DNA from: Natronococcus sp. CG52
Lineage (GTDB): Archaea; Halobacteriota; Halobacteria; Halobacteriales; Natrialbaceae
NCBI RefSeq assembly: GCF_023913515.1
Contig: NZ_CP099391.1
Span: forward strand, 930,001-994,000
Length of the DNA stretch: 64,000 nt
Reading direction: 5' to 3'
Positions within the stretch are counted from its first letter, which is position 1; the number at the start of each line of letters is the position of its first letter. The notes under the pieces are model-generated. The model was not told the DNA's origin. It worked only from the letters and a program-made list of their open reading frames with translations, and searched no databases. Below are positions 1 to 64,000 of this stretch, one piece after another. The position numbers and the translations under genes are program-made.

Positions 1-425
1 TAGCCCGGCAGGTGGTAGATCGCGTAGCCCGCGGCGACGTCGTCGTCGTACTCGACGCGACGACCCTCGAGGTAACGCGACTTGAACCGGCGGATGGTCG
101 ATCGGAGGAGATCGCCCGCGGCGTCCTCGTGCCAGTTCACGCCGTAGCGCTCGACGAGCAGGTCCTCGAGTCGCCCCTCGTACGACTCGGGGAAGCGCTC
201 GACGGGACCCCGGTTCGGTCGAACCGGTTCGTCGCCGACGGGGACGAACGTGCCGTCTTCGCGCTCGATCAGGCCCAGGTCGACGGCCTCCTCGCGGAGG
301 TGCTGGCGCACGACCGCCGGATGCGGGCTGCCGTCGACGTAGTCGCAGATCTCGTCGGGGTCGATCGGTCGGACGTTTCGCAGGTACTTCGCGTTCGAGC
401 GGATGGCTTCGCGTTGATCAGTCAT
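1..425 (-). CDS. Rsm22-like / methyltransferase-family protein (N-terminal part only)
   Basis: The visible N-terminal ~141 residues begin MTDQREAIRSNAKYL and carry an acidic region resembling the start of haloarchaeal 'small ribosomal subunit Rsm22 family' proteins (SAM-dependent methyltransferase fold). The methyltransferase core would lie beyond the window edge, so no catalytic motif can be seen. The ATG is 6 nt after the tyrA stop, so the two genes are probably co-transcribed. Family assignment is by recognition of the N terminus only. It could equally be called a hypothetical protein conserved next to tyrA. Confidence 0.55.
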   Translation of the reverse strand, partial: MTDQREAIRSNAKYLRNVRPIDPDEICDYVDGSPHPAVVRQHLREEAVDLGLIEREDGTFVPVGDEPVRPNRGPVERFPESYEGRLEDLLVERYGVNWHEDAAGDLLRSTIRRFKSRYLEGRRVEYDDDVAAGYAIYHLPG

Positions 426-431
426 GTGTTC

Positions 432-1187
432 TCACTCCTCACTCGCGTCGTCGCCGTGCACTCGTCGGGCGGCCTCCCGGTACAGCGACTCGAGTTCGTC
501 GGGGTCGGCGTCGGCGATCGCAGCGGCGGCGTCGGCGACGTCCTCGGCGCCGTCGAACGTCCGCTGGATGTCCGCGTAGACGCGCGGCGTTCCCTCGGTC
601 ATCCGCGCCGCGAGCGCCCGCAACTCGTCGTAGATCGGCGTCTCGAATCCGTCCGGAACGCGGTCGGCGGCCAGCGCGAACGAGAGGACGGCGGCGTGGG
701 TCGTCGCCTGAACCGTCTCCATCGCCTCGTCGTGTTCCGTCGCCGTCGTCTCGACCAGCCCGTTACCCCGTCGCTCGAGGGCCTCGAGCAACGCTTCGGT
801 CGTCGCTCCCTCGTTCTCGCGAACGACGGCGATCGAACCGGGGGCGCGCTCGGGTGCGAACAGCGGGTGGAGGCTCGCGCGCTCGAGGTCCGGCGCGTGG
901 CGGGCCATCGCCTCGAGCGGTTCCGCCATCGCGCCCGAGACGTCGACGATCGCTCGCCGCGCTCGAGGGGCGTGTTCGGCGATCGCCGCCGCGGCGTACC
1001 CGAGCGGCACCGCGATGCAGACGACGTCGTAGGCGTCGTCGCGCTCGAGATCGGTGACGTCGCCGCTGGTCGCGTCGGCGGCCGCGGCCGCGACGTCCGG
1101 ATCGACGTCGGTAAAGGTGACGTCGGCGTCGACGGCATCCCCGAACCACGTCCCCATGGATCCCGCACCGACGATCAGTACGTCCAT
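432..1187 (-). CDS. tyrA: prephenate dehydrogenase (TyrA)
   Basis: The 251-aa protein opens with a Rossmann NAD(P)-binding motif (MDVLIVGAGSMGTWFG) and continues with the pattern of archaeal prephenate dehydrogenases: VCIAVPLGYA near residue 60, a DVSGA segment, and the SLHPLFAPE segment that lies near the active site in TyrA proteins. The enzyme oxidatively decarboxylates prephenate to 4-hydroxyphenylpyruvate in tyrosine synthesis. It is short for the family and lacks the fused chorismate mutase or ACT domain seen in many bacteria. aroA and aroC lie 11-15 kb away in this window, so aromatic amino-acid genes are loosely grouped. The start is the ATG that leaves the Rossmann motif at the N terminus. 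Confidence 0.85.
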   Translation of the reverse strand: MDVLIVGAGSMGTWFGDAVDADVTFTDVDPDVAAAAADATSGDVTDLERDDAYDVVCIAVPLGYAAAAIAEHAPRARRAIVDVSGAMAEPLEAMARHAPDLERASLHPLFAPERAPGSIAVVRENEGATTEALLEALERRGNGLVETTATEHDEAMETVQATTHAAVLSFALAADRVPDGFETPIYDELRALAARMTEGTPRVYADIQRTFDGAEDVADAAAAIADADPDELESLYREAARRVHGDDASEE

Positions 1188-1333
1188 TGGGCTGTGTTAC
1201 CCGTCGGCGTTGCAAAAGGCGTTCGATCGATCGGTTCGCGAGGTCGTCCGCGACCGCTCCGCCTTCCGGCGACCGTACACCGTCGCAAGCACGACCGATA
1301 TGCCTCCGAGTCGAGAACTATCGACGGGATTCT

Positions 1334-1612
1334 ATGACCGAGGACTCACTGACGGAACTCGACCGACGGCGAACGCTCGAGCTTTCCGGCCTCGCCGCAG
1401 TCGGCTCGATCACCGCCCTCGCGGGATGTAGCGACAACGACGACGGCGACGGGGACGACGAACAACCCGAGCATCCGGACGAAGTCGACAACGGTTCGGA
1501 CGGCGGCGGTGGCGGTCCGATCGACGAGGAGGAGGAGACCGGCGGTCACCCCGAGGAGGGCGAGGACGACGAACCGGACGAAGACGGGGAGAACGACGGC
1601 GAAGGCGGCTGA
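1334..1612 (+). CDS. small Tat-exported acidic lipoprotein, function unknown
   Basis: A 92-aa protein with a twin-arginine signal (RRRTLELSG, residues ~11-19), a short hydrophobic stretch, and a lipobox ending LAGC. The cysteine at about residue 32 would be lipidated. The rest is almost entirely Asp, Glu, Gly and Pro, a low-complexity acidic tail with no recognisable domain. Many haloarchaeal lipoproteins use Tat with a lipobox, which supports export and membrane anchoring. The internal ATG was chosen because upstream sequence in frame is basic, unlike haloarchaeal protein, and would bury the signal. Function unknown. Confidence 0.6.
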   Translation: MTEDSLTELDRRRTLELSGLAAVGSITALAGCSDNDDGDGDDEQPEHPDEVDNGSDGGGGGPIDEEEETGGHPEEGEDDEPDEDGENDGEGG

Positions 1613-1750
1613 TTCACGCATCCCGTTCACCGATCGCGCCGCGGACGCTTTTCGAACGAAACGTCGATATACTCGGAATGTCCCGGTAGCAGTAGTATCG
1701 GCTGCGAACGACGGCCCGGTTCCTATTCCCGTAGGCTGATCACTGCCCGT

Positions 1751-1960
1751 ATGGTCGATATCGGCAATCCGTTCGGCGTCGATCTGGCGACGATGATGTT
1801 CGGGGCCGGGTTCTCGCTGCTCTTTTCCGCGGGTGCGATGCGGTACGAGGAACAGCTCGCCGGTTGGACGTCGGCCGAGGTGATCGGCGCCGCCGGAGGA
1901 GTGCTTCTCGCTGCCGGAACCGTCCTCGGTCTCGGCCTCGTGATCGCGGGCCTTCGGTAG
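1751..1960 (+). CDS. small two-helix membrane protein
   Basis: 69 aa with two predicted transmembrane helices, roughly residues 10-31 and 43-66, separated by a short acidic loop (MRYEEQLAGW). Small membrane proteins of this type are common and mostly uncharacterised in haloarchaea. No family was recognised. It lies alone between the lipoprotein gene and the E1 operon, with about 140 and 175 nt of non-coding DNA on either side. Codon use matches neighbouring genes. Confidence 0.55.
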   Translation: MVDIGNPFGVDLATMMFGAGFSLLFSAGAMRYEEQLAGWTSAEVIGAAGGVLLAAGTVLGLGLVIAGLR

Positions 1961-2090
1961 CCGAAACGCGACGCGAGGGAGCGATTCCCGGTTCGCTTAC
2001 TCTCCGTCCCGGAATCGTGCTGCTGACCCGATTTACCGGTTCCTGACGGTGTCGCGTGCAGGAGGTCGAACCCTCGCCTACCGCGAGGCA

Positions 2091-2108
2091 CGATCAGCTA
2101 TATGATCG
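2091..2108. promoter_or_regulatory. inverted repeat centred on a TATA-like box upstream of the E1 operon
   Basis: CGATCA and TGATCG are perfect 6-bp arms around GCTATA. The TATA-like core lies 29-40 nt before the E1 alpha ATG. A dyad overlapping the TATA box is a typical repressor-operator arrangement in archaea. The protein that binds is unknown. Confidence 0.35.
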
Positions 2109-2136
2109 TTCGTGTGGAACCGTGCCGATGTGAACC

Positions 2137-3177
2137 ATGGTGGCAGTTAACGAATTACGGTCCATGTTCGAGGACATGGTTACGGCGAGGTACTACGAGG
2201 AGCGCCTCCAGGAGGAGTACCTGGAGGGAAAACAGCCGGCGTTCGACATCTCGGCCGGCCCGATTCCGGGCGAGTTGCACCTCGCGGCGGGTCAGGAGGC
2301 CGCCGCTGCGGGCGTCTGCCAGCACCTTCGCGACTCGGACACCGTGACGGCGCCGCACCGCCCGCACCACGTCGCGATCGCGAAGGGCGTCGACCTGAAT
2401 CGCATGACCGCGGAGATATTCGGCCGACGAACCGGTCTGAGCAAGGGGAAGGGCGGTCACATGCACCTGTTCGATCCGGACGTGAACTTCGCCTGTAGCG
2501 GCATCATCGCGCAGGGCTGTCCGCCGGCGGTCGGCGCGGGACTCGCGGCGACGAAGCGGGGCGAGGACAGCGTGGCCGTCGCCTTCCTCGGCGAGGGCGC
2601 GATCAGTCAGGGGGCGTTCCTCGAGTCGCTCAATCTGGCGGCCGTCCGGGAGCTTCCCGTCGTCTTCGTCGTCGAGGACAACGACTGGGCGATCAGCATG
2701 CCGAAGGATCGCGTCAGCGACGTCGCCGACGGCTCCCGGCGCGCCGACGGCTTCGAGATGCCGGGAGCCCGCGTCGATTACGACGACGCGACGGCGGTCT
2801 ACGACGCCGCGAAGGAGGCGATCGGTCGGGCGCGGGCGGGCAACGGCCCGTCGCTGCTCGAGGTCCAGGTCCACCGCCGGATGGGTCACTTCATGGGCGA
2901 TCCAGAGAGCTACCGGCCGGACGAGGACAGGGAGGCCGCACAGGAGCGCGACTCGATCGAGCGGCTCGCGGCCGACCTGCGGAGCGAGGGCGTCGAGGAC
3001 GACGACCTCGAGGAGATCCGCGAGCGGGCCCGCGACCGCGTCGACGAGGCGATCGAGTGGGCCAAGGAGCAGCCGAAGCCCGACCCCGAGGAGGCCCACG
3101 AGGACGTCTTCGTCGACCCGCCGTCGGGCGTGACGACGGACGAACCGACCCACGAGATCGCCGGAGGTGACGACTGA
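2137..3177 (+). CDS. 2-oxoacid dehydrogenase E1 component, alpha subunit (set 1)
   Basis: 346 aa, thiamine-diphosphate-dependent E1 alpha of the pyruvate/acetoin/branched-chain 2-oxoacid dehydrogenase family. The KGKGGHMH segment (about residues 103-110) and the ThDP/Mg motif are visible: GEG at 152-154 and the closing DN at 181-182. GEG instead of the commoner GDG is also found in branched-chain E1 alpha proteins, so substrate cannot be inferred as acetoin or pyruvate. The C-terminal third is very acidic, as expected for a haloarchaeon. The stop overlaps the start of the beta subunit by 1 nt (TGATG), giving translational coupling, and a lipoyl-domain gene follows. The true substrate is unknown; haloarchaeal 2-oxoacid dehydrogenase complexes are often of uncertain physiological role. 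Confidence 0.88.
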   Translation: MVAVNELRSMFEDMVTARYYEERLQEEYLEGKQPAFDISAGPIPGELHLAAGQEAAAAGVCQHLRDSDTVTAPHRPHHVAIAKGVDLNRMTAEIFGRRTGLSKGKGGHMHLFDPDVNFACSGIIAQGCPPAVGAGLAATKRGEDSVAVAFLGEGAISQGAFLESLNLAAVRELPVVFVVEDNDWAISMPKDRVSDVADGSRRADGFEMPGARVDYDDATAVYDAAKEAIGRARAGNGPSLLEVQVHRRMGHFMGDPESYRPDEDREAAQERDSIERLAADLRSEGVEDDDLEEIRERARDRVDEAIEWAKEQPKPDPEEAHEDVFVDPPSGVTTDEPTHEIAGGDD

Positions 3178-4205
3178 TGGCACAGAAAGAATCCCAGCAG
3201 GCGGTCGAACGCGAACTGACGATGAGCCGCGCGATGGTCGAGGCGATCGGCCACGAGATGCGCGAGGACGACGAGGTTTTCTACATGGGCGAGGACGTCG
3301 CCGACTACGGCGGCATCTTCGACAGTACTCAGGGGCTACTCGAGGAGTTCGGTCGCGACCGGATCATGGACGTCCCGATCAGCGAGACGGCGTACATCGG
3401 CGCCGCCGTCGGCGCCGCCCAGCAGGGGATGCGGCCGATTGCGGAGCTGATGTTCGTCGACTTCTTCGGCGTCTGTATGGACCAGATCTACAACCAGATG
3501 GCGAAGAACACCTACATGAGCGGCGGCTCGGTGAGCGTTCCGATGGTGCTGACTGCGGCCGTCGGCGGGACGTACAACGACGCGGCCCAGCACTCCCAGA
3601 CGCTCTACGGCACCTTCGCCCACCTGCCGGGAATGAAGGTCGTCGTCCCCTCGACGGCCTACGACGCGAAGGGACTGATGCACAACGCCATTCGCGACGA
3701 CGATCCGGTCGTCTACATGTTCCACAAGCGCCTGATGGGAATCGGCTGGATGCCGGCGCCCGACGGGCCGAAGACGCCCGTTCCGGACGAGTCGTACACG
3801 ATCCCGTTCGGCAGCGCCGACGTCAAGCGCGAGGGCGACGACGTCACCGTCGTCACGCTCGGCCTGCACGTCCACCGAGCGCTCGAGGCCGCCGAGACCC
3901 TCGCCGAGGACGGAATCGACGCCGAGGTGATCGATCTCCGGACGCTCGTTCCCCTCGATACCGAGACGGTCCTCGAGTCGGTCGAGAAGACGGGACGGCT
4001 GGTCGTCGTCGACGAGGACTACCGCTCCTACGGCGTTACCGGCGAGATCATCGCGCGTGTGGCCGAGGACGGACTGGCCGACCTCGAGGCCGTCGAGCGA
4101 GTCGCCGTCCCGGACGTTCCGCTTCCGTACGCCCGGTCGATGGAAGACGAGGTGATTCCGGGAACGGATGATATCGAAGCCGCGATCCGCTCCGTGCGAT
4201 CCTAA
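3177..4205 (+). CDS. 2-oxoacid dehydrogenase E1 component, beta subunit (set 1)
   Basis: 342 aa with the conserved E1 beta layout: the pyrimidine-binding domain (MGEDVADYGGIF; ISETAYIGAAVGAA; ELMFVDFFG) followed by a transketolase C-terminal domain (VTVVTLGLHVHRALEAAE; EVIDLRTLVPLDTETVLESVEKTGRLVVVDED). It forms the alpha2-beta2 E1 with the preceding gene, decarboxylating a 2-oxoacid and passing the acyl group to a lipoyl carrier. The start overlaps the alpha stop. A second beta subunit at 18164 shares these motifs, so the two E1 sets are paralogous. Confidence 0.88.
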   Translation: MAQKESQQAVERELTMSRAMVEAIGHEMREDDEVFYMGEDVADYGGIFDSTQGLLEEFGRDRIMDVPISETAYIGAAVGAAQQGMRPIAELMFVDFFGVCMDQIYNQMAKNTYMSGGSVSVPMVLTAAVGGTYNDAAQHSQTLYGTFAHLPGMKVVVPSTAYDAKGLMHNAIRDDDPVVYMFHKRLMGIGWMPAPDGPKTPVPDESYTIPFGSADVKREGDDVTVVTLGLHVHRALEAAETLAEDGIDAEVIDLRTLVPLDTETVLESVEKTGRLVVVDEDYRSYGVTGEIIARVAEDGLADLEAVERVAVPDVPLPYARSMEDEVIPGTDDIEAAIRSVRS

Positions 4206-4207
4206 CT

Positions 4208-4474
4208 ATGGGCGGAAACGAAGACCGGGTCGCCGTCGCGGCGGCGGACGTCTGGCCGGACGACGTCGAGGCGGACGAGACCGGCGTCGTCGTCAACTGG
4301 TTCGCACGGGAGGGTCGGCGGGTCGACGAGGGAGAGGCGATCTGCGAGATCCAGATCGAGAAGGTCAGTATCGACGTGCCGGCCCCGATAACGGGGGAAC
4401 TCGTCGAGATCGAACGAGGCGAGGACGACGAACTCTCGCGGGAGGATACGTTGGGCTGGCTCGCACCCGATTGA
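4208..4474 (+). CDS. free-standing lipoyl (biotinyl/lipoyl attachment) domain protein
   Basis: 88 aa, one lipoyl domain and nothing else. The hairpin motif EIQIEKVSIDVPAPITGEL carries the acceptor lysine at residue 52, in the EIEKV context typical of E2 lipoyl domains. It begins 2 nt after the E1 beta stop, so it belongs to the same operon. In other 2-oxoacid dehydrogenase operons this place holds a full E2 (lipoyl, subunit-binding and acyltransferase domains). Here the subunit-binding and catalytic parts are absent. The protein may serve as a mobile acyl carrier for E1 set 1 or donate to the E2 encoded at 20218. A biotin carrier is less likely because the AMKM/VMKM motif is absent. Confidence 0.8.
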   Translation: MGGNEDRVAVAAADVWPDDVEADETGVVVNWFAREGRRVDEGEAICEIQIEKVSIDVPAPITGELVEIERGEDDELSREDTLGWLAPD

Positions 4475-5071
4475 GTGACTCCCGTCTGTCTCGATGGAGG
4501 TAGTAGACTCCGTGTTCGTATGGTCTCGTTCTTCTTTCGGCGGCCGAGATGGTCAGTAATCTCCCAACTTCTCCGATCGTTTCGGTCGGGACGGTGAATT
4601 CGATGACGAGTTTCGAGTCGGCCGCCTCGATGTTGTCGGGGGAAACCGAATCACCGTTCGAATTCCGCTGCGTATCGTTGGTGCCGGAGGTCATGGTGAG
4701 CGTGACTCGAGTTGCGGAACGCGGGTTGTTCGACGTGAGACCCGCGTAACGGCCACGCGAATGGATCAGCGTCACGGCGGCACGACGATGCATCCACCAT
4801 CTCCTCCGTGATCGGAAATGGAAACACGGTGCGCGATCGTTCCGTAACGGGACGACGAACTGCCGGTCGGATATGCCTGTGGCCAGAATTTGTGAACACG
4901 CGAGTGACAGCGCTCGACGATCGAGTCGTCGTATTTCGGGGACGGCGTTGTCGCTTGCGAGTCGGTCGCGCGTGCCGTACCCGTAAACGAGCGAGGCGAG
5001 CGAACGCGACGAGCCGGCAAACGGCGCCGGCTGCGTGAGGGTACTTCAGCGTCCGACTCGAAGGGGACGGT
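4475..5071. other. gene-poor stretch after the lipoyl operon
   Basis: About 600 nt with no convincing intact gene. One minus-strand segment resembles the N terminus of an HTH-10 ('bat'-type) regulator (separate entry). The remainder gives only arginine-rich translations typical of non-coding GC-rich DNA. Confidence 0.5.
4500..4694 (-). pseudogene. possible N-terminal remnant of an HTH-10 (bat-like) regulator
   Basis: From the ATG the minus strand reads MTSGTNDTQRNSNGD, then LVIEFTVPTETIGEVGRLL, similar to the opening beta-strand region of bat-type regulators (VxVEFTVPAxxFxLG). After ~65 residues the frame turns into arginine-rich nonsense opposite the lipoyl gene, and no C-terminal HTH-10 domain is present. 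If real it is a truncated relic. The similarity is short and judged by eye. Confidence 0.25.
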
Positions 5072-6127
5072 ATGGAACGGATCGGGATCGCCGGCGCGGG
5101 CGCCGGCGCGGCCGCGGCGGCCTTCGAAATCGAGGAATCGACCGCCGACGTCTCGGTGACGGTGCTCGAGAAATCCCGCGGACTCTGCGGTCGGGCGGCG
5201 ACCCGACGGCGAGACGGTATCGTCTACGACTACGGCGCGAACTACGTCAAATCGGACGACGAGGGCGTCGCCGACCTCCTCACGGAGACGCTCCCGAGCG
5301 ACGGCCTGGTCGACGTCACCGACCCGGTCTGGACCTTCGACGGCGAGGGCGAGATTTCGCCCGGACGCGACGCCGACGAGCACAAGTGGACCTACCGGGA
5401 GGGGCTGACGCAACTCGCGAAGCGGCTGTTCGACCGCACCGGCGCGACGATCCACCGGGAGACCCGCGTCGAGCGCGTCGTGCGCGACGCCGACGCCGGG
5501 ACGTGGAAACTCGAGGACGCCACCGGGAAGCGCTGGGGACCGTACGACGCCGTGCTCCTCAATCCGCCGGCGCCGCAGACGGCCGACCTGCTGCGGTCGG
5601 CCGCGTGGGAGTCGGACTGCCGCGAACCGCTGGTCGAAGCCGTCGAGGACGTCCCGTACCGTCGGATCTGGACGGGAATCTTCCACTACCCGTTCGAACT
5701 CGAGGCGCCGTATTACGCGCTGGTCGACACCGACAAGACCCACGAGATCGGCTGGATCGGCCGCGAGGAGTGCAAACCCGGACACCTTCCCGACGGCGAG
5801 TCGCTGCTGGTCGTCCAGGCCAACCACGAGTGGTCGGTCGATCACGCGGACGAGGATCCCGAGCGCAACCTCGCGGAACTCGCGGCGCTCACCGCCGGAT
5901 TGCTCGAGGACGACCGTCTGACCGATCCCGACTGGACCGATCACCAGGACTGGCGCTACGCGCTGCCGGAGGCGGGCGTCGCGAGCGATCCCCTGCAGCG
6001 CGCGGAGAGCGAGGGACTGTACTGTCTCGGCGACTGGGTCGCCGGCGAGGGGCGGTTGCACGCGGCGCTCCGGAACGGACTCGAGGTCGGCGAACGCGCG
6101 GCAAAAGACAGCTATAGTACCAATTAA
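5072..6127 (+). CDS. NAD(P)/FAD-dependent oxidoreductase (amine-oxidase/renalase-like)
   Basis: 351 aa. The N terminus MERIGIAGAGAGAAAAAF is a degenerate dinucleotide-binding GxGxxG motif, followed by an acidic residue at the end of the second strand (VTVLEKSRGLCGRAATRR, the R-rich segment that binds FAD in renalase-like flavoproteins). The C terminus has the closing FAD motif (GLYCLGDWVAGEGRLHAALRNGLEVGE), typical of NAD/FAD-dependent COG3380-type proteins. The substrate is unknown. It stands as a single gene with ~190 nt to the convergent peptidase gene. Confidence 0.75.
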   Translation: MERIGIAGAGAGAAAAAFEIEESTADVSVTVLEKSRGLCGRAATRRRDGIVYDYGANYVKSDDEGVADLLTETLPSDGLVDVTDPVWTFDGEGEISPGRDADEHKWTYREGLTQLAKRLFDRTGATIHRETRVERVVRDADAGTWKLEDATGKRWGPYDAVLLNPPAPQTADLLRSAAWESDCREPLVEAVEDVPYRRIWTGIFHYPFELEAPYYALVDTDKTHEIGWIGREECKPGHLPDGESLLVVQANHEWSVDHADEDPERNLAELAALTAGLLEDDRLTDPDWTDHQDWRYALPEAGVASDPLQRAESEGLYCLGDWVAGEGRLHAALRNGLEVGERAAKDSYSTN

Positions 6128-6316
6128 CGGTTTCCACACCGACCGCACTGTCCGCGGTTCTCGCTTGCTTCGCTCACGGGTCGTTCCTCCCCGTTCGCGT
6201 CCGCGGTTCTCACTCACTTCGTTCGTTCCGAACCGCGCTCCCTCCGACCCGCGCTCCCGTCGTGCGATCGGGTGTGCACTGACTGTCAGTGGCTACTATC
6301 GGCTAGCGCTCCGGCG

Positions 6317-7501
6317 TTACCTGGCGATCGGCTCGAGTTCCACCCGATACTCGGTCAGGTTCTCGTAGCCGTCCTCGGTGACGACGACGAGGTCCTCGAT
6401 TCGGACGCCGCCCACCTCGGGGTCGTAGATGCCGGGCTCGATCGTGATCACGTGGCCCGGCTCGAGTTCTCCGCCCGTCGGGGCGACGCTCGGCTGCTCG
6501 TGGATGTCCAGCCCGACGCCGTGGCCGGTGCTGTGGATGAATCCCGTCTCGGCGTTCGGATTACTCCGGAGGCTGTCGTAACCGGCCTTCTCGATCACGT
6601 CGCAGGCCGCGTCGTGGACGTCGGAGCCGGTAACGCCCGCCTCGATGGTCTCGAGTGCGGCCTCGAACGCCTCCTCGGTAACGTCGTACCGCCGGCGCGC
6701 CTCGTCGCTCGGCTCGCCGCGGGCGAACGTGCGGGTCATGTCGCCGAAGTATCCGGTCTGCTTGTCCCGCGGGAAGATGTCGATCACGATCAGCTCGTTC
6801 GCCTCGAGCGTGCCGCTGCCGCGGTTGTGCGGGTCGGCGCCGTCCGGGCCGCATGCGACGATCGTTTCGTCGAGCGCACAGCCGTGACGCAGGAGGGTGA
6901 TCTCGATCTTCTCCTTGACGTCCTCGCTGGTCAGCGGTTCGTCGCCGTGGACGAGGACCCCGTCCTCGACGGCAGCCGTCGCGATGAGTTCCTCGGCGAC
7001 GGCCATCGCGGCCTCGTTGGCCTCCTGGGTCGCCCGGATCTGGTTCGTCTCCCAGGGGGTTTTCGTCGCTCGAATCCCCTCGACGACGCCTTCGGTCTCG
7101 GCCGCGACCGCGAGCCCCTGCTCTCGAAGACCGTCCGCGGTTCCCGTCGGGAAGTTCCGGGGCACCGCGATCGAGTCGACGTCGCGGTCCGCGAGGAAGG
7201 CGGCGATCGTTCGAATCGTTCCCTCGTACGAACCGTGTTCGGCGAGCAGTTCCTGGTAGTCGTACGCGGCGCGTCGCGTCACCGAGTCCGCCGTTGCCTC
7301 CTTCGTCGCCCGGCCGTACTCGAGGCCCGAAACGAGGAGGTGAACGTCGCCCTCCGCGGTCACCAGCGTCTGGTAGGCGTCCGGTGCGGTAAAGCCGGAG
7401 ACGTACCGCTGGTCGGAGTCCGAGGCGTCGTCGTCGATGAGGTAGCCGTCCGCTCCCTCGTCCTCGAGGGCGGCGAGAAGCGGCGCGAGGTCGATCTCCA
7501 T
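6317..7501 (-). CDS. M24-family metallopeptidase (Xaa-Pro aminopeptidase-like)
   Basis: 394 aa: an N-terminal creatinase/prolidase N domain (~1-140) and a C-terminal pita-bread catalytic domain. By eye alignment all five dinuclear metal ligands are present: the two Asp in [22 protein letters not shown] (with a 2-residue insertion between them compared with PepP), His in the TGHGVG segment, Glu in TIEPGIYDP and Glu in [11 protein letters not shown]. It probably removes residues N-terminal to proline from peptides in the cytoplasm. The ATG nine residues inside the longest frame was chosen, giving [16 protein letters not shown]. It contrasts with the ligand-poor M24 protein at 47726. Confidence 0.85.
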
Positions 7502-7592
7502 GTGGTGGCTTGTGCAATCACTCCACATAATTGCGCGGGTTGCGGAACGGCGGTCCGCCGGTTCCGCTAATCGCGTGCGAGACGGCCGGCCG

Positions 7593-7907
7593 CTACGTTC
7601 CCGTTCGCAGCGAAACGAGGACGAGCGTCAGTCCGACCGAGACGAGTCCCGCCTGCACGAGTCCGGCCGCCGAGATCGAAACCCCCGCCAGATCGTAGAG
7701 CATTCCCTCGCAGATCGCTCCCGTCCCGATAAAGACGAACCCGCCGGAGACGTACAGCATCGGCTCGTTGCCGCTTCGGCGATAGCCGTGGTAGGCGATG
7801 TAGGCGATGGTGAGGCTCAACGCGAGCACGACCAGCTTCGCACCGTACGCGATCGGGAGACTCGACGCGATCCAGGTCCGCGTCGCCGGAACGGTGTCTG
7901 AGGCCAT
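7593..7907 (-). CDS. small membrane protein paired with an HTH regulator (DUF7521-like)
   Basis: 104 aa with about three transmembrane helices (roughly 20-40, 49-70, 78-100). Haloarchaea commonly encode such a protein directly downstream of a winged-helix regulator, and here the start overlaps the regulator's stop by 1 nt (TGATG). The co-expression suggests a sensor or partner role for the regulator, but this is inference. The DUF number is a recollection, not a search result. Confidence 0.6.
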
Positions 7908-8266
7908 CAGTCCCCACCTCGGAGTTCGGTCCAGAGGTCGGCGAAGTTGTCGGCGAGTTCGTCCCGAGTATCGACGGCGACGGTCAGTTCGTCGCCGTCG
8001 AACGTCGCACGGACGGACTCGACCGTGGTCCGGTAGACGCTTCGGTGTGAGCCGTCGGGATCGACCACCGTCTCCTCCTCGAGCAGCCCGTGATCGTCGA
8101 GCGCGGCGACGCGGCGGTAAATCGTCGGCAGCGACGCGTCACACGCCTCGCTGAGTGCCTTGGCGGTCATCGGCCCTTCGTTGGCTGCAGTCAGAATTTC
8201 GCGCGCGTACGGATCCGCCAGCAAGTCGAGAATCGAACCGGAATCACGACCACGATCGGTATGCAC
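7907..8266 (-). CDS. winged-helix transcriptional regulator (ArsR-like)
   Basis: 119 aa from a GTG start: VHTDRGRDSGSILDLLADPYAREIL, then the helix-turn-helix (MTAKALSEACDASLPTIYRRVAAL) and a wing (LLEEETVVDPDGSHRSVYRT). The C-terminal half resembles the domain found in haloarchaeal regulators that sit before small membrane proteins. The GTG was preferred over upstream codons because a TATATA box lies 25-30 nt before it, as expected for a leaderless haloarchaeal transcript, and the longer N terminus has no family resemblance. Confidence 0.75.
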   Translation of the reverse strand: MHTDRGRDSGSILDLLADPYAREILTAANEGPMTAKALSEACDASLPTIYRRVAALDDHGLLEEETVVDPDGSHRSVYRTTVESVRATFDGDELTVAVDTRDELADNFADLWTELRGGD

Positions 8267-8290
8267 GGCTGGTGTTCGTACGGTATGGCG

Positions 8291-8296
8291 TATATA
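8291..8296 (-). promoter_or_regulatory. TATA box for the HTH/membrane-protein operon
   Basis: TATATA at 25-30 nt upstream of the GTG start on the minus strand, the canonical archaeal spacing for a transcript starting at or near the start codon. It decides the start of the regulator gene. Confidence 0.55.
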
Positions 8297-8379
8297 GCCG
8301 GCGTTTTTCTGGCCGAGAGAATTTTCGAGGGGATTTTGGATCCTCCTCGCCGAGGGGGTAAACGAGCCCTCCCGTACGT

Positions 8380-10161
8380 ATGAGTATGCCATCGTATACC
8401 CTCGCCTGTAAACCCGCGATCGGGCTGTACGGCCAGCACGATCCGAGTGCCGTCCTCTTCGAGAACGGAACCCCGATCTTTGGAATCGAAGAAGAGCGGC
8501 TGACGCGGGACAAACACGCCGTCGACACGTTCCCCGAGAAGGCGATCCGTGCGTGTCTCGAATACCGCGATCTCGATCTTCCCGATCTCGAGCGAATTCT
8601 GCTGCCGTACGACCCGCAGCTGCGCTCCCGAATCCGGCGCCACTACCTCGTCGACGCGGTTACGGCACCCGGGATCGCCAGAAAGGTGTCCGCGCTCGAG
8701 CGAACGATCATCGACGAGGTGCGAAGTCAGTTCCTGCCGACGCGGCAGGTCGAGTCCCGCCTCGAGTCGATCGGAACGCCGGTGCCCTCGGTCGAGTGTC
8801 GCTCGCACCACCGTTGCCACGCGGCGAGCGCGTTTCACCCGTCCGGGTTCGACGACGCGCTCGTGCTGACGATCGACGCGAAAGGGGAGTACGACTCGAC
8901 CGCCATCTGGCGCGGCACCGAAGACGGGCTGTCGCGGATTCGCACGTACGAACACCCGAACAGTCTTGGCCTGTTTTTCGCGATCGTAACCGAGTACCTC
9001 GGCTACCGCATGTTCAACGGCGAGGGGAAGGTGATGGGGCTGGCACCCTACGGCGAACGGCGACCGGAGATCGAACGAACGCTTCGCGGGCTGATCGACA
9101 CCGGGGTCGATTACGACGTGACGGCACTGACGAAGCGGTGGGGGACCGGCTACGGCGTCGAGCAACTCGAGGAGGCGTTCGACCGCCCGCGTAACGACGA
9201 TCCCGGCGAGTTCGACCGGTGGCAGAAAGACCTCGCACACACGGCCCAGAAACTCCTCGAGGAGACGGTCTGTGAGATCGTCGAGGCCTACCTCGGCGCT
9301 TCCCGGTCGAACCGCGTCGCGCTGGCGGGCGGCGTCGCGCTGAACTGCAAGCTCAACAAACGCGTCAGGGAGCTCGAGGCCGTCGACGAGACGTTCGTCC
9401 AGCCGGTGGCACACGACGCCGGGCTCGCGCTCGGCGCGGGCTGGCTCGACCGGCGCCCCGCCGACGTCGAGCCGCAGTCGACGGTCTACTTCGGCCCCGA
9501 GTACGAGACCGGCGAGATCGAGTCGCTGCTCGAGACCAACAAGATCGAGTACGCGAAGCCGGACGACCTCGAGCGATACGTCGCCGAACGGCTCGCCGAC
9601 GGCGCGCTCGTCGGCTGGTTCCAGGGGCGACTCGAGATCGGACCGCGCGCCCTCGGCGGTCGCAGCATCCTCGCCGATCCCCGGACCGCCGAGTCGCGCG
9701 ACCGGGTCAACCGGTACGTCAAACACCGCGAGGAGTGGCGACCGTTCGCCCCCTCGATGCTCGAATCGGCGGCACCTGAGTACCTCGTCGACGGCCAACG
9801 GGCACCGTTCATGATCGACACGTTCGACGTCCGCGAGGAGAAACTCGACGAACTCGAGGCCGTGATCCACCCGGCAGACGGCTCGACGCGACCCCAGACG
9901 GTCGACCGCGAGCAGCATCCGCGCTACCACCGGCTGATCTCCGAGTTCGAGTCGATCACCGATGTCCCGGCCGTGTTGAACACCTCGTTCAACGACCACG
10001 GGGAGCCGATCGTCAACACGCCGACGGAGGCGATCAAGGACTTCTACGGGATGGGCCTGGACGTGCTCGTGCTCGAGGACTGCGTCGTCGAGAAGCGGGC
10101 GGCGAAGACGGACGACGGCGAGCGCGAACGCGACGCCGTCGTCGGCGGGCCCGGGCGGTAG
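8380..10161 (+). CDS. NodU/CmcH/TobZ-family O-carbamoyltransferase
   Basis: 593 aa. The N-terminal Kae1/YgjD-like domain shows HDPSAVLFENG and FGIEEERLTRDKHA, and HHRCHAASAF (metal-binding His residues, ~141-150). The C-terminal domain carries GRLEIGPRALGGRSILADPR and VLNTSFNDHGEPIVNTP. Family members transfer carbamoyl groups from carbamoyl phosphate via carbamoyl-adenylate to hydroxyls of antibiotics, Nod factors or sugars. No biosynthetic cluster surrounds it: its neighbours are a regulator pair (divergent) and a phosphate transporter (convergent). A surface glycan or secondary metabolite substrate is possible but not shown. Confidence 0.88.
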   Translation: MSMPSYTLACKPAIGLYGQHDPSAVLFENGTPIFGIEEERLTRDKHAVDTFPEKAIRACLEYRDLDLPDLERILLPYDPQLRSRIRRHYLVDAVTAPGIARKVSALERTIIDEVRSQFLPTRQVESRLESIGTPVPSVECRSHHRCHAASAFHPSGFDDALVLTIDAKGEYDSTAIWRGTEDGLSRIRTYEHPNSLGLFFAIVTEYLGYRMFNGEGKVMGLAPYGERRPEIERTLRGLIDTGVDYDVTALTKRWGTGYGVEQLEEAFDRPRNDDPGEFDRWQKDLAHTAQKLLEETVCEIVEAYLGASRSNRVALAGGVALNCKLNKRVRELEAVDETFVQPVAHDAGLALGAGWLDRRPADVEPQSTVYFGPEYETGEIESLLETNKIEYAKPDDLERYVAERLADGALVGWFQGRLEIGPRALGGRSILADPRTAESRDRVNRYVKHREEWRPFAPSMLESAAPEYLVDGQRAPFMIDTFDVREEKLDELEAVIHPADGSTRPQTVDREQHPRYHRLISEFESITDVPAVLNTSFNDHGEPIVNTPTEAIKDFYGMGLDVLVLEDCVVEKRAAKTDDGERERDAVVGGPGR

Positions 10162-10225
10162 CGTACGTAATACAACGTCGTCGATTCGGATCCCGAAAGG
10201 CAGCCACCGTATCCGATACCGTCGC

Positions 10226-11404
10226 TCAAAAGCCGAAGACCGGCACGTACCGGAAGGTGAGAAACGCGCCGATCGTCGCGAGAGCGGGGACGAAGTTCTG
10301 GATGACGATGACGCGAGCGGTCGTCGACGGGTCGAAAAGATCCGACGCGTACGGGATGCTCTCGACCGCCTCTTCGCCGATTTCCGGCGCCGACTCGCCT
10401 TCTTTTTCGATGGTCAACGAACCGACGGAGACGGTCGCCTCGCCCTCGCCGTGTATCACCTCGGAGGCCGTTATCGTTCGAGTCGCCCGACCCCAACCGA
10501 GCCCGATAATGCTCATCGTCGCGACGACCACCAGTTGAACGGGGATACCGATCGCCGATAAGAGCGTGACGATCGTCGCCGAGACCGTCATCACGACGAC
10601 CGCCGCGGTCAGCGGCAAGTTCGTGATGTCGTTCCCCATCGTTTCGAGCGTTCGCCGGGCGATGGTGAACGCGCCGATGGTGACGGCGACACCCGCGAGG
10701 ATCACGCCGCTCTCCATCGCGAGGGCGCCGCTGCCGACGAGCGGTGCGACGGCGTTCGCGACGTTCGAAGCGCCGGAACTGAACGCCATGTAACAGCCGA
10801 TGGCGACGACGACCAGTGAGCCGGTGATTTCTCGGCGGCCGGTTCCCTCGGCGATCCCGATTTTCGGGACCGCCGAAGAGCGATCGACCACCCAGAGGTG
10901 GGTCTGTCGACGGGAGATGGCGATCCGCTCGTTGATCGTCGTGTAGAGGTACCGGCCGACGACGGCGCTGATCCAGAACGCGACGATCGGGGCGACGATC
11001 CACCAGGAGACGATCTCGCCCATCGTCGCCCAATTGAGCGTGTCGGTCGCCAGACCGAGGCCGGCGATCGAACCCACGGCGGTCATCGAGGTCGACGCGG
11101 GTACCCCGAAAAGGTTGCCGAAGAACAACGCCAGACCGATGAAAAAGAGGATCGCGATGCCCGTCTCGAGCGTCAGAAACCGCTGCTCCTCGATGATCCC
11201 TTCGCCGAGCGTCTCGACGACGGCCGGGCCGACGATCCACCCCCCGAGGACGAAGAAAATCGACATCAGTACCGCCGCGCCGAGTTTCGAGAGAACGCGT
11301 GCGCCGACCGCCGGACCGAACGAAACGCCGGTCGTCGCGCCGCCGATATTGTATCCCACGAAAACCACTACCAGAATGCCGATCAGTAAGAGCGTCTCTA
11401 TCAC
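10226..11404 (-). CDS. inorganic phosphate transporter, PiT family
   Basis: 392 aa integral membrane protein with ~10 helices and the duplicated PiT signature, seen as VGYNIGGATTGVSFGPAVGARV in the first half and FSSGASNVANAVAPLVGSGA in the second. A soluble acidic loop lies near residues 310-350 (EGEATVSVGSLTIEKEGESAPEIGEE). PiT proteins carry metal-phosphate with H+ or Na+. No DUF47/PhoU-like partner is adjacent; an AbrB-PhoU regulator is present at 41514. Start is the ATG before the first hydrophobic helix. Confidence 0.87.
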   Translation of the reverse strand: MIETLLLIGILVVVFVGYNIGGATTGVSFGPAVGARVLSKLGAAVLMSIFFVLGGWIVGPAVVETLGEGIIEEQRFLTLETGIAILFFIGLALFFGNLFGVPASTSMTAVGSIAGLGLATDTLNWATMGEIVSWWIVAPIVAFWISAVVGRYLYTTINERIAISRRQTHLWVVDRSSAVPKIGIAEGTGRREITGSLVVVAIGCYMAFSSGASNVANAVAPLVGSGALAMESGVILAGVAVTIGAFTIARRTLETMGNDITNLPLTAAVVVMTVSATIVTLLSAIGIPVQLVVVATMSIIGLGWGRATRTITASEVIHGEGEATVSVGSLTIEKEGESAPEIGEEAVESIPYASDLFDPSTTARVIVIQNFVPALATIGAFLTFRYVPVFGF

Positions 11405-11555
11405 GGGTTAGAGAACGGAACGACGCAGAATAAACGTCCCGCGTGGTACCATAGACCTTACGTAATATCGGAGAGACAATCGGCGCTCTAACGGACGATT
11501 CGAAAGACGCTCATCACTCCTCGCATCTCGAGGTGGCTCTGGGTACTGAAGCTGA

Positions 11556-11762
11556 GTTATATTCAACACGCGTTTTCTCGCGGAAGATATCGTAGCCGGT
11601 GTGTGTCTTGGAGTCCTCGACGAAAATCCGGCGGTCACCGGTGTTCGACACCCGCTCGAGATCGAACGGCACGTAATCGGGTTCCGAAAGAAGAGGATGA
11701 AACAGCTTCTGCGCAAGGGATGTTATTCGTTACCGTGGTTCTACGCGGCCACGAGCGCGTGA
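11556..11762 (+). pseudogene. C-terminal remnant of an unidentified gene
   Basis: An open frame without a start codon, about 68 codons after an in-frame stop, with normal protein-like composition: LAEDIVAGVCLGVLDENPAV, then a basic segment HPLEIERHVIGFRKKRMKQL and a clean TGA. The terminator overlaps the GTG of the next gene as GTGA, the usual mark of two coupled genes. This suggests a real upstream gene whose 5' part was deleted. I could not assign the family. Confidence 0.4.
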
Positions 11763-12064
11763 AACGTCTGAGTCTGTATCTCGAATCCGTCCGATTTACC
11801 GATCTGCTCGGGCGGGTCGTCGCACCCGACAAATCCCTGCTGACCCGCCAGAACCTCGCTCATACCGCGTACGCTGGTACGATCCGTGCTTCGGTTGGAG
11901 CGATACTCTTGGCGTTCTCGTCCGTTGATCCGCTTCTCGGTATCGGAATCTTTTCCGTCGGTTTTTGGCTCGTCCTCACGGTCGGACACCTCATCGTCGG
12001 ACTGGCGTATTTCCGGTCGATATCGTACGCTGCGAGTACTCTCGATCGAGAGGAGTACGAGTAA
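11759..12064 (+). CDS. two-helix membrane protein, unknown function
   Basis: 101 aa from GTG: VKRLSLYLESVRFTDLLGRV, an amphipathic N terminus, then two hydrophobic helices (about 40-55 and 59-80) and an acidic tail ending DREEYE. The GTG was chosen because it overlaps the stop of the preceding remnant (GTGA). Upstream ATG/GTG codons in the same frame would run antiphase through that remnant. No family recognised. Confidence 0.5.
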   Translation: MKRLSLYLESVRFTDLLGRVVAPDKSLLTRQNLAHTAYAGTIRASVGAILLAFSSVDPLLGIGIFSVGFWLVLTVGHLIVGLAYFRSISYAASTLDREEYE

Positions 12065-12297
12065 TAATCACCGCTCTCGAGACCCGACGGATATCCGGGT
12101 TCACCGTTCGAGAGGCGGCCGGGGAGTCGATTCAGTACCCGTAGCGTCACGTTCGAACGCGCCGCGTAACGGCCGCCTCGGAGAATCTATCGCGGTCCGA
12201 ACCCGCACATCGGGCGGTCGGTTCGTTCGAGCGCGCGCCACCTCGGAATATCACCAGCATCGGTACCGTGATAGGGCGGCCCTTCCCAGAGGCCAGT

Positions 12298-13590
12298 ATG
12301 GACGTCACGATCTCGCCGTCTCGAGTACAGGGGCGGGCGCGGGCACCGCCGTCGAAGAGCTACACGCACCGAGCGATCCTCGCCGCCGGCTACGCGGACG
12401 GCGCGACCGTCCGCGACGCGCTCTGGAGCGCCGACACGAAAGCGACCGCTCGCGCCGTCGACCTGTTCGGCGGCGACGTCGATCGAACCGCCGACGGGAC
12501 CCTCGATATCGAGGGATTCGACGGCCAGCCCGGCGTTCCGGCGGACGTCATCGACTGCGAGAACAGCGGGACGACGATGCGGCTGGTGACGGCCGCAGCA
12601 GCACTCGCCGACGGAACGTCGGTCCTCACCGGCGACTCCTCGCTCCGAAGCCGGCCACAGGGGCCGCTGCTCGAGGCCATCGCGGACCTCGGCGGCGACG
12701 CCTACAGCACCCGCGGAAACGGGCAGGCGCCGCTGGTCGTTACCGGGCCGATCACGGGCACCGAGGTCTCCATTCCCGGCGACGTCTCCTCGCAGTACAT
12801 CACCGCCTTGCTGATGGCCGGCGCCGTCACCGAGGAGGGGCTCGAGATCGACCTCGAGACCGAACTCAAGTCCGCACCCTACGTCGATATCACGCTCGAG
12901 ATGCTCGCAGACTTCGGCATCGAGACCGAACGGACCGAAACCGGATTCGCGGTCGAGGGCGGCCAGCGCTACGAACCCACGGACGGGGAGTACCGCGTCC
13001 CCGGCGACTTCTCGTCGATCTCCTACCTGCTCGCCGCGGGCGCGATCGCCGGCGACGAGGGTGTCCGCGTCGAGGGAGCACAGCCGAGCGCGCAGGGCGA
13101 CACGGCCATCGTCGAAATCGTCGAGCGGATGGGTGCCGACGTCGACTGGAACCGCGAGGACGGCACGATCGACGTCTCGGCGACGGCCCTCCAGGAAGTC
13201 GAGGTCTCCGTCGAGGACACGCCGGACCTCCTGCCGACGATCGCGACGCTCGGCGCGATCGCCGACGGCGACACGCGGATCGTCGACGCCGAGCACGTCC
13301 GCTACAAGGAGACCGACCGAGTGAGCGCGATGGCCGAAGAGCTGGGCAAGTTGGGCGTCGAAACGACGGAAGAGCAGGACGCGCTGACGGTCCACGGCGG
13401 CGAGTCGAATCTCGAGGGGGCCCGAGTGGACGGCCGCGGCGACCACCGCATCGTGATGGCGCTCGCGCTCGCCGGTCTGGTCGCCGACGGCGAGACGACG
13501 ATCGCGGGCGCGGAACACGTCGACGTCTCCTTCCCGAACTTCTTCGACGCCCTCGAGGAACTGGGGGCGACGCTCGAGCGCGACGACTGA
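12298..13590 (+). CDS. aroA: 3-phosphoshikimate 1-carboxyvinyltransferase (EPSP synthase)
   Basis: 430 aa, two-domain EPSP synthase. Diagnostic segments are [12 protein letters not shown] (PEP and shikimate-3-P binding Lys, residues ~17-28), NSGTTMRL, the RPQGPL segment, [40 protein letters not shown] and the C-terminal [14 protein letters not shown]. It condenses shikimate-3-phosphate with PEP in the chorismate pathway. The start is the internal ATG giving MDVTISPS, ten codons after an alternative ATG. aroC follows 2.2 kb downstream, and tyrA is 11 kb upstream. Confidence 0.93.
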
Positions 13591-13622
13591 CGGCGGGACG
13601 CGATTACGGGCGACCGGCTCCG

Positions 13623-14354
13623 TCAGAACGCGTACGCCATCAGCACCTCGTCGACGAACTCCTCGTCGATCGTGTAGTGATTCTTGCGGATTCCTTCGGT
13701 GTGCCAGCCGTGGTTCTCGAGGAACGCGAGCGCTTCGTCGTTGGTCGCCGGAACGCTGTTGTACACCTTCCGGTACCCGTTCGCCTCGGCCCAGTCGACT
13801 CCTCGAGAGAGGAGCGCGCTGGCGACACCCCGTCTGCGATGATCCGGTCGAACGCCGACGGTGAGCTGGGCCGTCTCGTGGAGTTTCTCCACCTGGGGCA
13901 GATCGAGGTGAACCCATCCGGCGACGGCGTCGTCGACGGTGGCGACGAAGAAGACCCGCGACTGGACGGTGTTGTGGCGCGTCACCGCGTCCTCGTACAG
14001 CAACTGTTCGGCGACGGTCTCCGCGACGACGTACGTCTCCGTCGAGGTCACTTCCCGGATCGCGTCGACGAGGTCGTCGAAGTCCCTGTGCTGTGCGGGA
14101 CGGATGGTGTAGGTCGCCTCGGTGGTGTCGTACTTCTCGACGGAGCCGACGTCGAGCGCGAGCCGGACGGTACCGCCGGTCTCCTCGAGGTACCCTTTCG
14201 CTTTCAGCTCGCCGAGTTCCGACCGGAACCGCTCCGGCGGGAGCGACGCCATCTCCCGGACCCGGTGTCGAGCCGCCGTTCCGTGACGTTCGACGTACTG
14301 GTAGATCTCTTTGCTCGCCTGGCTCTCGAACGTCGGCCGTTCGGGTGCGCGCAT
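13623..14354 (-). CDS. winged-helix/GNAT acetyltransferase fusion
   Basis: 243 aa. Residues ~10-65 form a winged helix (EIYQYVERHGTAARHRVREM; GELKAKGYLEETGGTVRL). Residues ~80-240 form a GNAT acetyltransferase with the acetyl-CoA loop VRPDHRRRGVASALLSRGVDWA and the terminal strand NHGWHTEGIRKNHY. Fusion of a DNA-binding domain to GNAT suggests a metabolite-responsive regulator or autoregulated acetyltransferase; the substrate is unknown. A start nine codons earlier (MPVPCESTR) is possible. The gene is divergent from the phosphatase gene, and a 19-bp dyad lies in the shared upstream region. Confidence 0.75.
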   Translation of the reverse strand: MRAPERPTFESQASKEIYQYVERHGTAARHRVREMASLPPERFRSELGELKAKGYLEETGGTVRLALDVGSVEKYDTTEATYTIRPAQHRDFDDLVDAIREVTSTETYVVAETVAEQLLYEDAVTRHNTVQSRVFFVATVDDAVAGWVHLDLPQVEKLHETAQLTVGVRPDHRRRGVASALLSRGVDWAEANGYRKVYNSVPATNDEALAFLENHGWHTEGIRKNHYTIDEEFVDEVLMAYAF

Positions 14355-14385
14355 ACGGGTGCTCTCGCAGGGAACCGGCATAGTA

Positions 14386-14404
14386 ATTGCTATTTGGTAG
14401 CAAT
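14386..14404. promoter_or_regulatory. 19-bp perfect dyad between divergent genes
   Basis: ATTGCTA-TTTGG-TAGCAAT: 7-bp perfect arms in an AT-rich island between the GNAT regulator and the phosphatase gene. It lies 32-50 nt before the regulator ATG, overlapping the expected promoter. A likely operator, possibly for autoregulation. Confidence 0.4.
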
Positions 14405-14474
14405 CACCACGATGATTTGCCGACCCCGCTCGATCGCCGAGGGGACTTTCTTCTGCGGCCCCGTCGAGACGAGT

Positions 14475-15740
14475 GTGCGTACCGATCTCGAGTCCCAGCT
14501 TCGCGAGCGTCTGACCCAGGGAGGATACCTGTTCCCCGATTACGACGGGTACTGCTTCGCGAACGTCCCCGAGACGGCGGTTTCGGTGCTCGACGACGGC
14601 TTCGACCGACGGCTCCCCGACGATGTCCTCGCGGGCGTCGAGACGGACGTCGATAACGTCGTCCTGTTCCTCCTCGACGGCTTCGGCTACGAGCACTGGA
14701 AGCGCTACTGCGAGGAGCGGGCGCTCCTCTCGGCGCTCGCCGATCGCGGCACGGTGACGCCGCTGACGGCGATCTACCCCTCGGAAACGGCCGCGGCGCT
14801 GACGACCGTCCACACCGGTCGGCCGCCGGTCGAGCACGGGCTGCTCGGCTGGTTCCAGTACCTCGAGTCCGCCGGGCGAATCATCGAAGCGCTTCCGTTT
14901 CGGACTCTCGAGGGCGAATCGCTCGCCGACGCGTCGCCGGGGTCGGACGCTCGAGAGCTGTTCGAGGGGGAGACGGTCTACGAGCGCGCACGAGAGCGCG
15001 GGATCGAGAGCTACGCGATCCAGCCGAACGAGTTCGTCGACTCGGGGTACACGCGAGCGACCGCCGTCGGCGCGGAGCGGGTGGGGTACGACACCGCGGC
15101 GGATCTCGCGGTGACGATCCGACGGACTCTCGAGGACTCCTCCGATCCGACCTACGTCTACGCCTACGAGCCGACGATCGACGCCATCTCGCACGCCGAG
15201 GGGACGGGGACCGAACGCTACCGGGCGAACCTCGAGGCGATCCTCGAGCGCCTGCGCTACGAACTGGTCGACCGACTCGACTCCGACGTCGCGGAGCGAA
15301 CGCTGCTGCTGGTGACGGCCGACCACGGGATCGTCGACACCGTCCCCGAGGAAAACGTCGAGATGACCGAGTGGAACGACTGGCCCGCGCTGCGGGAGAC
15401 GTTCCGCCGCGATGGCGCCGGCGAGCCGCGTCTTCCGACCGGCAGCCCCCGGAACGTCCACGTTCACGTTCGGCCGGATCGAGTGCAGGAAGCGCGCGAG
15501 ATCGTCGAGTCGAACGCGATAAGGACGTTTACGCGCGAGGAGGCGCTCGAGCGCGGCCTGTTCGGCCCGGGGACCCCGTCGTCGCTGTTCGAGCGCCGGT
15601 GTGGCGACCTGATCGCCGTCCACCGGAACCGAGGAATGTGGTGGTGGGAGATGGCGTCGATCGGGATGCACGGCGGGCTCACGCGCGAGGAGATGCTGGT
15701 TCCGTTCGCCGCAGCACGGCTCGACGCGTTGCAGCGGTAA
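14475..15740 (+). CDS. alkaline-phosphatase-superfamily protein (nucleotide pyrophosphatase/phosphodiesterase type)
   Basis: 421 aa from GTG (VRTDLESQLRERLTQGGYLF). The phosphodiesterase core is visible: VVLFLLDGFGYEHW (metal-binding Asp), the nucleophile region AIYPSETAAALTTVHTGRPP (Ser/Thr), YVYAYEPTIDAISH (Asp and His ligands), LLLVTADHGIVDT (Asp-His ligands), and a late SIGMHGGLTREEMLVPF (His ligand). It likely hydrolyses a phosphodiester or phosphonate; the substrate is unknown. An ATG 21 codons earlier would give a 442-aa form, but family members begin near the RTDLE segment. Confidence 0.78.
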   Translation: MRTDLESQLRERLTQGGYLFPDYDGYCFANVPETAVSVLDDGFDRRLPDDVLAGVETDVDNVVLFLLDGFGYEHWKRYCEERALLSALADRGTVTPLTAIYPSETAAALTTVHTGRPPVEHGLLGWFQYLESAGRIIEALPFRTLEGESLADASPGSDARELFEGETVYERARERGIESYAIQPNEFVDSGYTRATAVGAERVGYDTAADLAVTIRRTLEDSSDPTYVYAYEPTIDAISHAEGTGTERYRANLEAILERLRYELVDRLDSDVAERTLLLVTADHGIVDTVPEENVEMTEWNDWPALRETFRRDGAGEPRLPTGSPRNVHVHVRPDRVQEAREIVESNAIRTFTREEALERGLFGPGTPSSLFERRCGDLIAVHRNRGMWWWEMASIGMHGGLTREEMLVPFAAARLDALQR

Positions 15741-15798
15741 CGCCCGATCTTGCGCGTATCCTTCACCCATAAGTACGCGCGCCTCCGAGGGGGAGCCA

Positions 15799-16950
15799 AT
15801 GAACGGCAACCGTTTCGGTCGCCTCTTCCAGGTGACCACGTTCGGCGAGAGCCACGGAGAGGCGATGGGCTGCACCGTTTCAGGGTGTCCCGCCGGCCTC
15901 GAGCTTTCCGAGGAAGACATCCAGGCGGACCTCGATCGGCGCAAACCGGGTCAGTCGATGATCACGACCAGCCGCGGCGAACCCGACGACGTCTCGATCA
16001 AGTCGGGCGTCCAGGACGGCTACACGACCGGGACGCCGATCGGGCTCGTCATCCAGAACAAGGACGCCCGCTCGGGCAAGTACGAACCCTTCATCACCGC
16101 GCCGCGGCCCTCCCACGGCGACTTCACTTACTCCGCGAAGTTCGGGACCCGCAACTGGGGCGGCGGCGGGCGCTCCTCGGCCCGGGAGACGGTCAACTGG
16201 GTCGCCGCGGGCGCGGTCGCGAAGAAGCTGCTCGCTCGCGAGGGGATCGAACTCAAGGCTCACGTCAACCAGATCGGCGACGTCGAGGCTCCCGAGGTGA
16301 GCTTCGAGGAGATCCTCGAGCACAGCGAGGCAAACGACGTCCGCTGTGCCCACCCCGAGACGGCCGCGGAGATGCAGGAACTGATCGAGGAGTACCAGGA
16401 CGAGGGCGACTCCATCGGCGGCTCGATCTACTTCGAGGCCCAGGGCGTCCCCGTCGGTCTCGGCGCGCCCCGGTTCGACTCCCTTTCGGCGAGACTCGGG
16501 CAGGCTATGATGGCGGTTCCCGCGACGACGGCGTTCGAGTTCGGCCTCGGGCGCGAGGCCCGCGAGTGGACGGGCAAGGATCGCAACGACGACTGGGAGT
16601 TCGATTCCGAAGGGAACCCGACGCCCGTCGAGAACGACCACGGCGGGATTCAGGGCGGGATATCGAGCGGCGAACCGATCTACGGCGAGGTGACCCTGCA
16701 CGCCCCGACGTCGATCCCGAAGAGCCAGCAGACGGCCGACTGGGAGACCGGCGAACTCAAAGAGGAGCAGGTTATCGGCCGACACGATCCGGTTCTGCCG
16801 CCGCGCGGCGTCCCGGTCGTCGAGGCGATGCTGGCGCTGACGCTCGTCGACTTCATGCTGCTGTCGGGTCGGCTCAACCCGGATCGCGTCGACGGTCAGC
16901 CCGGCGAGTACGACACTGAGTACCACCCGAGCAACCCGCGAAACGAGTAG
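15799..16950 (+). CDS. aroC: chorismate synthase
   Basis: 383 aa. All chorismate synthase signatures are visible: FQVTTFGESHGEAMGCTVSG at the N terminus, RRKPGQSMITTSRGEPD, a segment reading SHGDFTYSAKFGTRNWGGGG then RSSARET, and DHGGIQGGISSGEPI for FMN and EPSP binding. It converts EPSP to chorismate with reduced FMN. It is slightly longer than usual (~360 aa) because of acidic additions. It follows the phosphatase gene by 58 nt and is probably read from its own promoter or as part of that unit. Confidence 0.95.
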   Translation: MNGNRFGRLFQVTTFGESHGEAMGCTVSGCPAGLELSEEDIQADLDRRKPGQSMITTSRGEPDDVSIKSGVQDGYTTGTPIGLVIQNKDARSGKYEPFITAPRPSHGDFTYSAKFGTRNWGGGGRSSARETVNWVAAGAVAKKLLAREGIELKAHVNQIGDVEAPEVSFEEILEHSEANDVRCAHPETAAEMQELIEEYQDEGDSIGGSIYFEAQGVPVGLGAPRFDSLSARLGQAMMAVPATTAFEFGLGREAREWTGKDRNDDWEFDSEGNPTPVENDHGGIQGGISSGEPIYGEVTLHAPTSIPKSQQTADWETGELKEEQVIGRHDPVLPPRGVPVVEAMLALTLVDFMLLSGRLNPDRVDGQPGEYDTEYHPSNPRNE

Positions 16951-17036
16951 CACAGCACCTCGATCAGTCGCTCTCCCGAGCCAGGTTCCGGTCCGAGATA
17001 CCGCTCCGTTGCACCTCTGTGTGGTAATCACTAGCA

Positions 17037-17042
17037 TTTATA
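17037..17042 (+). promoter_or_regulatory. TATA box for the second E1 operon
   Basis: TTTATA, 28-33 nt before the E1 alpha ATG, in an AT-rich pocket. The spacing suits a leaderless or near-leaderless transcript. Confidence 0.5.
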
Positions 17043-17069
17043 GGTCGGGTTGTAGTACTGTGCGCCGCT

Positions 17070-18167
17070 ATGGGAGAGATTAACTTGCAAACCCCGGAGG
17101 GACGAGCCGAAGCCTTGCGTCGGATGCTGACGATCCGTGCGTTCGACTCGGAAGCGGGCGACCGGTTCGCGGACGGCGAGATTCCGGGGTTCGTCCACCT
17201 CTACATCGGAGAGGAGGCGGTCGGCGTCGGGACCTGCGCGGCGCTCGAGGACGACGACTACATCGCGAGCACGCACCGCGGCCACGGCCACTGCATCGCG
17301 AAGGGACTGGATCCGAAGTACATGATGGCTGAGCTCTACGGGAAAGCCGAGGGCTACTGCAACGGGAAGGGCGGATCGATGCACATCGCCGACGTCGACG
17401 CCGGAATGCTCGGCGCGAACGGGATCGTCGGCGCCGGACCGCCGCTCGCGACCGGCGCGGCGCTGTCGATCGACTACCAGGACCGCGATCAGGTCGCCGT
17501 CGGCTTCCTCGGCGACGGCGCCGTCGCCCAGGGCCAGGTACACGAGGCGATCAACCTCGCGGCGACCTGGGATCTGCCGGCGATCTTCGTCGTCGAGAAC
17601 AACCAGTACGGCGAGGCGACGCCGGTTGACAAACAGCACAACGTCGACAACCTGAGCGACACCGCACAGGCACACGACATCCCGGGACTGACCGTCGACG
17701 GGATGGACGTCACCGCGGTCGCGGAGGCCATCGGCGAGGCTCGAGCGCGCGCCCGGAACGGCGACGGGCCGACGCTCGTCGAAGCCGAGACCTACCGGTA
17801 TCGCGGCCACTACGAGGGCGACGAGGAGCCGTACCGGGACGACGAGGAGATCGAACGCTGGCAGGATCGGGATCCGATCGAGTCGTTCAGGGATCGGCTG
17901 ATCGATCGCGGCGAGCTCACCGCCGAGGAGTTCGACGAGCTGGAGGCCGAGATCGAAGCCGAAATCGAGGCGGCGGTCGAGTACGCCCAGGAGGCCGACG
18001 AGCCGATGCCCGACGAGGCGTACGACGATATGTTCGCCGAGACGCCGCCGGAGATCGAACGGTTCGCGACGGCCGCCCGGACGGACGGCGGTGAGCGGAC
18101 CGCCAGTTCGCGATCCTCGTCGGAGCCGCGCTCCGACGGCGGCCGCCCCGGAGGTGACCGACGATGA
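17070..18167 (+). CDS. 2-oxoacid (acetoin-type) dehydrogenase E1 alpha subunit (set 2)
   Basis: 365 aa. The ThDP motif is canonical: GDG at 148-150 and NN at 177-178, with STHRGHGHCIAKG and NGKGGSMHIAD upstream, a combination typical of acetoin dehydrogenase AcoA. The C-terminal ~25 residues (after the ERFATAARTDG stretch) are Ser/Arg/Gly-rich and look like a disordered tail. The stop overlaps the beta-subunit ATG by 4 nt, and an AcoX-like gene follows, which supports an acetoin or related acyloin substrate by analogy with bacterial aco operons. Confidence 0.88.
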   Translation: MGEINLQTPEGRAEALRRMLTIRAFDSEAGDRFADGEIPGFVHLYIGEEAVGVGTCAALEDDDYIASTHRGHGHCIAKGLDPKYMMAELYGKAEGYCNGKGGSMHIADVDAGMLGANGIVGAGPPLATGAALSIDYQDRDQVAVGFLGDGAVAQGQVHEAINLAATWDLPAIFVVENNQYGEATPVDKQHNVDNLSDTAQAHDIPGLTVDGMDVTAVAEAIGEARARARNGDGPTLVEAETYRYRGHYEGDEEPYRDDEEIERWQDRDPIESFRDRLIDRGELTAEEFDELEAEIEAEIEAAVEYAQEADEPMPDEAYDDMFAETPPEIERFATAARTDGGERTASSRSSSEPRSDGGRPGGDRR

Positions 18168-19171
18168 CCGCACAGACCGAAGCCGAACTCGAGACCGAAA
18201 CGGAGACGATGACCGTCCGAGAGGCAATCCGGCAGGCCCTCCGAGAGGAACTCGACCGCGACGAAGACGTCTACCTCATGGGCGAGGACATCGGGCTGTT
18301 CGGCGGCGTCCTCGAGGTGACCGGCGACCTCTACGAGGAGTTCGGCGAAGAGCGCGTCCGCGACACGCCGATCAGCGAAGCCGGCTTCATGGGCGCGGCG
18401 ACGGGCGCGGCGGCGACCGGCACCCGACCGGTCGTCGAACTCATGTTCTCGGACTTCGCGGGCGTCTCGATGGAACAGATCATGAATCAGATGGCGAAGA
18501 TGCGCTACATGTTCGGCGGGAAAGCCGAGATGCCCGTGACGGTTCGCACGACGGAGGGCGGCGGGATGGGCGCCGCGAGTCAGCACTCGGGGACAATCCA
18601 CACCTGGATCGGCCACTTCCCCGGCCTGAAAGCTGTCACTCCCGGCACCGCCGCAGCCGCGAAGGGGCTGACGAAGGCCGCGATCCGATCGGACGATCCC
18701 GTCTTCGTCTTCGAGAACAAGATGATCTACGAGCAGAAGGGCGCGGTGCCGACCGACGAGGAGTTTACGGTGCCGATCGGCGAGGCCGCGGTCGAACGCG
18801 AGGGCGAGGACGCTACCGTCGTTGCGACTCAACGTCTCGTCGGTGAGTCCCTGCAGACCGCCGAGAGTCTGGCCGGCGACGTCGACACCGAGGTGATCGA
18901 CGCCCGCTCGCTGTACCCCCTCGACACCGAGACGATCGTCGAGAGCGTCCGGAAGACCGGGCGACTCATCGTCGCCGACGAGAGTCCGCTGTCCTACGGC
19001 ACGCACGCCGAAATCGTCGCGCGGGTCCAGGAGGAGGCGTTCTTCAGCCTCGACGCGCCCATCCAGCGCGTCGGGACGCCCGACACGCACGTTCCGTTCA
19101 GCCCGCCCCTCGAGCAGGAGGTGCTGCCGGACGGCGACGACGTGCGCGAAGCGATCGAGCGAGTGACCTGA
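18164..19171 (+). CDS. 2-oxoacid (acetoin-type) dehydrogenase E1 beta subunit (set 2)
   Basis: 335 aa with the E1 beta hallmarks MGEDIGLFGG, ISEAGFMGAATGAA, ELMFSDFAG, and the C-terminal transketolase domain (TEVIDARSLYPLDTETIVES; GRLIVADESPLSYGTHAEI). Partner of the overlapping alpha subunit. The acyl group should pass to the lipoyl domain of the E2-OsmC protein encoded convergently at 20218. E3 (dihydrolipoamide dehydrogenase) is not in the window. Confidence 0.88.
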   Translation: MTAQTEAELETETETMTVREAIRQALREELDRDEDVYLMGEDIGLFGGVLEVTGDLYEEFGEERVRDTPISEAGFMGAATGAAATGTRPVVELMFSDFAGVSMEQIMNQMAKMRYMFGGKAEMPVTVRTTEGGGMGAASQHSGTIHTWIGHFPGLKAVTPGTAAAAKGLTKAAIRSDDPVFVFENKMIYEQKGAVPTDEEFTVPIGEAAVEREGEDATVVATQRLVGESLQTAESLAGDVDTEVIDARSLYPLDTETIVESVRKTGRLIVADESPLSYGTHAEIVARVQEEAFFSLDAPIQRVGTPDTHVPFSPPLEQEVLPDGDDVREAIERVT

Positions 19172-19174
19172 CTC

Positions 19175-20197
19175 GTGGCTCGCGTCGGACTGATCGGCAA
19201 CCCCGCCGCCGGTCGCGACATCCGTCGTCTCACCGGCGGCGCCAGCGTCGTCGACAACTACGCGAAGCGCCGGGTCGCGGAGTGCGTTCTCGCCGGGCTA
19301 GCGGCGGTGGTCGAGCCGCCGGACGTACGGGTCATGCCGGATCGGGCGGGGATCGCCGATCACGCGATCGACGAATCGCCAGCGGTGATCGACGCGACGA
19401 CTCTCGAGGTGCCGGCCGAGGGAACGGCAGCCGACACGCGACGGGCGGCGGCCCGGTTTCGCGAGTCGGCCGATGCCGTCGTCGTTCTTGGCGGTGACGG
19501 GACGACCCGCGACGTCGCGCGCGAAATTGGCGACGTTCCGGTCGTCGCCGTTTCCACCGGAACGAACAACGTCGTGCCGACGCCGGTCGACGGGACCGTC
19601 GCGGGAGTCGCCGCGGCGCTCGTCGCGACGGGCGCCGCGCCGCCGGACGCCGTAACCGACCGACACGGGATGGTCGAAGCGCGAGCCGAGACGGTGACCG
19701 GCGACCGGCGGCTGTCGGCGCTCGCGGCCGCCGAAATCTCCTCGTGCTCGTTCGTCGGGACGCGAGCGCTGCTCGATCCGGGGGATCTGCGCGGCGGCGT
19801 CGTCTCGCGGGCCCATCCGGGGGACATCGGTCTCGCCGCCGTCGCCGGAGCGGTCGAGACTGTCGCGCCCGAGGACCCCGGCGGCGTCGCGCTCCGGCTA
19901 ACCGACCCCGCCGACGCCTCGCGAACCGTTCGGGCGGTTCTCGCACCCGGCGTCACGGCGACCGTCGGAATCGCGTCGGTCGAGCGCCTCGAGTGGAACG
20001 ACTCCGTTCGGTTCGACGTTCCGGACGGAGTCGTCGGTGCCGACGGCGAGCGCGAACTCGAACTGACGGAGACGACGGCCGAACTGCAGGTGGTTCCTGA
20101 CGGTCCGCGGCTCGTCGACGTCGACGCGGCGCTCGAAGCCGGGGCCGACGCCGACGCGTTCGAACCAACCCGTCGGCTACCGTCGACCGAGGACTGA
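19175..20197 (+). CDS. AcoX-like protein, ATP-NAD kinase family
   Basis: 340 aa from GTG (VARVGLIGNPAAGRDIRRL). It has the NAD-kinase-fold motif GGDGTTRDVA (~110) and a STGTNNVVP segment. COG3199-type proteins called AcoX accompany acetoin dehydrogenase genes in bacteria, although their reaction is not established. It begins 3 nt after the E1 beta stop and so is co-transcribed. A second COG3199-like protein is at 40268. It could phosphorylate NAD or a sugar-like substrate. Confidence 0.72.
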   Translation: MARVGLIGNPAAGRDIRRLTGGASVVDNYAKRRVAECVLAGLAAVVEPPDVRVMPDRAGIADHAIDESPAVIDATTLEVPAEGTAADTRRAAARFRESADAVVVLGGDGTTRDVAREIGDVPVVAVSTGTNNVVPTPVDGTVAGVAAALVATGAAPPDAVTDRHGMVEARAETVTGDRRLSALAAAEISSCSFVGTRALLDPGDLRGGVVSRAHPGDIGLAAVAGAVETVAPEDPGGVALRLTDPADASRTVRAVLAPGVTATVGIASVERLEWNDSVRFDVPDGVVGADGERELELTETTAELQVVPDGPRLVDVDAALEAGADADAFEPTRRLPSTED

Positions 20198-20217
20198 GGC
20201 GGGTCCGAGAGCCCGGA

Positions 20218-22032
20218 TCAGGTTCGCTCCCAGGTGATTTCGACGGAGAGATCGTCCCGAAGCAGTTGCGAGACGTGACAGCCCCGCTCGCCGAGGTCGA
20301 CGATGCGATCCACCGTCTCGTCGTCGGCGTCGGTCTCGAGTCTGACCGTCGCCTCGAGGCGCTCGACCGAACCGCGTTCGGGGTCGGCGTCGGTCGTGAC
20401 GTCGATCGCGTCGACCGAGGCGTCGCGTTTGTCCGCCTGAAACCGGACGCTCAGCGAGAGACACGAGGCGAGGGCGCCGAGGAAGACGTCGACGGGCGTC
20501 GGTCCCGTCTCCGAGCCTCCGGCGTCCTCGGGCTCGTCGAACGACCACTCGAACGAGCCGGCTTCGATCGTCCCGCCCATCCCCTCGGGATTACGCGCAG
20601 TGACGGCCCGTCCGGGCATTTCGGGGCCGTCGATCGCTGCGCTCTCGGTGCACTCGCGTCCGATTTCGTCCGGGAGCAGCGGCCACGGATCCTCGAGGTG
20701 ATCGACCAGAGTCTCGAGGAACCTGGCGGCGTCGGCGCCGTCGACGACGCGGTGGTCGAAGGAGAGATCGAGTGGAAGTCGTCGTTGCCACTCCACCTCG
20801 TCGGTCGCGTCCTGAACGGGCGTCTCCGCGACGGCGCCGACGCCGAGGATGGCGACCTGCGGCGGGTTGATGATCGGATCGAACGATTCGACCCCGAGAA
20901 CGCCGAGGTTCGTCACCGTGAACGTCCCACCCTGTAACTCGTTCATCGTGTACGCCCCCTCGGTCGCCGCCCGGACGAGGTCTCGGCGCTCGGTCGCGAT
21001 CGACTCGAGCGATTTACCGCCGACGTCCCGGAGCACCGGCGCGATAAGCCCCTGGTCGATATCCACGGCCACGCCGACGTTGTGTTCCGTCCAGATGCGG
21101 TGTACGTCGTCCTCGAACGTCGCGTTGAACGCGGGATGTTCCTCCAGCGCCGCGGACACCGCGAGCAAGAGCACGTCCTGGACGGAGACGTCCGTCCCGA
21201 GACTGGCGTCAGCGGCGTCAGCGGTGGCGAACAGCTCCTCGGCGTCGGCTTCGCGGTGAACCGTTACGTGAACGGCTTCCCGATAACTCTCGCCGAGTCT
21301 CGAGGCGATCGTTCGGCGCATTCCGTCGAACGGGCGCTCCTCGACGAGGTTCCGTCCGAAATCGTCAGTCGAACCCGCCGCGTCCTCGACGTCCGCTTCG
21401 GTAATCGATCCCTGAAAGCCCGTTCCGTCGACGGTTGCGAGGTCGACGCCGAGTTCCTCGGCGCGTTTTCGCGCCCGCGGCGACGCATCGACGTCCGGTT
21501 CCCCTCGTTTTCCGCCGGATCCGGCCGCGTTCTCGACGTCGTCTTCGGTAACCGCTCCGTCGTATCCGGTTCCCTCGACGCGATCGAGGTCGACGTCGAG
21601 TTCCTCGGCGCGTTTTCGAGCTCGCGGGGAGATCTTGCGATCGGCAGCGGTCGGCTGCGATCCGGTTGCACGCTCGATTTCGGCGGCCGGGTCTCTCTCG
21701 TCGTCGGTCGCGGAATCAGACGGATCGGTGCTCGCCTCGTCAGTTGCCTCGAGATCCGCCGTCGCTTCCGATTCGAGGTCGCCGGTGTCGCCGTCGGCGG
21801 GAGCGACGATCCCGATCGGCGTCCCCGGTGGCACGGACTCGCCCTCCTCGAGATAGGTCCGGTGGAGGACGCCGTTCTCTCGGGCCTCGACTTCGGCGAC
21901 GCTCTTCTCGGATTCGACTTCGGCGATAACTTCTCCCTCCTCGACCGTAGATCCCTCGCCGATTGTCCACTCCAGTAACTCTCCGCGTTCCATCTCCAAT
22001 CCGAGCTTCGGCATCCTGACAACGTATCCCAT
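20218..22032 (-). CDS. E2 acyltransferase with two subunit-binding domains and a C-terminal OsmC/Ohr domain
   Basis: 604 aa. Domains in order: lipoyl domain 1-78 with acceptor Lys43 in ESEKS; acidic linker 79-130; two peripheral subunit-binding domains at ~134-168 and ~183-218, both opening SPRARKRAEEL; acyltransferase core ~230-455 with the catalytic DHRVVDG (His427, Asp431); and OsmC-like domain ~470-604 with GRAVTARNPEG, Cys524 in GALASCLSLSV and Cys585 in ERGCHVSQLL, the two redox cysteines of the OsmC/Ohr family. The protein should form the core of a 2-oxoacid dehydrogenase complex with E1 set 2, whose genes converge on it with a 20-nt gap. The OsmC domain is unusual. The chosen ATG gives MGYVVRMPKLGLEM; a longer in-frame start seven codons upstream adds MVVSFWV. 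Confidence 0.88.
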   Translation of the reverse strand: MGYVVRMPKLGLEMERGELLEWTIGEGSTVEEGEVIAEVESEKSVAEVEARENGVLHRTYLEEGESVPPGTPIGIVAPADGDTGDLESEATADLEATDEASTDPSDSATDDERDPAAEIERATGSQPTAADRKISPRARKRAEELDVDLDRVEGTGYDGAVTEDDVENAAGSGGKRGEPDVDASPRARKRAEELGVDLATVDGTGFQGSITEADVEDAAGSTDDFGRNLVEERPFDGMRRTIASRLGESYREAVHVTVHREADAEELFATADAADASLGTDVSVQDVLLLAVSAALEEHPAFNATFEDDVHRIWTEHNVGVAVDIDQGLIAPVLRDVGGKSLESIATERRDLVRAATEGAYTMNELQGGTFTVTNLGVLGVESFDPIINPPQVAILGVGAVAETPVQDATDEVEWQRRLPLDLSFDHRVVDGADAARFLETLVDHLEDPWPLLPDEIGRECTESAAIDGPEMPGRAVTARNPEGMGGTIEAGSFEWSFDEPEDAGGSETGPTPVDVFLGALASCLSLSVRFQADKRDASVDAIDVTTDADPERGSVERLEATVRLETDADDETVDRIVDLGERGCHVSQLLRDDLSVEITWERT

Positions 22033-22168
22033 GACCCAAAATGACACAACCACCGCATAAAGCGTATCGATGGAACGAACGGGCGGTACTCCGCTCCGTC
22101 ACCGAACTGTGATCGAGGTCTTCGAAACCGCCGATGTTTGCCCCCATCGTCGATTATAGATCGTTATT

Positions 22169-22180
22169 TTTGTAAACAAA
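22169..22180. promoter_or_regulatory. AT-rich short dyad upstream of korAB
   Basis: TTTGT-AA-ACAAA in the AT-rich region between the divergent E2-OsmC and korA genes, next to ACTATAAGG, a TATA-like element. A possible binding site for a dimeric regulator such as the Lrp protein encoded downstream of korB. Confidence 0.25.
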
Positions 22181-22312
22181 CTATAAGGGAGGGAGAGATA
22201 AATTGGATGATTGCTCATTCTTCACGATAGATGCATGGCAATCTATAGCAAAGGCTTTAGGCACGGTGAGACCAAATTTTGGATACCGCTGGCCAACTGG
22301 CCACTGATCTCA

Positions 22313-24214
22313 ATGAGCGACGAAGAACTCATCTGGCGAGTCTCAGGCGGTTCCGGAGACGGAATCGACTCGACGAGTCAGAACTTCGCGAAGGCGCTGA
22401 TGCGCTCGGGGCTCGACGTATTCACACACCGACACTATCCATCACGGATCCGTGGCGGCCACACGTACGTCGAGATTCGAGCCGCAGGCCACGAGGTACA
22501 GTCACGGGGCGACGGGTACAACTTCCTCCTCGCGCTCGGGGACTCGTTTGCCCGCAACCCGCAAGAAGAAGCATACTACGGCAACGAGGAGATCAAGCCG
22601 CTCTCGGAGAACCTCGACGAACTCCGGGAAGGGGGCGTCATCGTCTACGACGAGGGTCTCCTCACCGAGGACGACGTCGCGGAACTCGACCTCGAGGAGC
22701 GCGCCGAGGAGAACGACTGGCACGTCTACCCGGTCGATCTCCGCGGTCTCGCCAAGGAGCACGGCCGCGAGGTTATGCGTAACACCGCCGGCGTCGGTAT
22801 CACGGCGGGACTGCTCGACATGGAACTCGAGCACATCGAGGACCTGATGTCCGACGCGATGGGCGGAGACGTCCTCGAGGCCAACCTCGAGATTCTCCAC
22901 GAAGCCTACGAGATGGTGGGCGACGAGATCGAGGTCGAACACGACCTCCGCGCCCCGACGGGCGAACACGACACCGAGCAGGCGCTGCTGTCCGGGTCGA
23001 ACGCGATCGCCTACGGCGCGATCGACGGTGGCTGTCGGTTCATCGCCGGCTACCCGATGACGCCGTGGACGGACGTCTTCACCATTCTCAGCCAGAACTT
23101 TCCCGACATCGGTGGCGTCTCCGAGCAGGTCGAAGACGAGATCGCCGCCGCCGCGCTCGCCGTCGGTGCGAGCCACGCCGGTGCGAAGGCCATGTCCGGT
23201 TCCTCCGGCGGTGGCTTCGCGCTGATGAGCGAACCGCTCGGTCTCGCCGAGATGACCGAGACGCCGCTCGTGCTGGTCGAATCGATGCGCGCCGGTCCCT
23301 CGACGGGGATGCCGACGAAGCCCGAGCAGGGCGACCTCGAGTTCGTCCTCTACACGAGTCAGGGCGACTCCTCGCGCGTCGTCTTCGCGCCCGGAAACAT
23401 CGAAGAGGCCTACGAACAGACGCGTCTGGCGTTCCACATCGCCTGGGAGTACCAGATTCCCACGATCATCATCTACGACCAGAAGCTCTCGGGTGAGAAC
23501 AAGAACGTCGACGTCGAGTTCTTCGACCGCGAACCCGAACCGGGTCTGGGATCGACGCTCACCGAAGAGGAACTCGCGGAGGCCGCACACGACAACTCTG
23601 GAAAGTTCAAGCGCTTCCAGCACGAGAGCGAGAACGGCGTCAGCCCGCGCTCGCTGCCCGGCCAGAAGGACGGTCGCTACCTCGCAACCGGTAACGAACA
23701 CAGTCCCGTCGGTCACATCAGCGAGGACCCCGACAACCGCGTCTACCAGATGGACCGTCGGATGCAGAAACTCGAGTCCATCCGGACGGAACTCGAAGAG
23801 GAACACGAGTCCAACCAGACCTACTTCGGCGAGGACGACGCCGAGTACGGGATCATCACGTGGGGCTCGAGTCAGGGCGCAGTTCAGGAAGCCGTCGAGC
23901 GCCTGAACGAGCAGGGCCACTCCGTAAAGGGTCTCAGCGTCTCCGACATGATGCCGTTCGCCGAGACCGAGGTGACGGAATTCCTCGAGAGCGTCGACGA
24001 GGCGATGGTCGTCGAGATGAACGCGACCGCCCAGTTCCGCGGCCTGATCCAGAAGGAACTCGGTCGCTTCGGCGAGAAGATGACCAGTCTCCTCAAGTAC
24101 AACGGGAACCCGTTCGAACCTGCCGAGATCGTCGAGGGTTACGAGGTCAACGTCGCCGACGAGGACCGCGAACCGACCGCACAGGTACGAATCGAACCCG
24201 CTGCAGGTGACTAA
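22313..24214 (+). CDS. korA: 2-oxoacid:ferredoxin oxidoreductase, alpha subunit (fused gamma-alpha)
   Basis: 633 aa. An N-terminal gamma-type domain (GGSGDGIDSTSQNFAKALMR; HYPSRIRGGHTYVEIR) is fused to the alpha domain (GGCRFIAGYPMTPWTD; QVEDEIAAAALAVGASHAGAK; RAGPSTGMPTKPEQGDL), the usual haloarchaeal arrangement. With KorB it oxidatively decarboxylates 2-oxoglutarate (or another 2-oxoacid) and reduces ferredoxin, the route haloarchaea use in the TCA cycle. The start is the ATG giving MSDEELIWRVSGG. A longer frame to the region near 22234 adds hydrophobic residues foreign to the family. Confidence 0.92.
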   Translation: MSDEELIWRVSGGSGDGIDSTSQNFAKALMRSGLDVFTHRHYPSRIRGGHTYVEIRAAGHEVQSRGDGYNFLLALGDSFARNPQEEAYYGNEEIKPLSENLDELREGGVIVYDEGLLTEDDVAELDLEERAEENDWHVYPVDLRGLAKEHGREVMRNTAGVGITAGLLDMELEHIEDLMSDAMGGDVLEANLEILHEAYEMVGDEIEVEHDLRAPTGEHDTEQALLSGSNAIAYGAIDGGCRFIAGYPMTPWTDVFTILSQNFPDIGGVSEQVEDEIAAAALAVGASHAGAKAMSGSSGGGFALMSEPLGLAEMTETPLVLVESMRAGPSTGMPTKPEQGDLEFVLYTSQGDSSRVVFAPGNIEEAYEQTRLAFHIAWEYQIPTIIIYDQKLSGENKNVDVEFFDREPEPGLGSTLTEEELAEAAHDNSGKFKRFQHESENGVSPRSLPGQKDGRYLATGNEHSPVGHISEDPDNRVYQMDRRMQKLESIRTELEEEHESNQTYFGEDDAEYGIITWGSSQGAVQEAVERLNEQGHSVKGLSVSDMMPFAETEVTEFLESVDEAMVVEMNATAQFRGLIQKELGRFGEKMTSLLKYNGNPFEPAEIVEGYEVNVADEDREPTAQVRIEPAAGD

Positions 24215-24216
24215 TC

Positions 24217-25152
24217 ATGAGTGCATTCAACGCAATCGGTGAAGAACGAGAGATCGACCGGGACGAGTTCACTCCCGGCGTCGAACCGCAGCCGACCTGG
24301 TGTCCGGGTTGTGGCGACTTCGGCGTCCTGAAGTCGCTGAAACAGGCGCTCCCGGAGGTCGGCAAGAATCCTGAAGAGGTGCTGACCGTCACCGGGATCG
24401 GCTGTTCGGGCAAGCTGAACAGCTATCTGGACACGTACGGCTTCCACACGATCCACGGCCGTTCGCTGCCCGTGGCCCGCGCCGCGAAGCTCGCGAACCC
24501 CGAGGTCGAAGTGATCGCGGCCGGCGGCGACGGCGACGGCTACGGTATCGGCGGGAACCACTTCATCCACACGGCCCGGGAGAACCACGATATGACCTAC
24601 ATCGTGTTTAACAACGAGATCTTCGGGCTGACGAAGGGACAGACATCCCCGACCAGCCCCAAGGGCCACAAGTCCAAGACCCAGCCGTCCGGCAGCGCGA
24701 AGTCGCCGCTTCGTCCGCTGTCGCTGTCGCTGAACGCCGGCGCGACGTACGTCGCGCGAACGGCCGCCGTCAACCCCAACCAAGCCAAGGAGATCATCAA
24801 GGAAGCGATCGAGCACGACGGCTTCGCCCACATCGACTTCCTGACCCAGTGCCCGACCTGGAACAAGGACGCGCGTCAGTACGTCCCGTACGTCGACGTC
24901 CAGGAGTCCGACGACTACGACTTCGACGTCCACGACCGGGAGGAAGCCGCGCGGATGATGCGCGAGACCGAGGACGTCCTCAACGAGGGCACCGTCCTCA
25001 CCGGCCGGTATTACGTCGACGACGAGAGCCCCTCCTACACCCAGGAGAAGCAGGCCGTCGGCGAGATGCCCGAGCAGCCGATCGCCGAGCGCTACTTCGA
25101 CGAGGACGGCGAGTGGGAGCGCAGCTACGACCTGCTCGACCGGCACAAGTAG
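24217..25152 (+). CDS. korB: 2-oxoacid:ferredoxin oxidoreductase, beta subunit
   Basis: 311 aa. Cysteine ligands for the 4Fe-4S cluster are seen in PTWCPGCGDFG (CxxC), GIGCSGKL and TQCPTW. The ThDP site is GGDGDGYGIGGNHFIHTA. Begins 2 nt after korA. The glycine- and serine-rich loop near TSPTSPKGHKSKTQPSGS is the usual substrate/CoA loop in Kor beta subunits. Electron acceptor is ferredoxin; no ferredoxin gene is adjacent. Confidence 0.93.
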   Translation: MSAFNAIGEEREIDRDEFTPGVEPQPTWCPGCGDFGVLKSLKQALPEVGKNPEEVLTVTGIGCSGKLNSYLDTYGFHTIHGRSLPVARAAKLANPEVEVIAAGGDGDGYGIGGNHFIHTARENHDMTYIVFNNEIFGLTKGQTSPTSPKGHKSKTQPSGSAKSPLRPLSLSLNAGATYVARTAAVNPNQAKEIIKEAIEHDGFAHIDFLTQCPTWNKDARQYVPYVDVQESDDYDFDVHDREEAARMMRETEDVLNEGTVLTGRYYVDDESPSYTQEKQAVGEMPEQPIAERYFDEDGEWERSYDLLDRHK

Positions 25153-25199
25153 ACTCGCGTTGCGATCTCTCTGATTCGTTTTCGCGGTTTTTTCGAACG

Positions 25200-25514
25200 C
25201 TACTCCCGGTAGCCGACGCCTCGAGCGAACAGCTTCGAGACGTAGCTCAACACGAGCAGCGCGACGATCAGCGCTCCGAGGGCGTACGGTTGGAATCCGT
25301 AGAGTATCTCGCGGATCGCGTAGCCGAGGACCAGCAGTCCCATGAGCAGCGCCGTCCCGCCGGCCCAGCGAGAGACGTACGCCGGATCGACAGACTCGTC
25401 GTAGTTGGAGTGGAGATCCGCACGTCCCCGGAAGGCGATGAGATAACCCAGATAGCAGATTGCGAGTCCGCAGAGCAGCCAGACGCCGCCGCTGATGAGG
25501 TTGTAGTCGACCAT
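25200..25514 (-). CDS. three-helix membrane protein, unknown function
   Basis: 104 aa with hydrophobic segments at about 8-28, 52-72 and 75-95, and a polar loop (FRGRADLHSNYDESVDPAYVS). The pattern resembles DUF3784-like small membrane proteins, though that is only a resemblance. It lies convergent to korB and divergent from the Lrp gene. Start is the ATG giving MVDYNLISGGVWLL. Confidence 0.6.
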   Translation of the reverse strand: MVDYNLISGGVWLLCGLAICYLGYLIAFRGRADLHSNYDESVDPAYVSRWAGGTALLMGLLVLGYAIREILYGFQPYALGALIVALLVLSYVSKLFARGVGYRE

Positions 25515-25632
25515 GCCGTTTCTCGAACGTGCGATCAGGGACCGAATAAGTCCGCCGGTCGGGATTGACGCGGCGGCTGAGATCCCCGTCTCGGACCGTC
25601 TTCGGTCACGCGAGCCGACGTTTTCGGATACA

Positions 25633-25642
25633 AAAGATATTT
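25633..25642 (+). promoter_or_regulatory. TATA-like element of the Lrp gene
   Basis: AAAGATATTT, 26-35 nt before the ATG, fits a leaderless haloarchaeal promoter. Confidence 0.45.
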
Positions 25643-25667
25643 TCCCGCCGGAGCAAAACAGAGTAGT

Positions 25668-26096
25668 ATGAGCACACAGGCGACGGAGGATCGCATCCTC
25701 GAGGTTCTCGAAGAGGATGCACAGGCGTCCTACGCCGAGATCGCCGACCGCGCGGGGGTCTCGAAGCCGACGGTCCGGAAGTACATCAACCAGCTCGAAG
25801 AGGAGGGGGTCATCGTCGGCTACTCGGCCGACGTCGACCCGAAGAAGCTCTCGAGCCAGACCATCGCGCTGGTCGGCGTCGACGTCGCGAGCGAACGCTA
25901 CGTCGAGGCGACGAAGGCGATCAAGGAACTCGAGGAGATCGAGGCGCTGTACAGTTCGAGCGGCGACCACATGCTGATGGCCGAGGTCCGCGCCGAGGAC
26001 GGCGACGCGCTCGGCGAGATCATCGCCGACGAACTGCTCGAGATCGAGGGTGTCACCGCGGCCCACCCCTCTTTCCTGCAGGAACGACTGAAGTAA
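25668..26096 (+). CDS. Lrp/AsnC-family transcriptional regulator
   Basis: 142 aa: N-terminal winged helix (ASYAEIADRAGVSKPTVRKYINQLEEEGVI, ~20-50) and C-terminal RAM effector domain (ALVGVDVASERYVEATKAIKEL; SGDHMLMAEVRAEDGDALGEII). Similar in form to the small haloarchaeal LrpA1-type regulators that act on amino-acid and central metabolism genes. Its place next to korAB and its own promoter suggest it may sense an amino acid and control neighbouring genes; this is inference. Confidence 0.85.
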   Translation: MSTQATEDRILEVLEEDAQASYAEIADRAGVSKPTVRKYINQLEEEGVIVGYSADVDPKKLSSQTIALVGVDVASERYVEATKAIKELEEIEALYSSSGDHMLMAEVRAEDGDALGEIIADELLEIEGVTAAHPSFLQERLK

Positions 26097-26220
26097 CGAT
26101 CACCGGCTGCACAGGACGCCGAACTGCCCCCGTCGCTCGTGAACCGTCGATTTCGTTCTCACCCGCTCGTCCCGCCGGATCCATACCGTGCCGGAGCGTA
26201 CGCAGATAGAGAGGACAATC

Positions 26221-26898
26221 GTGACGAGTCGATCCGACGCGATTCTGTTCGACATGGACGGCGTACTCCTCGAGGGGCCGGGCACTCCCCCGCGGGTCTA
26301 CGACCGCGCGGTCGACGCGGCGATCGACGCGCTCGGACTCGAGCCGACGGAACGACAGCGCCGCGACCTTCGAGACCACGGCTACGAGAGCGTCGAAACG
26401 GCGTGTACCGCCCTCGGCGTCGACCCGACGGCGTTCTGGCGCCGAAAGGAGGAACGGGCGTCTCGGCTGGCGGCCGATCGGATTCAGTCCGGGGAACGGG
26501 GCATCTACGAGGACGTCACCGCGCTTTCGGAACTCGGCGAGCGGGCGACGCTCGCGCTCATGAGTAACAACCGCCACGAGACCGCCGCGTTCGTCGCGGA
26601 CTACGTCTCGGTGTCGTTCGCGACCGCCAGGGGACGAGACCCCACGCCGGCCGGGTTTCGCCGACGGAAGCCGAAGCCGGACTACCTCCTCGAAACGCTC
26701 GCGGAACTCGACGTCGAGTCGGGGCTGTACGTCGGCGACCGCGAGACCGACGTGATCGCTGCCGAGGAAGCGGGCCTCGAGCCGGCGTACCTCCGTCGCT
26801 CGCACAACGCGGACGCGCCGCTTCCGACGGACGCGACGTACGAACTCGAGTCTCTCTCCGACCTGGCCGGGATCGTAGACGAGCGCCCCGACGGGTAG
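26221..26898 (+). CDS. HAD-superfamily hydrolase (phosphatase-like)
   Basis: 225 aa from GTG. Motif I is AILFDMDGVLLEG (catalytic Asp pair), motif II is ALMSNNRHE (Ser/Asn type), and motifs III/IV are seen in KPKPDYLLETLAEL and LYVGDRETDVIAAEEAGL. It likely acts on a small phosphorylated metabolite; identity unknown. A second GTG 11 codons upstream would add a polar extension; the inner one puts motif I close to the N terminus as usual. Confidence 0.8.
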   Translation: MTSRSDAILFDMDGVLLEGPGTPPRVYDRAVDAAIDALGLEPTERQRRDLRDHGYESVETACTALGVDPTAFWRRKEERASRLAADRIQSGERGIYEDVTALSELGERATLALMSNNRHETAAFVADYVSVSFATARGRDPTPAGFRRRKPKPDYLLETLAELDVESGLYVGDRETDVIAAEEAGLEPAYLRRSHNADAPLPTDATYELESLSDLAGIVDERPDG

Positions 26899-26948
26899 GA
26901 TCGACGGGCGGCCTCGAGTTTTTCCGCGCGGCCGTCGTACCGACGTCC

Positions 26949-27440
26949 ATGCCGTCGTACGAACGCGAAATGCGGGTCGAAGCGCCGCTCGAGGAGGTCT
27001 GGGACTTTCACTCCCGCGTCTCCGGTCTCGAGGCGCTGACGCCGGAGTGGATGGGGCTGCGCGTCGAGTCGGTCGTCGGTCCGGACGGGGAGTCGGATCC
27101 GGGGATCCTCGAGGCCGGCTCCGAGGTGACGCTGTCGACTCGCCCGTTCGGCGTCGGCCCCCGCCAGCGCTGGACGTCGGTGATTACGGAGCGCGAGCGA
27201 ACCGACGGCACGGCGTACTTCCGCGACGAGATGGTTCGCGGCCCGTTCGATCGCTGGGTCCACACGCACGCCTTCTACGCGGACGGCGACGAGACGCTGC
27301 TCCGCGACCACGTCGAGTACGAACTCCCGCTGGGGGAACTCAACGCGGCGGCGACGCCGTTCTCCCGGATCGGGTTCGAGGCCGTGTTTCGGAAGCGACA
27401 CCGGCTGACGAAAGAGCGCTTCAGCCGCGGGATTCGATGA
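26949..27440 (+). CDS. SRPBCC-family (START/polyketide-cyclase-like) protein
   Basis: 163 aa. The N-terminal MPSYEREMRVEAPLEEVWDFHSRV and the later FRDEMVRGPFDRWVHTHAFYADGDETLLRDHVEYELPLG match the YfcH/ligase-associated type of SRPBCC fold with a hydrophobic ligand cavity. Ligand unknown. Separated from the HAD gene by 50 nt and the NosL-like gene by 45 nt. Confidence 0.75.
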   Translation: MPSYEREMRVEAPLEEVWDFHSRVSGLEALTPEWMGLRVESVVGPDGESDPGILEAGSEVTLSTRPFGVGPRQRWTSVITERERTDGTAYFRDEMVRGPFDRWVHTHAFYADGDETLLRDHVEYELPLGELNAAATPFSRIGFEAVFRKRHRLTKERFSRGIR

Positions 27441-27485
27441 GAGAACCACGCTTGTTTTGATTACGGAGGGGCAATTCGAAGGCGA

Positions 27486-28097
27486 ATGAGTCAACACGAC
27501 GGGCGATCACACACGCGGCGGCGGCTCCTCGGCGCGATCGGAACAGGAGCGACCGGTGCCGTTGCAGGGTGTCTGGGAAGAAACGGTGGCGGCGAAGATG
27601 AGGGTGAAGACGAGGACGACCGCGAACATCAGTACGCGACGTCCGTGGAACACCCGGGGGACGAGCCGCTCGATTTCACCGGCGAGTACAACTGCCCGGT
27701 CTGTAACATGACGCCGGCAGATTACTCGGTCTGGCAGTCCCAGCTCGCTCACGAAGACGGAACGGGTGCGGTCTTCGATACGCCGGGCTGTCTGTTCGCC
27801 TACTACGCGGTTCCGCCCACGGACTCGGACGTCGTCGCTGCCTGGGTGACCGACTTCGAGACGGGCGAACTGATCGACGCGACCGAGGCTTTCTTCGTAC
27901 TCGTCACGGACGACGAGCCGGTGCCGGACGAAGTGATGGGGCTCAACCCGCGACCGTTCGAGGATCGGGACGACGCAGTCGCCTATCTCGACGAGTGGGA
28001 CGCAGAGGAACTGACCGAGGACGATATCATCGGACTGACCGACGTCGACCGCGAGGTCGCGGCGATCTACCGCGGGAACCGGCTCCCCGACGAGTAG
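27486..28097 (+). CDS. NosL-family Tat lipoprotein
   Basis: 203 aa. A Tat motif (RRRLLGAIGTGATG) and lipobox VAGC mark an exported lipoprotein. An acidic linker precedes the NosL domain, which has NCPVCNMTPADY (copper-binding CxxCxM) and later TPGCLFAYY and AWVTDFETGELIDA. NosL delivers copper to nitrous oxide reductase, but no nos genes are in the window, so a general copper-chaperone role is possible. Confidence 0.8.
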   Translation: MSQHDGRSHTRRRLLGAIGTGATGAVAGCLGRNGGGEDEGEDEDDREHQYATSVEHPGDEPLDFTGEYNCPVCNMTPADYSVWQSQLAHEDGTGAVFDTPGCLFAYYAVPPTDSDVVAAWVTDFETGELIDATEAFFVLVTDDEPVPDEVMGLNPRPFEDRDDAVAYLDEWDAEELTEDDIIGLTDVDREVAAIYRGNRLPDE

Positions 28098-28261
28098 CGT
28101 CCCCGACGCCCCTTACCCCCGCCTCGTCGACCGCGCCGGGATCGGCGGTCTCGACGACTCGCCTCGAGATCGTGACACCGCGACTCGTCCTTCAGCTGTC
28201 ACTCACGTGCCTCGAACGGCTTCCGGAACGCGTTTGTCCCTGTCCCGTATTGTGATACGAC

Positions 28262-29158
28262 GTGAAGGCGTCCGATCTCGAGGTCACGCCCCTCGTCGCT
28301 CTCGCGTTCGCGGTGTTCGCCGCCAGCACCAGCGCCATCCTGGTGCGCTGGAGTGCGGCCCCGAGTTCGGTCGCGGCGTTCTACCGGGTGCTGTTCACGA
28401 CGGCGATCGTCGCGCCGGTCGCCCTGGTGCGGTACCGCGAGGAGTTCACCCGCCTGTCGGGACGCGATCTCGGCTTCGCGATCGTCGCCGGCGTCGCGCT
28501 CGCGGTGCACTTCGCCGCCTGGTTCGAGAGCCTGAACCACACGAGCGTCGCCGCCAGCGTTACCCTCGTCCAGACCCAGCCGATCTTCGTCGCGCTCGGT
28601 GCGGCGCTCGTCCTCGGCGAGTACGTCAATCGCGAGGCGGTCGTCGGAATTGCGATCGCGATCGTTGGCGCGGCCGCGATGTCGTTCGGCGGCGCCGGCG
28701 AGGCTCCCGTCTCGGACGCGACGATGTACGGTAACGCCCTCGCGCTGCTGGGTGCGGTCACCGTTGCAGGTTACGTTCTGGCCGGGCGATCGATCCGCCA
28801 GCGCGTCTCGCTGTTTCCCTACGTGACGGTCGTCTACACCGCCTGCGCGCTCACCCTGTTCGTCCTCGTCGGCGCGCAGGGCCACGACTACGTCGCCTAT
28901 CCGGCCCGCGAGTGGCTGCTCTTTCTCGGGATGGCCGTCGGCCCCGGCGTCTTCGGCCACACCGTCGTCAACTGGGTCCTGAAACACCTCGAGTCGGTCG
29001 TGGTGAGCGTCACCTGGCTGGGCGAACCCGTCGGCGCGACGCTGCTCGCGCTCGTCCTGCTCGCGGAGGTGCCGGACGCGATCACGGTGGTCGGCGGGTG
29101 CGTCGTCCTCGCCGGGATCTACGTGACGACGATCGAGCGGGAGCGGCGACGGGGCTGA
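28262..29158 (+). CDS. EamA/DMT-family transporter
   Basis: 298 aa from GTG. Ten hydrophobic segments form two EamA repeats (first half to ~residue 140; second half from YGNALALLGAVTV). Conserved features include the E in LGEYVNREAVVGIAIA and WLGEPVGATLLALVLLAE. These proteins export or import small metabolites; the substrate cannot be told. It is convergent to a small HTH gene. Confidence 0.83.
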   Translation: MKASDLEVTPLVALAFAVFAASTSAILVRWSAAPSSVAAFYRVLFTTAIVAPVALVRYREEFTRLSGRDLGFAIVAGVALAVHFAAWFESLNHTSVAASVTLVQTQPIFVALGAALVLGEYVNREAVVGIAIAIVGAAAMSFGGAGEAPVSDATMYGNALALLGAVTVAGYVLAGRSIRQRVSLFPYVTVVYTACALTLFVLVGAQGHDYVAYPAREWLLFLGMAVGPGVFGHTVVNWVLKHLESVVVSVTWLGEPVGATLLALVLLAEVPDAITVVGGCVVLAGIYVTTIERERRRG

Positions 29159-29176
29159 CGGATCACAGCGGTCGAG

Positions 29177-29392
29177 TCAGCCCTCGAGCGTCTCGAGGTA
29201 CGCCTTCCCCTCATCGGTTATCGCGTAGACACCCCCTGCGATCTGGCGGACGTGACCGTCGGACTGGAGTTCGTAGCACCGCTGGGTTATCGTCATCGGA
29301 TGCGTCTCGAACTCGCTCGCCAGTGACGCCATCTCGACTGAACCCCGTTCGGCAAGCATCGCTAACAGCGCCTGGTCCGAGCAGCCGTTCAT
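29177..29392 (-). CDS. small winged-helix DNA-binding protein
   Basis: 71 aa: DQALLAMLAERGSVEMASL, a recognition helix around THPMTITQRCYELQSDG and a wing VRQIAGGVYAITDEGKAYL. The size and form match the haloarchaeal phage PhiH1-repressor-like family of single-domain regulators. The ATG giving MNGCSDQ was preferred to an ATG five codons upstream. Target unknown. Confidence 0.65.
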   Translation of the reverse strand: MNGCSDQALLAMLAERGSVEMASLASEFETHPMTITQRCYELQSDGHVRQIAGGVYAITDEGKAYLETLEG

Positions 29393-29455
29393 GTGTGATA
29401 ACATCATGCACGATAATCGGCTACATAGTGGTTTCGCTCGTCGGGGGAGCGCGGA

Positions 29456-30298
29456 TCAGAGATCGAGTATCGACCGAGCCTGCGCGGGCGTCGCGATCTC
29501 CCGGCCGAGTTCCTCGGCGAGACGGGCGATCCGCTCGACCAGTTGGGCGTTGCGCTCCGCGAGTTCGCCGCGGCGGTAGTAGACGTTGTCCTCGAGACCG
29601 ACGCGCACGTGACCGCCGAAGAGAATCCCCATCGTCGCGAACGGGAGCTGATGCTTGCCGAAGCCGAGCGTGTTGAACAGCGCGCCGTCGGGTAAGTTGT
29701 CCACCGCGTTCAGTAAATTCTGCGGTCTGGGCGGCGTGAGCGTTCCCGGCCCGAAGATGAGCGTGGCGTAGACGGGATCGGCGAGATCGCGGCGCTCGAG
29801 CAAACCGTGGACCTCGTTCAGGTGGCCGTCGTTGAACACCTCGAGTTCGGGTTTGATCCCGCGGTCGACCATCTCCTCGTGCAGCGAGTCGACCAGCCCG
29901 CGGGTATTCTCGCTGGTGAGGTGGTCGTAGCGGTTCAGCGGTCCCATATCGAGCGAGGCCATCTCCGGCGGCGGATCGGTTCGCAGCGGGAGGTGGCGCT
30001 CGGCGTCCGGCGCGCCGGTGCCCCCGGTCGAGTGCTGGATAACGACGTCGGCGGCGTGCCGACGAACGGCGTCGTCGATCTCCTGGAACCGCTCGGTCGC
30101 GAAGGTGCGCTCGCCGTTCGGTCGGCGGGCGTGCAGGTGGACGACGGACGCGCCGGCATCTTCGACCTCGGCGGCGGCGCGACCGATCTCCGCCGGCGTC
30201 TCCGGCAGATTCGGGTTCGCCTCCTTCCCGTGGACGCCGCCGGTCAGCGCCGCGGTGACGATCAGCGGCTCGCCGGCGAGGTAGTCCTCGTAGCTCAT
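29456..30298 (-). CDS. BKACE-family beta-keto acid cleavage enzyme
   Basis: 280 aa TIM-barrel protein. The zinc-binding HxH is seen in VVHLHARRPNGE, followed by VIQHSTGGTG and a typical C-terminal half (EVFNDGHLNEV; FGGHVRVGLEDNVYY). BKACE enzymes use acetyl-CoA to convert beta-keto acids to CoA esters plus acetoacetate; 3-keto-5-aminohexanoate (lysine fermentation) is one of many substrates. The actual substrate is unknown. The start overlaps the stop of the small Cys-containing gene upstream by 4 nt, so the two are coupled. Confidence 0.85.
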   Translation of the reverse strand: MSYEDYLAGEPLIVTAALTGGVHGKEANPNLPETPAEIGRAAAEVEDAGASVVHLHARRPNGERTFATERFQEIDDAVRRHAADVVIQHSTGGTGAPDAERHLPLRTDPPPEMASLDMGPLNRYDHLTSENTRGLVDSLHEEMVDRGIKPELEVFNDGHLNEVHGLLERRDLADPVYATLIFGPGTLTPPRPQNLLNAVDNLPDGALFNTLGFGKHQLPFATMGILFGGHVRVGLEDNVYYRRGELAERNAQLVERIARLAEELGREIATPAQARSILDL

Positions 30299-30573
30299 CG
30301 CTCGGTCGCCTCCGTACCGTCGTCAGCGTCGTTTTCCTCGTCGCGATCCTCGTCCCCGGCGTGTTCGAGGAAGATCTCGCAGTGGCGGTCGTGCTCGAGG
30401 TCGTAGCGGTCGTTGCAGATATCCGCGCGCAACGGCTGGACGAACCGGTCGGCGACGGTGCAGTAGGCTCGAGCCTCGTCGAATCGCCGGTCGTCCGCTC
30501 GGTCGCGGTACTCGAGGTGCGGGCAGGTCACACTCGCCAGTACTTCTCGTTCAATGGTAACTATTCGCATCAT
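30295..30573 (-). CDS. small four-cysteine protein coupled to BKACE
   Basis: 92 aa starting MMRIVTIEREVLASVTCPHLEYRD. Four cysteines occur at about residues 17, 33, 48 and 60 (TCPH, AYCTVA, DICND, HCEIF) with adjacent His residues, so metal or Fe-S binding is possible. The last ~25 residues are Asp/Glu-rich. The ATGA overlap with the BKACE start implies co-translation. No family recognised. A longer start 16 codons upstream exists, but that N terminus is hydrophobic and unlike the rest. Confidence 0.6.
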   Translation of the reverse strand: MMRIVTIEREVLASVTCPHLEYRDRADDRRFDEARAYCTVADRFVQPLRADICNDRYDLEHDRHCEIFLEHAGDEDRDEENDADDGTEATER

Positions 30574-30737
30574 CGTAGCCTCTCCGAACACCAGCCCGGT
30601 GAGACGCCCGCTCCCCCCCAAAACGCGTTTCGGTGGCGCGCGCTGTTGATCAGGGCGAGCGACGGCGAGATCTGATCGACGACACTGTGTGAGGTCTTCG
30701 CGAACAGTGCGAGCGAAGTCGTTCTAGCAAAAATAAT

Positions 30738-31430
30738 TCACGCTGGTGCTGCGGTCGGCGGCATGACTTCAGGCGTCTCCGTTCGGAGGTAGTGGCCGAC
30801 GAGTACGATCGCGGCACAGAGCGGGAAGATGGCGATCAGGGTGGCGATCAGTCCGACTCCCAGCGCGAAGCCGACCGGTCCTGCGAGCAGCGTGGCCGGG
30901 AGGACCGCGATCAGCAGTGCCGCGAAGGGCCGCGACACGATCGACGCTCGCAGGAGCGCGATGCCCATGAGGAACGTGCCGAGGTTGATGCCGACCATGA
31001 GGCCGAGGCCGATACCGATGTTCGCGGGCGTGACGATCCCGATCGCGCCGACGGCCGGTGCGGCGGTTGCGAAGACGAATCCGACCGCGGCCATCCCCGA
31101 TCCGATCGCCGCGAGAAGGGTGCCGGCGCGTAGGAGACGTCCCCCCGCCCCGGAGAGTCGAACGTGCATCGCCGCGAAGCCGGCGAAGACGAGGAACCAC
31201 GTGATCATCAGCGAACCTTCGCTGGCGTAATACCAAGAGGTGCCGACGCCGTCTACCGGATCGGTCCCATGGAGCGTGAGGAACCCGAGCAGTTCCAGCA
31301 CCGTTGTGATCGTAAAGTACGCGAACAGGAGGGTTCCGCCGGCGATCGCGGCGAGACCCGCAGCGCGTACTCGCTGTGGCGTCCACCAGCCGGCCGCCGC
31401 TCCATCATACTGCGTAGTGTGCGTTGACAT
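30738..31430 (-). CDS. multi-pass membrane protein (DUF-type), unknown function
   Basis: 230 aa with about seven hydrophobic helices starting near residue 24 (AAGLAAIAGGTLLFAYFTI). The loop GTDPVDGVGTSWYYASEGSL has conserved-looking aromatic residues. No transport or catalytic motif was recognised. Its promoter lies in the AT-rich region just upstream (around 31440-31500). Confidence 0.65.
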   Translation of the reverse strand: MSTHTTQYDGAAAGWWTPQRVRAAGLAAIAGGTLLFAYFTITTVLELLGFLTLHGTDPVDGVGTSWYYASEGSLMITWFLVFAGFAAMHVRLSGAGGRLLRAGTLLAAIGSGMAAVGFVFATAAPAVGAIGIVTPANIGIGLGLMVGINLGTFLMGIALLRASIVSRPFAALLIAVLPATLLAGPVGFALGVGLIATLIAIFPLCAAIVLVGHYLRTETPEVMPPTAAPA

Positions 31431-31716
31431 TGTTACTCCGATTGTCGATGTAGAAATCGAGAATCACTATTATCTACGCGTAATAGTATCATCAACACAA
31501 CACCTGATGAGTCAGGCTTGTCAGACACTACTGATCGATCCCAAACACGCTGTCTCCCGTATGGAATCGTGCGCGGCTAATTTCTACATAACGAATCACT
31601 CGACTCAGACACGCAGACAGTTCGACACTGAGAAACACCCTTCCGATAACGTTCGTGTCACCCCGTGACGCCAGGGTGAGGGAAGCGTCCTAAGGACGGA
31701 GACCGTGCTACCGATA

Positions 31717-32676
31717 ATGGCACCTGACACACCCGGACTCCACCACGTGACGGCGATCGCCGGCGATCCGCAGCGGAACGCCGACTTCTACGTCGGCACG
31801 CTCGGACTCCGCTTCGTCAAGAAGACGGTCAACCACGATGACACAGGGACGTACCACTTCTACTTCGGCGACGAGGAGGGGACGCCCGGAACGAACATCA
31901 CCTTCTTCCCGTGGGCCGACAGCGGTCGTTCCGGACAGTTCGGCGCGGGACAGACGAAGACTACGGCCTATCGCGTGCCGGCCGACTCGGTCGACTACTG
32001 GCTCGAGCGACTCGAGTCGAACGGGATCGACGTCGAGCGCGAGGAGCGCTTCGGCGAGACCGTCCTCCGCTTTTCGGATCCGGACGGAATCGGGCTCGAA
32101 CTGATCGCAGCCGACGGCGAGTCGGACGCGACGCCGTGGGACGGGAGCCCGGTCCCGACCGATCACCAGCTCCTCGGGTTCCACAGCGTGACGCTCGCGG
32201 TCGACTCGTTCGATGCAACGGCCGGCGTGCTGACCGACGTTCTCGGCTACGAACTCGAGGCCGAGGCCGAGAACCGTCGGCGGTACCGGAGCGCGAGCGG
32301 CGGTCCCGGCTCGGTCGTCGACCTGATCGAGAGCGACGCCGGGCGCGGGCAGATGGGCGTCGGAACGGTCCACCACGTCGCGTTCGAGGCCGAGAGCGTC
32401 GAGGAACAGCGGGAGTGGCGCGAGGCCTTCGCCGACCACGGACTCTCGCCGACGGAGGTGATCGACCGAAAGTACTTCCGGTCAATCTACGTGCGCGAAC
32501 CCGGCGGCGTCCTCTTCGAGATGGCGACGATGGAACCGGGATTCACGGCCGACGAAGACGTCGAGGAGCTGGGCTCGCGGCTCACGCTGCCGGAGTGGCT
32601 CGAGGACGAGCGCGAGCGGATCGAAGCGCAGTTGCCGCCGTTCGAGGGGCCGAGCGTCGAGTCGGGCGGCGACTGA
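31717..32676 (+). CDS. VOC-family ring-cleaving dioxygenase (hydroquinone-type)
   Basis: 319 aa with two VOC modules. Candidate metal ligands are His in LHHVTAIAGD, His in GFHSVTLAVD and VHHVAFEAES, and Glu in VLFEMATMEPGF. The pattern (KKTVNHDDTGTYHFYFGDEEG) matches the YkcA/MhqO family of bacterial hydroquinone-specific dioxygenases. It probably opens the ring of quinols or related phenols. The following genes (ketopantoate reductase, ADH-like) have separate promoters. Confidence 0.83.
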   Translation: MAPDTPGLHHVTAIAGDPQRNADFYVGTLGLRFVKKTVNHDDTGTYHFYFGDEEGTPGTNITFFPWADSGRSGQFGAGQTKTTAYRVPADSVDYWLERLESNGIDVEREERFGETVLRFSDPDGIGLELIAADGESDATPWDGSPVPTDHQLLGFHSVTLAVDSFDATAGVLTDVLGYELEAEAENRRRYRSASGGPGSVVDLIESDAGRGQMGVGTVHHVAFEAESVEEQREWREAFADHGLSPTEVIDRKYFRSIYVREPGGVLFEMATMEPGFTADEDVEELGSRLTLPEWLEDERERIEAQLPPFEGPSVESGGD

Positions 32677-32736
32677 ATCGACGTCGACCGATACCGGCGC
32701 CACAATCGCTTTTATCCGCGCTTCCCTACGGGAAGT

Positions 32737-33660
32737 ATGAAATTCGCCGTATTCGGTGCCGGTGGCGTCGGCGGCTACCTCGGCGGTCGCCTCGCCGACG
32801 CGGGCCACGACGTCCATCTCGTCGCGAGGGGAGACCACCTCGACGCGCTCCGGTCCGACGGGCTGCGCGTCGAGAGCGTCGCCGGCGACACGACGGTCGA
32901 TCCGCCGGCGACCGACGATCCGACCGATATCGGCGCGTGCGACTACGTGCTGTTCTGCGTGAAGTCGCACGATACGCGGGACGCCGCCGCGGGCCTCGCA
33001 CCGCTGATCGGCGCGGACACCGCCGTCGTCTCCTTCCAGAACGGGGTCGACAACGAGAGCTGGCTCGCCGAGGAGATCGGCGCGGACCGCGTCGTCGGCG
33101 GCGTGGCGTACATCTTCTCGACTATCGCCGAGCCGGGCACCGTCGAGCACACCGGCGGTCCGGCCCGGTTCGTCTACGGTGAACTCGACGGTCGACGAAC
33201 GGACCGGATCGAGGCGCTCGACGACGCGCTGTCGGCCGGCAAGGGGATCGACGCGGTCCTCGCGGACGACGTCGACGCCGAGCGCTGGCGGAAGTTCGCG
33301 TTCATCTGCGCGCAGGCGGGGATGACCGCCGCGACGAGAGTGCCGCTCGGCGAACTCCGCGAGACCGAGGCGTCCTGGACGATGTACCGCCGCATCGTGG
33401 AGGAAGTCTGCGCCGTCGCGCGTGCGGAAGGCGTCGACCTCTCCGAGGACACCGTCGACGAGTGGCTCGCGTTCGCGTCCGATCTCGACCCGGAGATGAC
33501 CTCCTCGCTCCACTACGACCTGACCCACGGCAAGCGACTGGAACTGGACGCGCTCCACGGCTCCGTCGTTCGACACGCGAGCGACGTCGGCGTCGACGTC
33601 CCGATGAACGAGGCCGTCCACGCGATCCTGCGCCCCTGGGCCGTGCGAAACGAGCGGTAG
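32737..33660 (+). CDS. panE: 2-dehydropantoate 2-reductase (ketopantoate reductase)
   Basis: 307 aa. Rossmann motif KFAVFGAGGVGGYLGGRLADAG, then CVKSHDTRDAA, SFQNGVDNE, the conserved RWRKFAFICAQAG (catalytic Lys) and a C-terminal helical domain. Reduces ketopantoate to pantoate with NADPH for CoA synthesis; archaea use this enzyme or paralogs with other substrates. A TTTTAT box sits 22-27 nt before the ATG, supporting that start. Confidence 0.85.
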   Translation: MKFAVFGAGGVGGYLGGRLADAGHDVHLVARGDHLDALRSDGLRVESVAGDTTVDPPATDDPTDIGACDYVLFCVKSHDTRDAAAGLAPLIGADTAVVSFQNGVDNESWLAEEIGADRVVGGVAYIFSTIAEPGTVEHTGGPARFVYGELDGRRTDRIEALDDALSAGKGIDAVLADDVDAERWRKFAFICAQAGMTAATRVPLGELRETEASWTMYRRIVEEVCAVARAEGVDLSEDTVDEWLAFASDLDPEMTSSLHYDLTHGKRLELDALHGSVVRHASDVGVDVPMNEAVHAILRPWAVRNER

Positions 33661-33769
33661 CGCGTCGTGGAAGGACCGAATCGTCCCGCCGTCCGCCGAA
33701 CGTTCCGCGCGAACCGAACGAATCGCCGCTGTGTTCCCTTTTAACATCGATCCGCTCGTACGGCCGTCT

Positions 33770-34996
33770 ATGTCTCCGTCCGATTCGAGCGACCGCCTCG
33801 CGTCGTTCCGATTCGAGTACCACCCGGCGACGATCAGGTTCGGCGCGGGCTGCGTCGGCGACCTCTCCGCCGAACTCGAGCGACGCGGGCTCGAGCGCGC
33901 CCTGGTGGTCTGCGGCTCCACGGTCGGGAGCACGCCCGAGGTGATCGAGCCGGTCAGGGACGGCCTCGGTGACCGGCTGGCCGGCGTCTTCGACAAGACG
34001 ACGCCCGACAAACGGCTCGAGACCGCGCTCGACGGCCTCGACCGACTCGAGGACGAAGGGGCAGACGTCCTCGTCAGTCTCGGTGGCGGGAGCAGCCTCG
34101 ACGTCGCGAAGGTCGTCAGTATCCTCGCCGCCAGCGACCGGCCGCGCAGGGACGTCGCCGACGAATTCGCCGAGACGGGGACGATCACCGTCCCCGACGA
34201 AGGACTGGTGCCGATCGTCGCGATTCCGACGACGCTCGCCGGCGCCGATCTCTCGACCGGCGCGGGTATCAGCGCGTCTCCCGAGTCGGGGCTGGTTGAC
34301 GACGAGATCAGCGGCGGGGTCGGGGGTACAGACCTGATGCCGACGGCGGCCGTTTACGACCCCGAACTGGTTGCGACGACGCCCGACTCGATTCTCGCGG
34401 GTTCGGCGATGAACGGCTTCGACAAGGGGACCGAGACGATCTACGCCGCCAACGCCACGCCGGTGACGGACGCGACGGCCAGACACGGCCTCGAGAAGTT
34501 CGAGGACGGCCTCCGGGCGTTCGGTCGGGGCGACCGCGACGTCGAGACGTTCGAGACGCTGCTCGAGGGGCTAATCCTCGTCCAGTACGGGATCGCGCGA
34601 ACCGACGGAACGACGCTCTCGGTCGTTCACGCCTTCGGCCACGGGCTGCGGGACGCCTACGGCCTCCAGCAGGGCGTCGCCCACGCCGTCGTCGTGCCCC
34701 ACGTCCTCCGCTATCTCTTCGAGCAGGAGGGCGTCGACGCCCGGGCGGGGCTGCTCGCGGACGCGCTCGGCGTCGGCGAGGCCGCCGACCGCGGCGCCGC
34801 GGTCGTCGACGCGGTCGCGGAGCTGCGGGACGAACTCGGGCTCCCGTTCCGCTTGCGGGACCTCGAGCCCGTCGAGGACGACGACTTCACCGACGTCGCG
34901 GAGGCGATCCTGGCGGACGGCTTCATGACGAACGCGCCGCCGGGGCTCGAGCCGACGGTCGAGGAGATCGAAGGCGTGCTCGAGGAAGCCTGGTAG
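33770..34996 (+). CDS. iron-alcohol-dehydrogenase-like protein with altered metal site
   Basis: 408 aa. The fold is clear: NAD-binding GGGSSLDVAKVV, IPTTLAGADLS, and the helical C-terminal domain (SVVHAFGHGLRDAYGLQQGVAHAVVVPHVL). However, by eye alignment to iron ADHs, the metal ligands Asp and His of the DALTHAIE motif are replaced (SAMNGFDKGTETIY: Asn and Lys), the His of the HG-ANA motif is Gln (QQGVAHA), and only the His in FGHGL remains. The protein may use no metal or a different one, so substrate and even reaction are uncertain. The ATG was chosen because TTTTAA lies 26-31 nt upstream, consistent with a leaderless transcript. Confidence 0.78.
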   Translation: MSPSDSSDRLASFRFEYHPATIRFGAGCVGDLSAELERRGLERALVVCGSTVGSTPEVIEPVRDGLGDRLAGVFDKTTPDKRLETALDGLDRLEDEGADVLVSLGGGSSLDVAKVVSILAASDRPRRDVADEFAETGTITVPDEGLVPIVAIPTTLAGADLSTGAGISASPESGLVDDEISGGVGGTDLMPTAAVYDPELVATTPDSILAGSAMNGFDKGTETIYAANATPVTDATARHGLEKFEDGLRAFGRGDRDVETFETLLEGLILVQYGIARTDGTTLSVVHAFGHGLRDAYGLQQGVAHAVVVPHVLRYLFEQEGVDARAGLLADALGVGEAADRGAAVVDAVAELRDELGLPFRLRDLEPVEDDDFTDVAEAILADGFMTNAPPGLEPTVEEIEGVLEEAW

Positions 34997-35092
34997 TTCG
35001 CCGTTCGATCCCCGTCGTCGGTCCCGGCAGTAGCAGCACGTGTCTCCGGAACCGCGGAATATTCCGGTCCGACGCGCCTCGCTCGAGACGAG

Positions 35093-36097
35093 ATGGCTAC
35101 CGAGATGACCGCATACGTCCTCGAGGAGTACGGCGATCCTGACGGCTTTGCGGAGACAACCGTCGACGTTCCGGAACCCGGATCGAACGAGATTCGCGTC
35201 GAGGTCGCCGCGACGAGTCTCAATCCCGTCGATTACAAGATCCGCCGGGGCGACCTGGCCGACATCGGACCCGAGATGCCGGCGACGCTGCACTGCGACG
35301 TCGCGGGCGTCGTCGACGCGGTCGGCGAAGCGGTCGAGGCGTTCGAGGAGGGCGACGAGGTGTACGGGATGCCCGGCGGCGCGGGTCGACAGGGTTCACT
35401 CGCGGACTTCGTCGTCGGTCACGCAGGTACGTTCGCTCACGCGCCCGAAACGCTTCCGCTCGAGGAGAGCGCGGCGCTGCCGGTCGTCGCGCTCACCGCC
35501 TGGGAGATGCTCGCCGAGAAGACGACCGTCGAAATCGGCGACGAGGTGCTCGTCTACGGCGCCAGCGGCGGCGTCGGCCACGTCGGGGTCCAGCTCGCGA
35601 AGTGGTTCGGCGCGGACGTCACCGCGACGGCCTCGAGCGAGGACAAACGCGACTTCGCCGCTGAGCTCGGCGCCGACGCGACCGTCGACTACAGCGAGAC
35701 CGACGTCGAGACGTACGTCGACGAGCACGCGAGCGGCGACGGCTTCGACGCGGTCTTCGACCCGGTCGGCGACGACCACCTCGAGACGGCCTTCGAGGCG
35801 GTTCGGCCGTTTGGAGCCGTCGTGACGACCGAGTCCAGCGCGGCCGAGGAGCTCGATCTTTCGCCGATGCACCTCAACTCGCTCGAGCTCGGTGTCGTGC
35901 TGGTGATCCTGCCGGTGCTGCTCGGCGATCGCCAGGAGCGAATCGGCGAGGAACTCGCTGATATCGCGACGCTCGTTGACGCCGGCGCGCTCGAGCCGCA
36001 CGTCGACGATCGGTACGGCTTCGACGAGGTCGCGAAAGCCCACCGCCGCGGCGAGGATGGCGACTTCGTAGGGAAGCTGCTGCTTGTCAACGAGTAG
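35093..36097 (+). CDS. zinc-independent MDR oxidoreductase (quinone oxidoreductase-like)
   Basis: 334 aa. GroES-like N-terminal domain (SLNPVDYKIRRGDL; MPATLHCDVAGVVDAVGEAVEAFEEGDEVYGMPGG) and a Rossmann domain with VLVYGASGGVGHVGVQLAKWFGADVTATAS. The lack of the catalytic Zn His/Cys pattern suggests an NADPH-dependent quinone or enoyl reductase. Substrate unknown. Start ATG giving MATEMTAYVLEEYG. Confidence 0.85.
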   Translation: MATEMTAYVLEEYGDPDGFAETTVDVPEPGSNEIRVEVAATSLNPVDYKIRRGDLADIGPEMPATLHCDVAGVVDAVGEAVEAFEEGDEVYGMPGGAGRQGSLADFVVGHAGTFAHAPETLPLEESAALPVVALTAWEMLAEKTTVEIGDEVLVYGASGGVGHVGVQLAKWFGADVTATASSEDKRDFAAELGADATVDYSETDVETYVDEHASGDGFDAVFDPVGDDHLETAFEAVRPFGAVVTTESSAAEELDLSPMHLNSLELGVVLVILPVLLGDRQERIGEELADIATLVDAGALEPHVDDRYGFDEVAKAHRRGEDGDFVGKLLLVNE

Positions 36098-36627
36098 CGC
36101 CCTCCCGGCGAGCAGCGTGTTCTCGAGACCGGTTGAGACTTGTGGATCCACCGACCTACGGTGCGGTGGCGGCGCTGTCGATTCGCGTTCGAGCGCAGCG
36201 AGGTGCGAGCCTGCGAGCACCTCGAAAGGCGAATAGCGAAGGACGCTCCGCGTCCTTCGGACCGTGCGAACGGGCGCTTCGAACCCGTGAGACGACGGTT
36301 TCACCGTTTCACGGCGCCCGTGAGCAGAAACCGGCTGGGGGAGGACGTGGAAATCCCCCGTCGTCAGTGTGAGTCGTGTATCTGAATGAGGTACTGTGCT
36401 ACATACTGGTGAAGGCGTTACCGCTGCGGTCGAGCCACGAGTGCTGCACCCGCGAGCGATCGACGGGAGCGAGCGGCCTTGTTAGCGTAGATTTTTGGAG
36501 GAGAGGTGAGCGAGCAACGCGAGCGAACCCGACGAGAAACAGGTACTTCCGCACTCTCTACACAACAAACCGGCTAATTTGAAATCGAGATCGAGTCCGC
36601 GCGACGAAACCGACTTTTCGACTATCG
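36098..36627. other. 530-nt intergenic region with stem-loops and no gene
   Basis: No protein-like frame. The left half holds three strong inverted repeats (separate entry). The right half contains GATTTTTGGAGGAGAGGTGA followed by GCGAGC-type repeats, a composition I associate with recurrent haloarchaeal intergenic DNA. No tRNA could be folded by eye. Confidence 0.5.
36199..36321. ncRNA. candidate structured RNA or terminator cluster
   Basis: Three perfect-arm inverted repeats in 123 nt: CGAGGTGC/GCACCTCG (36199-36206 and 36217-36224), CGAAGGACG/CGTCCTTCG (36237-36245 and 36251-36259, 5-nt loop), and ACGGGCGC/GCGCCCGT (36270-36277 and 36314-36321) enclosing ACGGT/ACCGT. They could fold as an RNA or act as transcription terminators between the MDR gene and the queDEC operon. 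GC-rich DNA makes chance stems common, so confidence is low. Confidence 0.3.
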
Positions 36628-37371
36628 TTACTGCTCCGGTTCGCCCTCGAGATAGGACGGCCGTTCCTCGTACGCGATCGGATCGCGAACGCCGATCCGC
36701 TGGAACGCCTGCAAGCGGAACGCACAGGCATCGCAGGTACCACAGGCCGGTTCGTTCTCCCGATAACAGCTCCAGGTGTGCTCGTAGGGGACCTCGAGGT
36801 CGACGCCTCGTTCGGCGATGTCGGTCTTCGACCGCTCGACGAACGGCGCCTCGATCCCGATCTCGGTGTCGGGTTTCGTCCCGACGTCGACGACGGTCTC
36901 GAAGGCGTCGAAGAACTCGGGCCGGCAGTCGGGATACCCCGAGAAGTCCTCGCTGTGGGCGCCGATGAACACCGCTTCGCAGTCGTTGGCCTCGGCGTAG
37001 GAGGTCGCCATCGCAAGGAGGTTCGCGTTGCGGAAGGGGACGTACGAGGAGGGGATCTCCTCGCTTTCCATATCCGCGTCCTCGACGTCGAGTTCGTCGT
37101 CGGTCAGGCTCGAGGCGCCGATCGCCGAGAGGTGACCCGTCTCGATCCGCAGGAAGTCCGCCGCGTCGATCTCGTCGGCGAGGCGGCGCGCGCACTCGAG
37201 TTCGCGGTCCTCGGTGCGCTGGCCGTACGAGGTGTGCAGCGCGTAGATCTCGTAGCCGCGCTCGAGCGCCTCGTAGGCGGCGGTCGCGCTGTCCATGCCG
37301 CCGGAGAGGAGGACGACGGCGCGTTTCGCTGTCGATTCGTCGGCCGGAGGGATGGTATCGGTGTTAGACAT
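36628..37371 (-). CDS. queC: 7-cyano-7-deazaguanine (preQ0) synthase
   Basis: 247 aa. The N-terminal PP-loop VVLLSGGMDSATAAYEALE binds ATP. The zinc-binding cysteines lie in WSCYRENEPACGTCDACAFR near the C terminus. Converts 7-carboxy-7-deazaguanine to preQ0 using ammonia and ATP; in archaea preQ0 is placed in tRNA to make archaeosine. Last gene of the queD-queE-queC run (21 nt after queE). Confidence 0.93.
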   Translation of the reverse strand: MSNTDTIPPADESTAKRAVVLLSGGMDSATAAYEALERGYEIYALHTSYGQRTEDRELECARRLADEIDAADFLRIETGHLSAIGASSLTDDELDVEDADMESEEIPSSYVPFRNANLLAMATSYAEANDCEAVFIGAHSEDFSGYPDCRPEFFDAFETVVDVGTKPDTEIGIEAPFVERSKTDIAERGVDLEVPYEHTWSCYRENEPACGTCDACAFRLQAFQRIGVRDPIAYEERPSYLEGEPEQ

Positions 37372-37392
37372 GGGTAGCAGCGTTCGATCGCG

Positions 37393-38178
37393 CTACGTTT
37401 CCGGCGCGTCGTTCCAGAGGTCGACGTGGAGCCGCGGCGTGTAGCGAAAGCCGCGTTCCATCGCGAGGTCGGCGACCCGGCTCCGAGTCTCGGCGAGTCG
37501 CTCGCGGGTCGCCCCCTCGGGCATCAGGAGGACGTCGTCGTCTCGGATCGGCACGCTCGAGACGTCTCGAAGATCGTCGAGCAACTCGAGTATCTCGGGC
37601 ATATCGTCCGCGTCGGTGACGACGAACTTCAACTGGAAGGGATACTCCTCGACGAGGCGGGCGAGCGCCTCGAGGTCGATCCGGTCGTTCTCGTGGCGCT
37701 CTTCCCACTCGCCGTCGCCCTTGGGATCTCGCTCGGGCGTCGGCGTACTGCTCTCGAGTTTCGGGCTGATCGACGCGAGATCGATCGGCGCGTCGCGACG
37801 GATCGTCCCGTTGGTCTCGACGGTGGTGTGGTAGCCGCGGTCGTCGAGTTCCTCGAGGAGGTCGACGCTTCCCTCGTGGAGCAGCGGTTCGCCGCCGGTG
37901 AGGACGACGTGGTCGGCCCGCTCGTGGGACTCGACCTCCGCGACGATCTCCTCGATGGTCATCCGGGCGTGGGTCGGCTCCCAGGATGTGTGGTAGGAGT
38001 CACAGAACCAGCACCGAAGGTTGCAGCCGCTCGTGCGGACGAACACCGACGGAACGCCGGCGAGCGTTCCCTCGCCCTGCAGCGAGTAGAACAGCTCGTT
38101 GATCGGGAGCCCGTCAGTCGACGCGCCCTCCCGCTCCGCGTCGTCGACGTCGCGATCGACCGAGTCGGAGACCGGCAT
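37393..38178 (-). CDS. queE: 7-carboxy-7-deazaguanine synthase, radical SAM
   Basis: 261 aa. The radical-SAM cluster motif is GCNLRCWFCDSYHTSWEP (CxxxCxxC), preceded by INELFYSLQGEGTLAGVPSVF and followed by VVLTGGEPLLHEG. It rearranges CPH4 to 7-carboxy-7-deazaguanine. The C-terminal half is enlarged with an acidic segment near SSTPTPERDPKGDGEWEE compared with short bacterial QueE. Its start is 1 nt from the queD stop. Confidence 0.93.
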   Translation of the reverse strand: MPVSDSVDRDVDDAEREGASTDGLPINELFYSLQGEGTLAGVPSVFVRTSGCNLRCWFCDSYHTSWEPTHARMTIEEIVAEVESHERADHVVLTGGEPLLHEGSVDLLEELDDRGYHTTVETNGTIRRDAPIDLASISPKLESSTPTPERDPKGDGEWEERHENDRIDLEALARLVEEYPFQLKFVVTDADDMPEILELLDDLRDVSSVPIRDDDVLLMPEGATRERLAETRSRVADLAMERGFRYTPRLHVDLWNDAPET

Positions 38179-38179
38179 C

Positions 38180-38644
38180 TCAGAACTGACTCCCTCCGCA
38201 GAGTTCGCTCGTCTCGTTGACCTGGACCCCGATGTCGGTCACGTTGTCCGGCAGGGCCTCCTCGAGCTTTCGCTCGAGGATGACGCTCATCACCTCGGCC
38301 GTCGGCGGCTGCTCGAGAACGACGACGCCGTCGTCGTCGCCGGCGTCCTCGAAGGCCTCGACGAGCGGATCGCCCCGCTCGAGCAGGAACATGTGATCCC
38401 ACTCGGAGATTACGTCGGTAATATCTCCCTTGTCGGCGACCCACCCCTCTTCGGTGAGTTCGCCCTCGAGGGTGACGGCAACCTCGTAGTTGTGACCGTG
38501 CGGACGAGAACACTTGCCGTCGTGGTGGAGGATTCGATGGCCGGCACTGATCCGGATCGGCCGATCCCGACCGACGTGGAGGGTACGGCCGGTCCCGACG
38601 ACGGCATCGGCGGGCTCCTCGCGGGCGGCGAGCTCCTTGGTCAT
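38180..38644 (-). CDS. queD: 6-carboxytetrahydropterin synthase
   Basis: 154 aa. Zinc-binding His residues are in GHRILHHDGKCSRPHGHNYEVAV (with the catalytic Cys in KCSRPHGH), and the C-terminal VMSVILERKLEEAL-to-VNETSELCGG segment carries the conserved Glu. First step of queuosine/archaeosine precursor synthesis after GTP cyclohydrolase I, giving CPH4. First gene of queDEC. Confidence 0.92.
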   Translation of the reverse strand: MTKELAAREEPADAVVGTGRTLHVGRDRPIRISAGHRILHHDGKCSRPHGHNYEVAVTLEGELTEEGWVADKGDITDVISEWDHMFLLERGDPLVEAFEDAGDDDGVVVLEQPPTAEVMSVILERKLEEALPDNVTDIGVQVNETSELCGGSQF

Positions 38645-38848
38645 ACCGTGGTATTCGCCGGCGAATACTTAACTCTGGTCGATCCGGATCCCAGGACTCG
38701 TCGATAGATCGAACGCCGTCCGGTACTCTCGGTTCGGTCGATCGTCCGGAATCGCGAAAAAGCGAACGTGCACCCGGCCGTGATCGGATCAGTGAGCGCT
38801 GACGGAGCGGCTCTCACCGTCTGAAATCCGTCGGGAGATCCGGGCCGT

Positions 38849-39205
38849 TTAACCCTCGAGTTGGTCCTGGATCCTGTTTTTCGCTTCGGTTCGCCGCTTC
38901 TGCGAGAACGTCGGTTCGTCGGCCGAGAAGCTAACCCCGACTTCGTCGACAGTCCGCCGGTAGATGTTCGTTCGGCGTCCCTCCTCGGAGAGCCGTCGCC
39001 CCTCGCAGGTCAACAGTCCGGCGTCGACGAGTTCCTCGATTCGCCGATAGCAGGTGGCGATGGGGATCTCGATGTCCTTGCTCAGCGTCTGTGCCGACTT
39101 CGGCGTGCCCGCTGCACAGAGAATTTCCGCGCTGTACTTGTTGCCGAGTGCCGTGAGGACCGTCGTCGAATCCGACTGGTCCTGTGCCGTCCAGCCACGA
39201 GACAT
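38849..39205 (-). CDS. winged-helix (ArsR-like) transcriptional regulator
   Basis: 118 aa from ATG (MSRGWTAQDQSDSTTVLTAL). The HTH is SAQTLSKDIEIPIATCYRRIEELVDAG and the wing lies around EEGRRTNIYRRTVDEV. Similar in plan to the regulator at 7907 but with no membrane-protein partner. An AT-rich promoter region (39206-39290) separates it from the divergent CinA-like gene. Confidence 0.75.
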   Translation of the reverse strand: MSRGWTAQDQSDSTTVLTALGNKYSAEILCAAGTPKSAQTLSKDIEIPIATCYRRIEELVDAGLLTCEGRRLSEEGRRTNIYRRTVDEVGVSFSADEPTFSQKRRTEAKNRIQDQLEG

Positions 39206-39349
39206 AATCCCACTATAGCTATTTATCAAAATTGAATCTTTCGATTATATTGAGTATCTTTTTTGCTTTAATTTCGTCCGGGTGGAGTAGTCTCGATCGA
39301 GGGCCGGGAAGGGCGGGACGCATTTGAATCGTCGAGTCGAACGGTCAGT

Positions 39350-40036
39350 ATGAACGTCGCGGTCGTGACGGTCGGAGACGAACTGCTCGCTGGACGAACG
39401 ACGAACACCAACGCCACGTGGCTCTGCGAGCAACTCGCCGAGCGCGGCGCGACCGTCGAACGCGTGACGACCGTTCCGGACCGCGTCGCGGATATCGCAC
39501 GGGTCGTCAACGAGTATCGCGCCGAGTACGACGCCGTCGTGGTCACGGGGGGACTCGGCCCGACGCACGACGACGTCACGATGGACGGAATCGCCGCCGC
39601 CTTCGGCCGCTCGCTCGAGACGCACGACGCCGCGCTCGAGTGGCTCGAGGATCACGGTTACTCGCGCTCTGACCTGACGGAAGGGACGGCAGAGTTACCG
39701 GCCGGAGCCCGGGCGCTACACAACGAGGAAGGAGTCGCACCGGGTGTGGCGCTCGAGGGCGTCTACGTACTCCCGGGCGTGCCGGCGGAGATGCGAGCGA
39801 TGTTCGAGACGATCGCGACCGAGTTCACCGGCACGAAAACCTACCGGGAGACGGTCGTCGCGGACGAACCCGAGAGCGCGCTGCTCGATCGGTTCGACGA
39901 GTTGCACGACCGATTCGACGTCTCGGTCGGGAGCTATCCCGGCGAGTCGGTCAGCGTCGAAATCGTGAGCGACGACGAAGCGACGGCCGCGGAAGCCGCG
40001 GCGTGGCTCCGCGAGCGGGTCGATACGCCGTCGTAG
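39350..40036 (+). CDS. CinA-like molybdopterin-binding-domain protein
   Basis: 228 aa. MNVAVVTVGDELLAGRTTNTNATWLCEQL and VVVTGGLGPTHDDVTMDGIAAAFGR are the MoCF/CinA N-terminal domain (COG1058) that hydrolyses ADP-ribose-type compounds in some members. The C-terminal nicotinamide-amidase domain of CinA is absent; residues ~165-228 form only a small acidic domain. Role unknown. Confidence 0.82.
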   Translation: MNVAVVTVGDELLAGRTTNTNATWLCEQLAERGATVERVTTVPDRVADIARVVNEYRAEYDAVVVTGGLGPTHDDVTMDGIAAAFGRSLETHDAALEWLEDHGYSRSDLTEGTAELPAGARALHNEEGVAPGVALEGVYVLPGVPAEMRAMFETIATEFTGTKTYRETVVADEPESALLDRFDELHDRFDVSVGSYPGESVSVEIVSDDEATAAEAAAWLRERVDTPS

Positions 40037-40044
40037 CCGACCGA

Positions 40045-40170
40045 CTACCGGTAGAGGTAGGCCAGCCAGACGACGGTAACGAGCAGGCTCACGAGCAGGG
40101 TTCCCCAGCCGACGATATCCATCGGCAGCGCCGTTTCCGCCTCGAGTACGACGCCGATCAGTTCGTTCAT
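40045..40170 (-). CDS. 41-aa single-helix membrane protein
   Basis: An intact 42-codon gene: MNELIGVVLEAETALPMDIV, then a hydrophobic helix ending in the stop after WLAYLYR. It lies 8 nt from the convergent CinA-like stop and has its own ATG near the divergent COG3199 gene. The amphipathic N terminus plus one transmembrane helix is coherent protein, not noise. Function unknown. Confidence 0.55.
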   Translation of the reverse strand: MNELIGVVLEAETALPMDIVGWGTLLVSLLVTVVWLAYLYR

Positions 40171-40267
40171 ACTCGGCGATCCGTTCTCAGCCCTCTTAAT
40201 TTTTCAGAAAGCGTGTCGATCGGTGCAAAGCCACACGGATTTAGCGTCGGCTGTCGAACCGTCCGAC

Positions 40268-41410
40268 ATGGATTCCATCGGCGTCGTCGTCAATCCGATC
40301 GCCGGGATGGGCGGGCGGGTCGGATTGAAGGGAACTGACGACAAGGTCGAGGAGGCGCGTCGACGCGGTGCAGAGCCGCGAGCACCCGAGCGAGCGCGAA
40401 CGGCATTCGCATCGTTGCACCGGCGGGCGCCCGACCTCACGGTCTACACGGCGGCCGGCGTGATGGGGGAGAACGCGGCTCGAGACGCCGGCTACGAACC
40501 CGAGGTCGTCTACGATCCCTGGTCGGAGACCGGAAACGAATCGGCGGCGGAGCCGCCGACGGATCCCGCAGCGTCCGAGACGACCGGCGCAGACACGCGG
40601 GCCGCCGTTCGGGCGTTTCTCGAGCGCGGTCATCGGACATCGTCTGACGACGGCGTCGACCTGGTTCTCTTCGTCGGCGGCGACGGAACGGCGGTCGACG
40701 TCGCGACGGTACTCGAGGACGTCGGCGACGAGACGCCGATGCTCGGGGTGCCGGCCGGCGTCAAGATCTACTCCTCCGTGTTCGCGGTGACGCCGGCGGA
40801 CGCCGGTTACGTCGCCGCCGAGTTCGACCGCGTGGAGAGCCGCGAGGTCAACGACATCGACGAGGAGGCCTACCGCGAAGGCGAGGTTCGCACCGAGCTG
40901 AAGGCGGTCGTGCCGGTGCCGGTCGCGCCGGACGTCCAGTCGGGAAAACAGGTCTCGAGCGGCAACGTCGACTCGCTGGCCGCCGGATTCGCCCGCGAGG
41001 CGGACCCCGATCGAACCTACGTTTTCGGTCCCGGCGGAACCGTCGGAGCGATCGAGACGGAGCTCGGAATCGATCCCTCGCCGCTCGGCGTCGACGTCTG
41101 GCGCGACGACAGACTCCTCGCTCGAGACGCCGCGGAGACGGAGATTCTGGCGGTCCTCGAGGATCCCGTCTCGATCGTAGTCTCGCCGATCGGCGGCCAG
41201 GGTTTCGTCTTCGGCCGCGGAAACCATCAGATCTCGCCGCAGGTCATCGAGCGGGCCGACGAGATCGAGGTCGTCGCATCGGGAGAGAAACTCGACGATA
41301 TCAGTGCGTTGCGGGTGGATACCGACGACGACGCGGTCGACGACTCGCTTCGCGGCTGGATGCAGGTCCGGACGGGCCGGTTCACGACGCGACTCGTAAA
41401 AGTCATCTAG
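40268..41410 (+). CDS. COG3199-type ATP-NAD kinase-like protein
   Basis: 380 aa. MDSIGVVVNPIAGMGGRVGL opens the fold; LVLFVGGDGTAVDVATVLE is the NAD-kinase GGDGT motif; MLGVPAGVKIYSSVFAV and SPIGGQGFVFGRGNHQISP are typical of this family. It probably phosphorylates NAD-like or sugar substrates. The ATG 15 codons inside the longest frame was chosen; TTTAGC lies ~26 nt upstream. Paralog in fold of the AcoX-like protein at 19175. Confidence 0.78.
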   Translation: MDSIGVVVNPIAGMGGRVGLKGTDDKVEEARRRGAEPRAPERARTAFASLHRRAPDLTVYTAAGVMGENAARDAGYEPEVVYDPWSETGNESAAEPPTDPAASETTGADTRAAVRAFLERGHRTSSDDGVDLVLFVGGDGTAVDVATVLEDVGDETPMLGVPAGVKIYSSVFAVTPADAGYVAAEFDRVESREVNDIDEEAYREGEVRTELKAVVPVPVAPDVQSGKQVSSGNVDSLAAGFAREADPDRTYVFGPGGTVGAIETELGIDPSPLGVDVWRDDRLLARDAAETEILAVLEDPVSIVVSPIGGQGFVFGRGNHQISPQVIERADEIEVVASGEKLDDISALRVDTDDDAVDDSLRGWMQVRTGRFTTRLVKVI

Positions 41411-41513
41411 GATCCCCGCACATCCCCGTGTGGCTCTCAACCATATTAGTATCGGTCCGGAATGTAATGTGTGTATAGTCAAGACTAAGGTTGGCTCCGG
41501 CATACGGCCGTCC

Positions 41514-42545
41514 ATGGAAACGCGGAAAGTCCAACGGCTCGGTCCGTCGACGCTCGCGATGACCCTGCCCGCGGAGTGGGCGTCAGAGCACGGCGTCGAG
41601 AAGGGCGACGAAGTGACGATTCGAACCAGCGGCAAGGGCACGCTAACGGTGATGCCCGAGTCGGCGAACACCGAAGAGACGGAGGCGATCATCCACGTCG
41701 ACAGCCTCGACGCCGCCGCCGTCGAGCGCGCCATCGTCGCCCAGTACGTCCTCGGGCGGCGCGTCATCCGAATCCAGCGCGAGGACGGTGCGCTCGACTC
41801 TGAACACATCAACGCGGTCTACCAGGCCGAGACGCAGTTGATGGGACTCGGCGTGATCGAGGAAACCCCCGAGAGCATCTCGATCCGCTGTTCGGTCGAT
41901 CCCGAGGACTTCACGCTCGACAACCTGCTCGAGCGACTCGAGCGGACCGGACGAACGATGCGCGGCGAGGCGATCAAGGCGCTGGCCCACGGCAACCCGG
42001 ATCTCGCTCAGCGGGCGCTCAACCGCGAGCGTCAGGCGAACAAGATCTTCGTGCTCCTGCTGCGTCTGATCTTCACGGCCTATCAGAACCCGAACCTCGC
42101 CCGGGCGGTCGGCCTGAACAGCGGCTTCCCGCTGATCGGCTACCGCTCGATCGCGAAGAACCTCGAGTTGACGGCCGACAACGCCGAGGACGTCGCCGAC
42201 ATCGTCATGGAGATCGAGGGCCACACCCTCGACGTCGACACCTCGATCATGCGCGACATCCGGGAACTGAACGAGGTCGTCGACGAGATCACGTCCCTCG
42301 CCGTCGAGGCGGCGGTCGAGCGAGATTACGACAAGTCCAACGAGGTTCGGTCGCTGTTTCACGAGATTTCCGATCGAGAGCACGAGATCCTCGCCGAACT
42401 GCCGGAGATGGCCAACGAGGACCTGCTGCGGGTGCGCGAGGTGCTCGTCAGCCTCCAACAGACCGCACAGTACGCGATGCGAAACGCCGAAATATCGGCC
42501 AATCTCGCGCTGAACGAGGAGTCCGAGCACACGACGATCAAGTGA
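41514..42545 (+). CDS. AbrB-PhoU fusion regulator (phosphate uptake regulator)
   Basis: 343 aa. An N-terminal SpoVT/AbrB swapped-hairpin DNA-binding domain (METRKVQRLGPSTLAMTLPAEWASEHGVEKGDEVTIR) is fused to two helical PhoU repeats (RTGRTMRGEAIKALAHGNPDLAQRA; EHEILAELPEMANEDLLRVREVL). Haloarchaea use such proteins in phosphate-responsive control. The PiT transporter at 10226 is a possible target. The ATG giving METRKV was preferred since the 28 codons before it are unlike the family. Confidence 0.88.
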   Translation: METRKVQRLGPSTLAMTLPAEWASEHGVEKGDEVTIRTSGKGTLTVMPESANTEETEAIIHVDSLDAAAVERAIVAQYVLGRRVIRIQREDGALDSEHINAVYQAETQLMGLGVIEETPESISIRCSVDPEDFTLDNLLERLERTGRTMRGEAIKALAHGNPDLAQRALNRERQANKIFVLLLRLIFTAYQNPNLARAVGLNSGFPLIGYRSIAKNLELTADNAEDVADIVMEIEGHTLDVDTSIMRDIRELNEVVDEITSLAVEAAVERDYDKSNEVRSLFHEISDREHEILAELPEMANEDLLRVREVLVSLQQTAQYAMRNAEISANLALNEESEHTTIK

Positions 42546-42644
42546 GCGACCGACTCGAGTCGCCCCTGCCGCCGGTGCGGCGCGCCGTACTGTCGGTTTG
42601 CGCGAAGGGATGCAGTTAAGGGACCCTGCACAGAATCCTCGAGC

Positions 42645-42830
42645 ATGGCTACGCAATCGGAGTCGACGGACAAGGGTCTGGGCCTGGCGCTCGCGCTCGG
42701 TGCAGTCGCGACCATCGGTGCACTCCTGATGCTTACCGGTGCACCGAATATCGAAGCCGCGTGGGGATTCGCCGGGGCGATGTTGTTTAGCTCGCTCGCG
42801 GTCGTCGGTATCCACCTCTACTGGGACTGA
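42645..42830 (+). CDS. small two-helix membrane protein (DUF7525-like)
   Basis: 61 aa: polar N terminus MATQSESTDKGLG, helices at about 12-32 and 39-58 and a short C terminus HLYWD. Conserved small haloarchaeal membrane protein of unknown function; DUF number from memory. It follows the AbrB-PhoU gene by ~100 nt. Confidence 0.6.
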   Translation: MATQSESTDKGLGLALALGAVATIGALLMLTGAPNIEAAWGFAGAMLFSSLAVVGIHLYWD

Positions 42831-42961
42831 CGACGACTTCTCGTTTTCGCTCACAGTCACACGTCGGACCCCGACACTCGATACCACGCTCCACGCCGTT
42901 TCAGGTGCGGTATCTGCCGTTAAGAGTTAAGACCGACGGCGACCTAGAGCGGGTACGGACG

Positions 42962-43186
42962 ATGACCGACTACTCCGACGAAGAGCAGCGTATTCTCTCG
43001 TACCTCCGCGAGAGTGCCGCCCGCGGCGAACAGTACTTCCGGGCGAAGAACATCGCGGACGCGATCGGACTCTCGTCGAAACAGGTTGGTGCTCGCCTCC
43101 CTCACCTCGCGGAGAAATCCGACGAGGTCGACATCGAGAAGTGGGGTCGGGCCCGCTCGACGACCTGGCGAGTCACCGTCAGTTAA
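42962..43186 (+). CDS. small winged-helix protein (DUF7123-like)
   Basis: 74 aa beginning MTDYSDEEQRILSYLRESAARGE with a helix-turn-helix in FRAKNIADAIGLSSKQVGARLPHLAEK. A conserved single-domain haloarchaeal DNA-binding protein; target unknown. The ATG fixed by the position of the DEEQRIL start typical of this family. Confidence 0.65.
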   Translation: MTDYSDEEQRILSYLRESAARGEQYFRAKNIADAIGLSSKQVGARLPHLAEKSDEVDIEKWGRARSTTWRVTVS

Positions 43187-43244
43187 GCCGCCTCTCGTCT
43201 CCCGGTCCACGGTCTTTTTACCGACGAACGACCCAGTTAGTGGC

Positions 43245-43679
43245 ATGACTGTACGTGTCGACCGGTCGTTCGAGGTGCCGGCGCCTCCCGAGCGCGTCTG
43301 GGAGTTTATCTCCGATCCGGCGAACCGGGCGCAGGCGATCAGCGTGGTACAGGAGTACTCCATCGACGATGCGGACGGTCGCCGCGCGACCTGGCACGTC
43401 GAGTTACCGATTCCGCTCGTCCGGCAGACGGTCGCCGTCGAGACCGAAGACATCACCCGCCGCCCGCCCGAGTACGTCAAGTTCGTCGGAAACTCGAAGG
43501 GGCTGACGGTGACGGGCGAGCACGAGATCGTCGAAACGGAGGGCGGCAGTCGTCTCGAGAACCACTTCGTCGTCGACGGAAAGCTCCCGGGCGTCGAGAA
43601 GTTCTTCAAACGGAATCTGGACGAGGAACTCGAGAACCTCCGCCGCGAACTCGAGCGGGATCTCCAGACCACACAATGA
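43245..43679 (+). CDS. SRPBCC-family (CoxG-like) protein
   Basis: 144 aa with MTVRVDRSFEVPAPPERVWEFISDPANR at the N terminus and a C-terminal helix ending LENLRRELERDLQTTQ. Typical single-domain SRPBCC ligand-binding fold. Its stop overlaps the nitrilase start by 4 nt, so the two form an operon. Confidence 0.8.
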   Translation: MTVRVDRSFEVPAPPERVWEFISDPANRAQAISVVQEYSIDDADGRRATWHVELPIPLVRQTVAVETEDITRRPPEYVKFVGNSKGLTVTGEHEIVETEGGSRLENHFVVDGKLPGVEKFFKRNLDEELENLRRELERDLQTTQ

Positions 43680-44521
43680 CCGCACAGCAGACGGAATCCG
43701 AAGCGGAGACGTTCCGGCTCGCACTCGCGCAGATCCGGGTCGAGTCCGGTCAGGTCGAGGCGAACGTCGAGCGCGCGCTCGAGGCGATCGGCCGAGCCGC
43801 GGCCCGCGGCGCGGATCTGGTCGCCCTCCCGGAACTGTTCAACGTCGGTTACTTCGCGTTCGACCGCTACGAGCAGCACGCGGAGCCGTTCGGCGGCGAG
43901 ACGTTCACCCGGCTCCGCGAGGCCGCCGTCGAGCACGACGTCGCGGTGCTCGCCGGAACGATCGTCGAGGATCTCGCAGCGACGGAAACCGTCGAGACGC
44001 CGGCCGACGAGGGACTGGCCAACACCGCCGCGCTGTTCGACGCGAGCGGCGATCTGCGGCTGATCTACCGCAAGCACCACCTCTTCGGATACGAGTCGGC
44101 CGAATCGGAGCTGCTCGTTCCCGGCGAGCGACTCGAGACCGCGTCGATCGGCGACCTCACCGTCGGCGTGACGACCTGCTACGATCTCCGGTTCCCGGAG
44201 CTCTACCGCCGCCTGATCGACGCCGGCGCCGACCTGTTTCTCGTCCCGAGCGCGTGGCCCTATCCGCGGATCGAACACTGGAAGACGCTTGCACGCGCTC
44301 GAGCGATCGAGAACCAGAGCTACGTCGCGACCGTCAACGGCGCCGGCCACTTCCCGGAGGCCGACGCCGCGCTGCTCGGCCGGTCGACCGTCTACGACCC
44401 GTGGGGGGTGACCGTGGCCTCGAGCGGCGACGACTCGGTGCTCGTCACGGCGGACATCGATTCGGCGACGGTTCGAAGCGTTCGCGAGGAGTTTCCCGCG
44501 CTTCGCGACCGTCGGCTGTAG
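43676..44521 (+). CDS. carbon-nitrogen hydrolase (nitrilase superfamily)
   Basis: 281 aa. The Glu-Lys-Cys triad is visible: Glu in ALPELFNVGYFAFD, Lys in RLIYRKHHLFGYE and Cys in GVTTCYDLRFPELYR. Likely an omega-amidase or carbamoylase; substrate not determined. Co-translated with the SRPBCC gene. Confidence 0.88.
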   Translation: MTAQQTESEAETFRLALAQIRVESGQVEANVERALEAIGRAAARGADLVALPELFNVGYFAFDRYEQHAEPFGGETFTRLREAAVEHDVAVLAGTIVEDLAATETVETPADEGLANTAALFDASGDLRLIYRKHHLFGYESAESELLVPGERLETASIGDLTVGVTTCYDLRFPELYRRLIDAGADLFLVPSAWPYPRIEHWKTLARARAIENQSYVATVNGAGHFPEADAALLGRSTVYDPWGVTVASSGDDSVLVTADIDSATVRSVREEFPALRDRRL

Positions 44522-44797
44522 GCCGGTTCGGACGGCGGCGTCAACCGCTGTCTTTTTATTTCAGGGTACCATTGATTCCGATGCCGGTTACAGACGCTTT
44601 TCACGTCCGACCGGCACTGCGCGTCGCTCCGGCCGCAACTCGCTCGATTCCCGGGATCGAGCGATCCACTCCCGTCGACTCGTCTTCGACCGCGTCCCAC
44701 TCCTTTCGCCTCGCTTTCGTCTACCGATGCTCTCGTCACGTCGAGCGAGACGCTACTGGACGAGTAGCTCGAAAAAGCCCGCAGTCGAACGCGGCGG

Positions 44798-46333
44798 TTA
44801 GTCGTCTCGCGTCACGATATCCGCCGACAGCCCCTGTGCCATCTCGATATCCTTGGAGTTGTTCAGCGTCCAGGCGGTGCGCTCGGTGACGGCCTCGATG
44901 GCCTCTCGAGCCGAGGGGTAGCCGTTGCCGGATTTCTTCACGCCGCCGAAGGGAAGCTGGACCTCCGCGCCGATACACGGCAAGTTCGCGTACGCGAGGC
45001 CGATTTCGGCGCGATCGCGGAAGTAGTTGATCTGGCGGTAGTCCTCCGAGATGATCGCGCCAGCCAGCCCGTAAGGCGTGTCGTTGTGGATTTCGACGGC
45101 GTCCTCGATGTCACCCGAGTACTCGATCAGGGCGACGTGGGGACCGAAACACTCCTCCTGGAGACAGCGCAGGTCGGAGTCGTACTCGATCTCGTAGACG
45201 AACGGCCCGACCCAGTGGCCGTCCTCGTGACCCTCCGGGATCTCGTCGTCCTCGAGTTCGAACCGGTCGACGAGCACGTTGGCACCCTCCTGCTGGGCGA
45301 GTTCGTTGTGTTTGCGGATCTTCTCGACGTGCTCGGCCTCGATGGCCGGCCCCATGAACGTGTCCTCCTCCAGGGGGTCGCCGACCGCGACGTCCTCGGC
45401 GATATCGACGTACCGCTCCTTGAACTCGTCGTAGACGTCCTCGTGGACGATCAGGCGCTCGCTCGAGACGCAGCGCTGGCCGGTCGTCTTGAAACTCGAC
45501 ATGATCGCCGAGTGGACGGCCATGTCCAGATCCGCCTCCTCGGTGATGACGATCCCGTTCTTGCCGCCCATCTCGCAGGCCGCGAGTTTGCCGGGTTCGC
45601 CGCCGACCTTGCCGGCGATCTCGTGACCGACCTCCGCGGAGCCGGTGAAGAGCACCGTATCGACGCGGCCGTCGTCGGTGATCGCCGCGCCGGCGTCGCC
45701 GAAGCCCTGGACCATGTTGAAGACGCCCTCGGGGATGCCCGACTCCTCCATCATTTCGGCGATGATCTGGCCGCACCACGGCGTCTGCTCGGCGGGCTTC
45801 CAGACGACCGTGTTGCCCTCGACGAGCGCGATGGCCATGTGCCAGAACGGGATCGCGACCGGGAAGTTCCAGGGCGTGATACAGCCGATGACGCCGCGGG
45901 GTTTCCGGCGCATGTAGGCGTCCTTCGAGCCGACCTCGCTCGGGACGAGGTCGCCGTGGGGGTGACGAGCGTTGCCGGCGGCCCACTCGACCATGTGCCA
46001 GGCTTCGGTGACATCGGCTTTCCCCTCCGAGATCTCCTTGCCGCACTCCTTGGAGACGACCTCGCCGAGTTCCTCGTGTCGCTCACGGAGCTCGTGGTAG
46101 ATGTCCCAGAGGTACTCCGCGCGGTCGATGTAGGAGAGGTTGCGCCACTCGTCGAAAGCGTCCTCGGCGGCCTCGAGTGCGGCGTCGACGTCGTCGGTCG
46201 TTCCGCGGTGGAACTCCGCGAGGGTCTCTCCCGTCGCCGGGTTCTCGCTCTCGAACGTCTCCGAACCCGTCCCCTTCGTCCACTCGCCACCGATGTAGTG
46301 CTCGTGGAGCTGAGCGCTGGTTTGCTGCGACAT
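44798..46333 (-). CDS. NAD(P)-dependent aldehyde dehydrogenase
   Basis: 511 aa. Motifs: NPATGETLAEFHRGT, the NAD region TPWNFPVAIPFWHMAIALVEG, FTGSAEVGHEIAGKVGG, catalytic Glu in ACEMGGKN and catalytic Cys in TTGQRCVSSERLIV. In this setting, upstream of a proline dehydrogenase remnant, an HTH-10 regulator and a symporter, it may be a P5C- or amino-acid-derived semialdehyde dehydrogenase, but only context says so. Confidence 0.9.
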   Translation of the reverse strand: MSQQTSAQLHEHYIGGEWTKGTGSETFESENPATGETLAEFHRGTTDDVDAALEAAEDAFDEWRNLSYIDRAEYLWDIYHELRERHEELGEVVSKECGKEISEGKADVTEAWHMVEWAAGNARHPHGDLVPSEVGSKDAYMRRKPRGVIGCITPWNFPVAIPFWHMAIALVEGNTVVWKPAEQTPWCGQIIAEMMEESGIPEGVFNMVQGFGDAGAAITDDGRVDTVLFTGSAEVGHEIAGKVGGEPGKLAACEMGGKNGIVITEEADLDMAVHSAIMSSFKTTGQRCVSSERLIVHEDVYDEFKERYVDIAEDVAVGDPLEEDTFMGPAIEAEHVEKIRKHNELAQQEGANVLVDRFELEDDEIPEGHEDGHWVGPFVYEIEYDSDLRCLQEECFGPHVALIEYSGDIEDAVEIHNDTPYGLAGAIISEDYRQINYFRDRAEIGLAYANLPCIGAEVQLPFGGVKKSGNGYPSAREAIEAVTERTAWTLNNSKDIEMAQGLSADIVTRDD

Positions 46334-46872
46334 ATCTTCTAGTTAGGTACCGATCCTATGTAATTCCCACCGATCATGGTCTCCCGTGCGCCGGCGCTTT
46401 ATTTCTCGATCGTGATATTCTAACGAGTTGGTCGGATAGTGGCTTATGGTGATCGTCTCGCGGATCTAGGACGAATGATTCCGCCTATCGTGAACACGTC
46501 CGTCGCGGGGGAGACACCCGTCGAGGCACTCGAGCGCACAGCCGGTCAACGAGCAGAGCGTCACCGCGATCTGTAACTTGCTCGGCGATTATCGCCCGTG
46601 CCCGGCGGATACACAAAATCACGGGACACCGTACGAGGTACAGATGGTGATGGGCGTCCGGACCGACGCACAGCACGAACTGGCCGCCGAGAGCGTCGAC
46701 GTCTACCAGTATGTACCCTACGACTTTTAGGTGGTTTTACTACTTCTACCGACAGGTCCGCGAGCGGAAGGCGAATTTCGTCTTTGCCCTCCGGGCGATC
46801 CTGAATTGACTGGCGCAACGAGCTATAACGGACTACTGCTACGACTCGAAATATAAACTACTGCTGCGGCGC
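46334..46872. other. 540-nt region with a decayed gene, no intact gene
   Basis: Its right part is a proline dehydrogenase remnant (separate entry). The left ~225 nt, next to the ALDH start, is AT-richer (CTTTATTTCTCGATCGTGATA) and is likely the ALDH promoter region. Confidence 0.55.
46560..46809 (+). pseudogene. C-terminal remnant of proline dehydrogenase
   Basis: The frame ending at 46729 reads YEVQMVMGVRTDAQHELAAE then VDVYQYVPYDF and stop. One base later another frame reads WFYYFYRQVRERKANFVFAL. Together they match the PRODH C-terminal pattern FEFQMLxGVRxDxQxELA...VPYGxxWxxYFYRRxxERxxN. The frameshift and the loss of the TIM-barrel N terminus mark a pseudogene. It lies just upstream of the convergent HTH-10 regulator and between an ALDH and transport genes, as in proline-utilisation clusters. 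Confidence 0.7.
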
Positions 46873-47595
46873 CTACGGATCCAACAGCTTCGACTCGGCC
46901 GTCCGCAGGTGTTCGAGCAGCGTCGACTTCGCGATATCGAGGTCGTCGGCTAGTTCGCGCGTCGTTATCTCTCGGGGCCACTCGTAGTAGCCCGCCTCTC
47001 GGGCGTGCTCGAACACCTCGCGCTGGGCCGTCGTGAGCGTGTCGAGGCGCTGGTTGCGGGACGAACGATCGGCCGTATCGGCGGTCGTGATCGAGGTAAC
47101 GGTAACCTCTGAACCAGTCTCTTCGCGGACGTTGTCCAGAGACTCCTGAATTCCGGACCGGTCACCGGCGAAACACAGGTTCCACACCTCGCTGCCGCCC
47201 TGGATGTGAACCGGTGCGCTGTGGACGAACCCGTTCTCGAGCAGCGTCGGACAGATCATCTCGTCGGGATCGTACTCGAGGAAGAACTCGCGGGCGACGT
47301 TCCCCGGTGCGTTGCGTGCGCGTCCGAATCGTTCTTGCAGCGCGAACAATTCTCCGGAGTGTTCGGAGTCGCGAATCGCGTTCAGGAGATCCCGAACCTC
47401 GGCGGTCGTGTCGCCGAACGCCGTAAACAACCCCTTGACCGTCTTCGGACTGCTTCCGTCCGTTTTCGGAGAATTATAGACCGCGTGAGCGAGCACCCCG
47501 CCCCCCGTTCGATCGGTTGCTTCGATGGCCCAGCAGTTCGGATGCCACAGATCGAGGGTCAACCGAACGCTCGATACCTCGCCCTTCGTACTCAT
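46873..47595 (-). CDS. HTH-10 (bacterio-opsin activator-like) regulator
   Basis: 240 aa. A ~180-residue N-terminal bat-type sensory region (VRLTLDLWHPNCWAIEATD...) is followed by the HTH-10 domain LTTAQREVFEHAREAGYYEW then RELADDLDIAKSTLLEHLR. Such regulators control local catabolic genes in haloarchaea. The decayed PRODH suggests it once ruled proline catabolism; it may now act on the ALDH or M24 genes. Confidence 0.85.
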   Translation of the reverse strand: MSTKGEVSSVRLTLDLWHPNCWAIEATDRTGGGVLAHAVYNSPKTDGSSPKTVKGLFTAFGDTTAEVRDLLNAIRDSEHSGELFALQERFGRARNAPGNVAREFFLEYDPDEMICPTLLENGFVHSAPVHIQGGSEVWNLCFAGDRSGIQESLDNVREETGSEVTVTSITTADTADRSSRNQRLDTLTTAQREVFEHAREAGYYEWPREITTRELADDLDIAKSTLLEHLRTAESKLLDP

Positions 47596-47725
47596 GTGTA
47601 ATCCTGTCTTTAGCAGGGATTTCTATGTTGTGTTCTCGAGGGGAGATCCCCAATCGATGATCGCGTCGGATACGCGTGCGGGTACCGGACGGAGCGTTGC
47701 CGTCGAGCGTCCCGTCGCCGATCAC

Positions 47726-48898
47726 TCAAACGATCAGGCTCTCGAGATCGCGCGGATAGTACGTCAGCGTCTCCGTTCCGTTTTCGGTCACCAGCACCGT
47801 GTCGGAGTGCCGAAAGCCGCCCAGGTCGGGGACGTAGAACCCGGGCTCGACCGTGAACAGTTCGCCCGGTCGGATCTCGCCCTCCTGATCGACGTCGAGA
47901 AACGGCCGTTCGTGACCTTCCATGCCGATGTTGTGGCCGACGTGGTGTTGGGTGTACTCGGCGACCCCCTGCTCCTCGTAGTAGTTGACGACCGCCTCTT
48001 CGACGGCGGCGTACTCGACGCCCGGCTCGATCGCGTCGATCGCGATTTCCTGGGACTCTTTCATGATTTCGAAGTACGTCCGCTGATCGTCCGACGCCTC
48101 GCCGACGAACATCGTCCGCTCGAGTTCAGTTGTGTAGCCGCCGACATTTGGTTTGACGATGGTGACGATATTGTCGCCGCGTTCGATTCTCGTCGTCTGG
48201 TCCTTGTTGTGCGGGAGCGCGGTCACGTCACCGGTTGTAAACATGCATTGCATCGGGTTCGCCCACGTTCGCATCTCGTACCGGTTGCCGAGCGTGTCGA
48301 GCATCGTCTTGACGGCTTCGGCCTCGACTTCCGCACGAACTTCGATCGGTCGCCGGCCGACTTCGATCCGTTCTTGCAGGAGTTGGTGACCGAGGTTGGC
48401 CCAGACGCTGGCCTCCCGAATGAGTTCGATCTCGCGGTCGCTTTTCGTCTCCCGCATGTCGGTCACGTACTCCTCAACGCCGACGTCCGCGTCGACGAGT
48501 TCCGAGAGTGCGGGGCCGGTGTACCCGTTTCGCGCCGGACTCCCGTCAGAATCGACTGCAATCGTACCGTCGGCAATCCCAAGCCGGTCACATATTTCAG
48601 CAACCGACTTCATCGGTTCGCCCTGAGGATAATCGAAGTACGAAATCACATCATCGATCAGAAACTCATCCCGGGCGGCGTGCTCCCGTTCTAGACGAGG
48701 AACGACCGCTTCGACTCGCTCGTCGGTAAGACCGAGCGCGACCGGCCGCTCCGTCGGAAGATGGTACATCCCGCTTACGTAGTGAATGTTTAACGATCCA
48801 AATAGAACGAGGCCGTCGTATCCATCCGCTTTAGCGCGCTCCAGTAACTTTTGTTTTCGCTCGCGATATTCTGATTTGGGAATCGTGAGATCTGACAT
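47726..48898 (-). CDS. creatinase-like M24-family protein with degenerate metal site
   Basis: 390 aa with the creatinase N domain and pita-bread fold. By eye, three of five M24 metal ligands are lost: the Asp pair region is IVKPNVGGYTTELERTMF (no first Asp; second is Glu), and the last Glu is Ser in GGFRHSDTVLV. His in HHVGHNIGMEGHE and Glu in VEPGFYVP remain. Creatinases, which hydrolyse creatine without metal, show the same GYYTALERT pattern. A metal-free C-N hydrolase or a peptidase-like function on amidino or N-methyl compounds is possible. Divergent from the SSS symporter. Confidence 0.8.
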   Translation of the reverse strand: MSDLTIPKSEYRERKQKLLERAKADGYDGLVLFGSLNIHYVSGMYHLPTERPVALGLTDERVEAVVPRLEREHAARDEFLIDDVISYFDYPQGEPMKSVAEICDRLGIADGTIAVDSDGSPARNGYTGPALSELVDADVGVEEYVTDMRETKSDREIELIREASVWANLGHQLLQERIEVGRRPIEVRAEVEAEAVKTMLDTLGNRYEMRTWANPMQCMFTTGDVTALPHNKDQTTRIERGDNIVTIVKPNVGGYTTELERTMFVGEASDDQRTYFEIMKESQEIAIDAIEPGVEYAAVEEAVVNYYEEQGVAEYTQHHVGHNIGMEGHERPFLDVDQEGEIRPGELFTVEPGFYVPDLGGFRHSDTVLVTENGTETLTYYPRDLESLIV

Positions 48899-49039
48899 CA
48901 AGTGCCACCTGGTATGTACCACTATTAAAATTAGACCCGACTATGGACCCGTCCTAATATTATATAAAATCCTATGTATCTAATTGGGAAATTATTGGTC
49001 GGCCGTGTATTTAACACCCATGTTTTCTATTCCCACAGT

Positions 49040-50449
49040 ATGGCAGTTGAGAGTAACATTACCTTACTATACATCGTCGGCGCGTATTTGGTCGTAATGC
49101 TCGGCGTTGGCGTCTGGGCGTACGGAAAAACGAATACTGCAGAGGACTTCATGGTCGCTGGCCGAAGCCTTGGCGCGGTGATCATCGCCGGGACGCTGCT
49201 CGCGACGTGGATGGGTTCCGGAACGATAACTGGCAGTAGGAACTCGGTTGCATATGGTAATGGGCTATTGCCTGCGATGCTCCTCGCAACAGGATCACTC
49301 ATCGGTATCGGTTGTCTGAAGGCGCTCGCGCCGCGGATTCGGAGTTTCGACAAACTGACGATTCCCGCGATGATTGAGGAAGAGTTGGGCAAAGAAGGCC
49401 GAATCATCAGTCTGCTCGTGATTGCGTTCGCATATGTTGGGATCGTTTCTTACCAGTTCATCGGGCTCGGGTTTGTTTTGAATGTCACAGCCGGTATCTC
49501 GATCGAACAGGGGACGATCATTGGGGCAGTCATTATCATTGTACTTGCGGCGATAGGCGGACTCATGTCGGTTGCATACACCGACGCAATTAGCGCCTTC
49601 TTGATGCTCGGCGGTCTCGTGGTCGCAGTTCCGTTCGTAATCGTCGAGGCAGGGGGTTGGGCGGAAATCACCGCGAACGTACCCGAAACCCACCTCGATA
49701 CGCTCGGGGATCTCTCTTTCCTCGAGTTCTTCGCGCTCTGGGCACCACCGCTTCTATTGCTTCTCGGCGATCAGAACATGTATCAGCGCATCATCGCCGG
49801 CGAAACTGACGAAGGGACCAATACAGGAATCGTTGCTTGGTTCGTCGGCGTTATCGCGTCGGCGATACTGATTCCTGTGATCGCGTTTTCCTCGCGCGCG
49901 ATGTTTCCTGAACTCGACCCAGGAATGGCCCTGATCGCGACGACGACGGTAATTCCGACCTGGATCGGCGGCATCCTTCTGGCCGCCGCCGCGGCGTTTA
50001 TCGTCACGACCGGTAGCTCCTACCTGCTTTCGGCCTGTACGAACCTCTCTCAAGACCTTTACGGGGAGTTTATCAATCCCGGCGCCTCCGATGAGCAAAT
50101 TTTCTTGCTGACCCGAGCGTTCGTGGTGATCCTCGGGATCTTCGCGTTCGTTCTCGGGCAGTACTTCCCGACCGTCCTCGAGGTCCAGATGTACTCGTAC
50201 ACGGCCTACGGAGCCGCGATCACGCCCCCGCTGCTGGCGATCTTCCTGATGCGGGAGCGACTGACCAAACTCGGCGGTCTCTCCGGGATGATCGTCGGCG
50301 CTCTGCTCGCGATCACGTGGGACACGGTGCTCGCAAGTCCGTACGGGCTGGATGCGGTGATCGTCGCGGCGCCGATCGGCGGACTGCTCATCGTCGTCGT
50401 CAGCTACCTCACGGGTAGTTCATCGACGCCGTCGGCGGCTCGCGCCTGA
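49040..50449 (+). CDS. sodium:solute symporter (SSS family)
   Basis: 469 aa with ~13 transmembrane helices. Recognisable segments are YGKTNTAEDFMVAGRSLG, ATWMGSGTITGSRNSVAYGNG (Na+-binding region) and LLLLLGDQNMYQRIIAGET. Likely imports the substrate of the divergent M24 protein (proline-containing, betaine or creatine-like compounds). Its AT-rich 5' part has lower GC than flanking genes, which may reflect its membrane composition. Start ATG giving MAVESNITLLY. Confidence 0.88.
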   Translation: MAVESNITLLYIVGAYLVVMLGVGVWAYGKTNTAEDFMVAGRSLGAVIIAGTLLATWMGSGTITGSRNSVAYGNGLLPAMLLATGSLIGIGCLKALAPRIRSFDKLTIPAMIEEELGKEGRIISLLVIAFAYVGIVSYQFIGLGFVLNVTAGISIEQGTIIGAVIIIVLAAIGGLMSVAYTDAISAFLMLGGLVVAVPFVIVEAGGWAEITANVPETHLDTLGDLSFLEFFALWAPPLLLLLGDQNMYQRIIAGETDEGTNTGIVAWFVGVIASAILIPVIAFSSRAMFPELDPGMALIATTTVIPTWIGGILLAAAAAFIVTTGSSYLLSACTNLSQDLYGEFINPGASDEQIFLLTRAFVVILGIFAFVLGQYFPTVLEVQMYSYTAYGAAITPPLLAIFLMRERLTKLGGLSGMIVGALLAITWDTVLASPYGLDAVIVAAPIGGLLIVVVSYLTGSSSTPSAARA

Positions 50450-50590
50450 TTCGGACGGCAACCCGTCCGACTACTATCGGCGCTATTGTGCGAGATCCCG
50501 TCGGACGACGCTCGGGACGGCGAGCGCGTCGGTATCGACGTCGTTCGTACCCGAAACTCGGAGGCGGAGATCGCTCGGAACCGAAGACTC

Positions 50591-51037
50591 CTACCGATTC
50601 TCCTTCGAACCGCGATCTTTCGTTACCGTCCGGTCGCCCTCCGGCGGCGTGTCCTCGGTTTCGGGGTGGCGTTCCGCGCCGGCCTCGTCCATCTCCTCGG
50701 TCGACGGCTCCATAGCCTCGCCGGATCTTCCCGCTTCGTCTCCCGTTTCTTCGGCGTGCTCGGTGTCGGGATCGGTGCTTCCCTCGGCGTCTCCGTCTCG
50801 AGACGAGCGATTTCTCTCGAGACGAACCGCGTCGTCGGTGACCGCCTCGACGTCCTCCTCGTCGATCGGGGACGCACCCTCCTCGTCGGTCTCTCGGCCG
50901 AACACGGCGTTGATCGCGTCCAGTGCGCTCGGATCTCGTTCGACGTAAGCCGTCGCGCCGTCGACCGATACCACGACGCCGATCGTCTCGCCGCCCGCGG
51001 TCTCGACGTGCTTGCCGATCTCGTCGTCGGTGAACAT
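50591..51037 (-). CDS. PRC-barrel-like protein with acidic tail
   Basis: 148 aa. The first ~65 residues (MFTDDEIGKHVETAGGETIGVVVSV) resemble a PRC-barrel-like beta domain; the remainder is a long Asp/Glu/Ser tail without structure. Function unknown. Convergent to the symporter gene and upstream of the RIO-like kinase gene on the same strand. Confidence 0.6.
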   Translation of the reverse strand: MFTDDEIGKHVETAGGETIGVVVSVDGATAYVERDPSALDAINAVFGRETDEEGASPIDEEDVEAVTDDAVRLERNRSSRDGDAEGSTDPDTEHAEETGDEAGRSGEAMEPSTEEMDEAGAERHPETEDTPPEGDRTVTKDRGSKENR

Positions 51038-51139
51038 AGACGACGGTACTCTGACGCCGGAAAAGCCTGTGGTGCCTGCATTGGCGTGGGAATCCGAACC
51101 ACGACGGGCGACCGGTTCGAGCGCCGGTCGACGATCGAC

Positions 51140-51949
51140 TCACCGACGGCCCAGATCCGCCGCCTTCTCGAGTTCGCTCCGCAGCGTCGTCGAATCGAAC
51201 TCGTGATCCGGTCGCAGTCGGACGAAGTCGAGGAAGCGGCGGGCCGAGAGGAGCGAGTCGGAATCGTACGCGGTCGACGCCGCGTAGACGGCGTCGCGAG
51301 CGCCGATACGCGGCTCGAGGACGGCGAGCGCGCAGGCGAGGTCGTAGGCGGTCGTCTCGGCGACGCGGTCCTCGTGGACGCTGGTCGCGTCGATGAAGTA
51401 GAGCTCGCCGTCACAGAACAGGATGTTCTCGGCCCGGAGGTCGCCGTGGGCCAGCCCGTTCTCGTGTAGCGTCGACAGCATCTCGAACAGCTCCGGCGCG
51501 CGCTTCGTGACGGCGGCGTCGGAGACGTCCTCGAGCGACTCGAACGCCGGCAGATACTCGAGGACGAGGACGCCGAGCCCGTTGACCTCGAAGGCGTCGA
51601 TCGGCCGCGGCGCGTTGACGCCGATCTCGCGCATCCGTCTGGTCGCCTCGTACTCGTGTTCGACCATCTCGCGGGGCGTATCGAACCGGTCGAAGAAGCC
51701 GCCCGTTCCCGAGGAGACCGCACCGACGTTGCGGCCGGTCGTCAGGAGCGCGTGGACGAGCGCGTTCTGTCGAGAGACGATCTTGACGAACCACTCGTCG
51801 TCGATGACACACGGCGTCGATAGCCAGTTGTCCGCCTCGAGGAACTCGACGCGAACGTCTTCCCGACCGTACCGATCCGCCAGCGTGTGGATCACGCGCT
51901 CGATGCGGCTCCACTCGACGGTCCCTCGAGCGAGCTGGCGGATGTCCAT
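51140..51949 (-). CDS. RIO-like atypical serine/threonine kinase
   Basis: 269 aa. The kinase core shows CVIDDEWFVKIVSRQNALV (Lys of beta3), a GL-rich hinge (NGLGVLVLEYLP), the catalytic loop HENGLAHGDLRAENILF (HGDLRxEN) and the metal-binding DAT of LYFIDATS. Similar to RIO/Kdo-kinase-type proteins in haloarchaea; substrate unknown. Start is the ATG giving MDIRQLARGTVEW, six codons inside the longest frame. Confidence 0.78.
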   Translation of the reverse strand: MDIRQLARGTVEWSRIERVIHTLADRYGREDVRVEFLEADNWLSTPCVIDDEWFVKIVSRQNALVHALLTTGRNVGAVSSGTGGFFDRFDTPREMVEHEYEATRRMREIGVNAPRPIDAFEVNGLGVLVLEYLPAFESLEDVSDAAVTKRAPELFEMLSTLHENGLAHGDLRAENILFCDGELYFIDATSVHEDRVAETTAYDLACALAVLEPRIGARDAVYAASTAYDSDSLLSARRFLDFVRLRPDHEFDSTTLRSELEKAADLGRR

Positions 51950-52189
51950 ACGTCGGAAGGAGGGCACAAAGGGTTAAATGCCTCCCGAAGTGTCGTGATC
52001 GGGACGGGTCAGTCGTGTGTGTATTGGGTAGCGTGAACGTCGTTCTTCTCTTCGAACGACGCCGTCGAACCGGTGCGAAGACTGCCGTCGTACCGATATC
52101 TGCCGGTTCGTCGTTCTCGCCCGCTGATCGGTCCCGAGGGAGTTAGAACAGTATTACTTTCAACGGCGCGATGATACGGTCGAGTACGT

Positions 52190-53386
52190 ATGGACGCTGT
52201 CGACGACCTCAGAGATTCTATCGACGCGACGAGAAATTTCCTGACGCCGGTACGGGCCGGCGTGTGGCTTCGCCTTGCGATCGTCGCGCTCTTCGTTGGC
52301 GGCTTCGGGACGGGCGCCCCGTCGATCCCGTCGGGTGACGTCGGTCCGGCAGAAGAGCGAGCACCGGACGTGAGCCCCGGAGAGATCCCCGAGGAGGCGC
52401 TGGCCGCCGTGGCCGTCGCTCTCGGCCTCCTGTTTCTCCTCTGGCTACTCTTCGCGTTTATTTCGGCGGTTATGGAGTTCGTTTTCATCGAATCGCTGCG
52501 CTCGACCGAGGTCCGCGTTCGACGGTACGCGAACGAGAACGTCGGTCGAGGGATCCGACTGTTCGGGTTTCGAGTGTTCGTCGTCCTCGCCGGGATCGCG
52601 ATCGTCGGAACGCCCGTCGCGGCGCTCCTTCTCGGTCTCGGCGGACTCGAGGCGACGAGCGGGACGTTCATCGCCGTGGCGTTGTTTGCGATACCCGTCT
52701 ACCTGGTGTACGCCATCGTGAACCGGTTTACCTCCGAGTTCGTCGCACCGATCATGCTACTCGAGAACCGCGGCGTTCTCGGCGCGTGGAGTCGGTTCTG
52801 GTCGACGTTCAGATCGAACTCGACGGAGTACGTGGTCTACCTGCTGCTGGTCTGGATCGTCCAGGCCGCGGTCGGACTCGCCGTCAGTATCCTCGTGCTC
52901 ATCGGCGGGATCGTCGTCGCGATTCCGTTCGCGCTGCTCGCCTTCGCGTTCTTCCTGCTGGGAGATATCGGTGCGATTTTCGCGGCGATCGTCGCCGTCG
53001 TCGGCATCGTCACGTTCGTCCTGTTCGCGCTCCTCGTCCAGGTGCCGATCGTCTCCTACTTCAAGTACTACGCCCTGCTGTTGCTCGGCGACACCGACGC
53101 GGAACTCGATCTCATCCCCGACCAGCGGGCGGCGATCCGGACCGACGGCGGCGAGGGGCCGACCGACGTCGATGGTACGGAGCCGGCAGCCCCGGCCGAT
53201 CGGTGGGAGAGTGGAGAGAGCGAGGGGAGCGACGATCGGGACGCGACCTCGGACGACGACTGGCAGGCCGACTACGGGTGGACCGACGAGGACGAGATGG
53301 ACGACTGGGACGACCGTGCGGATCGTTCGGATCGTGAGGATCGGAGCGAGGATGAGGATCGCGACGACGAGGACCGCGGCTGGTAG
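52190..53386 (+). CDS. multi-pass membrane protein with acidic C-terminal tail (DUF7544-like)
   Basis: 398 aa. About six hydrophobic segments between residues 30 and 300 resemble the membrane domain of glycerophosphoryl-diester phosphodiesterase-type proteins (FTSEFVAPIMLLENRGVLGAWSRF). The C-terminal ~90 residues are Asp/Trp/Arg-rich and charged. A conserved haloarchaeal family; role unknown. DUF label recalled, not searched. Confidence 0.65.
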   Translation: MDAVDDLRDSIDATRNFLTPVRAGVWLRLAIVALFVGGFGTGAPSIPSGDVGPAEERAPDVSPGEIPEEALAAVAVALGLLFLLWLLFAFISAVMEFVFIESLRSTEVRVRRYANENVGRGIRLFGFRVFVVLAGIAIVGTPVAALLLGLGGLEATSGTFIAVALFAIPVYLVYAIVNRFTSEFVAPIMLLENRGVLGAWSRFWSTFRSNSTEYVVYLLLVWIVQAAVGLAVSILVLIGGIVVAIPFALLAFAFFLLGDIGAIFAAIVAVVGIVTFVLFALLVQVPIVSYFKYYALLLLGDTDAELDLIPDQRAAIRTDGGEGPTDVDGTEPAAPADRWESGESEGSDDRDATSDDDWQADYGWTDEDEMDDWDDRADRSDREDRSEDEDRDDEDRGW

Positions 53387-53451
53387 GCCGCTATCCCTCG
53401 ATTTGATTACGTTTTCGGAGCGTTTATTCCGGATGCTGGCAAGTATTGCAT

Positions 53452-54594
53452 ATGGACTTCGACCTGCCGGACGAGCATCGGATGGTCCAGGAGACGGTCA
53501 GGGACTTCTGTCAGCAGGAGATCGAACCGATCGCCCAGGAGATCGAGGACGAACACCGGTTCCCCGACGAGATCTTCGACCAGCTCGCCGAACTGGACAT
53601 GATGGGCGTTCCGATCGACGAGGAGTACGGCGGTCTCGGCGGCGACACGCTGATGTACTCGCTGGTCGCCGAGGAGATCGGTCGCGTCTCCGGTTCGGTC
53701 GGCCTCTCCTACGTCGCACACATCTCGCTGGCGTCGAAACCGCTCGAGTTGTTCGGCACGCCCGAGCAGAAAGAGCGCTGGCTGCGACCGCTCGCGGAGG
53801 GCGAGTACATGGGCGGCTGGGCGCTGACGGAACCGAGCAGCGGTTCGGACGCCTCCGACATGGACACGGTAGCCGAAAAAGACGGCGACGAGTGGGTGCT
53901 CAACGGCACCAAGCAGTTCATCACGAACGCCTCCGAGGCGGGCTCGGTGCTGGTCAAGGCCGTCACCGATCCCGGCGCCGGCTACGACGGCATCTCGACG
54001 TTCATCGTCGATCCCGAGGCTGACGACGGCTTCGAGGTGACGACGATCTGGGACAAGATGGGGCTGAACGCCTCCCCGACCTGCGAGATTACGCTCGACG
54101 ACGTCCGCCTCTCCGAGGATCGTCTGCTCGGCGAGGAAGGCGAGGGCTGGAACCAGACCAAGAAGACCCTCGACGGCGGTCGCATCTCGATCGCGGCGCT
54201 CTCGACTGGACTGGCTCAGGGCGCCTACGAACACGCCAAAAAGTACAGCCAGGAGCGCGAGCAGTTCGGACAGCCGATCTCCGAGTTCGACGCGATCCGG
54301 GACAAGATCGTCGACATGCACCGCAAGACCGAACGCGCGCGGCTGCTCACACACCAGTCCGCGTACCGGTACGACCAGGGAGAACCCGTTACGCGGGAGT
54401 CCGCCCTCGCGAAACTCGACGCCAGCGAAGCCGCACGAGAGGTCGCCGAGGAGGCCGTCCAGGTGCTCGGCGGCTACGGCTACACCACGGACTTCGCGCC
54501 GCAGCGGTTCTACCGCGACGCCAAGCTGATGGAGATCGGCGAGGGGACGAGCGAGATTCAACACCTCGTCATCGGTCGAGAGCTCGGCCTGTAG
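53452..54594 (+). CDS. acyl-CoA dehydrogenase
   Basis: 380 aa. Typical three-domain ACAD: MDFDLPDEHRMVQETVRDFC, the FAD segments GGWALTEPSSGSDASDM and MGLNASPTCEITLDDVRL, and the C-terminal YGYTTDFAPQRFYRDAKLME with IGEGTSEIQHL carrying the catalytic Glu. Oxidises an acyl-CoA to enoyl-CoA; chain length unknown. Electron-transfer flavoprotein genes are not in the window. Confidence 0.92.
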   Translation: MDFDLPDEHRMVQETVRDFCQQEIEPIAQEIEDEHRFPDEIFDQLAELDMMGVPIDEEYGGLGGDTLMYSLVAEEIGRVSGSVGLSYVAHISLASKPLELFGTPEQKERWLRPLAEGEYMGGWALTEPSSGSDASDMDTVAEKDGDEWVLNGTKQFITNASEAGSVLVKAVTDPGAGYDGISTFIVDPEADDGFEVTTIWDKMGLNASPTCEITLDDVRLSEDRLLGEEGEGWNQTKKTLDGGRISIAALSTGLAQGAYEHAKKYSQEREQFGQPISEFDAIRDKIVDMHRKTERARLLTHQSAYRYDQGEPVTRESALAKLDASEAAREVAEEAVQVLGGYGYTTDFAPQRFYRDAKLMEIGEGTSEIQHLVIGRELGL

Positions 54595-54598
54595 CGCG

Positions 54599-54814
54599 AT
54601 GCTCGTGACCGCTGTCGGAATCGTCCTCGTCGCCGTCGGGATCGCCGGCGTTCGGTACGCGCCCGCGATCGTCGAAACCCAGCGTCGACAGCGGATGGCG
54701 CCACTGGAGAACGAGGAACTCGACGAGTCCGATCGCGTTCGGGCCACGAAAGGAACCGGTGTGGTCGTCGTGCTGGTCGGTCTCGCGCTCGTCGGCTACG
54801 GCGCCGGGCTATAG
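54599..54814 (+). CDS. small two-helix membrane protein
   Basis: 71 aa: helix ~3-25 (TAVGIVLVAVGIAG), basic loop, acidic segment, helix ~50-68. It starts 4 nt after the acyl-CoA dehydrogenase stop and is probably co-transcribed. Function unknown. Confidence 0.55.
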   Translation: MLVTAVGIVLVAVGIAGVRYAPAIVETQRRQRMAPLENEELDESDRVRATKGTGVVVVLVGLALVGYGAGL

Positions 54815-54849
54815 CAACAACGTTTCAGCGGCTACGATGATCTAGCTCA

Positions 54850-55356
54850 CTATCGGCGGAACGGACCGAATACCGTCGACGCGATCGATTTTCCGGAGCA
54901 CTGCCGTTTTCGCTGCCGGTGGATTCGCGTGAGAGAGACGACGAGCGCGTAACTCAGTATCGAAAGGAGAACGGCAATCACCAGGTTGCCGACCAGGAGC
55001 TGTCTGACGGCTACTCCTGCCGTTTCGGTGAGCGACGTGCTCGTCGTACTCGAGTACAGCGACCGATTTCCGAGGAGCACGCCGCCCGTCTGATAGCTCG
55101 CGACGTAGACGGCCGGCTTGACGAACGGGTTGAGAACGGCGACCGATGCGATGATCGCGGGCTTGCTGATCCACGACCACCAGGCTGCGAGTCCGGCCAG
55201 TAGACCGATCCCGAGTCCACCGGTCGGCATGGCCGTCACGAAGATTCCGACCGAGAAGCTCAGCCCGACCTCGTGGGGCGTGTGCTCCTCCTGAAGCGCG
55301 CTCGTCAGCTTCTGACGAACGCGGTCGCGATATCTAGCCACCCGTTCTCGGATCAC
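54850..55356 (-). CDS. DUF2062-family membrane protein
   Basis: 168 aa with segments HTPHEVGLSFSVGIFVTAMP and PTGGLGIGLLAGLAAWWS (first helices), KPAIIASVAVLNPFVKPAVY and a final helix near 124-148, typical of DUF2062 proteins. These are small membrane proteins of unknown function, sometimes near glycosyltransferases. Convergent to the small membrane gene at 54599. Confidence 0.75.
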   Translation of the reverse strand: MIRERVARYRDRVRQKLTSALQEEHTPHEVGLSFSVGIFVTAMPTGGLGIGLLAGLAAWWSWISKPAIIASVAVLNPFVKPAVYVASYQTGGVLLGNRSLYSSTTSTSLTETAGVAVRQLLVGNLVIAVLLSILSYALVVSLTRIHRQRKRQCSGKSIASTVFGPFRR

Positions 55357-55598
55357 GCTCTGTGGATCGGTATTGTCCAGTCGTCAAAAAGATATCGACG
55401 TTCCCGGGATTCGGGTCAACAGTCCGACATCACTTCCCTGGTTGTGGTATGGTATACTGGGGCGCACGTTACAGGAATCTGAGCGGTCCAGACCAGGTCG
55501 AGCGAGTCGGTCCGATCCGTCGAATGTAGAGGACTCTTTCACCGAGAGCGAACGATCAACGGAACGAGACGGCCGCCAGGTCGAGGCTTCCTTCCGGT

Positions 55599-56855
55599 TT
55601 AGGGCCAACTGCCGCTTTCGTCGTAGGCGTCCGCGACGCGCTGGATCGCGACGACGTAGGCCGCTGTTCGGGGGTTGTCGAGGTCGCGTTCCTCGAGCGA
55701 GTCGACCAGCGCGTCGAAGGCGTCGACGATGAGGTCCTCGAGTTCCTCGTTGACTCGCTCCTCGGTCCAGTAGAAGCGCTGGCGGTTCTGCACCCACTCG
55801 AAGTACGAGACGGTGACACCGCCGGCGTTGGCGAGGATGTCCGGAACGACGAAGACGTCGCGCTCGGCGAGGGTGTCGTCCGCCTCGGGCGTCAGCGGCC
55901 CGTTTGCGGCCTCGGAGATGACGTCGGCCTCGACGTCCCGAGCGAGGTCGCCGTCGATCGCGTTCTCGAGGGCGGCGGGGATCAGCAGGTCCACGTCCAG
56001 CGTCAGGACGTCCTCGTTGGTGAGTTCCTCTTCGCTTTCCTCGTAGCCGACGACGGTGCCGGTCTCGCTCTTGTGGTCTTTCGCCGCAACCGGATCGAAG
56101 CCGTCGGGGTTGTAGATGCCGCCGCTCGAGTCGCTGGCGGCGACGACGGTCGCGCCCATCTCGTCCATCAGTTTGGCGGCGATCCAGCCGGCGTTGCCGT
56201 ACCCCTGGACCGCGACGGTCGCGCCCTCGAGGTCCTTGTCGAGGTAGTCGAAGGCTTCGCGGGCGGCGATAACGGTCGACCGACCGGTCGCCTCGACGCG
56301 GCCCTCGCTCCCGCCGCTGGCGAGGTTCTTGCCCGTGACGACGCCCGGTTCCGTGGTGTGTTCGAGCGTCTCGTAGGTGTCCTTGATCCAGTTCATCTCC
56401 CGCTGGCCCGTGTTCACGTCGGGTGCGGGGATGTCCCGATCTTCGCCGACCAGCGGACGGAGCTCGGTCGCGAACGCGCGGGTGACTCGCTCGAGTTCCG
56501 CCTCGGAGTACTCGCTCGGGTCGATGGCGATCCCTCCCTTCCCGCCGCCGTACGGGATATCCGCCGTCGCACACTTGTAGACCATCCACCCCGAGAGGGC
56601 CTTTACCTCGTCGCGGTTGACGTCCGGATGGTAGCGGATTCCGCCCTTGTACGGACCGCGGTCGCCGTTGAACTGCGAACGGAAGGCTTTGAACCGCTCG
56701 AGGGTGCCGTCGTCGAGTTCGACCGTGAGGTTCGTCTCGAGGACGCGCTCGGGGTGTTTGAGTCGCTCGATCACGTCCTCACTCACGTCGAGGTAGGCGG
56801 CAGCGTCGTCGATCTGTGACTGAAGACTTTCGAATGGATTCGCCTGCCCGGTCAT
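55599..56855 (-). CDS. glutamate dehydrogenase, copy 1
   Basis: 418 aa. [14 protein letters not shown] and [20 protein letters not shown] hold the substrate and catalytic Lys residues. [20 protein letters not shown] is the nucleotide-binding fingerprint, with GAT-type continuation, and [19 protein letters not shown] closes the active site. Converts glutamate to 2-oxoglutarate and ammonia (NAD or NADP not told by the sequence). A paralog with the same motifs lies at 60445, on the other side of the orc1/origin region. Confidence 0.92.
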
Positions 56856-57029
56856 ACGAGCACGTTTACTCGACCGGAGGATAAGCGTAGCGAATATCTA
56901 TCATAGGGGATCGGCCAGACGGTAATTTAGGATATTGTAATTTCATTTAATATGTAATCGACAGTTCAGTCCGGGAGTCGCAGCTTCGGACGGACACAAA
57001 CCGCCGCGTGACGGTCGGCGAACGCGGGT

Positions 57030-57884
57030 TCAGCGATTCGCGGCGTCGGCTCGAGCGAGGATTCGTTCGGCCTGCGCGATAAGCGGCGCGTCGATCATCT
57101 CGCCGTCGACCTCGAAGACGCCCCGGCCCTCGGCGTCGGCCTCGCGTTTGGCCTCGAGGACGGTCTCAGCCCACTCGATCTCCTCGTCGGCGGGCGTGAA
57201 CGCCTCGTTGATCGGCCCGACCTGTGCGGGATGGATCGCCAGCTTTCCGTCGTAACCCAGTCGGATGGCGAACGCGGTGTCCTCGCGAAGACGCTCCTCG
57301 TCTCCGAAGTCGGTGACGAGCGTGTCGATGGCCACGCAGTCGTGAGCCGCCGCCGCGAGGACGACCCGCTCACGCGCGTACAGCATCTCGGTTCCTTCGG
57401 CCGTACGCGTCGCACCGACGTCGGCCGAGAGATCCTCGGCACCGAAGACGAGCGCGTCGGTCGCCGACACGGCCGCGATTTCGGGCGCCGCGAGCACGCC
57501 CGCCGCGCTCTCGATCAGCGCCAGCACGGGAATTCCCCGTTCGTACGACTCGAGCGAGTCGGTCAGATTACGGACGTCCTCGGCCGTCGCCGCTTTCGGA
57601 AGCATGACGCTGTCGAGCCGGAGCTCTCCGGATCCGCCGCAGAGACCCTCGAGATCGCGGTCGATCGCCGACTGCTCGGCGTTGACGCGTACGCAGACTT
57701 CGCAGTCGGGATCGAAATCGGGATCCTCGAGGAGTTCGCGGACGGTTTCGCGCGCTTCGTCCTTCCGCTGGGGGGAGACGGCGTCCTCGAGGTCGAACAC
57801 GATCACGTCGGCATCAGAGTCGGGCGCCTTCCGAAGCATTTCCGGACGATCACCCGGCGTAAAGAGCACGCTTCTACGTACCAT
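57030..57884 (-). CDS. HpcH/HpaI aldolase / CitE-like lyase (malyl- or methylmalyl-CoA lyase type)
   Basis: 284 aa. MVRRSVLFTPGDRPEMLRKA and VIVFDLEDAVSPQRKDEAR are the CoA and Mg-binding start; VCVRVNA has the catalytic Arg; ALIESAAGVLAAPEI and LVFGAEDLSADVG hold Mg ligands. In haloarchaea such lyases take part in the methylaspartate cycle. A MaoC-type gene at 62761 and two glutamate dehydrogenases are neighbours, which fits that pathway, though glutamate mutase genes are not in the window. ATG chosen at the start of the LFTPGDRP segment. Confidence 0.83.
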   Translation of the reverse strand: MVRRSVLFTPGDRPEMLRKAPDSDADVIVFDLEDAVSPQRKDEARETVRELLEDPDFDPDCEVCVRVNAEQSAIDRDLEGLCGGSGELRLDSVMLPKAATAEDVRNLTDSLESYERGIPVLALIESAAGVLAAPEIAAVSATDALVFGAEDLSADVGATRTAEGTEMLYARERVVLAAAAHDCVAIDTLVTDFGDEERLREDTAFAIRLGYDGKLAIHPAQVGPINEAFTPADEEIEWAETVLEAKREADAEGRGVFEVDGEMIDAPLIAQAERILARADAANR

Positions 57885-57991
57885 ACTGCCGTGTGCGCGT
57901 ACCGCCACCGTGAAAGTACGGGTCGTCCGCCTCGACAACGCTACCCGGAAGTACGCTGTCGCTCGCTTCGTTGGTCGGTGTTCGACCCGGG

Positions 57992-58010
57992 CCCCTCGTT
58001 CAGAGTGAAA
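57992..58010 (-). repeat. ORB-like motif 1
   Basis: Reverse complement of TTTCACTCTGAACGAGGGG: a short TTCA..TGAA dyad followed by a G-string, as in archaeal origin recognition boxes. Exact match to copies 2 and 4. Confidence 0.65.
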
Positions 58011-58138
58011 GAGTGTGCGAGGGTGGACGGGGCGAGTGAGCGCTATGTGTCGCTCCGGTCCCCTTCGGCAGACGGGCAAGTACCGGCGTTCCGTCTCGAG
58101 GGGTGCTCGCTTCGACAATCGCTCGAGGGGCTCGAGGT

Positions 58139-58157
58139 TTTCACTCTGAACGAGGGG
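58139..58157 (+). repeat. ORB-like motif 2
   Basis: TTTCACTCTGAACGAGGGG followed by TGG. Forms an inverted pair with motif 1 about 130 nt away. Confidence 0.65.
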
Positions 58158-58245
58158 TGGCAAGCGATCGGATCGGGCGATGGGAGATCGGATTCGAGCA
58201 TCAGCGACCGTCCGTAGGGAAACTGTCGCCGAGTGGGGTCCCCCA

Positions 58246-58264
58246 CCCCTCACTCAGAGTGAAA
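58246..58264 (-). repeat. ORB-like motif 3
   Basis: CCCCTCACTCAGAGTGAAA, 17 of 19 positions identical to the reverse complement of the consensus. Left boundary of the AT-rich tract. Confidence 0.6.
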
Positions 58265-58455
58265 GCGACGATTCACTCCGTCGGAATCGAACGCGGTCCG
58301 CCGTGGGTATTCACTCGAGGAGTCGTCGGAAAACCACGGAACTGTCGACGCTGCACGACACAGTACTCGATTACTCCGAAGAATCGAGTCGGGCCATACA
58401 GACCTCGACTAATTGAACGGAAACCGACTTCGAGTATCCTCGCCGTATGCGGTGA

Positions 58456-58502
58456 TTCGAACCGGATCGTATCTCTGGGTTCGAACCGGATCATATCTCC
58501 GG
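58456..58502 (+). repeat. tandem 24-bp direct repeat
   Basis: Two copies of TTCGAACCGGATCRTATCTC then YGG, period 24 nt, differing at two positions. Located between ORB 3 and the AT-rich dyad; possible initiator-binding or spacing element. Confidence 0.6.
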
Positions 58503-58508
58503 AAACGT

Positions 58509-58565
58509 AACATACAATGCTATCTCTAGTAGCCTATCTACTAGTAGTATTAGTAGTAACTGTTA
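58509..58565. other. AT-rich tract with dyad: candidate DNA-unwinding element
   Basis: An AT-rich island in an otherwise GC-rich region, containing the perfect dyad CTAGTAG-CCTAT-CTACTAG (58526-58544) followed by TAGTATTAGTAGTAAC. Its place between inverted ORBs suits the unwinding site of an origin. Confidence 0.55.
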
Positions 58566-58747
58566 CGAACGGAGAGCGTTCGCTCTCTGCGAGATACGAC
58601 TACGCTCGAACAAATCTACTCAGACCTCGTAGAATAGTTTCCGGAAGTCGATCTGTAGAACGATTCTCCGTAATCCGTTCCCTCGATTCTCCTTCGCGAG
58701 TACTCCCCTCGGGTCTCGCAGCTGTCACACCGGGTGTTTCGGTCCAG

Positions 58748-58766
58748 TTTCACTCTGAACGAGGGG
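58748..58766 (+). repeat. ORB-like motif 4
   Basis: TTTCACTCTGAACGAGGGG with a G-rich extension. Right boundary of the AT-rich tract, in opposite orientation to motif 3. Confidence 0.65.
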
Positions 58767-58954
58767 GGAGGGGGCGGGGATACCCGAGCGCGTGGCGTCG
58801 GACGCTCGAGGCCGCCGCGAGTTCAGTCTGCATCCGGCTCTACTGACGCTAGTCGAGATTTGGTCGAAATACGGGTCGATAGACACTCACACTGCCCGTT
58901 ATCAGTCTGAGCTACCTTCCATAGTTTTATTATACGACTCTCCAAGAACGAGAC

Positions 58955-60238
58955 ATGACCGAGCAGGCGGGTGGGGATCCACTCTTTCAGTCACAGGATC
59001 CGATCTTCAATCGGAAGGAACTCCTTCACGTCGGTCACGTGCCCGAAGAGGATCGGATTGTCGGCCGGGACGACGAGATGCAGTCCGTCGCGGCCGAGGT
59101 TGGGGCGATCACGCGGGGGGATCCGCCGAACAACGTGATGATCTACGGCAAGACGGGAACGGGAAAGAGTCTCATCTCTCGCCACGTCGCGACCCGTGCC
59201 CAGGACGCCGCCGAGAACAACGAGATCGACTGCGGCGTGCTCTACGTCGACTGCTCCGAGGCGAACACCGAAACTCGCGCGACGCGACAGCTGGCGCTCA
59301 ACCTCGCGGACCAGACCGGATACGAGGATCACATCCCCGTTCGAGGCGTCGGAACGATGGAGTACTACCAGCACATCTGGTCGATCCTCGAGTCATTTTT
59401 CGATTCGGTCGTCGTCATCCTGGACGAGATCGACAAACTGGACAACAGCAACATCCTGATGCAGCTTTCTCGAGCCCGCGAAGCGCGAAAAACCGACGCC
59501 TACATCGGCGTCATCGGCATCAGCAACAAGGTCCAGTACCGGGAGACGCTCGACGAGCGCATCGACAGCAGCTTCGGCCATCGCGAACTGTTCTTCCACC
59601 CCTACGACGCCTCGCAGCTCCGCGAGATCATGCGCAACCGTCAGGACGCCTTCCAGCCGGACGTTCTCGAGGACGGCACGATCGAACTCTGCGCCGCGCT
59701 CGCCGCCAAGAAACACGGCGACGCGCGAAAGGCGATCGAGATCCTCAAGGAGGCCGGCGAACTCGCGCGCCGGACCGGCTCGGAGACCGTTTCGGAGCGC
59801 CACATCCAGCAGGCCCAGGAGGTCGCCGAGATCAACCGAATCGAGGAACTGACCAGCGGGGCCACCGTCCACGCGAAACTGGCGCTGTACGCGCTGGCGA
59901 GTTGTATCGTCACCGGGAAGCGAGAGACGTACAAGACCCGGGAGGTTTACCAGCGCTACGTCGGCATCTGCGAACTGGTCGCGACCGATCCCATCACGGA
60001 GAACGGACTCTACCGCCAGCTCAAGGAACAGGCGTTCCTCGGCGTCATCGAATCGGAGAAGACCGGCGGCGGTCGATCGCAGGGGAGCTACCTCCTCCAC
60101 CGGCTGGTCACCGATCCGAAACACATCGTCAAAGCCGTTCGCCGCGACTCCTCGCTCGAGGAACTGCCGCCGTACGATCGACTCGTCGACAGCAGCGGTT
60201 CGACGCGCGAACGCGTCGACCTCTCCTCGTTCTCGTAA
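58955..60238 (+). CDS. orc1: Orc1/Cdc6 replication initiator
   Basis: 427 aa. AAA+ ATPase with Walker A GKTGTGKS (~65-72), Walker B VVVILDEID, sensor-1 region IGVIGISNK, arginine-finger region DSSFGHRELFFHPYDASQL, and a C-terminal winged helix (YQRYVGICELVATDPITENG; FLGVIESEKTGGGRSQGSY) that binds ORBs. Initiates replication at the adjoining intergenic region. The ATG follows TTTTATTATACG about 25-35 nt upstream. The gene is flanked by ORB-like motifs on both sides. Confidence 0.93.
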   Translation: MTEQAGGDPLFQSQDPIFNRKELLHVGHVPEEDRIVGRDDEMQSVAAEVGAITRGDPPNNVMIYGKTGTGKSLISRHVATRAQDAAENNEIDCGVLYVDCSEANTETRATRQLALNLADQTGYEDHIPVRGVGTMEYYQHIWSILESFFDSVVVILDEIDKLDNSNILMQLSRAREARKTDAYIGVIGISNKVQYRETLDERIDSSFGHRELFFHPYDASQLREIMRNRQDAFQPDVLEDGTIELCAALAAKKHGDARKAIEILKEAGELARRTGSETVSERHIQQAQEVAEINRIEELTSGATVHAKLALYALASCIVTGKRETYKTREVYQRYVGICELVATDPITENGLYRQLKEQAFLGVIESEKTGGGRSQGSYLLHRLVTDPKHIVKAVRRDSSLEELPPYDRLVDSSGSTRERVDLSSFS

Positions 60239-60345
60239 CTGACGGCCTTCGTTCTCGTAACCGACGACCCCGGTATCGACCACCGTTTCCGTCTCGCTTC
60301 CGTCCGAACCCCGGATCCCGTTTCAGCCCGACCTCTCGCATCCCG

Positions 60346-60364
60346 TTTCAGTCTGAACGAGGGG
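60346..60364 (+). repeat. ORB-like motif 5, downstream of orc1
   Basis: TTTCAGTCTGAACGAGGGG followed by TGG, one base different from the consensus. It lies ~110 nt after the orc1 stop, so the initiator gene is bracketed. Confidence 0.62.
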
Positions 60365-60444
60365 TGGGCCCCTCGAGAAAAAGACACGCTTCTGCCACCG
60401 GCCACGGCCACCGCTCCAGCGATTGAAGATCGGTTCCGCACTCG

Positions 60445-61719
60445 CTACGGCCAGAGTCCGCGGGACTCGTGGGCTGCCGCGATCCGCGAGAGGGCGACTA
60501 AGTAGGCCGCGTCGCGCCAGGTAATATCTCGAGCGTCGTACTCCTCCCGGACGGCTCCCCAGGCGCGGAGCATCTCGGTCTCGAGTTCCTCGTGGACGCG
60601 CTCTAAGCTCCACGCGCGGCGGTTAATGTCCTGAAGCCACTCGAAGTAGCTCACCGTCACCCCGCCGGCGTTGGCGAGGATGTCCGGGATGACCGGGACG
60701 CCGCGCTCCTCGAAGATCTGATCGGCGGTCGAGGTCGTCGGTCCGTTCGCCCCCTCGATGATCAGATCGGCGCTGATCCTGCGAGCGTTCTCGCCGGTCA
60801 GCACGTTGCCGATCGCCGCTGGGATGAGGACGTCGACGTCGAGCTCGAGCAGTTCCGCGTTCGTGAGCGTCTCGGGGGCGTCGTAGCCCGAGACCATCCC
60901 CGGCGTCTCGTCGTGGTCCTCGACGTCGTTCGTATCGAAGCCGTCGGGGTTGTAGATCGCGCCGTCGACGTCCGACACCGCGACGATGGTCGCGCCGCGC
61001 TCGTCGAGATAGCGGGCCGCGTTGGCGCCGACGCTGCCGAAGCCCTGCACGGCGACGGTCGTGTTCTCGATGTCCCAGTCGTAGTACTCGATCGCTTCCC
61101 GTGCGACGATCCCGACGCTTCGGCCGGGCGCTTTCTCCCGTCCGTGGGAGCCGCCGACGACGGGCGGCTTTCCGGTGACGGCTCCCGGCGTGGTCTCTCC
61201 CTCCTGCATCGAGTAGGCGTCCATGAACCACGCCATCGTCTCCGGATCGGTCCCCATGTCGGGGGCGGGAATGTCTTTCATCGGACCGATGACCGGCCGG
61301 AGTTCTTCGGCGAATCGGCGGGTGAGCCGCTCCTTCTCCGTGTCGCTGAGTTCCTTCGGGTTGACGACGACACCCCCTTTCGCGCCGCCGAAGGGGAGAT
61401 CCATCACGGCGCACTTCCAGGTCATCCACATCGAGAGTCCGATGCACTCGTCTTCGTTCACGTCGGGGTGATAGCGCAGTCCGCCCTTGTACGGACCCCG
61501 GACGCTGTCGTGGTGGGCGCGGTACCCCGTGAACATCTCGGTGGTGCCGTCGTCGCGCTCGAGCGGGATCGTCACCCGATAGACGCTGGTCGGGTAACGC
61601 AGCCGTTCGACGATTCCCTCGTCGACGTCGAGGTGCGCGGCGGCACGCTCGAGTTGACGGCGGGCGGTTTCGACGGCGCTCTCTGCTTCCGGTTCCGATG
61701 TAGGTTCAGCAACTGTCAT
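60445..61719 (-). CDS. glutamate dehydrogenase, copy 2
   Basis: 424 aa. [56 protein letters not shown] and [19 protein letters not shown] mark it as GDH. Compared with copy 1 it has a longer N terminus ([11 protein letters not shown]) and Gly-Pro-Met instead of Gly-Glu-Asp before DIPAPD. The copies are clearly paralogs, not a recent duplication. Possibly one is NAD- and one NADP-dependent. Confidence 0.92.
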
Positions 61720-61984
61720 TGTGATCCGATTGCTGCACCGCCTGGAGCGTCGATCGTAAGCGACCGTCGGTCGATCAGCCCTCCCTGCTGCGACCGCTCC
61801 CGGGTGCAGGTGTGGAGTGTCTGTGGCGAATTATAATCCTTGTCAATCCGCTCCGGTTCGTGCAATACTTGCACACTCGCTCTCGGTTCGGCTCCGATCG
61901 AACGCTCTGCGTTGCTCCGTCGAACGGGCCTTTCGTCTACGGGTTTTATCGCTGATTTCGGGGGATTTGGACGCCGTCTAGCGA

Positions 61985-62700
61985 TATGGGCCGTCTCAGG
62001 ACCCTCGCACAGAGGCATCGCCGTCGTCCGCAGAGAACCGCACGATAGCGTCCTCGAGTCCGGTCCGGTGAAAGATGTCCTCGTGGCTCCCCGCCCTCGC
62101 CTCGGGACCGTCATTCGCTCCATCGACGCGCCCCGCTCGTCGCCCGCGACGACGCTTCCGCGGCGGGAACCGAAGCCGACGACGGCGACGTCTGTCCCGT
62201 CCTCGCGGGCGAGCTGGCCCAGGTTCAGCTTGCCGCGTCGACCGTGTCGTCGCGGGAGCGTCGCCGACGTGGGTGCTGTGCGCCCAGACAATTCCCGGGC
62301 CGTCGTGGAACTCGAGCAGCCGTTCCAGAGTCTCGCTCGTGTGCCGGTCGCGCACGTTCCCGGACGTCCCCCGTCGCGGGCCATCTCGCGGTAGTAGGAT
62401 TCGGCGTTCTCGGCGACGAGGGCGTTCTGGTCCCCCGCGAACGACTCGAGCGGGGAGCGGAGCCGCGAGCCACGACGGCGACGACCCGCTCGATCCGAGG
62501 ACGAACGGACTGAGTCCTCGCGCAGCGTCCGGAGCACCTCGAGCGCGACGAACGAGAAGTCGCGATTCGCGAGCAGTCGGGCCGACAGTCGGGCCCGCGG
62601 GCGGTAACACTCCGAGGTTCCGTGGGAAGCTTCGCCAAACAGGACGACGTCCGCGTCGGAAACGTCTGCGACGAGGTCGTCGATCCCCGTCGTGACGAAC
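61985..62700 (-). pseudogene. erythromycin-esterase-family pseudogene
   Basis: Across several minus-strand frames: ADVVLFGEASHGTSECYRPR (conserved GEATHGT-x-E motif) then SFVALEV; FAGDQNALVAENAESYYREM; in the next frame SETLERLLEFHDGPGIVWAH then SHVGD-like STHVGD; then LGQLAREDGTDVAVVGFGSR; then HEDIFHRTGLEDAIVRFSAD. The order matches the erythromycin esterase family, but at least three frame changes and missing parts make it non-functional. It explains the otherwise gene-free kilobase between GDH copy 2 and the MaoC-like gene. Confidence 0.65.
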
Positions 62701-62760
62701 TGCCGGCAGATTCCTCGGGATTGCGACGCGTTTTTGGTGCGTCTTGTCGACTCCGAACCT

Positions 62761-63222
62761 ATGGTGGGATTGTACTACGAGGAGTTCGAAGTCGGCGAAC
62801 CGATCGAACACGAACGTCGCCGAACGATTTCAGAGAGCGATAATCAACGATTCTGTGACATGACGATGAATCAGCAGCCGCTTCATCTGGACGAGGAGTT
62901 CGCTGCCGACACGCAGTTCGAGGAACGACTGGTCAACGGGCTCTACACGATGTCGCTCGCGGTGGGAATCTCGATTCCAGAGACGACCGACGGAACGATC
63001 GTCGCGAACCTCTCCTACGACGACGTCGAGCACCCGAACCCGGTCTTTCACGGCGACACCATTCGCGTCCGGTCGACGGTGGCCGACAAGCGCGAGACCA
63101 GCGACGGCGAGCGCGGCATCGTCACCATGCACGTCGAGGTCTTCAACCAGGACGACGACCTCGTCTGCGAGTTCGACCGCACCGTGCTCTCGCTGAAACG
63201 CGAGCACGCGGAGGACGCGTAA
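62761..63222 (+). CDS. MaoC-family hydratase-like protein
   Basis: 153 aa, single hot-dog domain. The hydratase motif is TMNQQPLHLDEEFAADTQF: His and the following Asp are kept, but the usual catalytic Asp (T-G-D-x-N-P) is Asn. This variant occurs in MaoC-like proteins found with CitE-like lyases, so the change may be a subfamily feature. Possible role with the CitE-like enzyme at 57030 in CoA-thioester metabolism. The ATG giving MVGLYYEEFEVGE was preferred to one 23 codons upstream. Confidence 0.78.
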   Translation: MVGLYYEEFEVGEPIEHERRRTISESDNQRFCDMTMNQQPLHLDEEFAADTQFEERLVNGLYTMSLAVGISIPETTDGTIVANLSYDDVEHPNPVFHGDTIRVRSTVADKRETSDGERGIVTMHVEVFNQDDDLVCEFDRTVLSLKREHAEDA

Positions 63223-63224
63223 CG

Positions 63225-63977
63225 ATGGCGGCCTCGAGGGAACGAAGCGACGAGCGCGACCTCGAGTGGCTCTCGCTCGACGACGGCGAGGAGATCGTCT
63301 GGACCGACGGGCCCGACCGTCGAACGCTCATCCCGGCGTTCGCGATCGGCATCCCCCTCTCGATCGTCCTGATCGGGGTGTTCATCATCGTCGGGGAGTA
63401 CCTCCGGGTGACGAACACCCACTACGTCGTCACGGATAACGCGGTGTACAAGAAAACGGGGATCCTCTCACGCGACGTCAAACGGATCGAACACGAGAAG
63501 GTCCAGGACATCTCCTACAGTCAGTCCGCGCTCGGCGCGTTCTTCGGCTACGGGACCGTCGAACTCACGACGGCGGGCGGCTCCGGCGTCGAAATGGCGT
63601 TCAAGGCGGTGCTCGATCCGCGGACGGTCCAGCAGCGGATCAGTGAACAGCTCAAGCGGCACCGTAGTCCGAGCGAGACCGGGGCGAACGACGACGTGCT
63701 CGAGGAGATCCTCGCCGAACTGCGGGCGATTCGATCGGCCGTCGACGCGCACGATTCCGGCGGGGTTGCCGAAACCCCCGATTCCGACGTGACCGACGCC
63801 TCCGGTTCCGATGGGGCGGAAGGAATCCGCTCCGTTCCCGAGGGGAGCTCCATCCCCGGCGCCCCCGCCGATAGCGACCCTGTCCGCGACGACGGCCGGG
63901 ACGGCTCCCGCGACCCGAACGCGACGCGTGACGAGGTCCAGGCGCCACCCGGGGACGGTGACGGCTCCCGACGATGA
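63225..63977 (+). CDS. PH-domain (bPH2/YdbS-like) membrane protein
   Basis: 250 aa. EEIVWTDGPDRRTLIPAFA precedes a transmembrane segment (~37-58, GIPLSIVLIGVFIIV), then the bPH2 domain (YLRVTNTHYVVTDNAVYKKTGILSRDVKRIEHEKVQDISYSQS). The C-terminal ~100 residues are acidic and disordered. Starts 2 nt after the MaoC stop. Its stop overlaps the next ATG (ATGA). Confidence 0.78.
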   Translation: MAASRERSDERDLEWLSLDDGEEIVWTDGPDRRTLIPAFAIGIPLSIVLIGVFIIVGEYLRVTNTHYVVTDNAVYKKTGILSRDVKRIEHEKVQDISYSQSALGAFFGYGTVELTTAGGSGVEMAFKAVLDPRTVQQRISEQLKRHRSPSETGANDDVLEEILAELRAIRSAVDAHDSGGVAETPDSDVTDASGSDGAEGIRSVPEGSSIPGAPADSDPVRDDGRDGSRDPNATRDEVQAPPGDGDGSRR

Positions 63978-64000
63978 GTACCGACGCCGCCGCTCCCGCC
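63974..64000 (+). CDS. start of a gene continuing beyond the window
   Basis: Nine codons, MSTDAAAPA, begin at an ATG that overlaps the stop of the PH-domain gene (ATGA). Position suggests a second PH-domain partner, but no homology can be read. Confidence 0.4.

Follow-up and report, generated by a model that had tools for sequence, protein, structure and literature searches.

An E2 acyltransferase fused to a putatively YhfA-type OsmC domain in haloarchaea, and retention of the domain after loss of the complex

The 64,000-nucleotide stretch of Natronococcus sp. CG52 DNA that we analysed (the window) contains, on its minus strand, a gene in which an E2 acyltransferase is fused to an OsmC-fold domain (20218-22032). 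The frame runs from 22032 to 20218 and comprises 604 codons plus a stop, with no internal stops. The encoded protein of 604 aa begins with a lipoyl domain (residues 5-74, 21811-22020; Pfam PF00364, Biotin_lipoyl, 53 bits) that has the motif ESEKS and the predicted lipoylation site Lys43 (21904-21906), a residue that is invariant in our alignment A2 and whose motif is missing in all the reduced relatives described below. Two E3-binding domains follow (both PF02817; two stretches, 90 bits), the first at about residues 134-168 (21529-21633; approximate boundaries, read off the sequence) and the second at residues 183-216 (21385-21486). Such a tandem pair within one E2 (21385-21633) is also present in relatives. 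The acyltransferase catalytic domain (residues 231-452, 20677-21342; PF00198) matches positions 5-230 of the 232 positions of the 2-oxoacid_dh profile with 230 bits. The core is complete, and sequence and alignment place its catalytic motif DHRVVDG at residues 426-432 (20737-20757). The C-terminal OsmC-fold domain covers residues 472-604 (20221-20619), and the Pfam OsmC match (PF02566) within it, at residues 506-599, has an E of 7e-16 and a score of 58.9 bits, the cut-off being 27.5. Its Cys524 (20461-20463) and Cys585 (20278-20280), the equivalents of the peroxidatic and the resolving cysteine, respectively, are invariant in all aligned relatives, both in alignment A2 and among 31 aligned OsmC domains. 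An initial annotation of this DNA had described one continuous frame of 604 codons and had located DHRVVDG, Cys524 and Cys585; the frame was borne out, with the domains found in order by Pfam, and all three positions were correct.

A lipoyl domain with its lysine, an E3-binding domain and a core with HxxxDG, the features that mark an E2 acyltransferase, are all present in the fusion protein. It shares the three domains, as well as E1alpha, E1beta and AcoX-like neighbours, with the E2 subunits of 2-oxoacid and acetoin dehydrogenases, but differs from them in the extra C-terminal OsmC domain and in having two E3-binding domains. The conserved neighbours lie on the plus strand and encode E1 alpha, a TPP-dependent dehydrogenase (17070-18167; Pfam E1_dh, 310 bits) whose closest PDB sequence is human pyruvate dehydrogenase E1, E1 beta (18164-19171; Pfam Transket_pyr and Transketolase_C), and a protein with an NAD-kinase fold (19175-20197; Pfam NAD_kinase, 44.7 bits), whose gene converges on the E2 gene and which we take, from its position and family, to be AcoX-like. 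This gene order, E1alpha-E1beta-AcoX-E2, is conserved in most relatives. On its other side the E2 gene is adjoined by the divergent korAB genes of a 2-oxoacid:ferredoxin oxidoreductase (22313-25152 of the window), which are conserved in Natrialbaceae relatives. The host genome, whose nearest relative among the genomes compared is N. pandeyae, contains a second, main E2, to which an E3 gene is adjacent, and, besides the fusion, three further genes of the OsmC family. Most haloarchaeal 2-oxoacid dehydrogenase complexes are without known substrates (PMC8305020).

A search for the same fusion in other genomes, as the initial annotation had suggested, showed that about 31 of 292 Halobacteria genomes have the full-length form with its lipoyl domain, and that its usual neighbours there are E1alpha, E1beta and an AcoX-like gene. 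Since these genomes, which belong to several families, share the same fused frame, a sequencing frameshift or assembly artefact is ruled out. The other forms among the 292 genomes are a reduced form (six genomes), a separate OsmC gene (two) and a core plus OsmC domain with a decayed lipoyl part (one, G029). Wherever a fused locus also has E1, the lipoyl lysine is kept. The Haloterrigena salina group has an E2 without an OsmC domain; here OsmC is encoded separately, by a gene at the opposite end of the same cluster. It could be argued that the fusion arose neutrally, by chance of gene order, and has since been passed on by inheritance, OsmC being a stand-alone enzyme without a working link to E2; the domain does, after all, separate from E2, and it persists by itself or attached to the decayed remains of a lipoyl domain. 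However, we consider this very unlikely, because the fused state spans several families and has been held over a wide divergence, with the identity of the OsmC domain falling to about 32-36%, and because the separate OsmC gene of the H. salina group has remained in the same cluster.

Outside the haloarchaea, no fusion was found among the best matches in a phylum sample or on plasmids. The one plasmid match that reaches query residue 524 comes from a haloarchaeon too, Natrinema sp. DC36, and Pfam detects no OsmC domain in it. Fusions of an alpha/beta hydrolase with OsmC are known as esterases (PMC5113044), and genes of this type were also present among the plasmid matches; they resemble the window protein in having a C-terminal OsmC domain on another enzyme, but their partner is of the esterase type and has no lipoyl group. 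Our search of the open-access literature found no earlier description of an E2-OsmC fusion.

The initial annotation had also suggested comparing a predicted structure with OsmC and Ohr. The model of the OsmC domain, of moderate confidence (mean pLDDT 72.6), matched the OsmC fold, with the OsmC-like structure 2onf as the best Foldseek match (E 8e-8) and Z values of 11-14 against OsmC, Ohr and YhfA structures (VIA); the full-length model was too weak for use (mean pLDDT 58.9). Among these structures, PDB 1ml8, deposited as 'hypothetical protein (crp region)' and presumably YhfA, gave a Z of 13.0 and an rmsd of 1.8 over 94 residues, a Z with which other OsmC-family structures tie. The domain thus has the fold and the cysteine pair of the Ohr/OsmC peroxidases, and when 17 family members were aligned with three Ohr proteins of solved structure, both cysteines aligned with those of Ohr in all 17. 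The family differs from Ohr, on the other hand, at Arg19 and Glu51, two residues that are important in Ohr (PMC5962072). In Ohr, this pair activates the peroxidatic Cys. The position of the catalytic Arg (Arg19 of XfOhr) is occupied by Met in the window protein and by Met, Leu or Thr in the family, with Arg in 2 of the 17 members, and that of the catalytic Glu by Val in the window protein and by Val or Ile in every member, with Glu in none. One position after the missing Glu there is an acidic residue (PVD/PVE), which may be a shifted substitute for it. The scores of the domain with the NCBIfam models for Ohr (TIGR03561, 23.7 bits) and OsmC in the strict sense (TIGR03562, 19.1 bits) are far below the curated cut-offs of 88.85 and 85.8, respectively, and its best NCBIfam model, NF041052 OsmC-related (seleno)protein, reaches 61.4 bits, below the cut-off of 95. 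Hence, of the marks of the Ohr subfamily the domain has the two cysteines, but neither the Arg/Glu pair nor a sufficient TIGR03561 score. Judged by its sequence, it belongs to neither the Ohr nor the OsmC peroxidases. YhfA proteins have been described as having two cysteines and no Arg and Glu, with their biochemistry yet to be investigated (PMC8945050). Because the domain, with its OsmC fold, likewise keeps both cysteines and lacks Arg and Glu near the first of them, as E. coli YhfA does, we call it YhfA-type, a designation by residues and not by phylogeny. YhfA itself is free-standing, whereas the domain in the window is attached to E2.

These results bear on the function that the initial annotation had proposed, namely that the OsmC domain acts as a peroxidase on organic hydroperoxides, depends for this on the protein's own dihydrolipoyl arm, and thereby forms a detoxifying branch inside the complex. 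Parts of this proposal stand: the covalent fusion, the identity of the domain with its invariant cysteines, and the precedent that lipoylated proteins serve as reductants of Ohr and OsmC (PMC8945050, citing Cussiol et al. 2010; PMC5962072). The constant presence of the lipoyl lysine where E1 and a fused E2 occur together also favours it. The branch as such is weakened by the missing catalytic Arg and Glu, by the H. salina group with its separate OsmC gene and OsmC-less E2, and by loci in which the OsmC domain has outlived the complex, so that we regard it as unlikely.

The latter loci are the reduced ones. In eight of them (L047, L055, L057-L060, L063 and L064), with frames of 218-342 codons from stop to stop, a lipoyl-like N-terminus is joined directly to the OsmC domain, and the acyltransferase core, E1alpha, E1beta and AcoX are absent from the locus. 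The ES(E)K motif with the lipoyl lysine is missing in all eight, although the lipoyl remnant still scores above the Pfam cut-off in four reduced genomes. Frames of 260-296 aa among them were considered as a working lipoyl peroxidase, that is, a lipoyl-OsmC mini-fusion, but this was rejected since the lysine is missing in every one. The loss extends beyond the locus: close relatives of E1alpha are absent genome-wide from all six reduced genomes that could be searched, where the best matches are 32-40% identical, as compared with 55-88% in genomes with the cluster, and AcoX is absent genome-wide from the five or six reduced genomes sampled, save for one marginal match. At another locus, L065, E1 and the lipoyl lysine have been lost but the core has been kept. 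At L070 (G213), the E1 genes are lost and AcoX is fragmented, while the E2-OsmC gene is complete with its lysine, apparently an early stage of decay. Altogether, the lipoyl lysine is lost at nine of the ten loci without E1, and the core at eight of these nine. Since L070 keeps the lysine, L065 keeps the core and eight loci have lost both, a series of decay is visible.

The OsmC domain has not followed this decay. Both cysteines are kept at all nine loci that lack E1 and the lysine, and the reduced forms are nested within fused clades at five separate points of the OsmC tree, with good support at three of these. Two pairs composed only of reduced forms gave a pN of 0.10 against a pS of 0.40-0.41 for the OsmC domain (z about 6), which indicates that the domain has been selected after loss of the complex; on this sequence evidence it is under purifying selection in the reduced loci where tested. 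The lipoyl remnant evolves faster in the reduced-only pairs, with a dN about two to three times that of OsmC. Even without its lysine, however, it is still constrained (dN/dS about 0.2-0.5; L047, L055, L057-L060), and it may therefore have a structural role. As the cysteines have been kept where lysine and complex were lost, the domain can function when its own chain has no lipoyl group, and reduction by lipoyl in cis is not its only mode of action. That several species lost the complex but kept the domain suggests that it has a job of its own.

The reverse situation also occurs. A strong AcoX match is present in 51 of 284 genomes, about 25 of which have no close OsmC match, and the E2 lacked an OsmC domain in 14 of the 14 syntenic clusters that we read among the latter; about half of the sampled clusters are without the domain. 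It follows that the complex can do without the domain, just as the domain can do without the complex. In some of the OsmC-less E2 proteins (L112, L121-L126, L131 and L132), the catalytic DHRxxDG has decayed to a YDTRA-type sequence beside intact E1 genes, and these proteins are apparently pseudo-acyltransferases. Two Haloterrigena-like genomes (L106 and L108) have, adjacent to another E1beta gene, a short E2 core frame (268-279 aa from stop to stop) that shares 58-59% identity with the core in the window. The optional nature of the domain in syntenic clusters, the missing Arg and Glu, and the fact that YhfA-type proteins are without an established activity (PMC8945050) would fit a role of the domain in regulating or docking the complex, as a thiol sensor or binding module and not as an enzyme acting on peroxides; its persistence in reduced lineages would then be due to co-option. 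However, the motifs AACLS and ERGCHVSQ are unchanged after loss of the complex in about five lineages, which points to one conserved function independent of the complex and makes such a regulatory or docking role quite unlikely.

We favour, with a probability of about 0.5, the view that the protein combines the E2 core of a complex of the 2-oxoacid/acetoin dehydrogenase type with a YhfA-type, two-cysteine redox module that has its own function independent of the arm; this independence follows from the retention of the module after loss of the complex and of the lipoyl lysine. Most likely, the OsmC domain would be a thiol redox module that can be served by dihydrolipoyl groups, which would act in cis where the complex is intact and in trans otherwise. 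We infer its redox chemistry, oxidised substrate and electron donor as follows. An oxidant or electrophile would react with Cys524 and oxidise it, and the oxidised form would be resolved by Cys585. In the intact complex, the swinging dihydrolipoyl arm can probably reduce the module. In lineages without the complex, the module would presumably be reduced in trans, for instance by a remaining E2/E3 complex; donation in trans is possible there, since all six genome-searched reduced genomes keep another, main-type E2 with its own lipoyl domain. It is also conceivable, although we hold this wider view only tentatively and think it rather doubtful, that YhfA-type proteins are in general lipoyl-linked thiol redox enzymes without the Arg/Glu pair of Ohr, one of which was tethered to the complex in haloarchaea and freed several times upon loss of the complex. 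The fusion would then be a Rosetta-stone clue to a lipoyl-linked function of the YhfA type.

If the favoured view is true, a widespread OsmC subfamily of unknown role would be tied to lipoyl redox chemistry, and a complex of central metabolism would contain a thiol module. Related haloarchaea have intact, split, decaying and reduced versions, which make the electron donor of the domain directly testable, and the loci with and without the complex constitute a natural experiment on the function of the OsmC domain.

Follow-up and report, generated by a model that had tools for sequence, protein, structure and literature searches.

A conserved M24-fold protein of haloarchaea and bacilli with three of five metal ligands replaced and a recurrent neighbourhood of proline catabolism genes

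Among described proteins, those closest to the protein considered here (hereafter, the target) are creatinase (1chm, 1kp0, 7yto), archaeal prolidase/PepQ (1pv9, 1wy2, 3q6d, 4r60; NF040821), ectoine hydrolase DoeA/EutD (6twj, 6twk; TIGR02993), and the DMSP lyase DddP. Ectoine hydrolase, whose M24 fold lacks the set of metal ligands, acts on a small solute and is compared with creatinase in PMC3187862. DddP is also an M24 enzyme that is not a peptidase, but it differs from the target (34 bits against NF043017) in that its metal ligands are kept and iron is bound, as stated in PMC4108388. No paper connecting a metal-less M24 group with proline was found in the open-licence literature searched. 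The target gene is located at positions 47726..48898 (minus strand) of the window, i.e., the whole analyzed stretch of 64,000 nucleotides (G000:C1:930001-994000) from the haloarchaeon Natronococcus sp. CG52. Its ORF was genuine and extended over 47726..48922 if a GTG start was assumed, while the ATG at 48898, which gives a protein of 390 aa, was the start common to the target homologues. The Pfam domains Creatinase_N (46.9 bits) and Peptidase_M24 (140.6 bits against a PF00557 cut-off of 23) were identified in the product. Proteins of the target type are publicly annotated as Xaa-Pro peptidases, yet they are probably unable to hold metals as those enzymes do. If the reading preferred below is right, a broad set of archaeal and bacterial genes would encode a metal-free C–N hydrolase, which would show the move of one fold from metal to metal-free catalysis as well as the use of proline-rich material by halophiles.

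Alignment of the target with P. furiosus prolidase 1pv9 and creatinase 1chm revealed that the first Asp ligand of metallo-M24 enzymes was replaced with Ile247 (codon 48158..48160; here and below, codons are on the minus strand), the second Asp with Glu258 (48125..48127; motif TTELERT), and the last Glu with Ser365 (47804..47806; motif FRHSDT), the last position being occupied by His376 in creatinase. The retained ligand positions were His322 (47933..47935; motif HHVGHN) and Glu351 (47846..47848; motif TVEPGF), and the complete set of Asp, Asp, His, Glu, and Glu characteristic of PF00557 metallopeptidases was thus absent. The same three replacements had been read in the first-pass annotation, and the M24 protein with which it had compared the target (6317..7528, minus strand; outside the target system) indeed had all five ligands in the alignment (IDIF, FGDMTRT, TGHG, IEPG, and RIED). 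The presence of the ligands at shifted positions was rejected by the alignments and by the replacement set E258/E260/H322/E351/S365, which was identical in all 29 homology-found members of two haloarchaeal groups, the target included. This set was also found in relatives from Bacillaceae, Alicyclobacillus, Deinococcus, and Asgard archaea, and in total in 132 of the 159 M24 sequences compared (matches spanning more than 250 residues, duplicates removed), where the count at Ser365 is inflated, partly by construction, since 76 of the 132 sequences came from a scan using the motif G[YF]RHSDT (the best 80 of 548 relatives were kept). Arg51, Glu258, Glu260, and the His residues were absent from the scan patterns, and the counts at these positions were unaffected. 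The other sequences had all ligands (15, plus one truncated) or belonged to the DoeA type (5), the creatinase type (3), and single variants (3). Position 247 was occupied by Ile or Gly in the metal-less branch. Because the replacement set is common to all 29 haloarchaeal members and to distant relatives, the loss of ligands is a fixed feature of the clade and not drift. The residues found support an active site that would be unable to hold the canonical dinuclear metal centre, and they make the metal independence suggested in the first-pass annotation plausible; a single metal might nevertheless be bound by the invariant Glu258 together with His322 and Glu351.

Two deviating sequences should be mentioned separately. 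In the close-group relative L201:8001-9188, the ELERT motif carried an insertion (KTGKLERT), with Lys instead of Glu258 and Cys instead of Ser365, and the neighbours were a gene annotated as N-methyl-L-tryptophan oxidase and a sodium/proline symporter gene. An odd M24 protein from the Natronococcus genome, own_L008 (G000:C1:1144749-1145390), had Cys in place of the second Asp ligand and Tyr in place of Glu260, the other ligands being kept.

The roles of the creatinase residues His232, Glu262, His324, Glu358, Arg335, and His376 are presumed here from the literature. The first four corresponded in the alignment with 1chm to His230 (48209..48211), Glu260 (48119..48121), His322, and Glu351 of the target, all of which were kept and invariant, and the earlier suggestion of a creatinase-like active site was in this respect borne out. 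The likeness of TTELERT to the YTALERT of creatinase, pointed out in the same annotation, was also evident, since 1chm reads GYYTALERT at this motif; Glu260 of LERT sits where metallo-M24 enzymes have Thr or Ser, exactly as in creatinase. In the N-terminal domain, Arg51 (48746..48748; motif TERPV) was aligned with the Arg of creatinase GRKY. Arg51, as well as His230, His329, Glu330, Arg363, and Asp366, was invariant in 132 of 132 metal-less sequences. Three of the metal ligands are missing from creatinase as well. At the same time, the target differed from creatinase in having His318, Glu258 in place of Ala, Ser365 in place of His376, proline-type gene neighbours, and no equivalent of Arg335. 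The residues of the second shell of prolidase, namely, His230, His318, His329, and Arg363, were all present. The target may be read as a creatinase-like core within a prolidase-like frame, and this core most likely works like that of creatinase.

The target was modeled with AlphaFold2 using an alignment of 35 sequences (pLDDT 95.9, pTM 0.92). An overlay on creatinase had been proposed as a check, and in VIA-align the predicted structure ranked three creatinases first (1chm, 1kp0, and 7yto; Z 41.2–41.3, rmsd 2.2–2.4, 373–375 aligned residues), with the fold shared over the whole chain, narrowly ahead of X. campestris prolidase (Z 40.2), a difference near 1 being approximately a tie; ectoine hydrolase had a Z of 36.9. 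The identity of the target with creatinase was only 22–25%. In Foldseek, prolidases were first by E-value, and creatinase 1chm was first by query-length TM-score (0.87). By sequence, the nearest solved proteins were metallo-prolidases (1wy2, 2.6e-37; creatinase, 7.5e-25), although the target scored 132.1 bits against the archaeal prolidase profile NF040821, for which the cut-off is 630.

Phylogenetic analysis was performed with 22 representatives of the 132 metal-less sequences, and a second tree was constructed after removal of the ligand columns and of the long branches own_L008 and L198. In the latter tree, the metal-less sequences were all separated from those of the metal type by one branch (bootstrap/SH-aLRT 87/85), and creatinase joined the target clade (88/91), neither branch reaching the level of 95. 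Ectoine hydrolase was grouped in the same metal-less assemblage as the target and creatinase without strong support. The topology is compatible with a single loss of the metal site, which is possible. Taken as a whole, the target most likely represents a distinct M24 branch, a cytoplasmic hydrolase that is not a canonical M24 metallopeptidase. This branch is conserved and widely distributed.

In the window, the target gene is divergent from a gene for a PutP-like sodium:solute symporter (48974..50449, plus strand; homologues start at 49040), in agreement with the first-pass annotation, which had named an SSS symporter here. The symporter scored 153.3 bits against TIGR02121 (PutP), below the cut-off of 515.5, and this was still its best-scoring family. 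The pairing with the symporter is real, as a directly divergent symporter gene was found in 18 of 25 distinct close-group loci (hand count: the window, L039–L044, L069–L071, L094–L104, L121, L122, L125, and L126; the count excludes L105, where the copy is decayed, and the same-genome repeats L114–L120, L123, and L124). On the other side of the target gene are a regulator of the HTH_10 (bacterio-opsin-activator) type (46873..47595, minus strand), a remnant of a proline dehydrogenase gene with its N- and C-terminal pieces and a deleted middle (46436..46806, plus strand), and an aldehyde dehydrogenase gene (44798..46333, minus strand), which is P5C-dehydrogenase-like by position and below every NCBIfam cut-off. 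The regulator and aldehyde dehydrogenase genes flanking the remnant are both open, and the genome has three further Pro_dh matches elsewhere. A carbon–nitrogen hydrolase gene at 43676 was considered as a part of the system and rejected, as it is retained where the M24 gene is absent (L106).

The gene order in Natrialbaceae was the M24 gene with the symporter gene, followed by the genes for HTH_10, proline dehydrogenase (Pro_dh, 107.6 bits), and aldehyde dehydrogenase. The proline dehydrogenase gene was present at the place of the remnant in five other genomes, one copy being open only from an internal Met14, i.e., in 5 of 11 such loci (L040, L041, L100, L102, and L103); in L102, there was a stop at codon 10, ahead of the start used by relatives. 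Only remnants of it were seen in L094, L098, and the window, and no copy was found in L095, L097, and L099. The gene was therefore broken or absent in 6 of 11 loci, while the M24–symporter pair persisted, and an HTH_10–proline dehydrogenase–aldehyde dehydrogenase operon without the M24 gene was present in L106, L108, and L110–L112. Thus, the link between the M24 gene and the proline operon is not obligatory.

The recurrent neighbours of target-type genes were genes for proline dehydrogenase, P5C dehydrogenase, PutP-like symporters, dipeptide-type ABC transporters, and metallo-M24 proteins. In Natrialba magadii and two relatives, a member of the second haloarchaeal group adjoined the same kind of regulator–proline dehydrogenase–aldehyde dehydrogenase operon. 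In two of these three, N. magadii included, the locus also contained genes for a dipeptide-type ABC transporter and a metallo-M24 protein. A DUF1028 gene (L200:4513-5199) was observed within the dipeptide ABC operon of N. magadii beside the metal-less M24 gene. A single cluster of Halolamina salifodinae contained genes for proline dehydrogenase, a metallo-M24 protein, the target homologue, a second metal-less M24 protein, and an amidohydrolase resembling Xaa-Pro dipeptidase, and a P5C dehydrogenase gene lay at some distance on the same contig. The Haloprofundus copy of this amidohydrolase scored 254 bits against a cut-off of 500. A single contig of 114 kb in the genome G031 carried two metallo-M24 genes, a second-group member, and genes for PutP (293 bits, cut-off 515), both P5C dehydrogenase and proline dehydrogenase, a dipeptide ABC transporter, and glycine cleavage; the close-group member, on the same contig, adjoined a DPP-IV-type S9 peptidase gene near the glycine cleavage genes.

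In Bacillaceae, the target-type gene was located downstream of a dipeptide ABC operon, and proline dehydrogenase was found in L177, L217, and L218, the last locus having P5C dehydrogenase (896 bits, above the cut-off) and proline dehydrogenase upstream of the M24 gene. Three tandem metal-less M24 copies were found in L217 (8343-11929) and two in each of L215 and L216, each copy being about 70% identical to the query, and these tandems possibly reflect specialization or mixed oligomers. Between the M24 genes and proline dehydrogenase of L217 is a gene for an isochorismatase-family hydrolase (L217:7531-8352) resembling RutB and biuret hydrolase, with relatives in L215 and L216, which would fit a carbamoyl- or amidino-proline chemistry. 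Target-type genes with no proline gene nearby were common. The loci of Deinococcus and Alicyclobacillus had other neighbours; in Deinococcus, peptide-type ABC genes were present and no proline gene was seen. Furthermore, 44 of the best 80 of 548 relatives were haloarchaeal second-group loci showing only the M24 gene among the neighbours queried.

As a control, 10 Bacillales genomes carrying the gene were examined (Bacillales is used here as a label for the order of the Cytobacillus genome behind L165); 14 metal-less genes were distinguished by their positions, and the comparison set comprised 59 other M24 genes, one of which (G471:C1:547160) was a fragment with a stop. Proline dehydrogenase lay within 10 kb in 3 of 10 metal-less loci versus 1 of 59 other M24 genes (Fisher p = 0.008) and within 40 kb in 6 of 10 versus 3 of 59 (p = 0.0001); these p-values are guides only, since the test takes related genomes as independent and L177, one of the three cases within 10 kb, was known beforehand. 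The neighbours suggest proline, not creatine.

Our preferred reading, held tentatively and somewhat short of an even balance of belief, is that the target is a creatinase-type, probably metal-free C–N hydrolase by which proline is released from a compound taken up by the cell, either an N-substituted proline or one of the Xaa-Pro kind. The dinuclear metal site would have been dismantled and replaced by the fixed set of Ile/Gly247, Glu258, Glu260, His322, Glu351, and Ser365, and the divergent PutP-like Na+ symporter would import the N-substituted proline or a small Xaa-Pro-type compound. As in creatinase, His230 would activate water or the scissile nitrogen, Glu260 and Glu351 would hold a polar or cationic group of the substrate, and Arg51 and Arg363 would bind its carboxylate. 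The bond cut may be a C–N bond to a secondary amine, with proline or a close imino acid as the leaving group. The released proline would pass through proline dehydrogenase and P5C dehydrogenase, the decayed local copy of the former being accompanied by others in the genome. A plain prolidase role for the metal-less enzyme is unlikely because prolidase-type metallo-M24 genes are often next door. A bolder form, which we hold to be rather unlikely, is that of a third metal-free pita-bread hydrolase lineage, besides creatinase and ectoine hydrolase, which would cut a proline amide bond as an imidodipeptide or proline-diketopiperazine (cyclic Xaa-Pro) hydrolase, and which would share dedicated catabolic islands with a metallo-prolidase and with proline dehydrogenase in haloarchaea, Bacillaceae, and other groups. 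A cyclic dipeptide as the substrate is a guess that would account for the adjoining prolidase-type M24 genes. To our knowledge, metal-free hydrolysis of a peptide bond by an M24 fold has no known example so far.

The strongest competitor of the metal-free reading, which we judge unlikely, is a metal-dependent Xaa-Pro dipeptidase, i.e., an ordinary imidodipeptidase with one ion on Glu258, His322, and Glu351. It is consistent with the sequence proximity of prolidases, their second-shell residues in the target, the dipeptide ABC transporters and proline catabolism genes alongside, and the invariance of Glu258 in 132 of 132 sequences; moreover, a Pyrococcus prolidase without added metal keeps 20% relative activity according to PMC2814137. 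However, Ile or Gly at the first Asp position and Ser at the last Glu position take away two ligands, the latter Glu being common to both metals in aminopeptidase P (PMC5774706). Glu260, as in creatinase, also stands in the place of the Thr or Ser of metallo-M24 enzymes, and in several loci prolidase-type metallo-M24 genes adjoin the target-type gene.

That the target functions as a creatinase is improbable in our estimation. In this reading, creatine or a different guanidino compound would be cleaved into urea plus sarcosine or some other N-alkyl amino acid, which would then be processed by FAD oxidases and glycine cleavage. The reading is in line with the rank of the fold and the common catalytic residues, as well as with SoxB/SolA-type FAD oxidase genes near some members (L126, L128, L201, and L223), glycine cleavage genes near one member, and a creatininase-family gene adjoining the Alicyclobacillus members. 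The Alicyclobacillus protein, however, was only 25% identical to the creatininase of a creatinase operon, and a true creatinine operon was rejected for these loci. Arg335 and His376 of creatinase are not conserved, overall identity to creatinase is low, and the recurrent neighbour is proline dehydrogenase. The amidinohydrolase activity proposed in the first-pass annotation was accordingly not upheld: the two residues are not kept, no creatinine operon was seen in the loci compared, and the recurrent neighbours are of the proline type.

That the target is a catalytically dead M24 protein with a sensing or scaffolding role, like the M24 domain of Spt16, is very improbable. The lost ligands and the structural matches to Spt16 N-terminal domains (Z of at most 33.2) agree with it, whereas the invariance of His, Glu, and Arg residues of the active site in both archaea and bacteria, the catabolic operon settings, and the tandem copies beside transporters speak against it. 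The probability that the target is an ectoine hydrolase (DoeA/EutD) is close to nil and this assignment was rejected, since, in spite of the common metal-less assemblage in the trees, TIGR02993 gave it only 52 bits (cut-off 613), a separate DoeA-like gene is present in the same genome (G000:C1:2954771-2955928; 466.9 bits, also below the cut-off), and the DoeA-like residue set (E, P, A, Y, I, and S) differs from that of the target at five of six compared positions.

Within the class, 51 of 145 genomes had DoeA-like genes, none of them above the TIGR02993 cut-off. Target-type genes are common among haloarchaea, and their occurrence in bacilli is sporadic: a match to either haloarchaeal group (E ≤ 1e-60) was obtained in 66 of 146 genomes of the window's order, the close group was found in 15 of 125 genomes of the window's family (E ≤ 1e-150), and a close relative of the bacillar form was found in 9 of 299 genomes of the Cytobacillus order. 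The genome of Natronococcus sp. CG52 had 11 PF00557 matches, including a second-group paralogue (C1:3019207, 49% identical to the target) and a more distant metal-less paralogue (C1:2557399). Apart from the target system, the window contained two glutamate dehydrogenase paralogues approximately 4 kb apart, of which that at 55599-56855 is below the GdhB_Halo cut-off and that at 60445-61719 passes it (768 bits).
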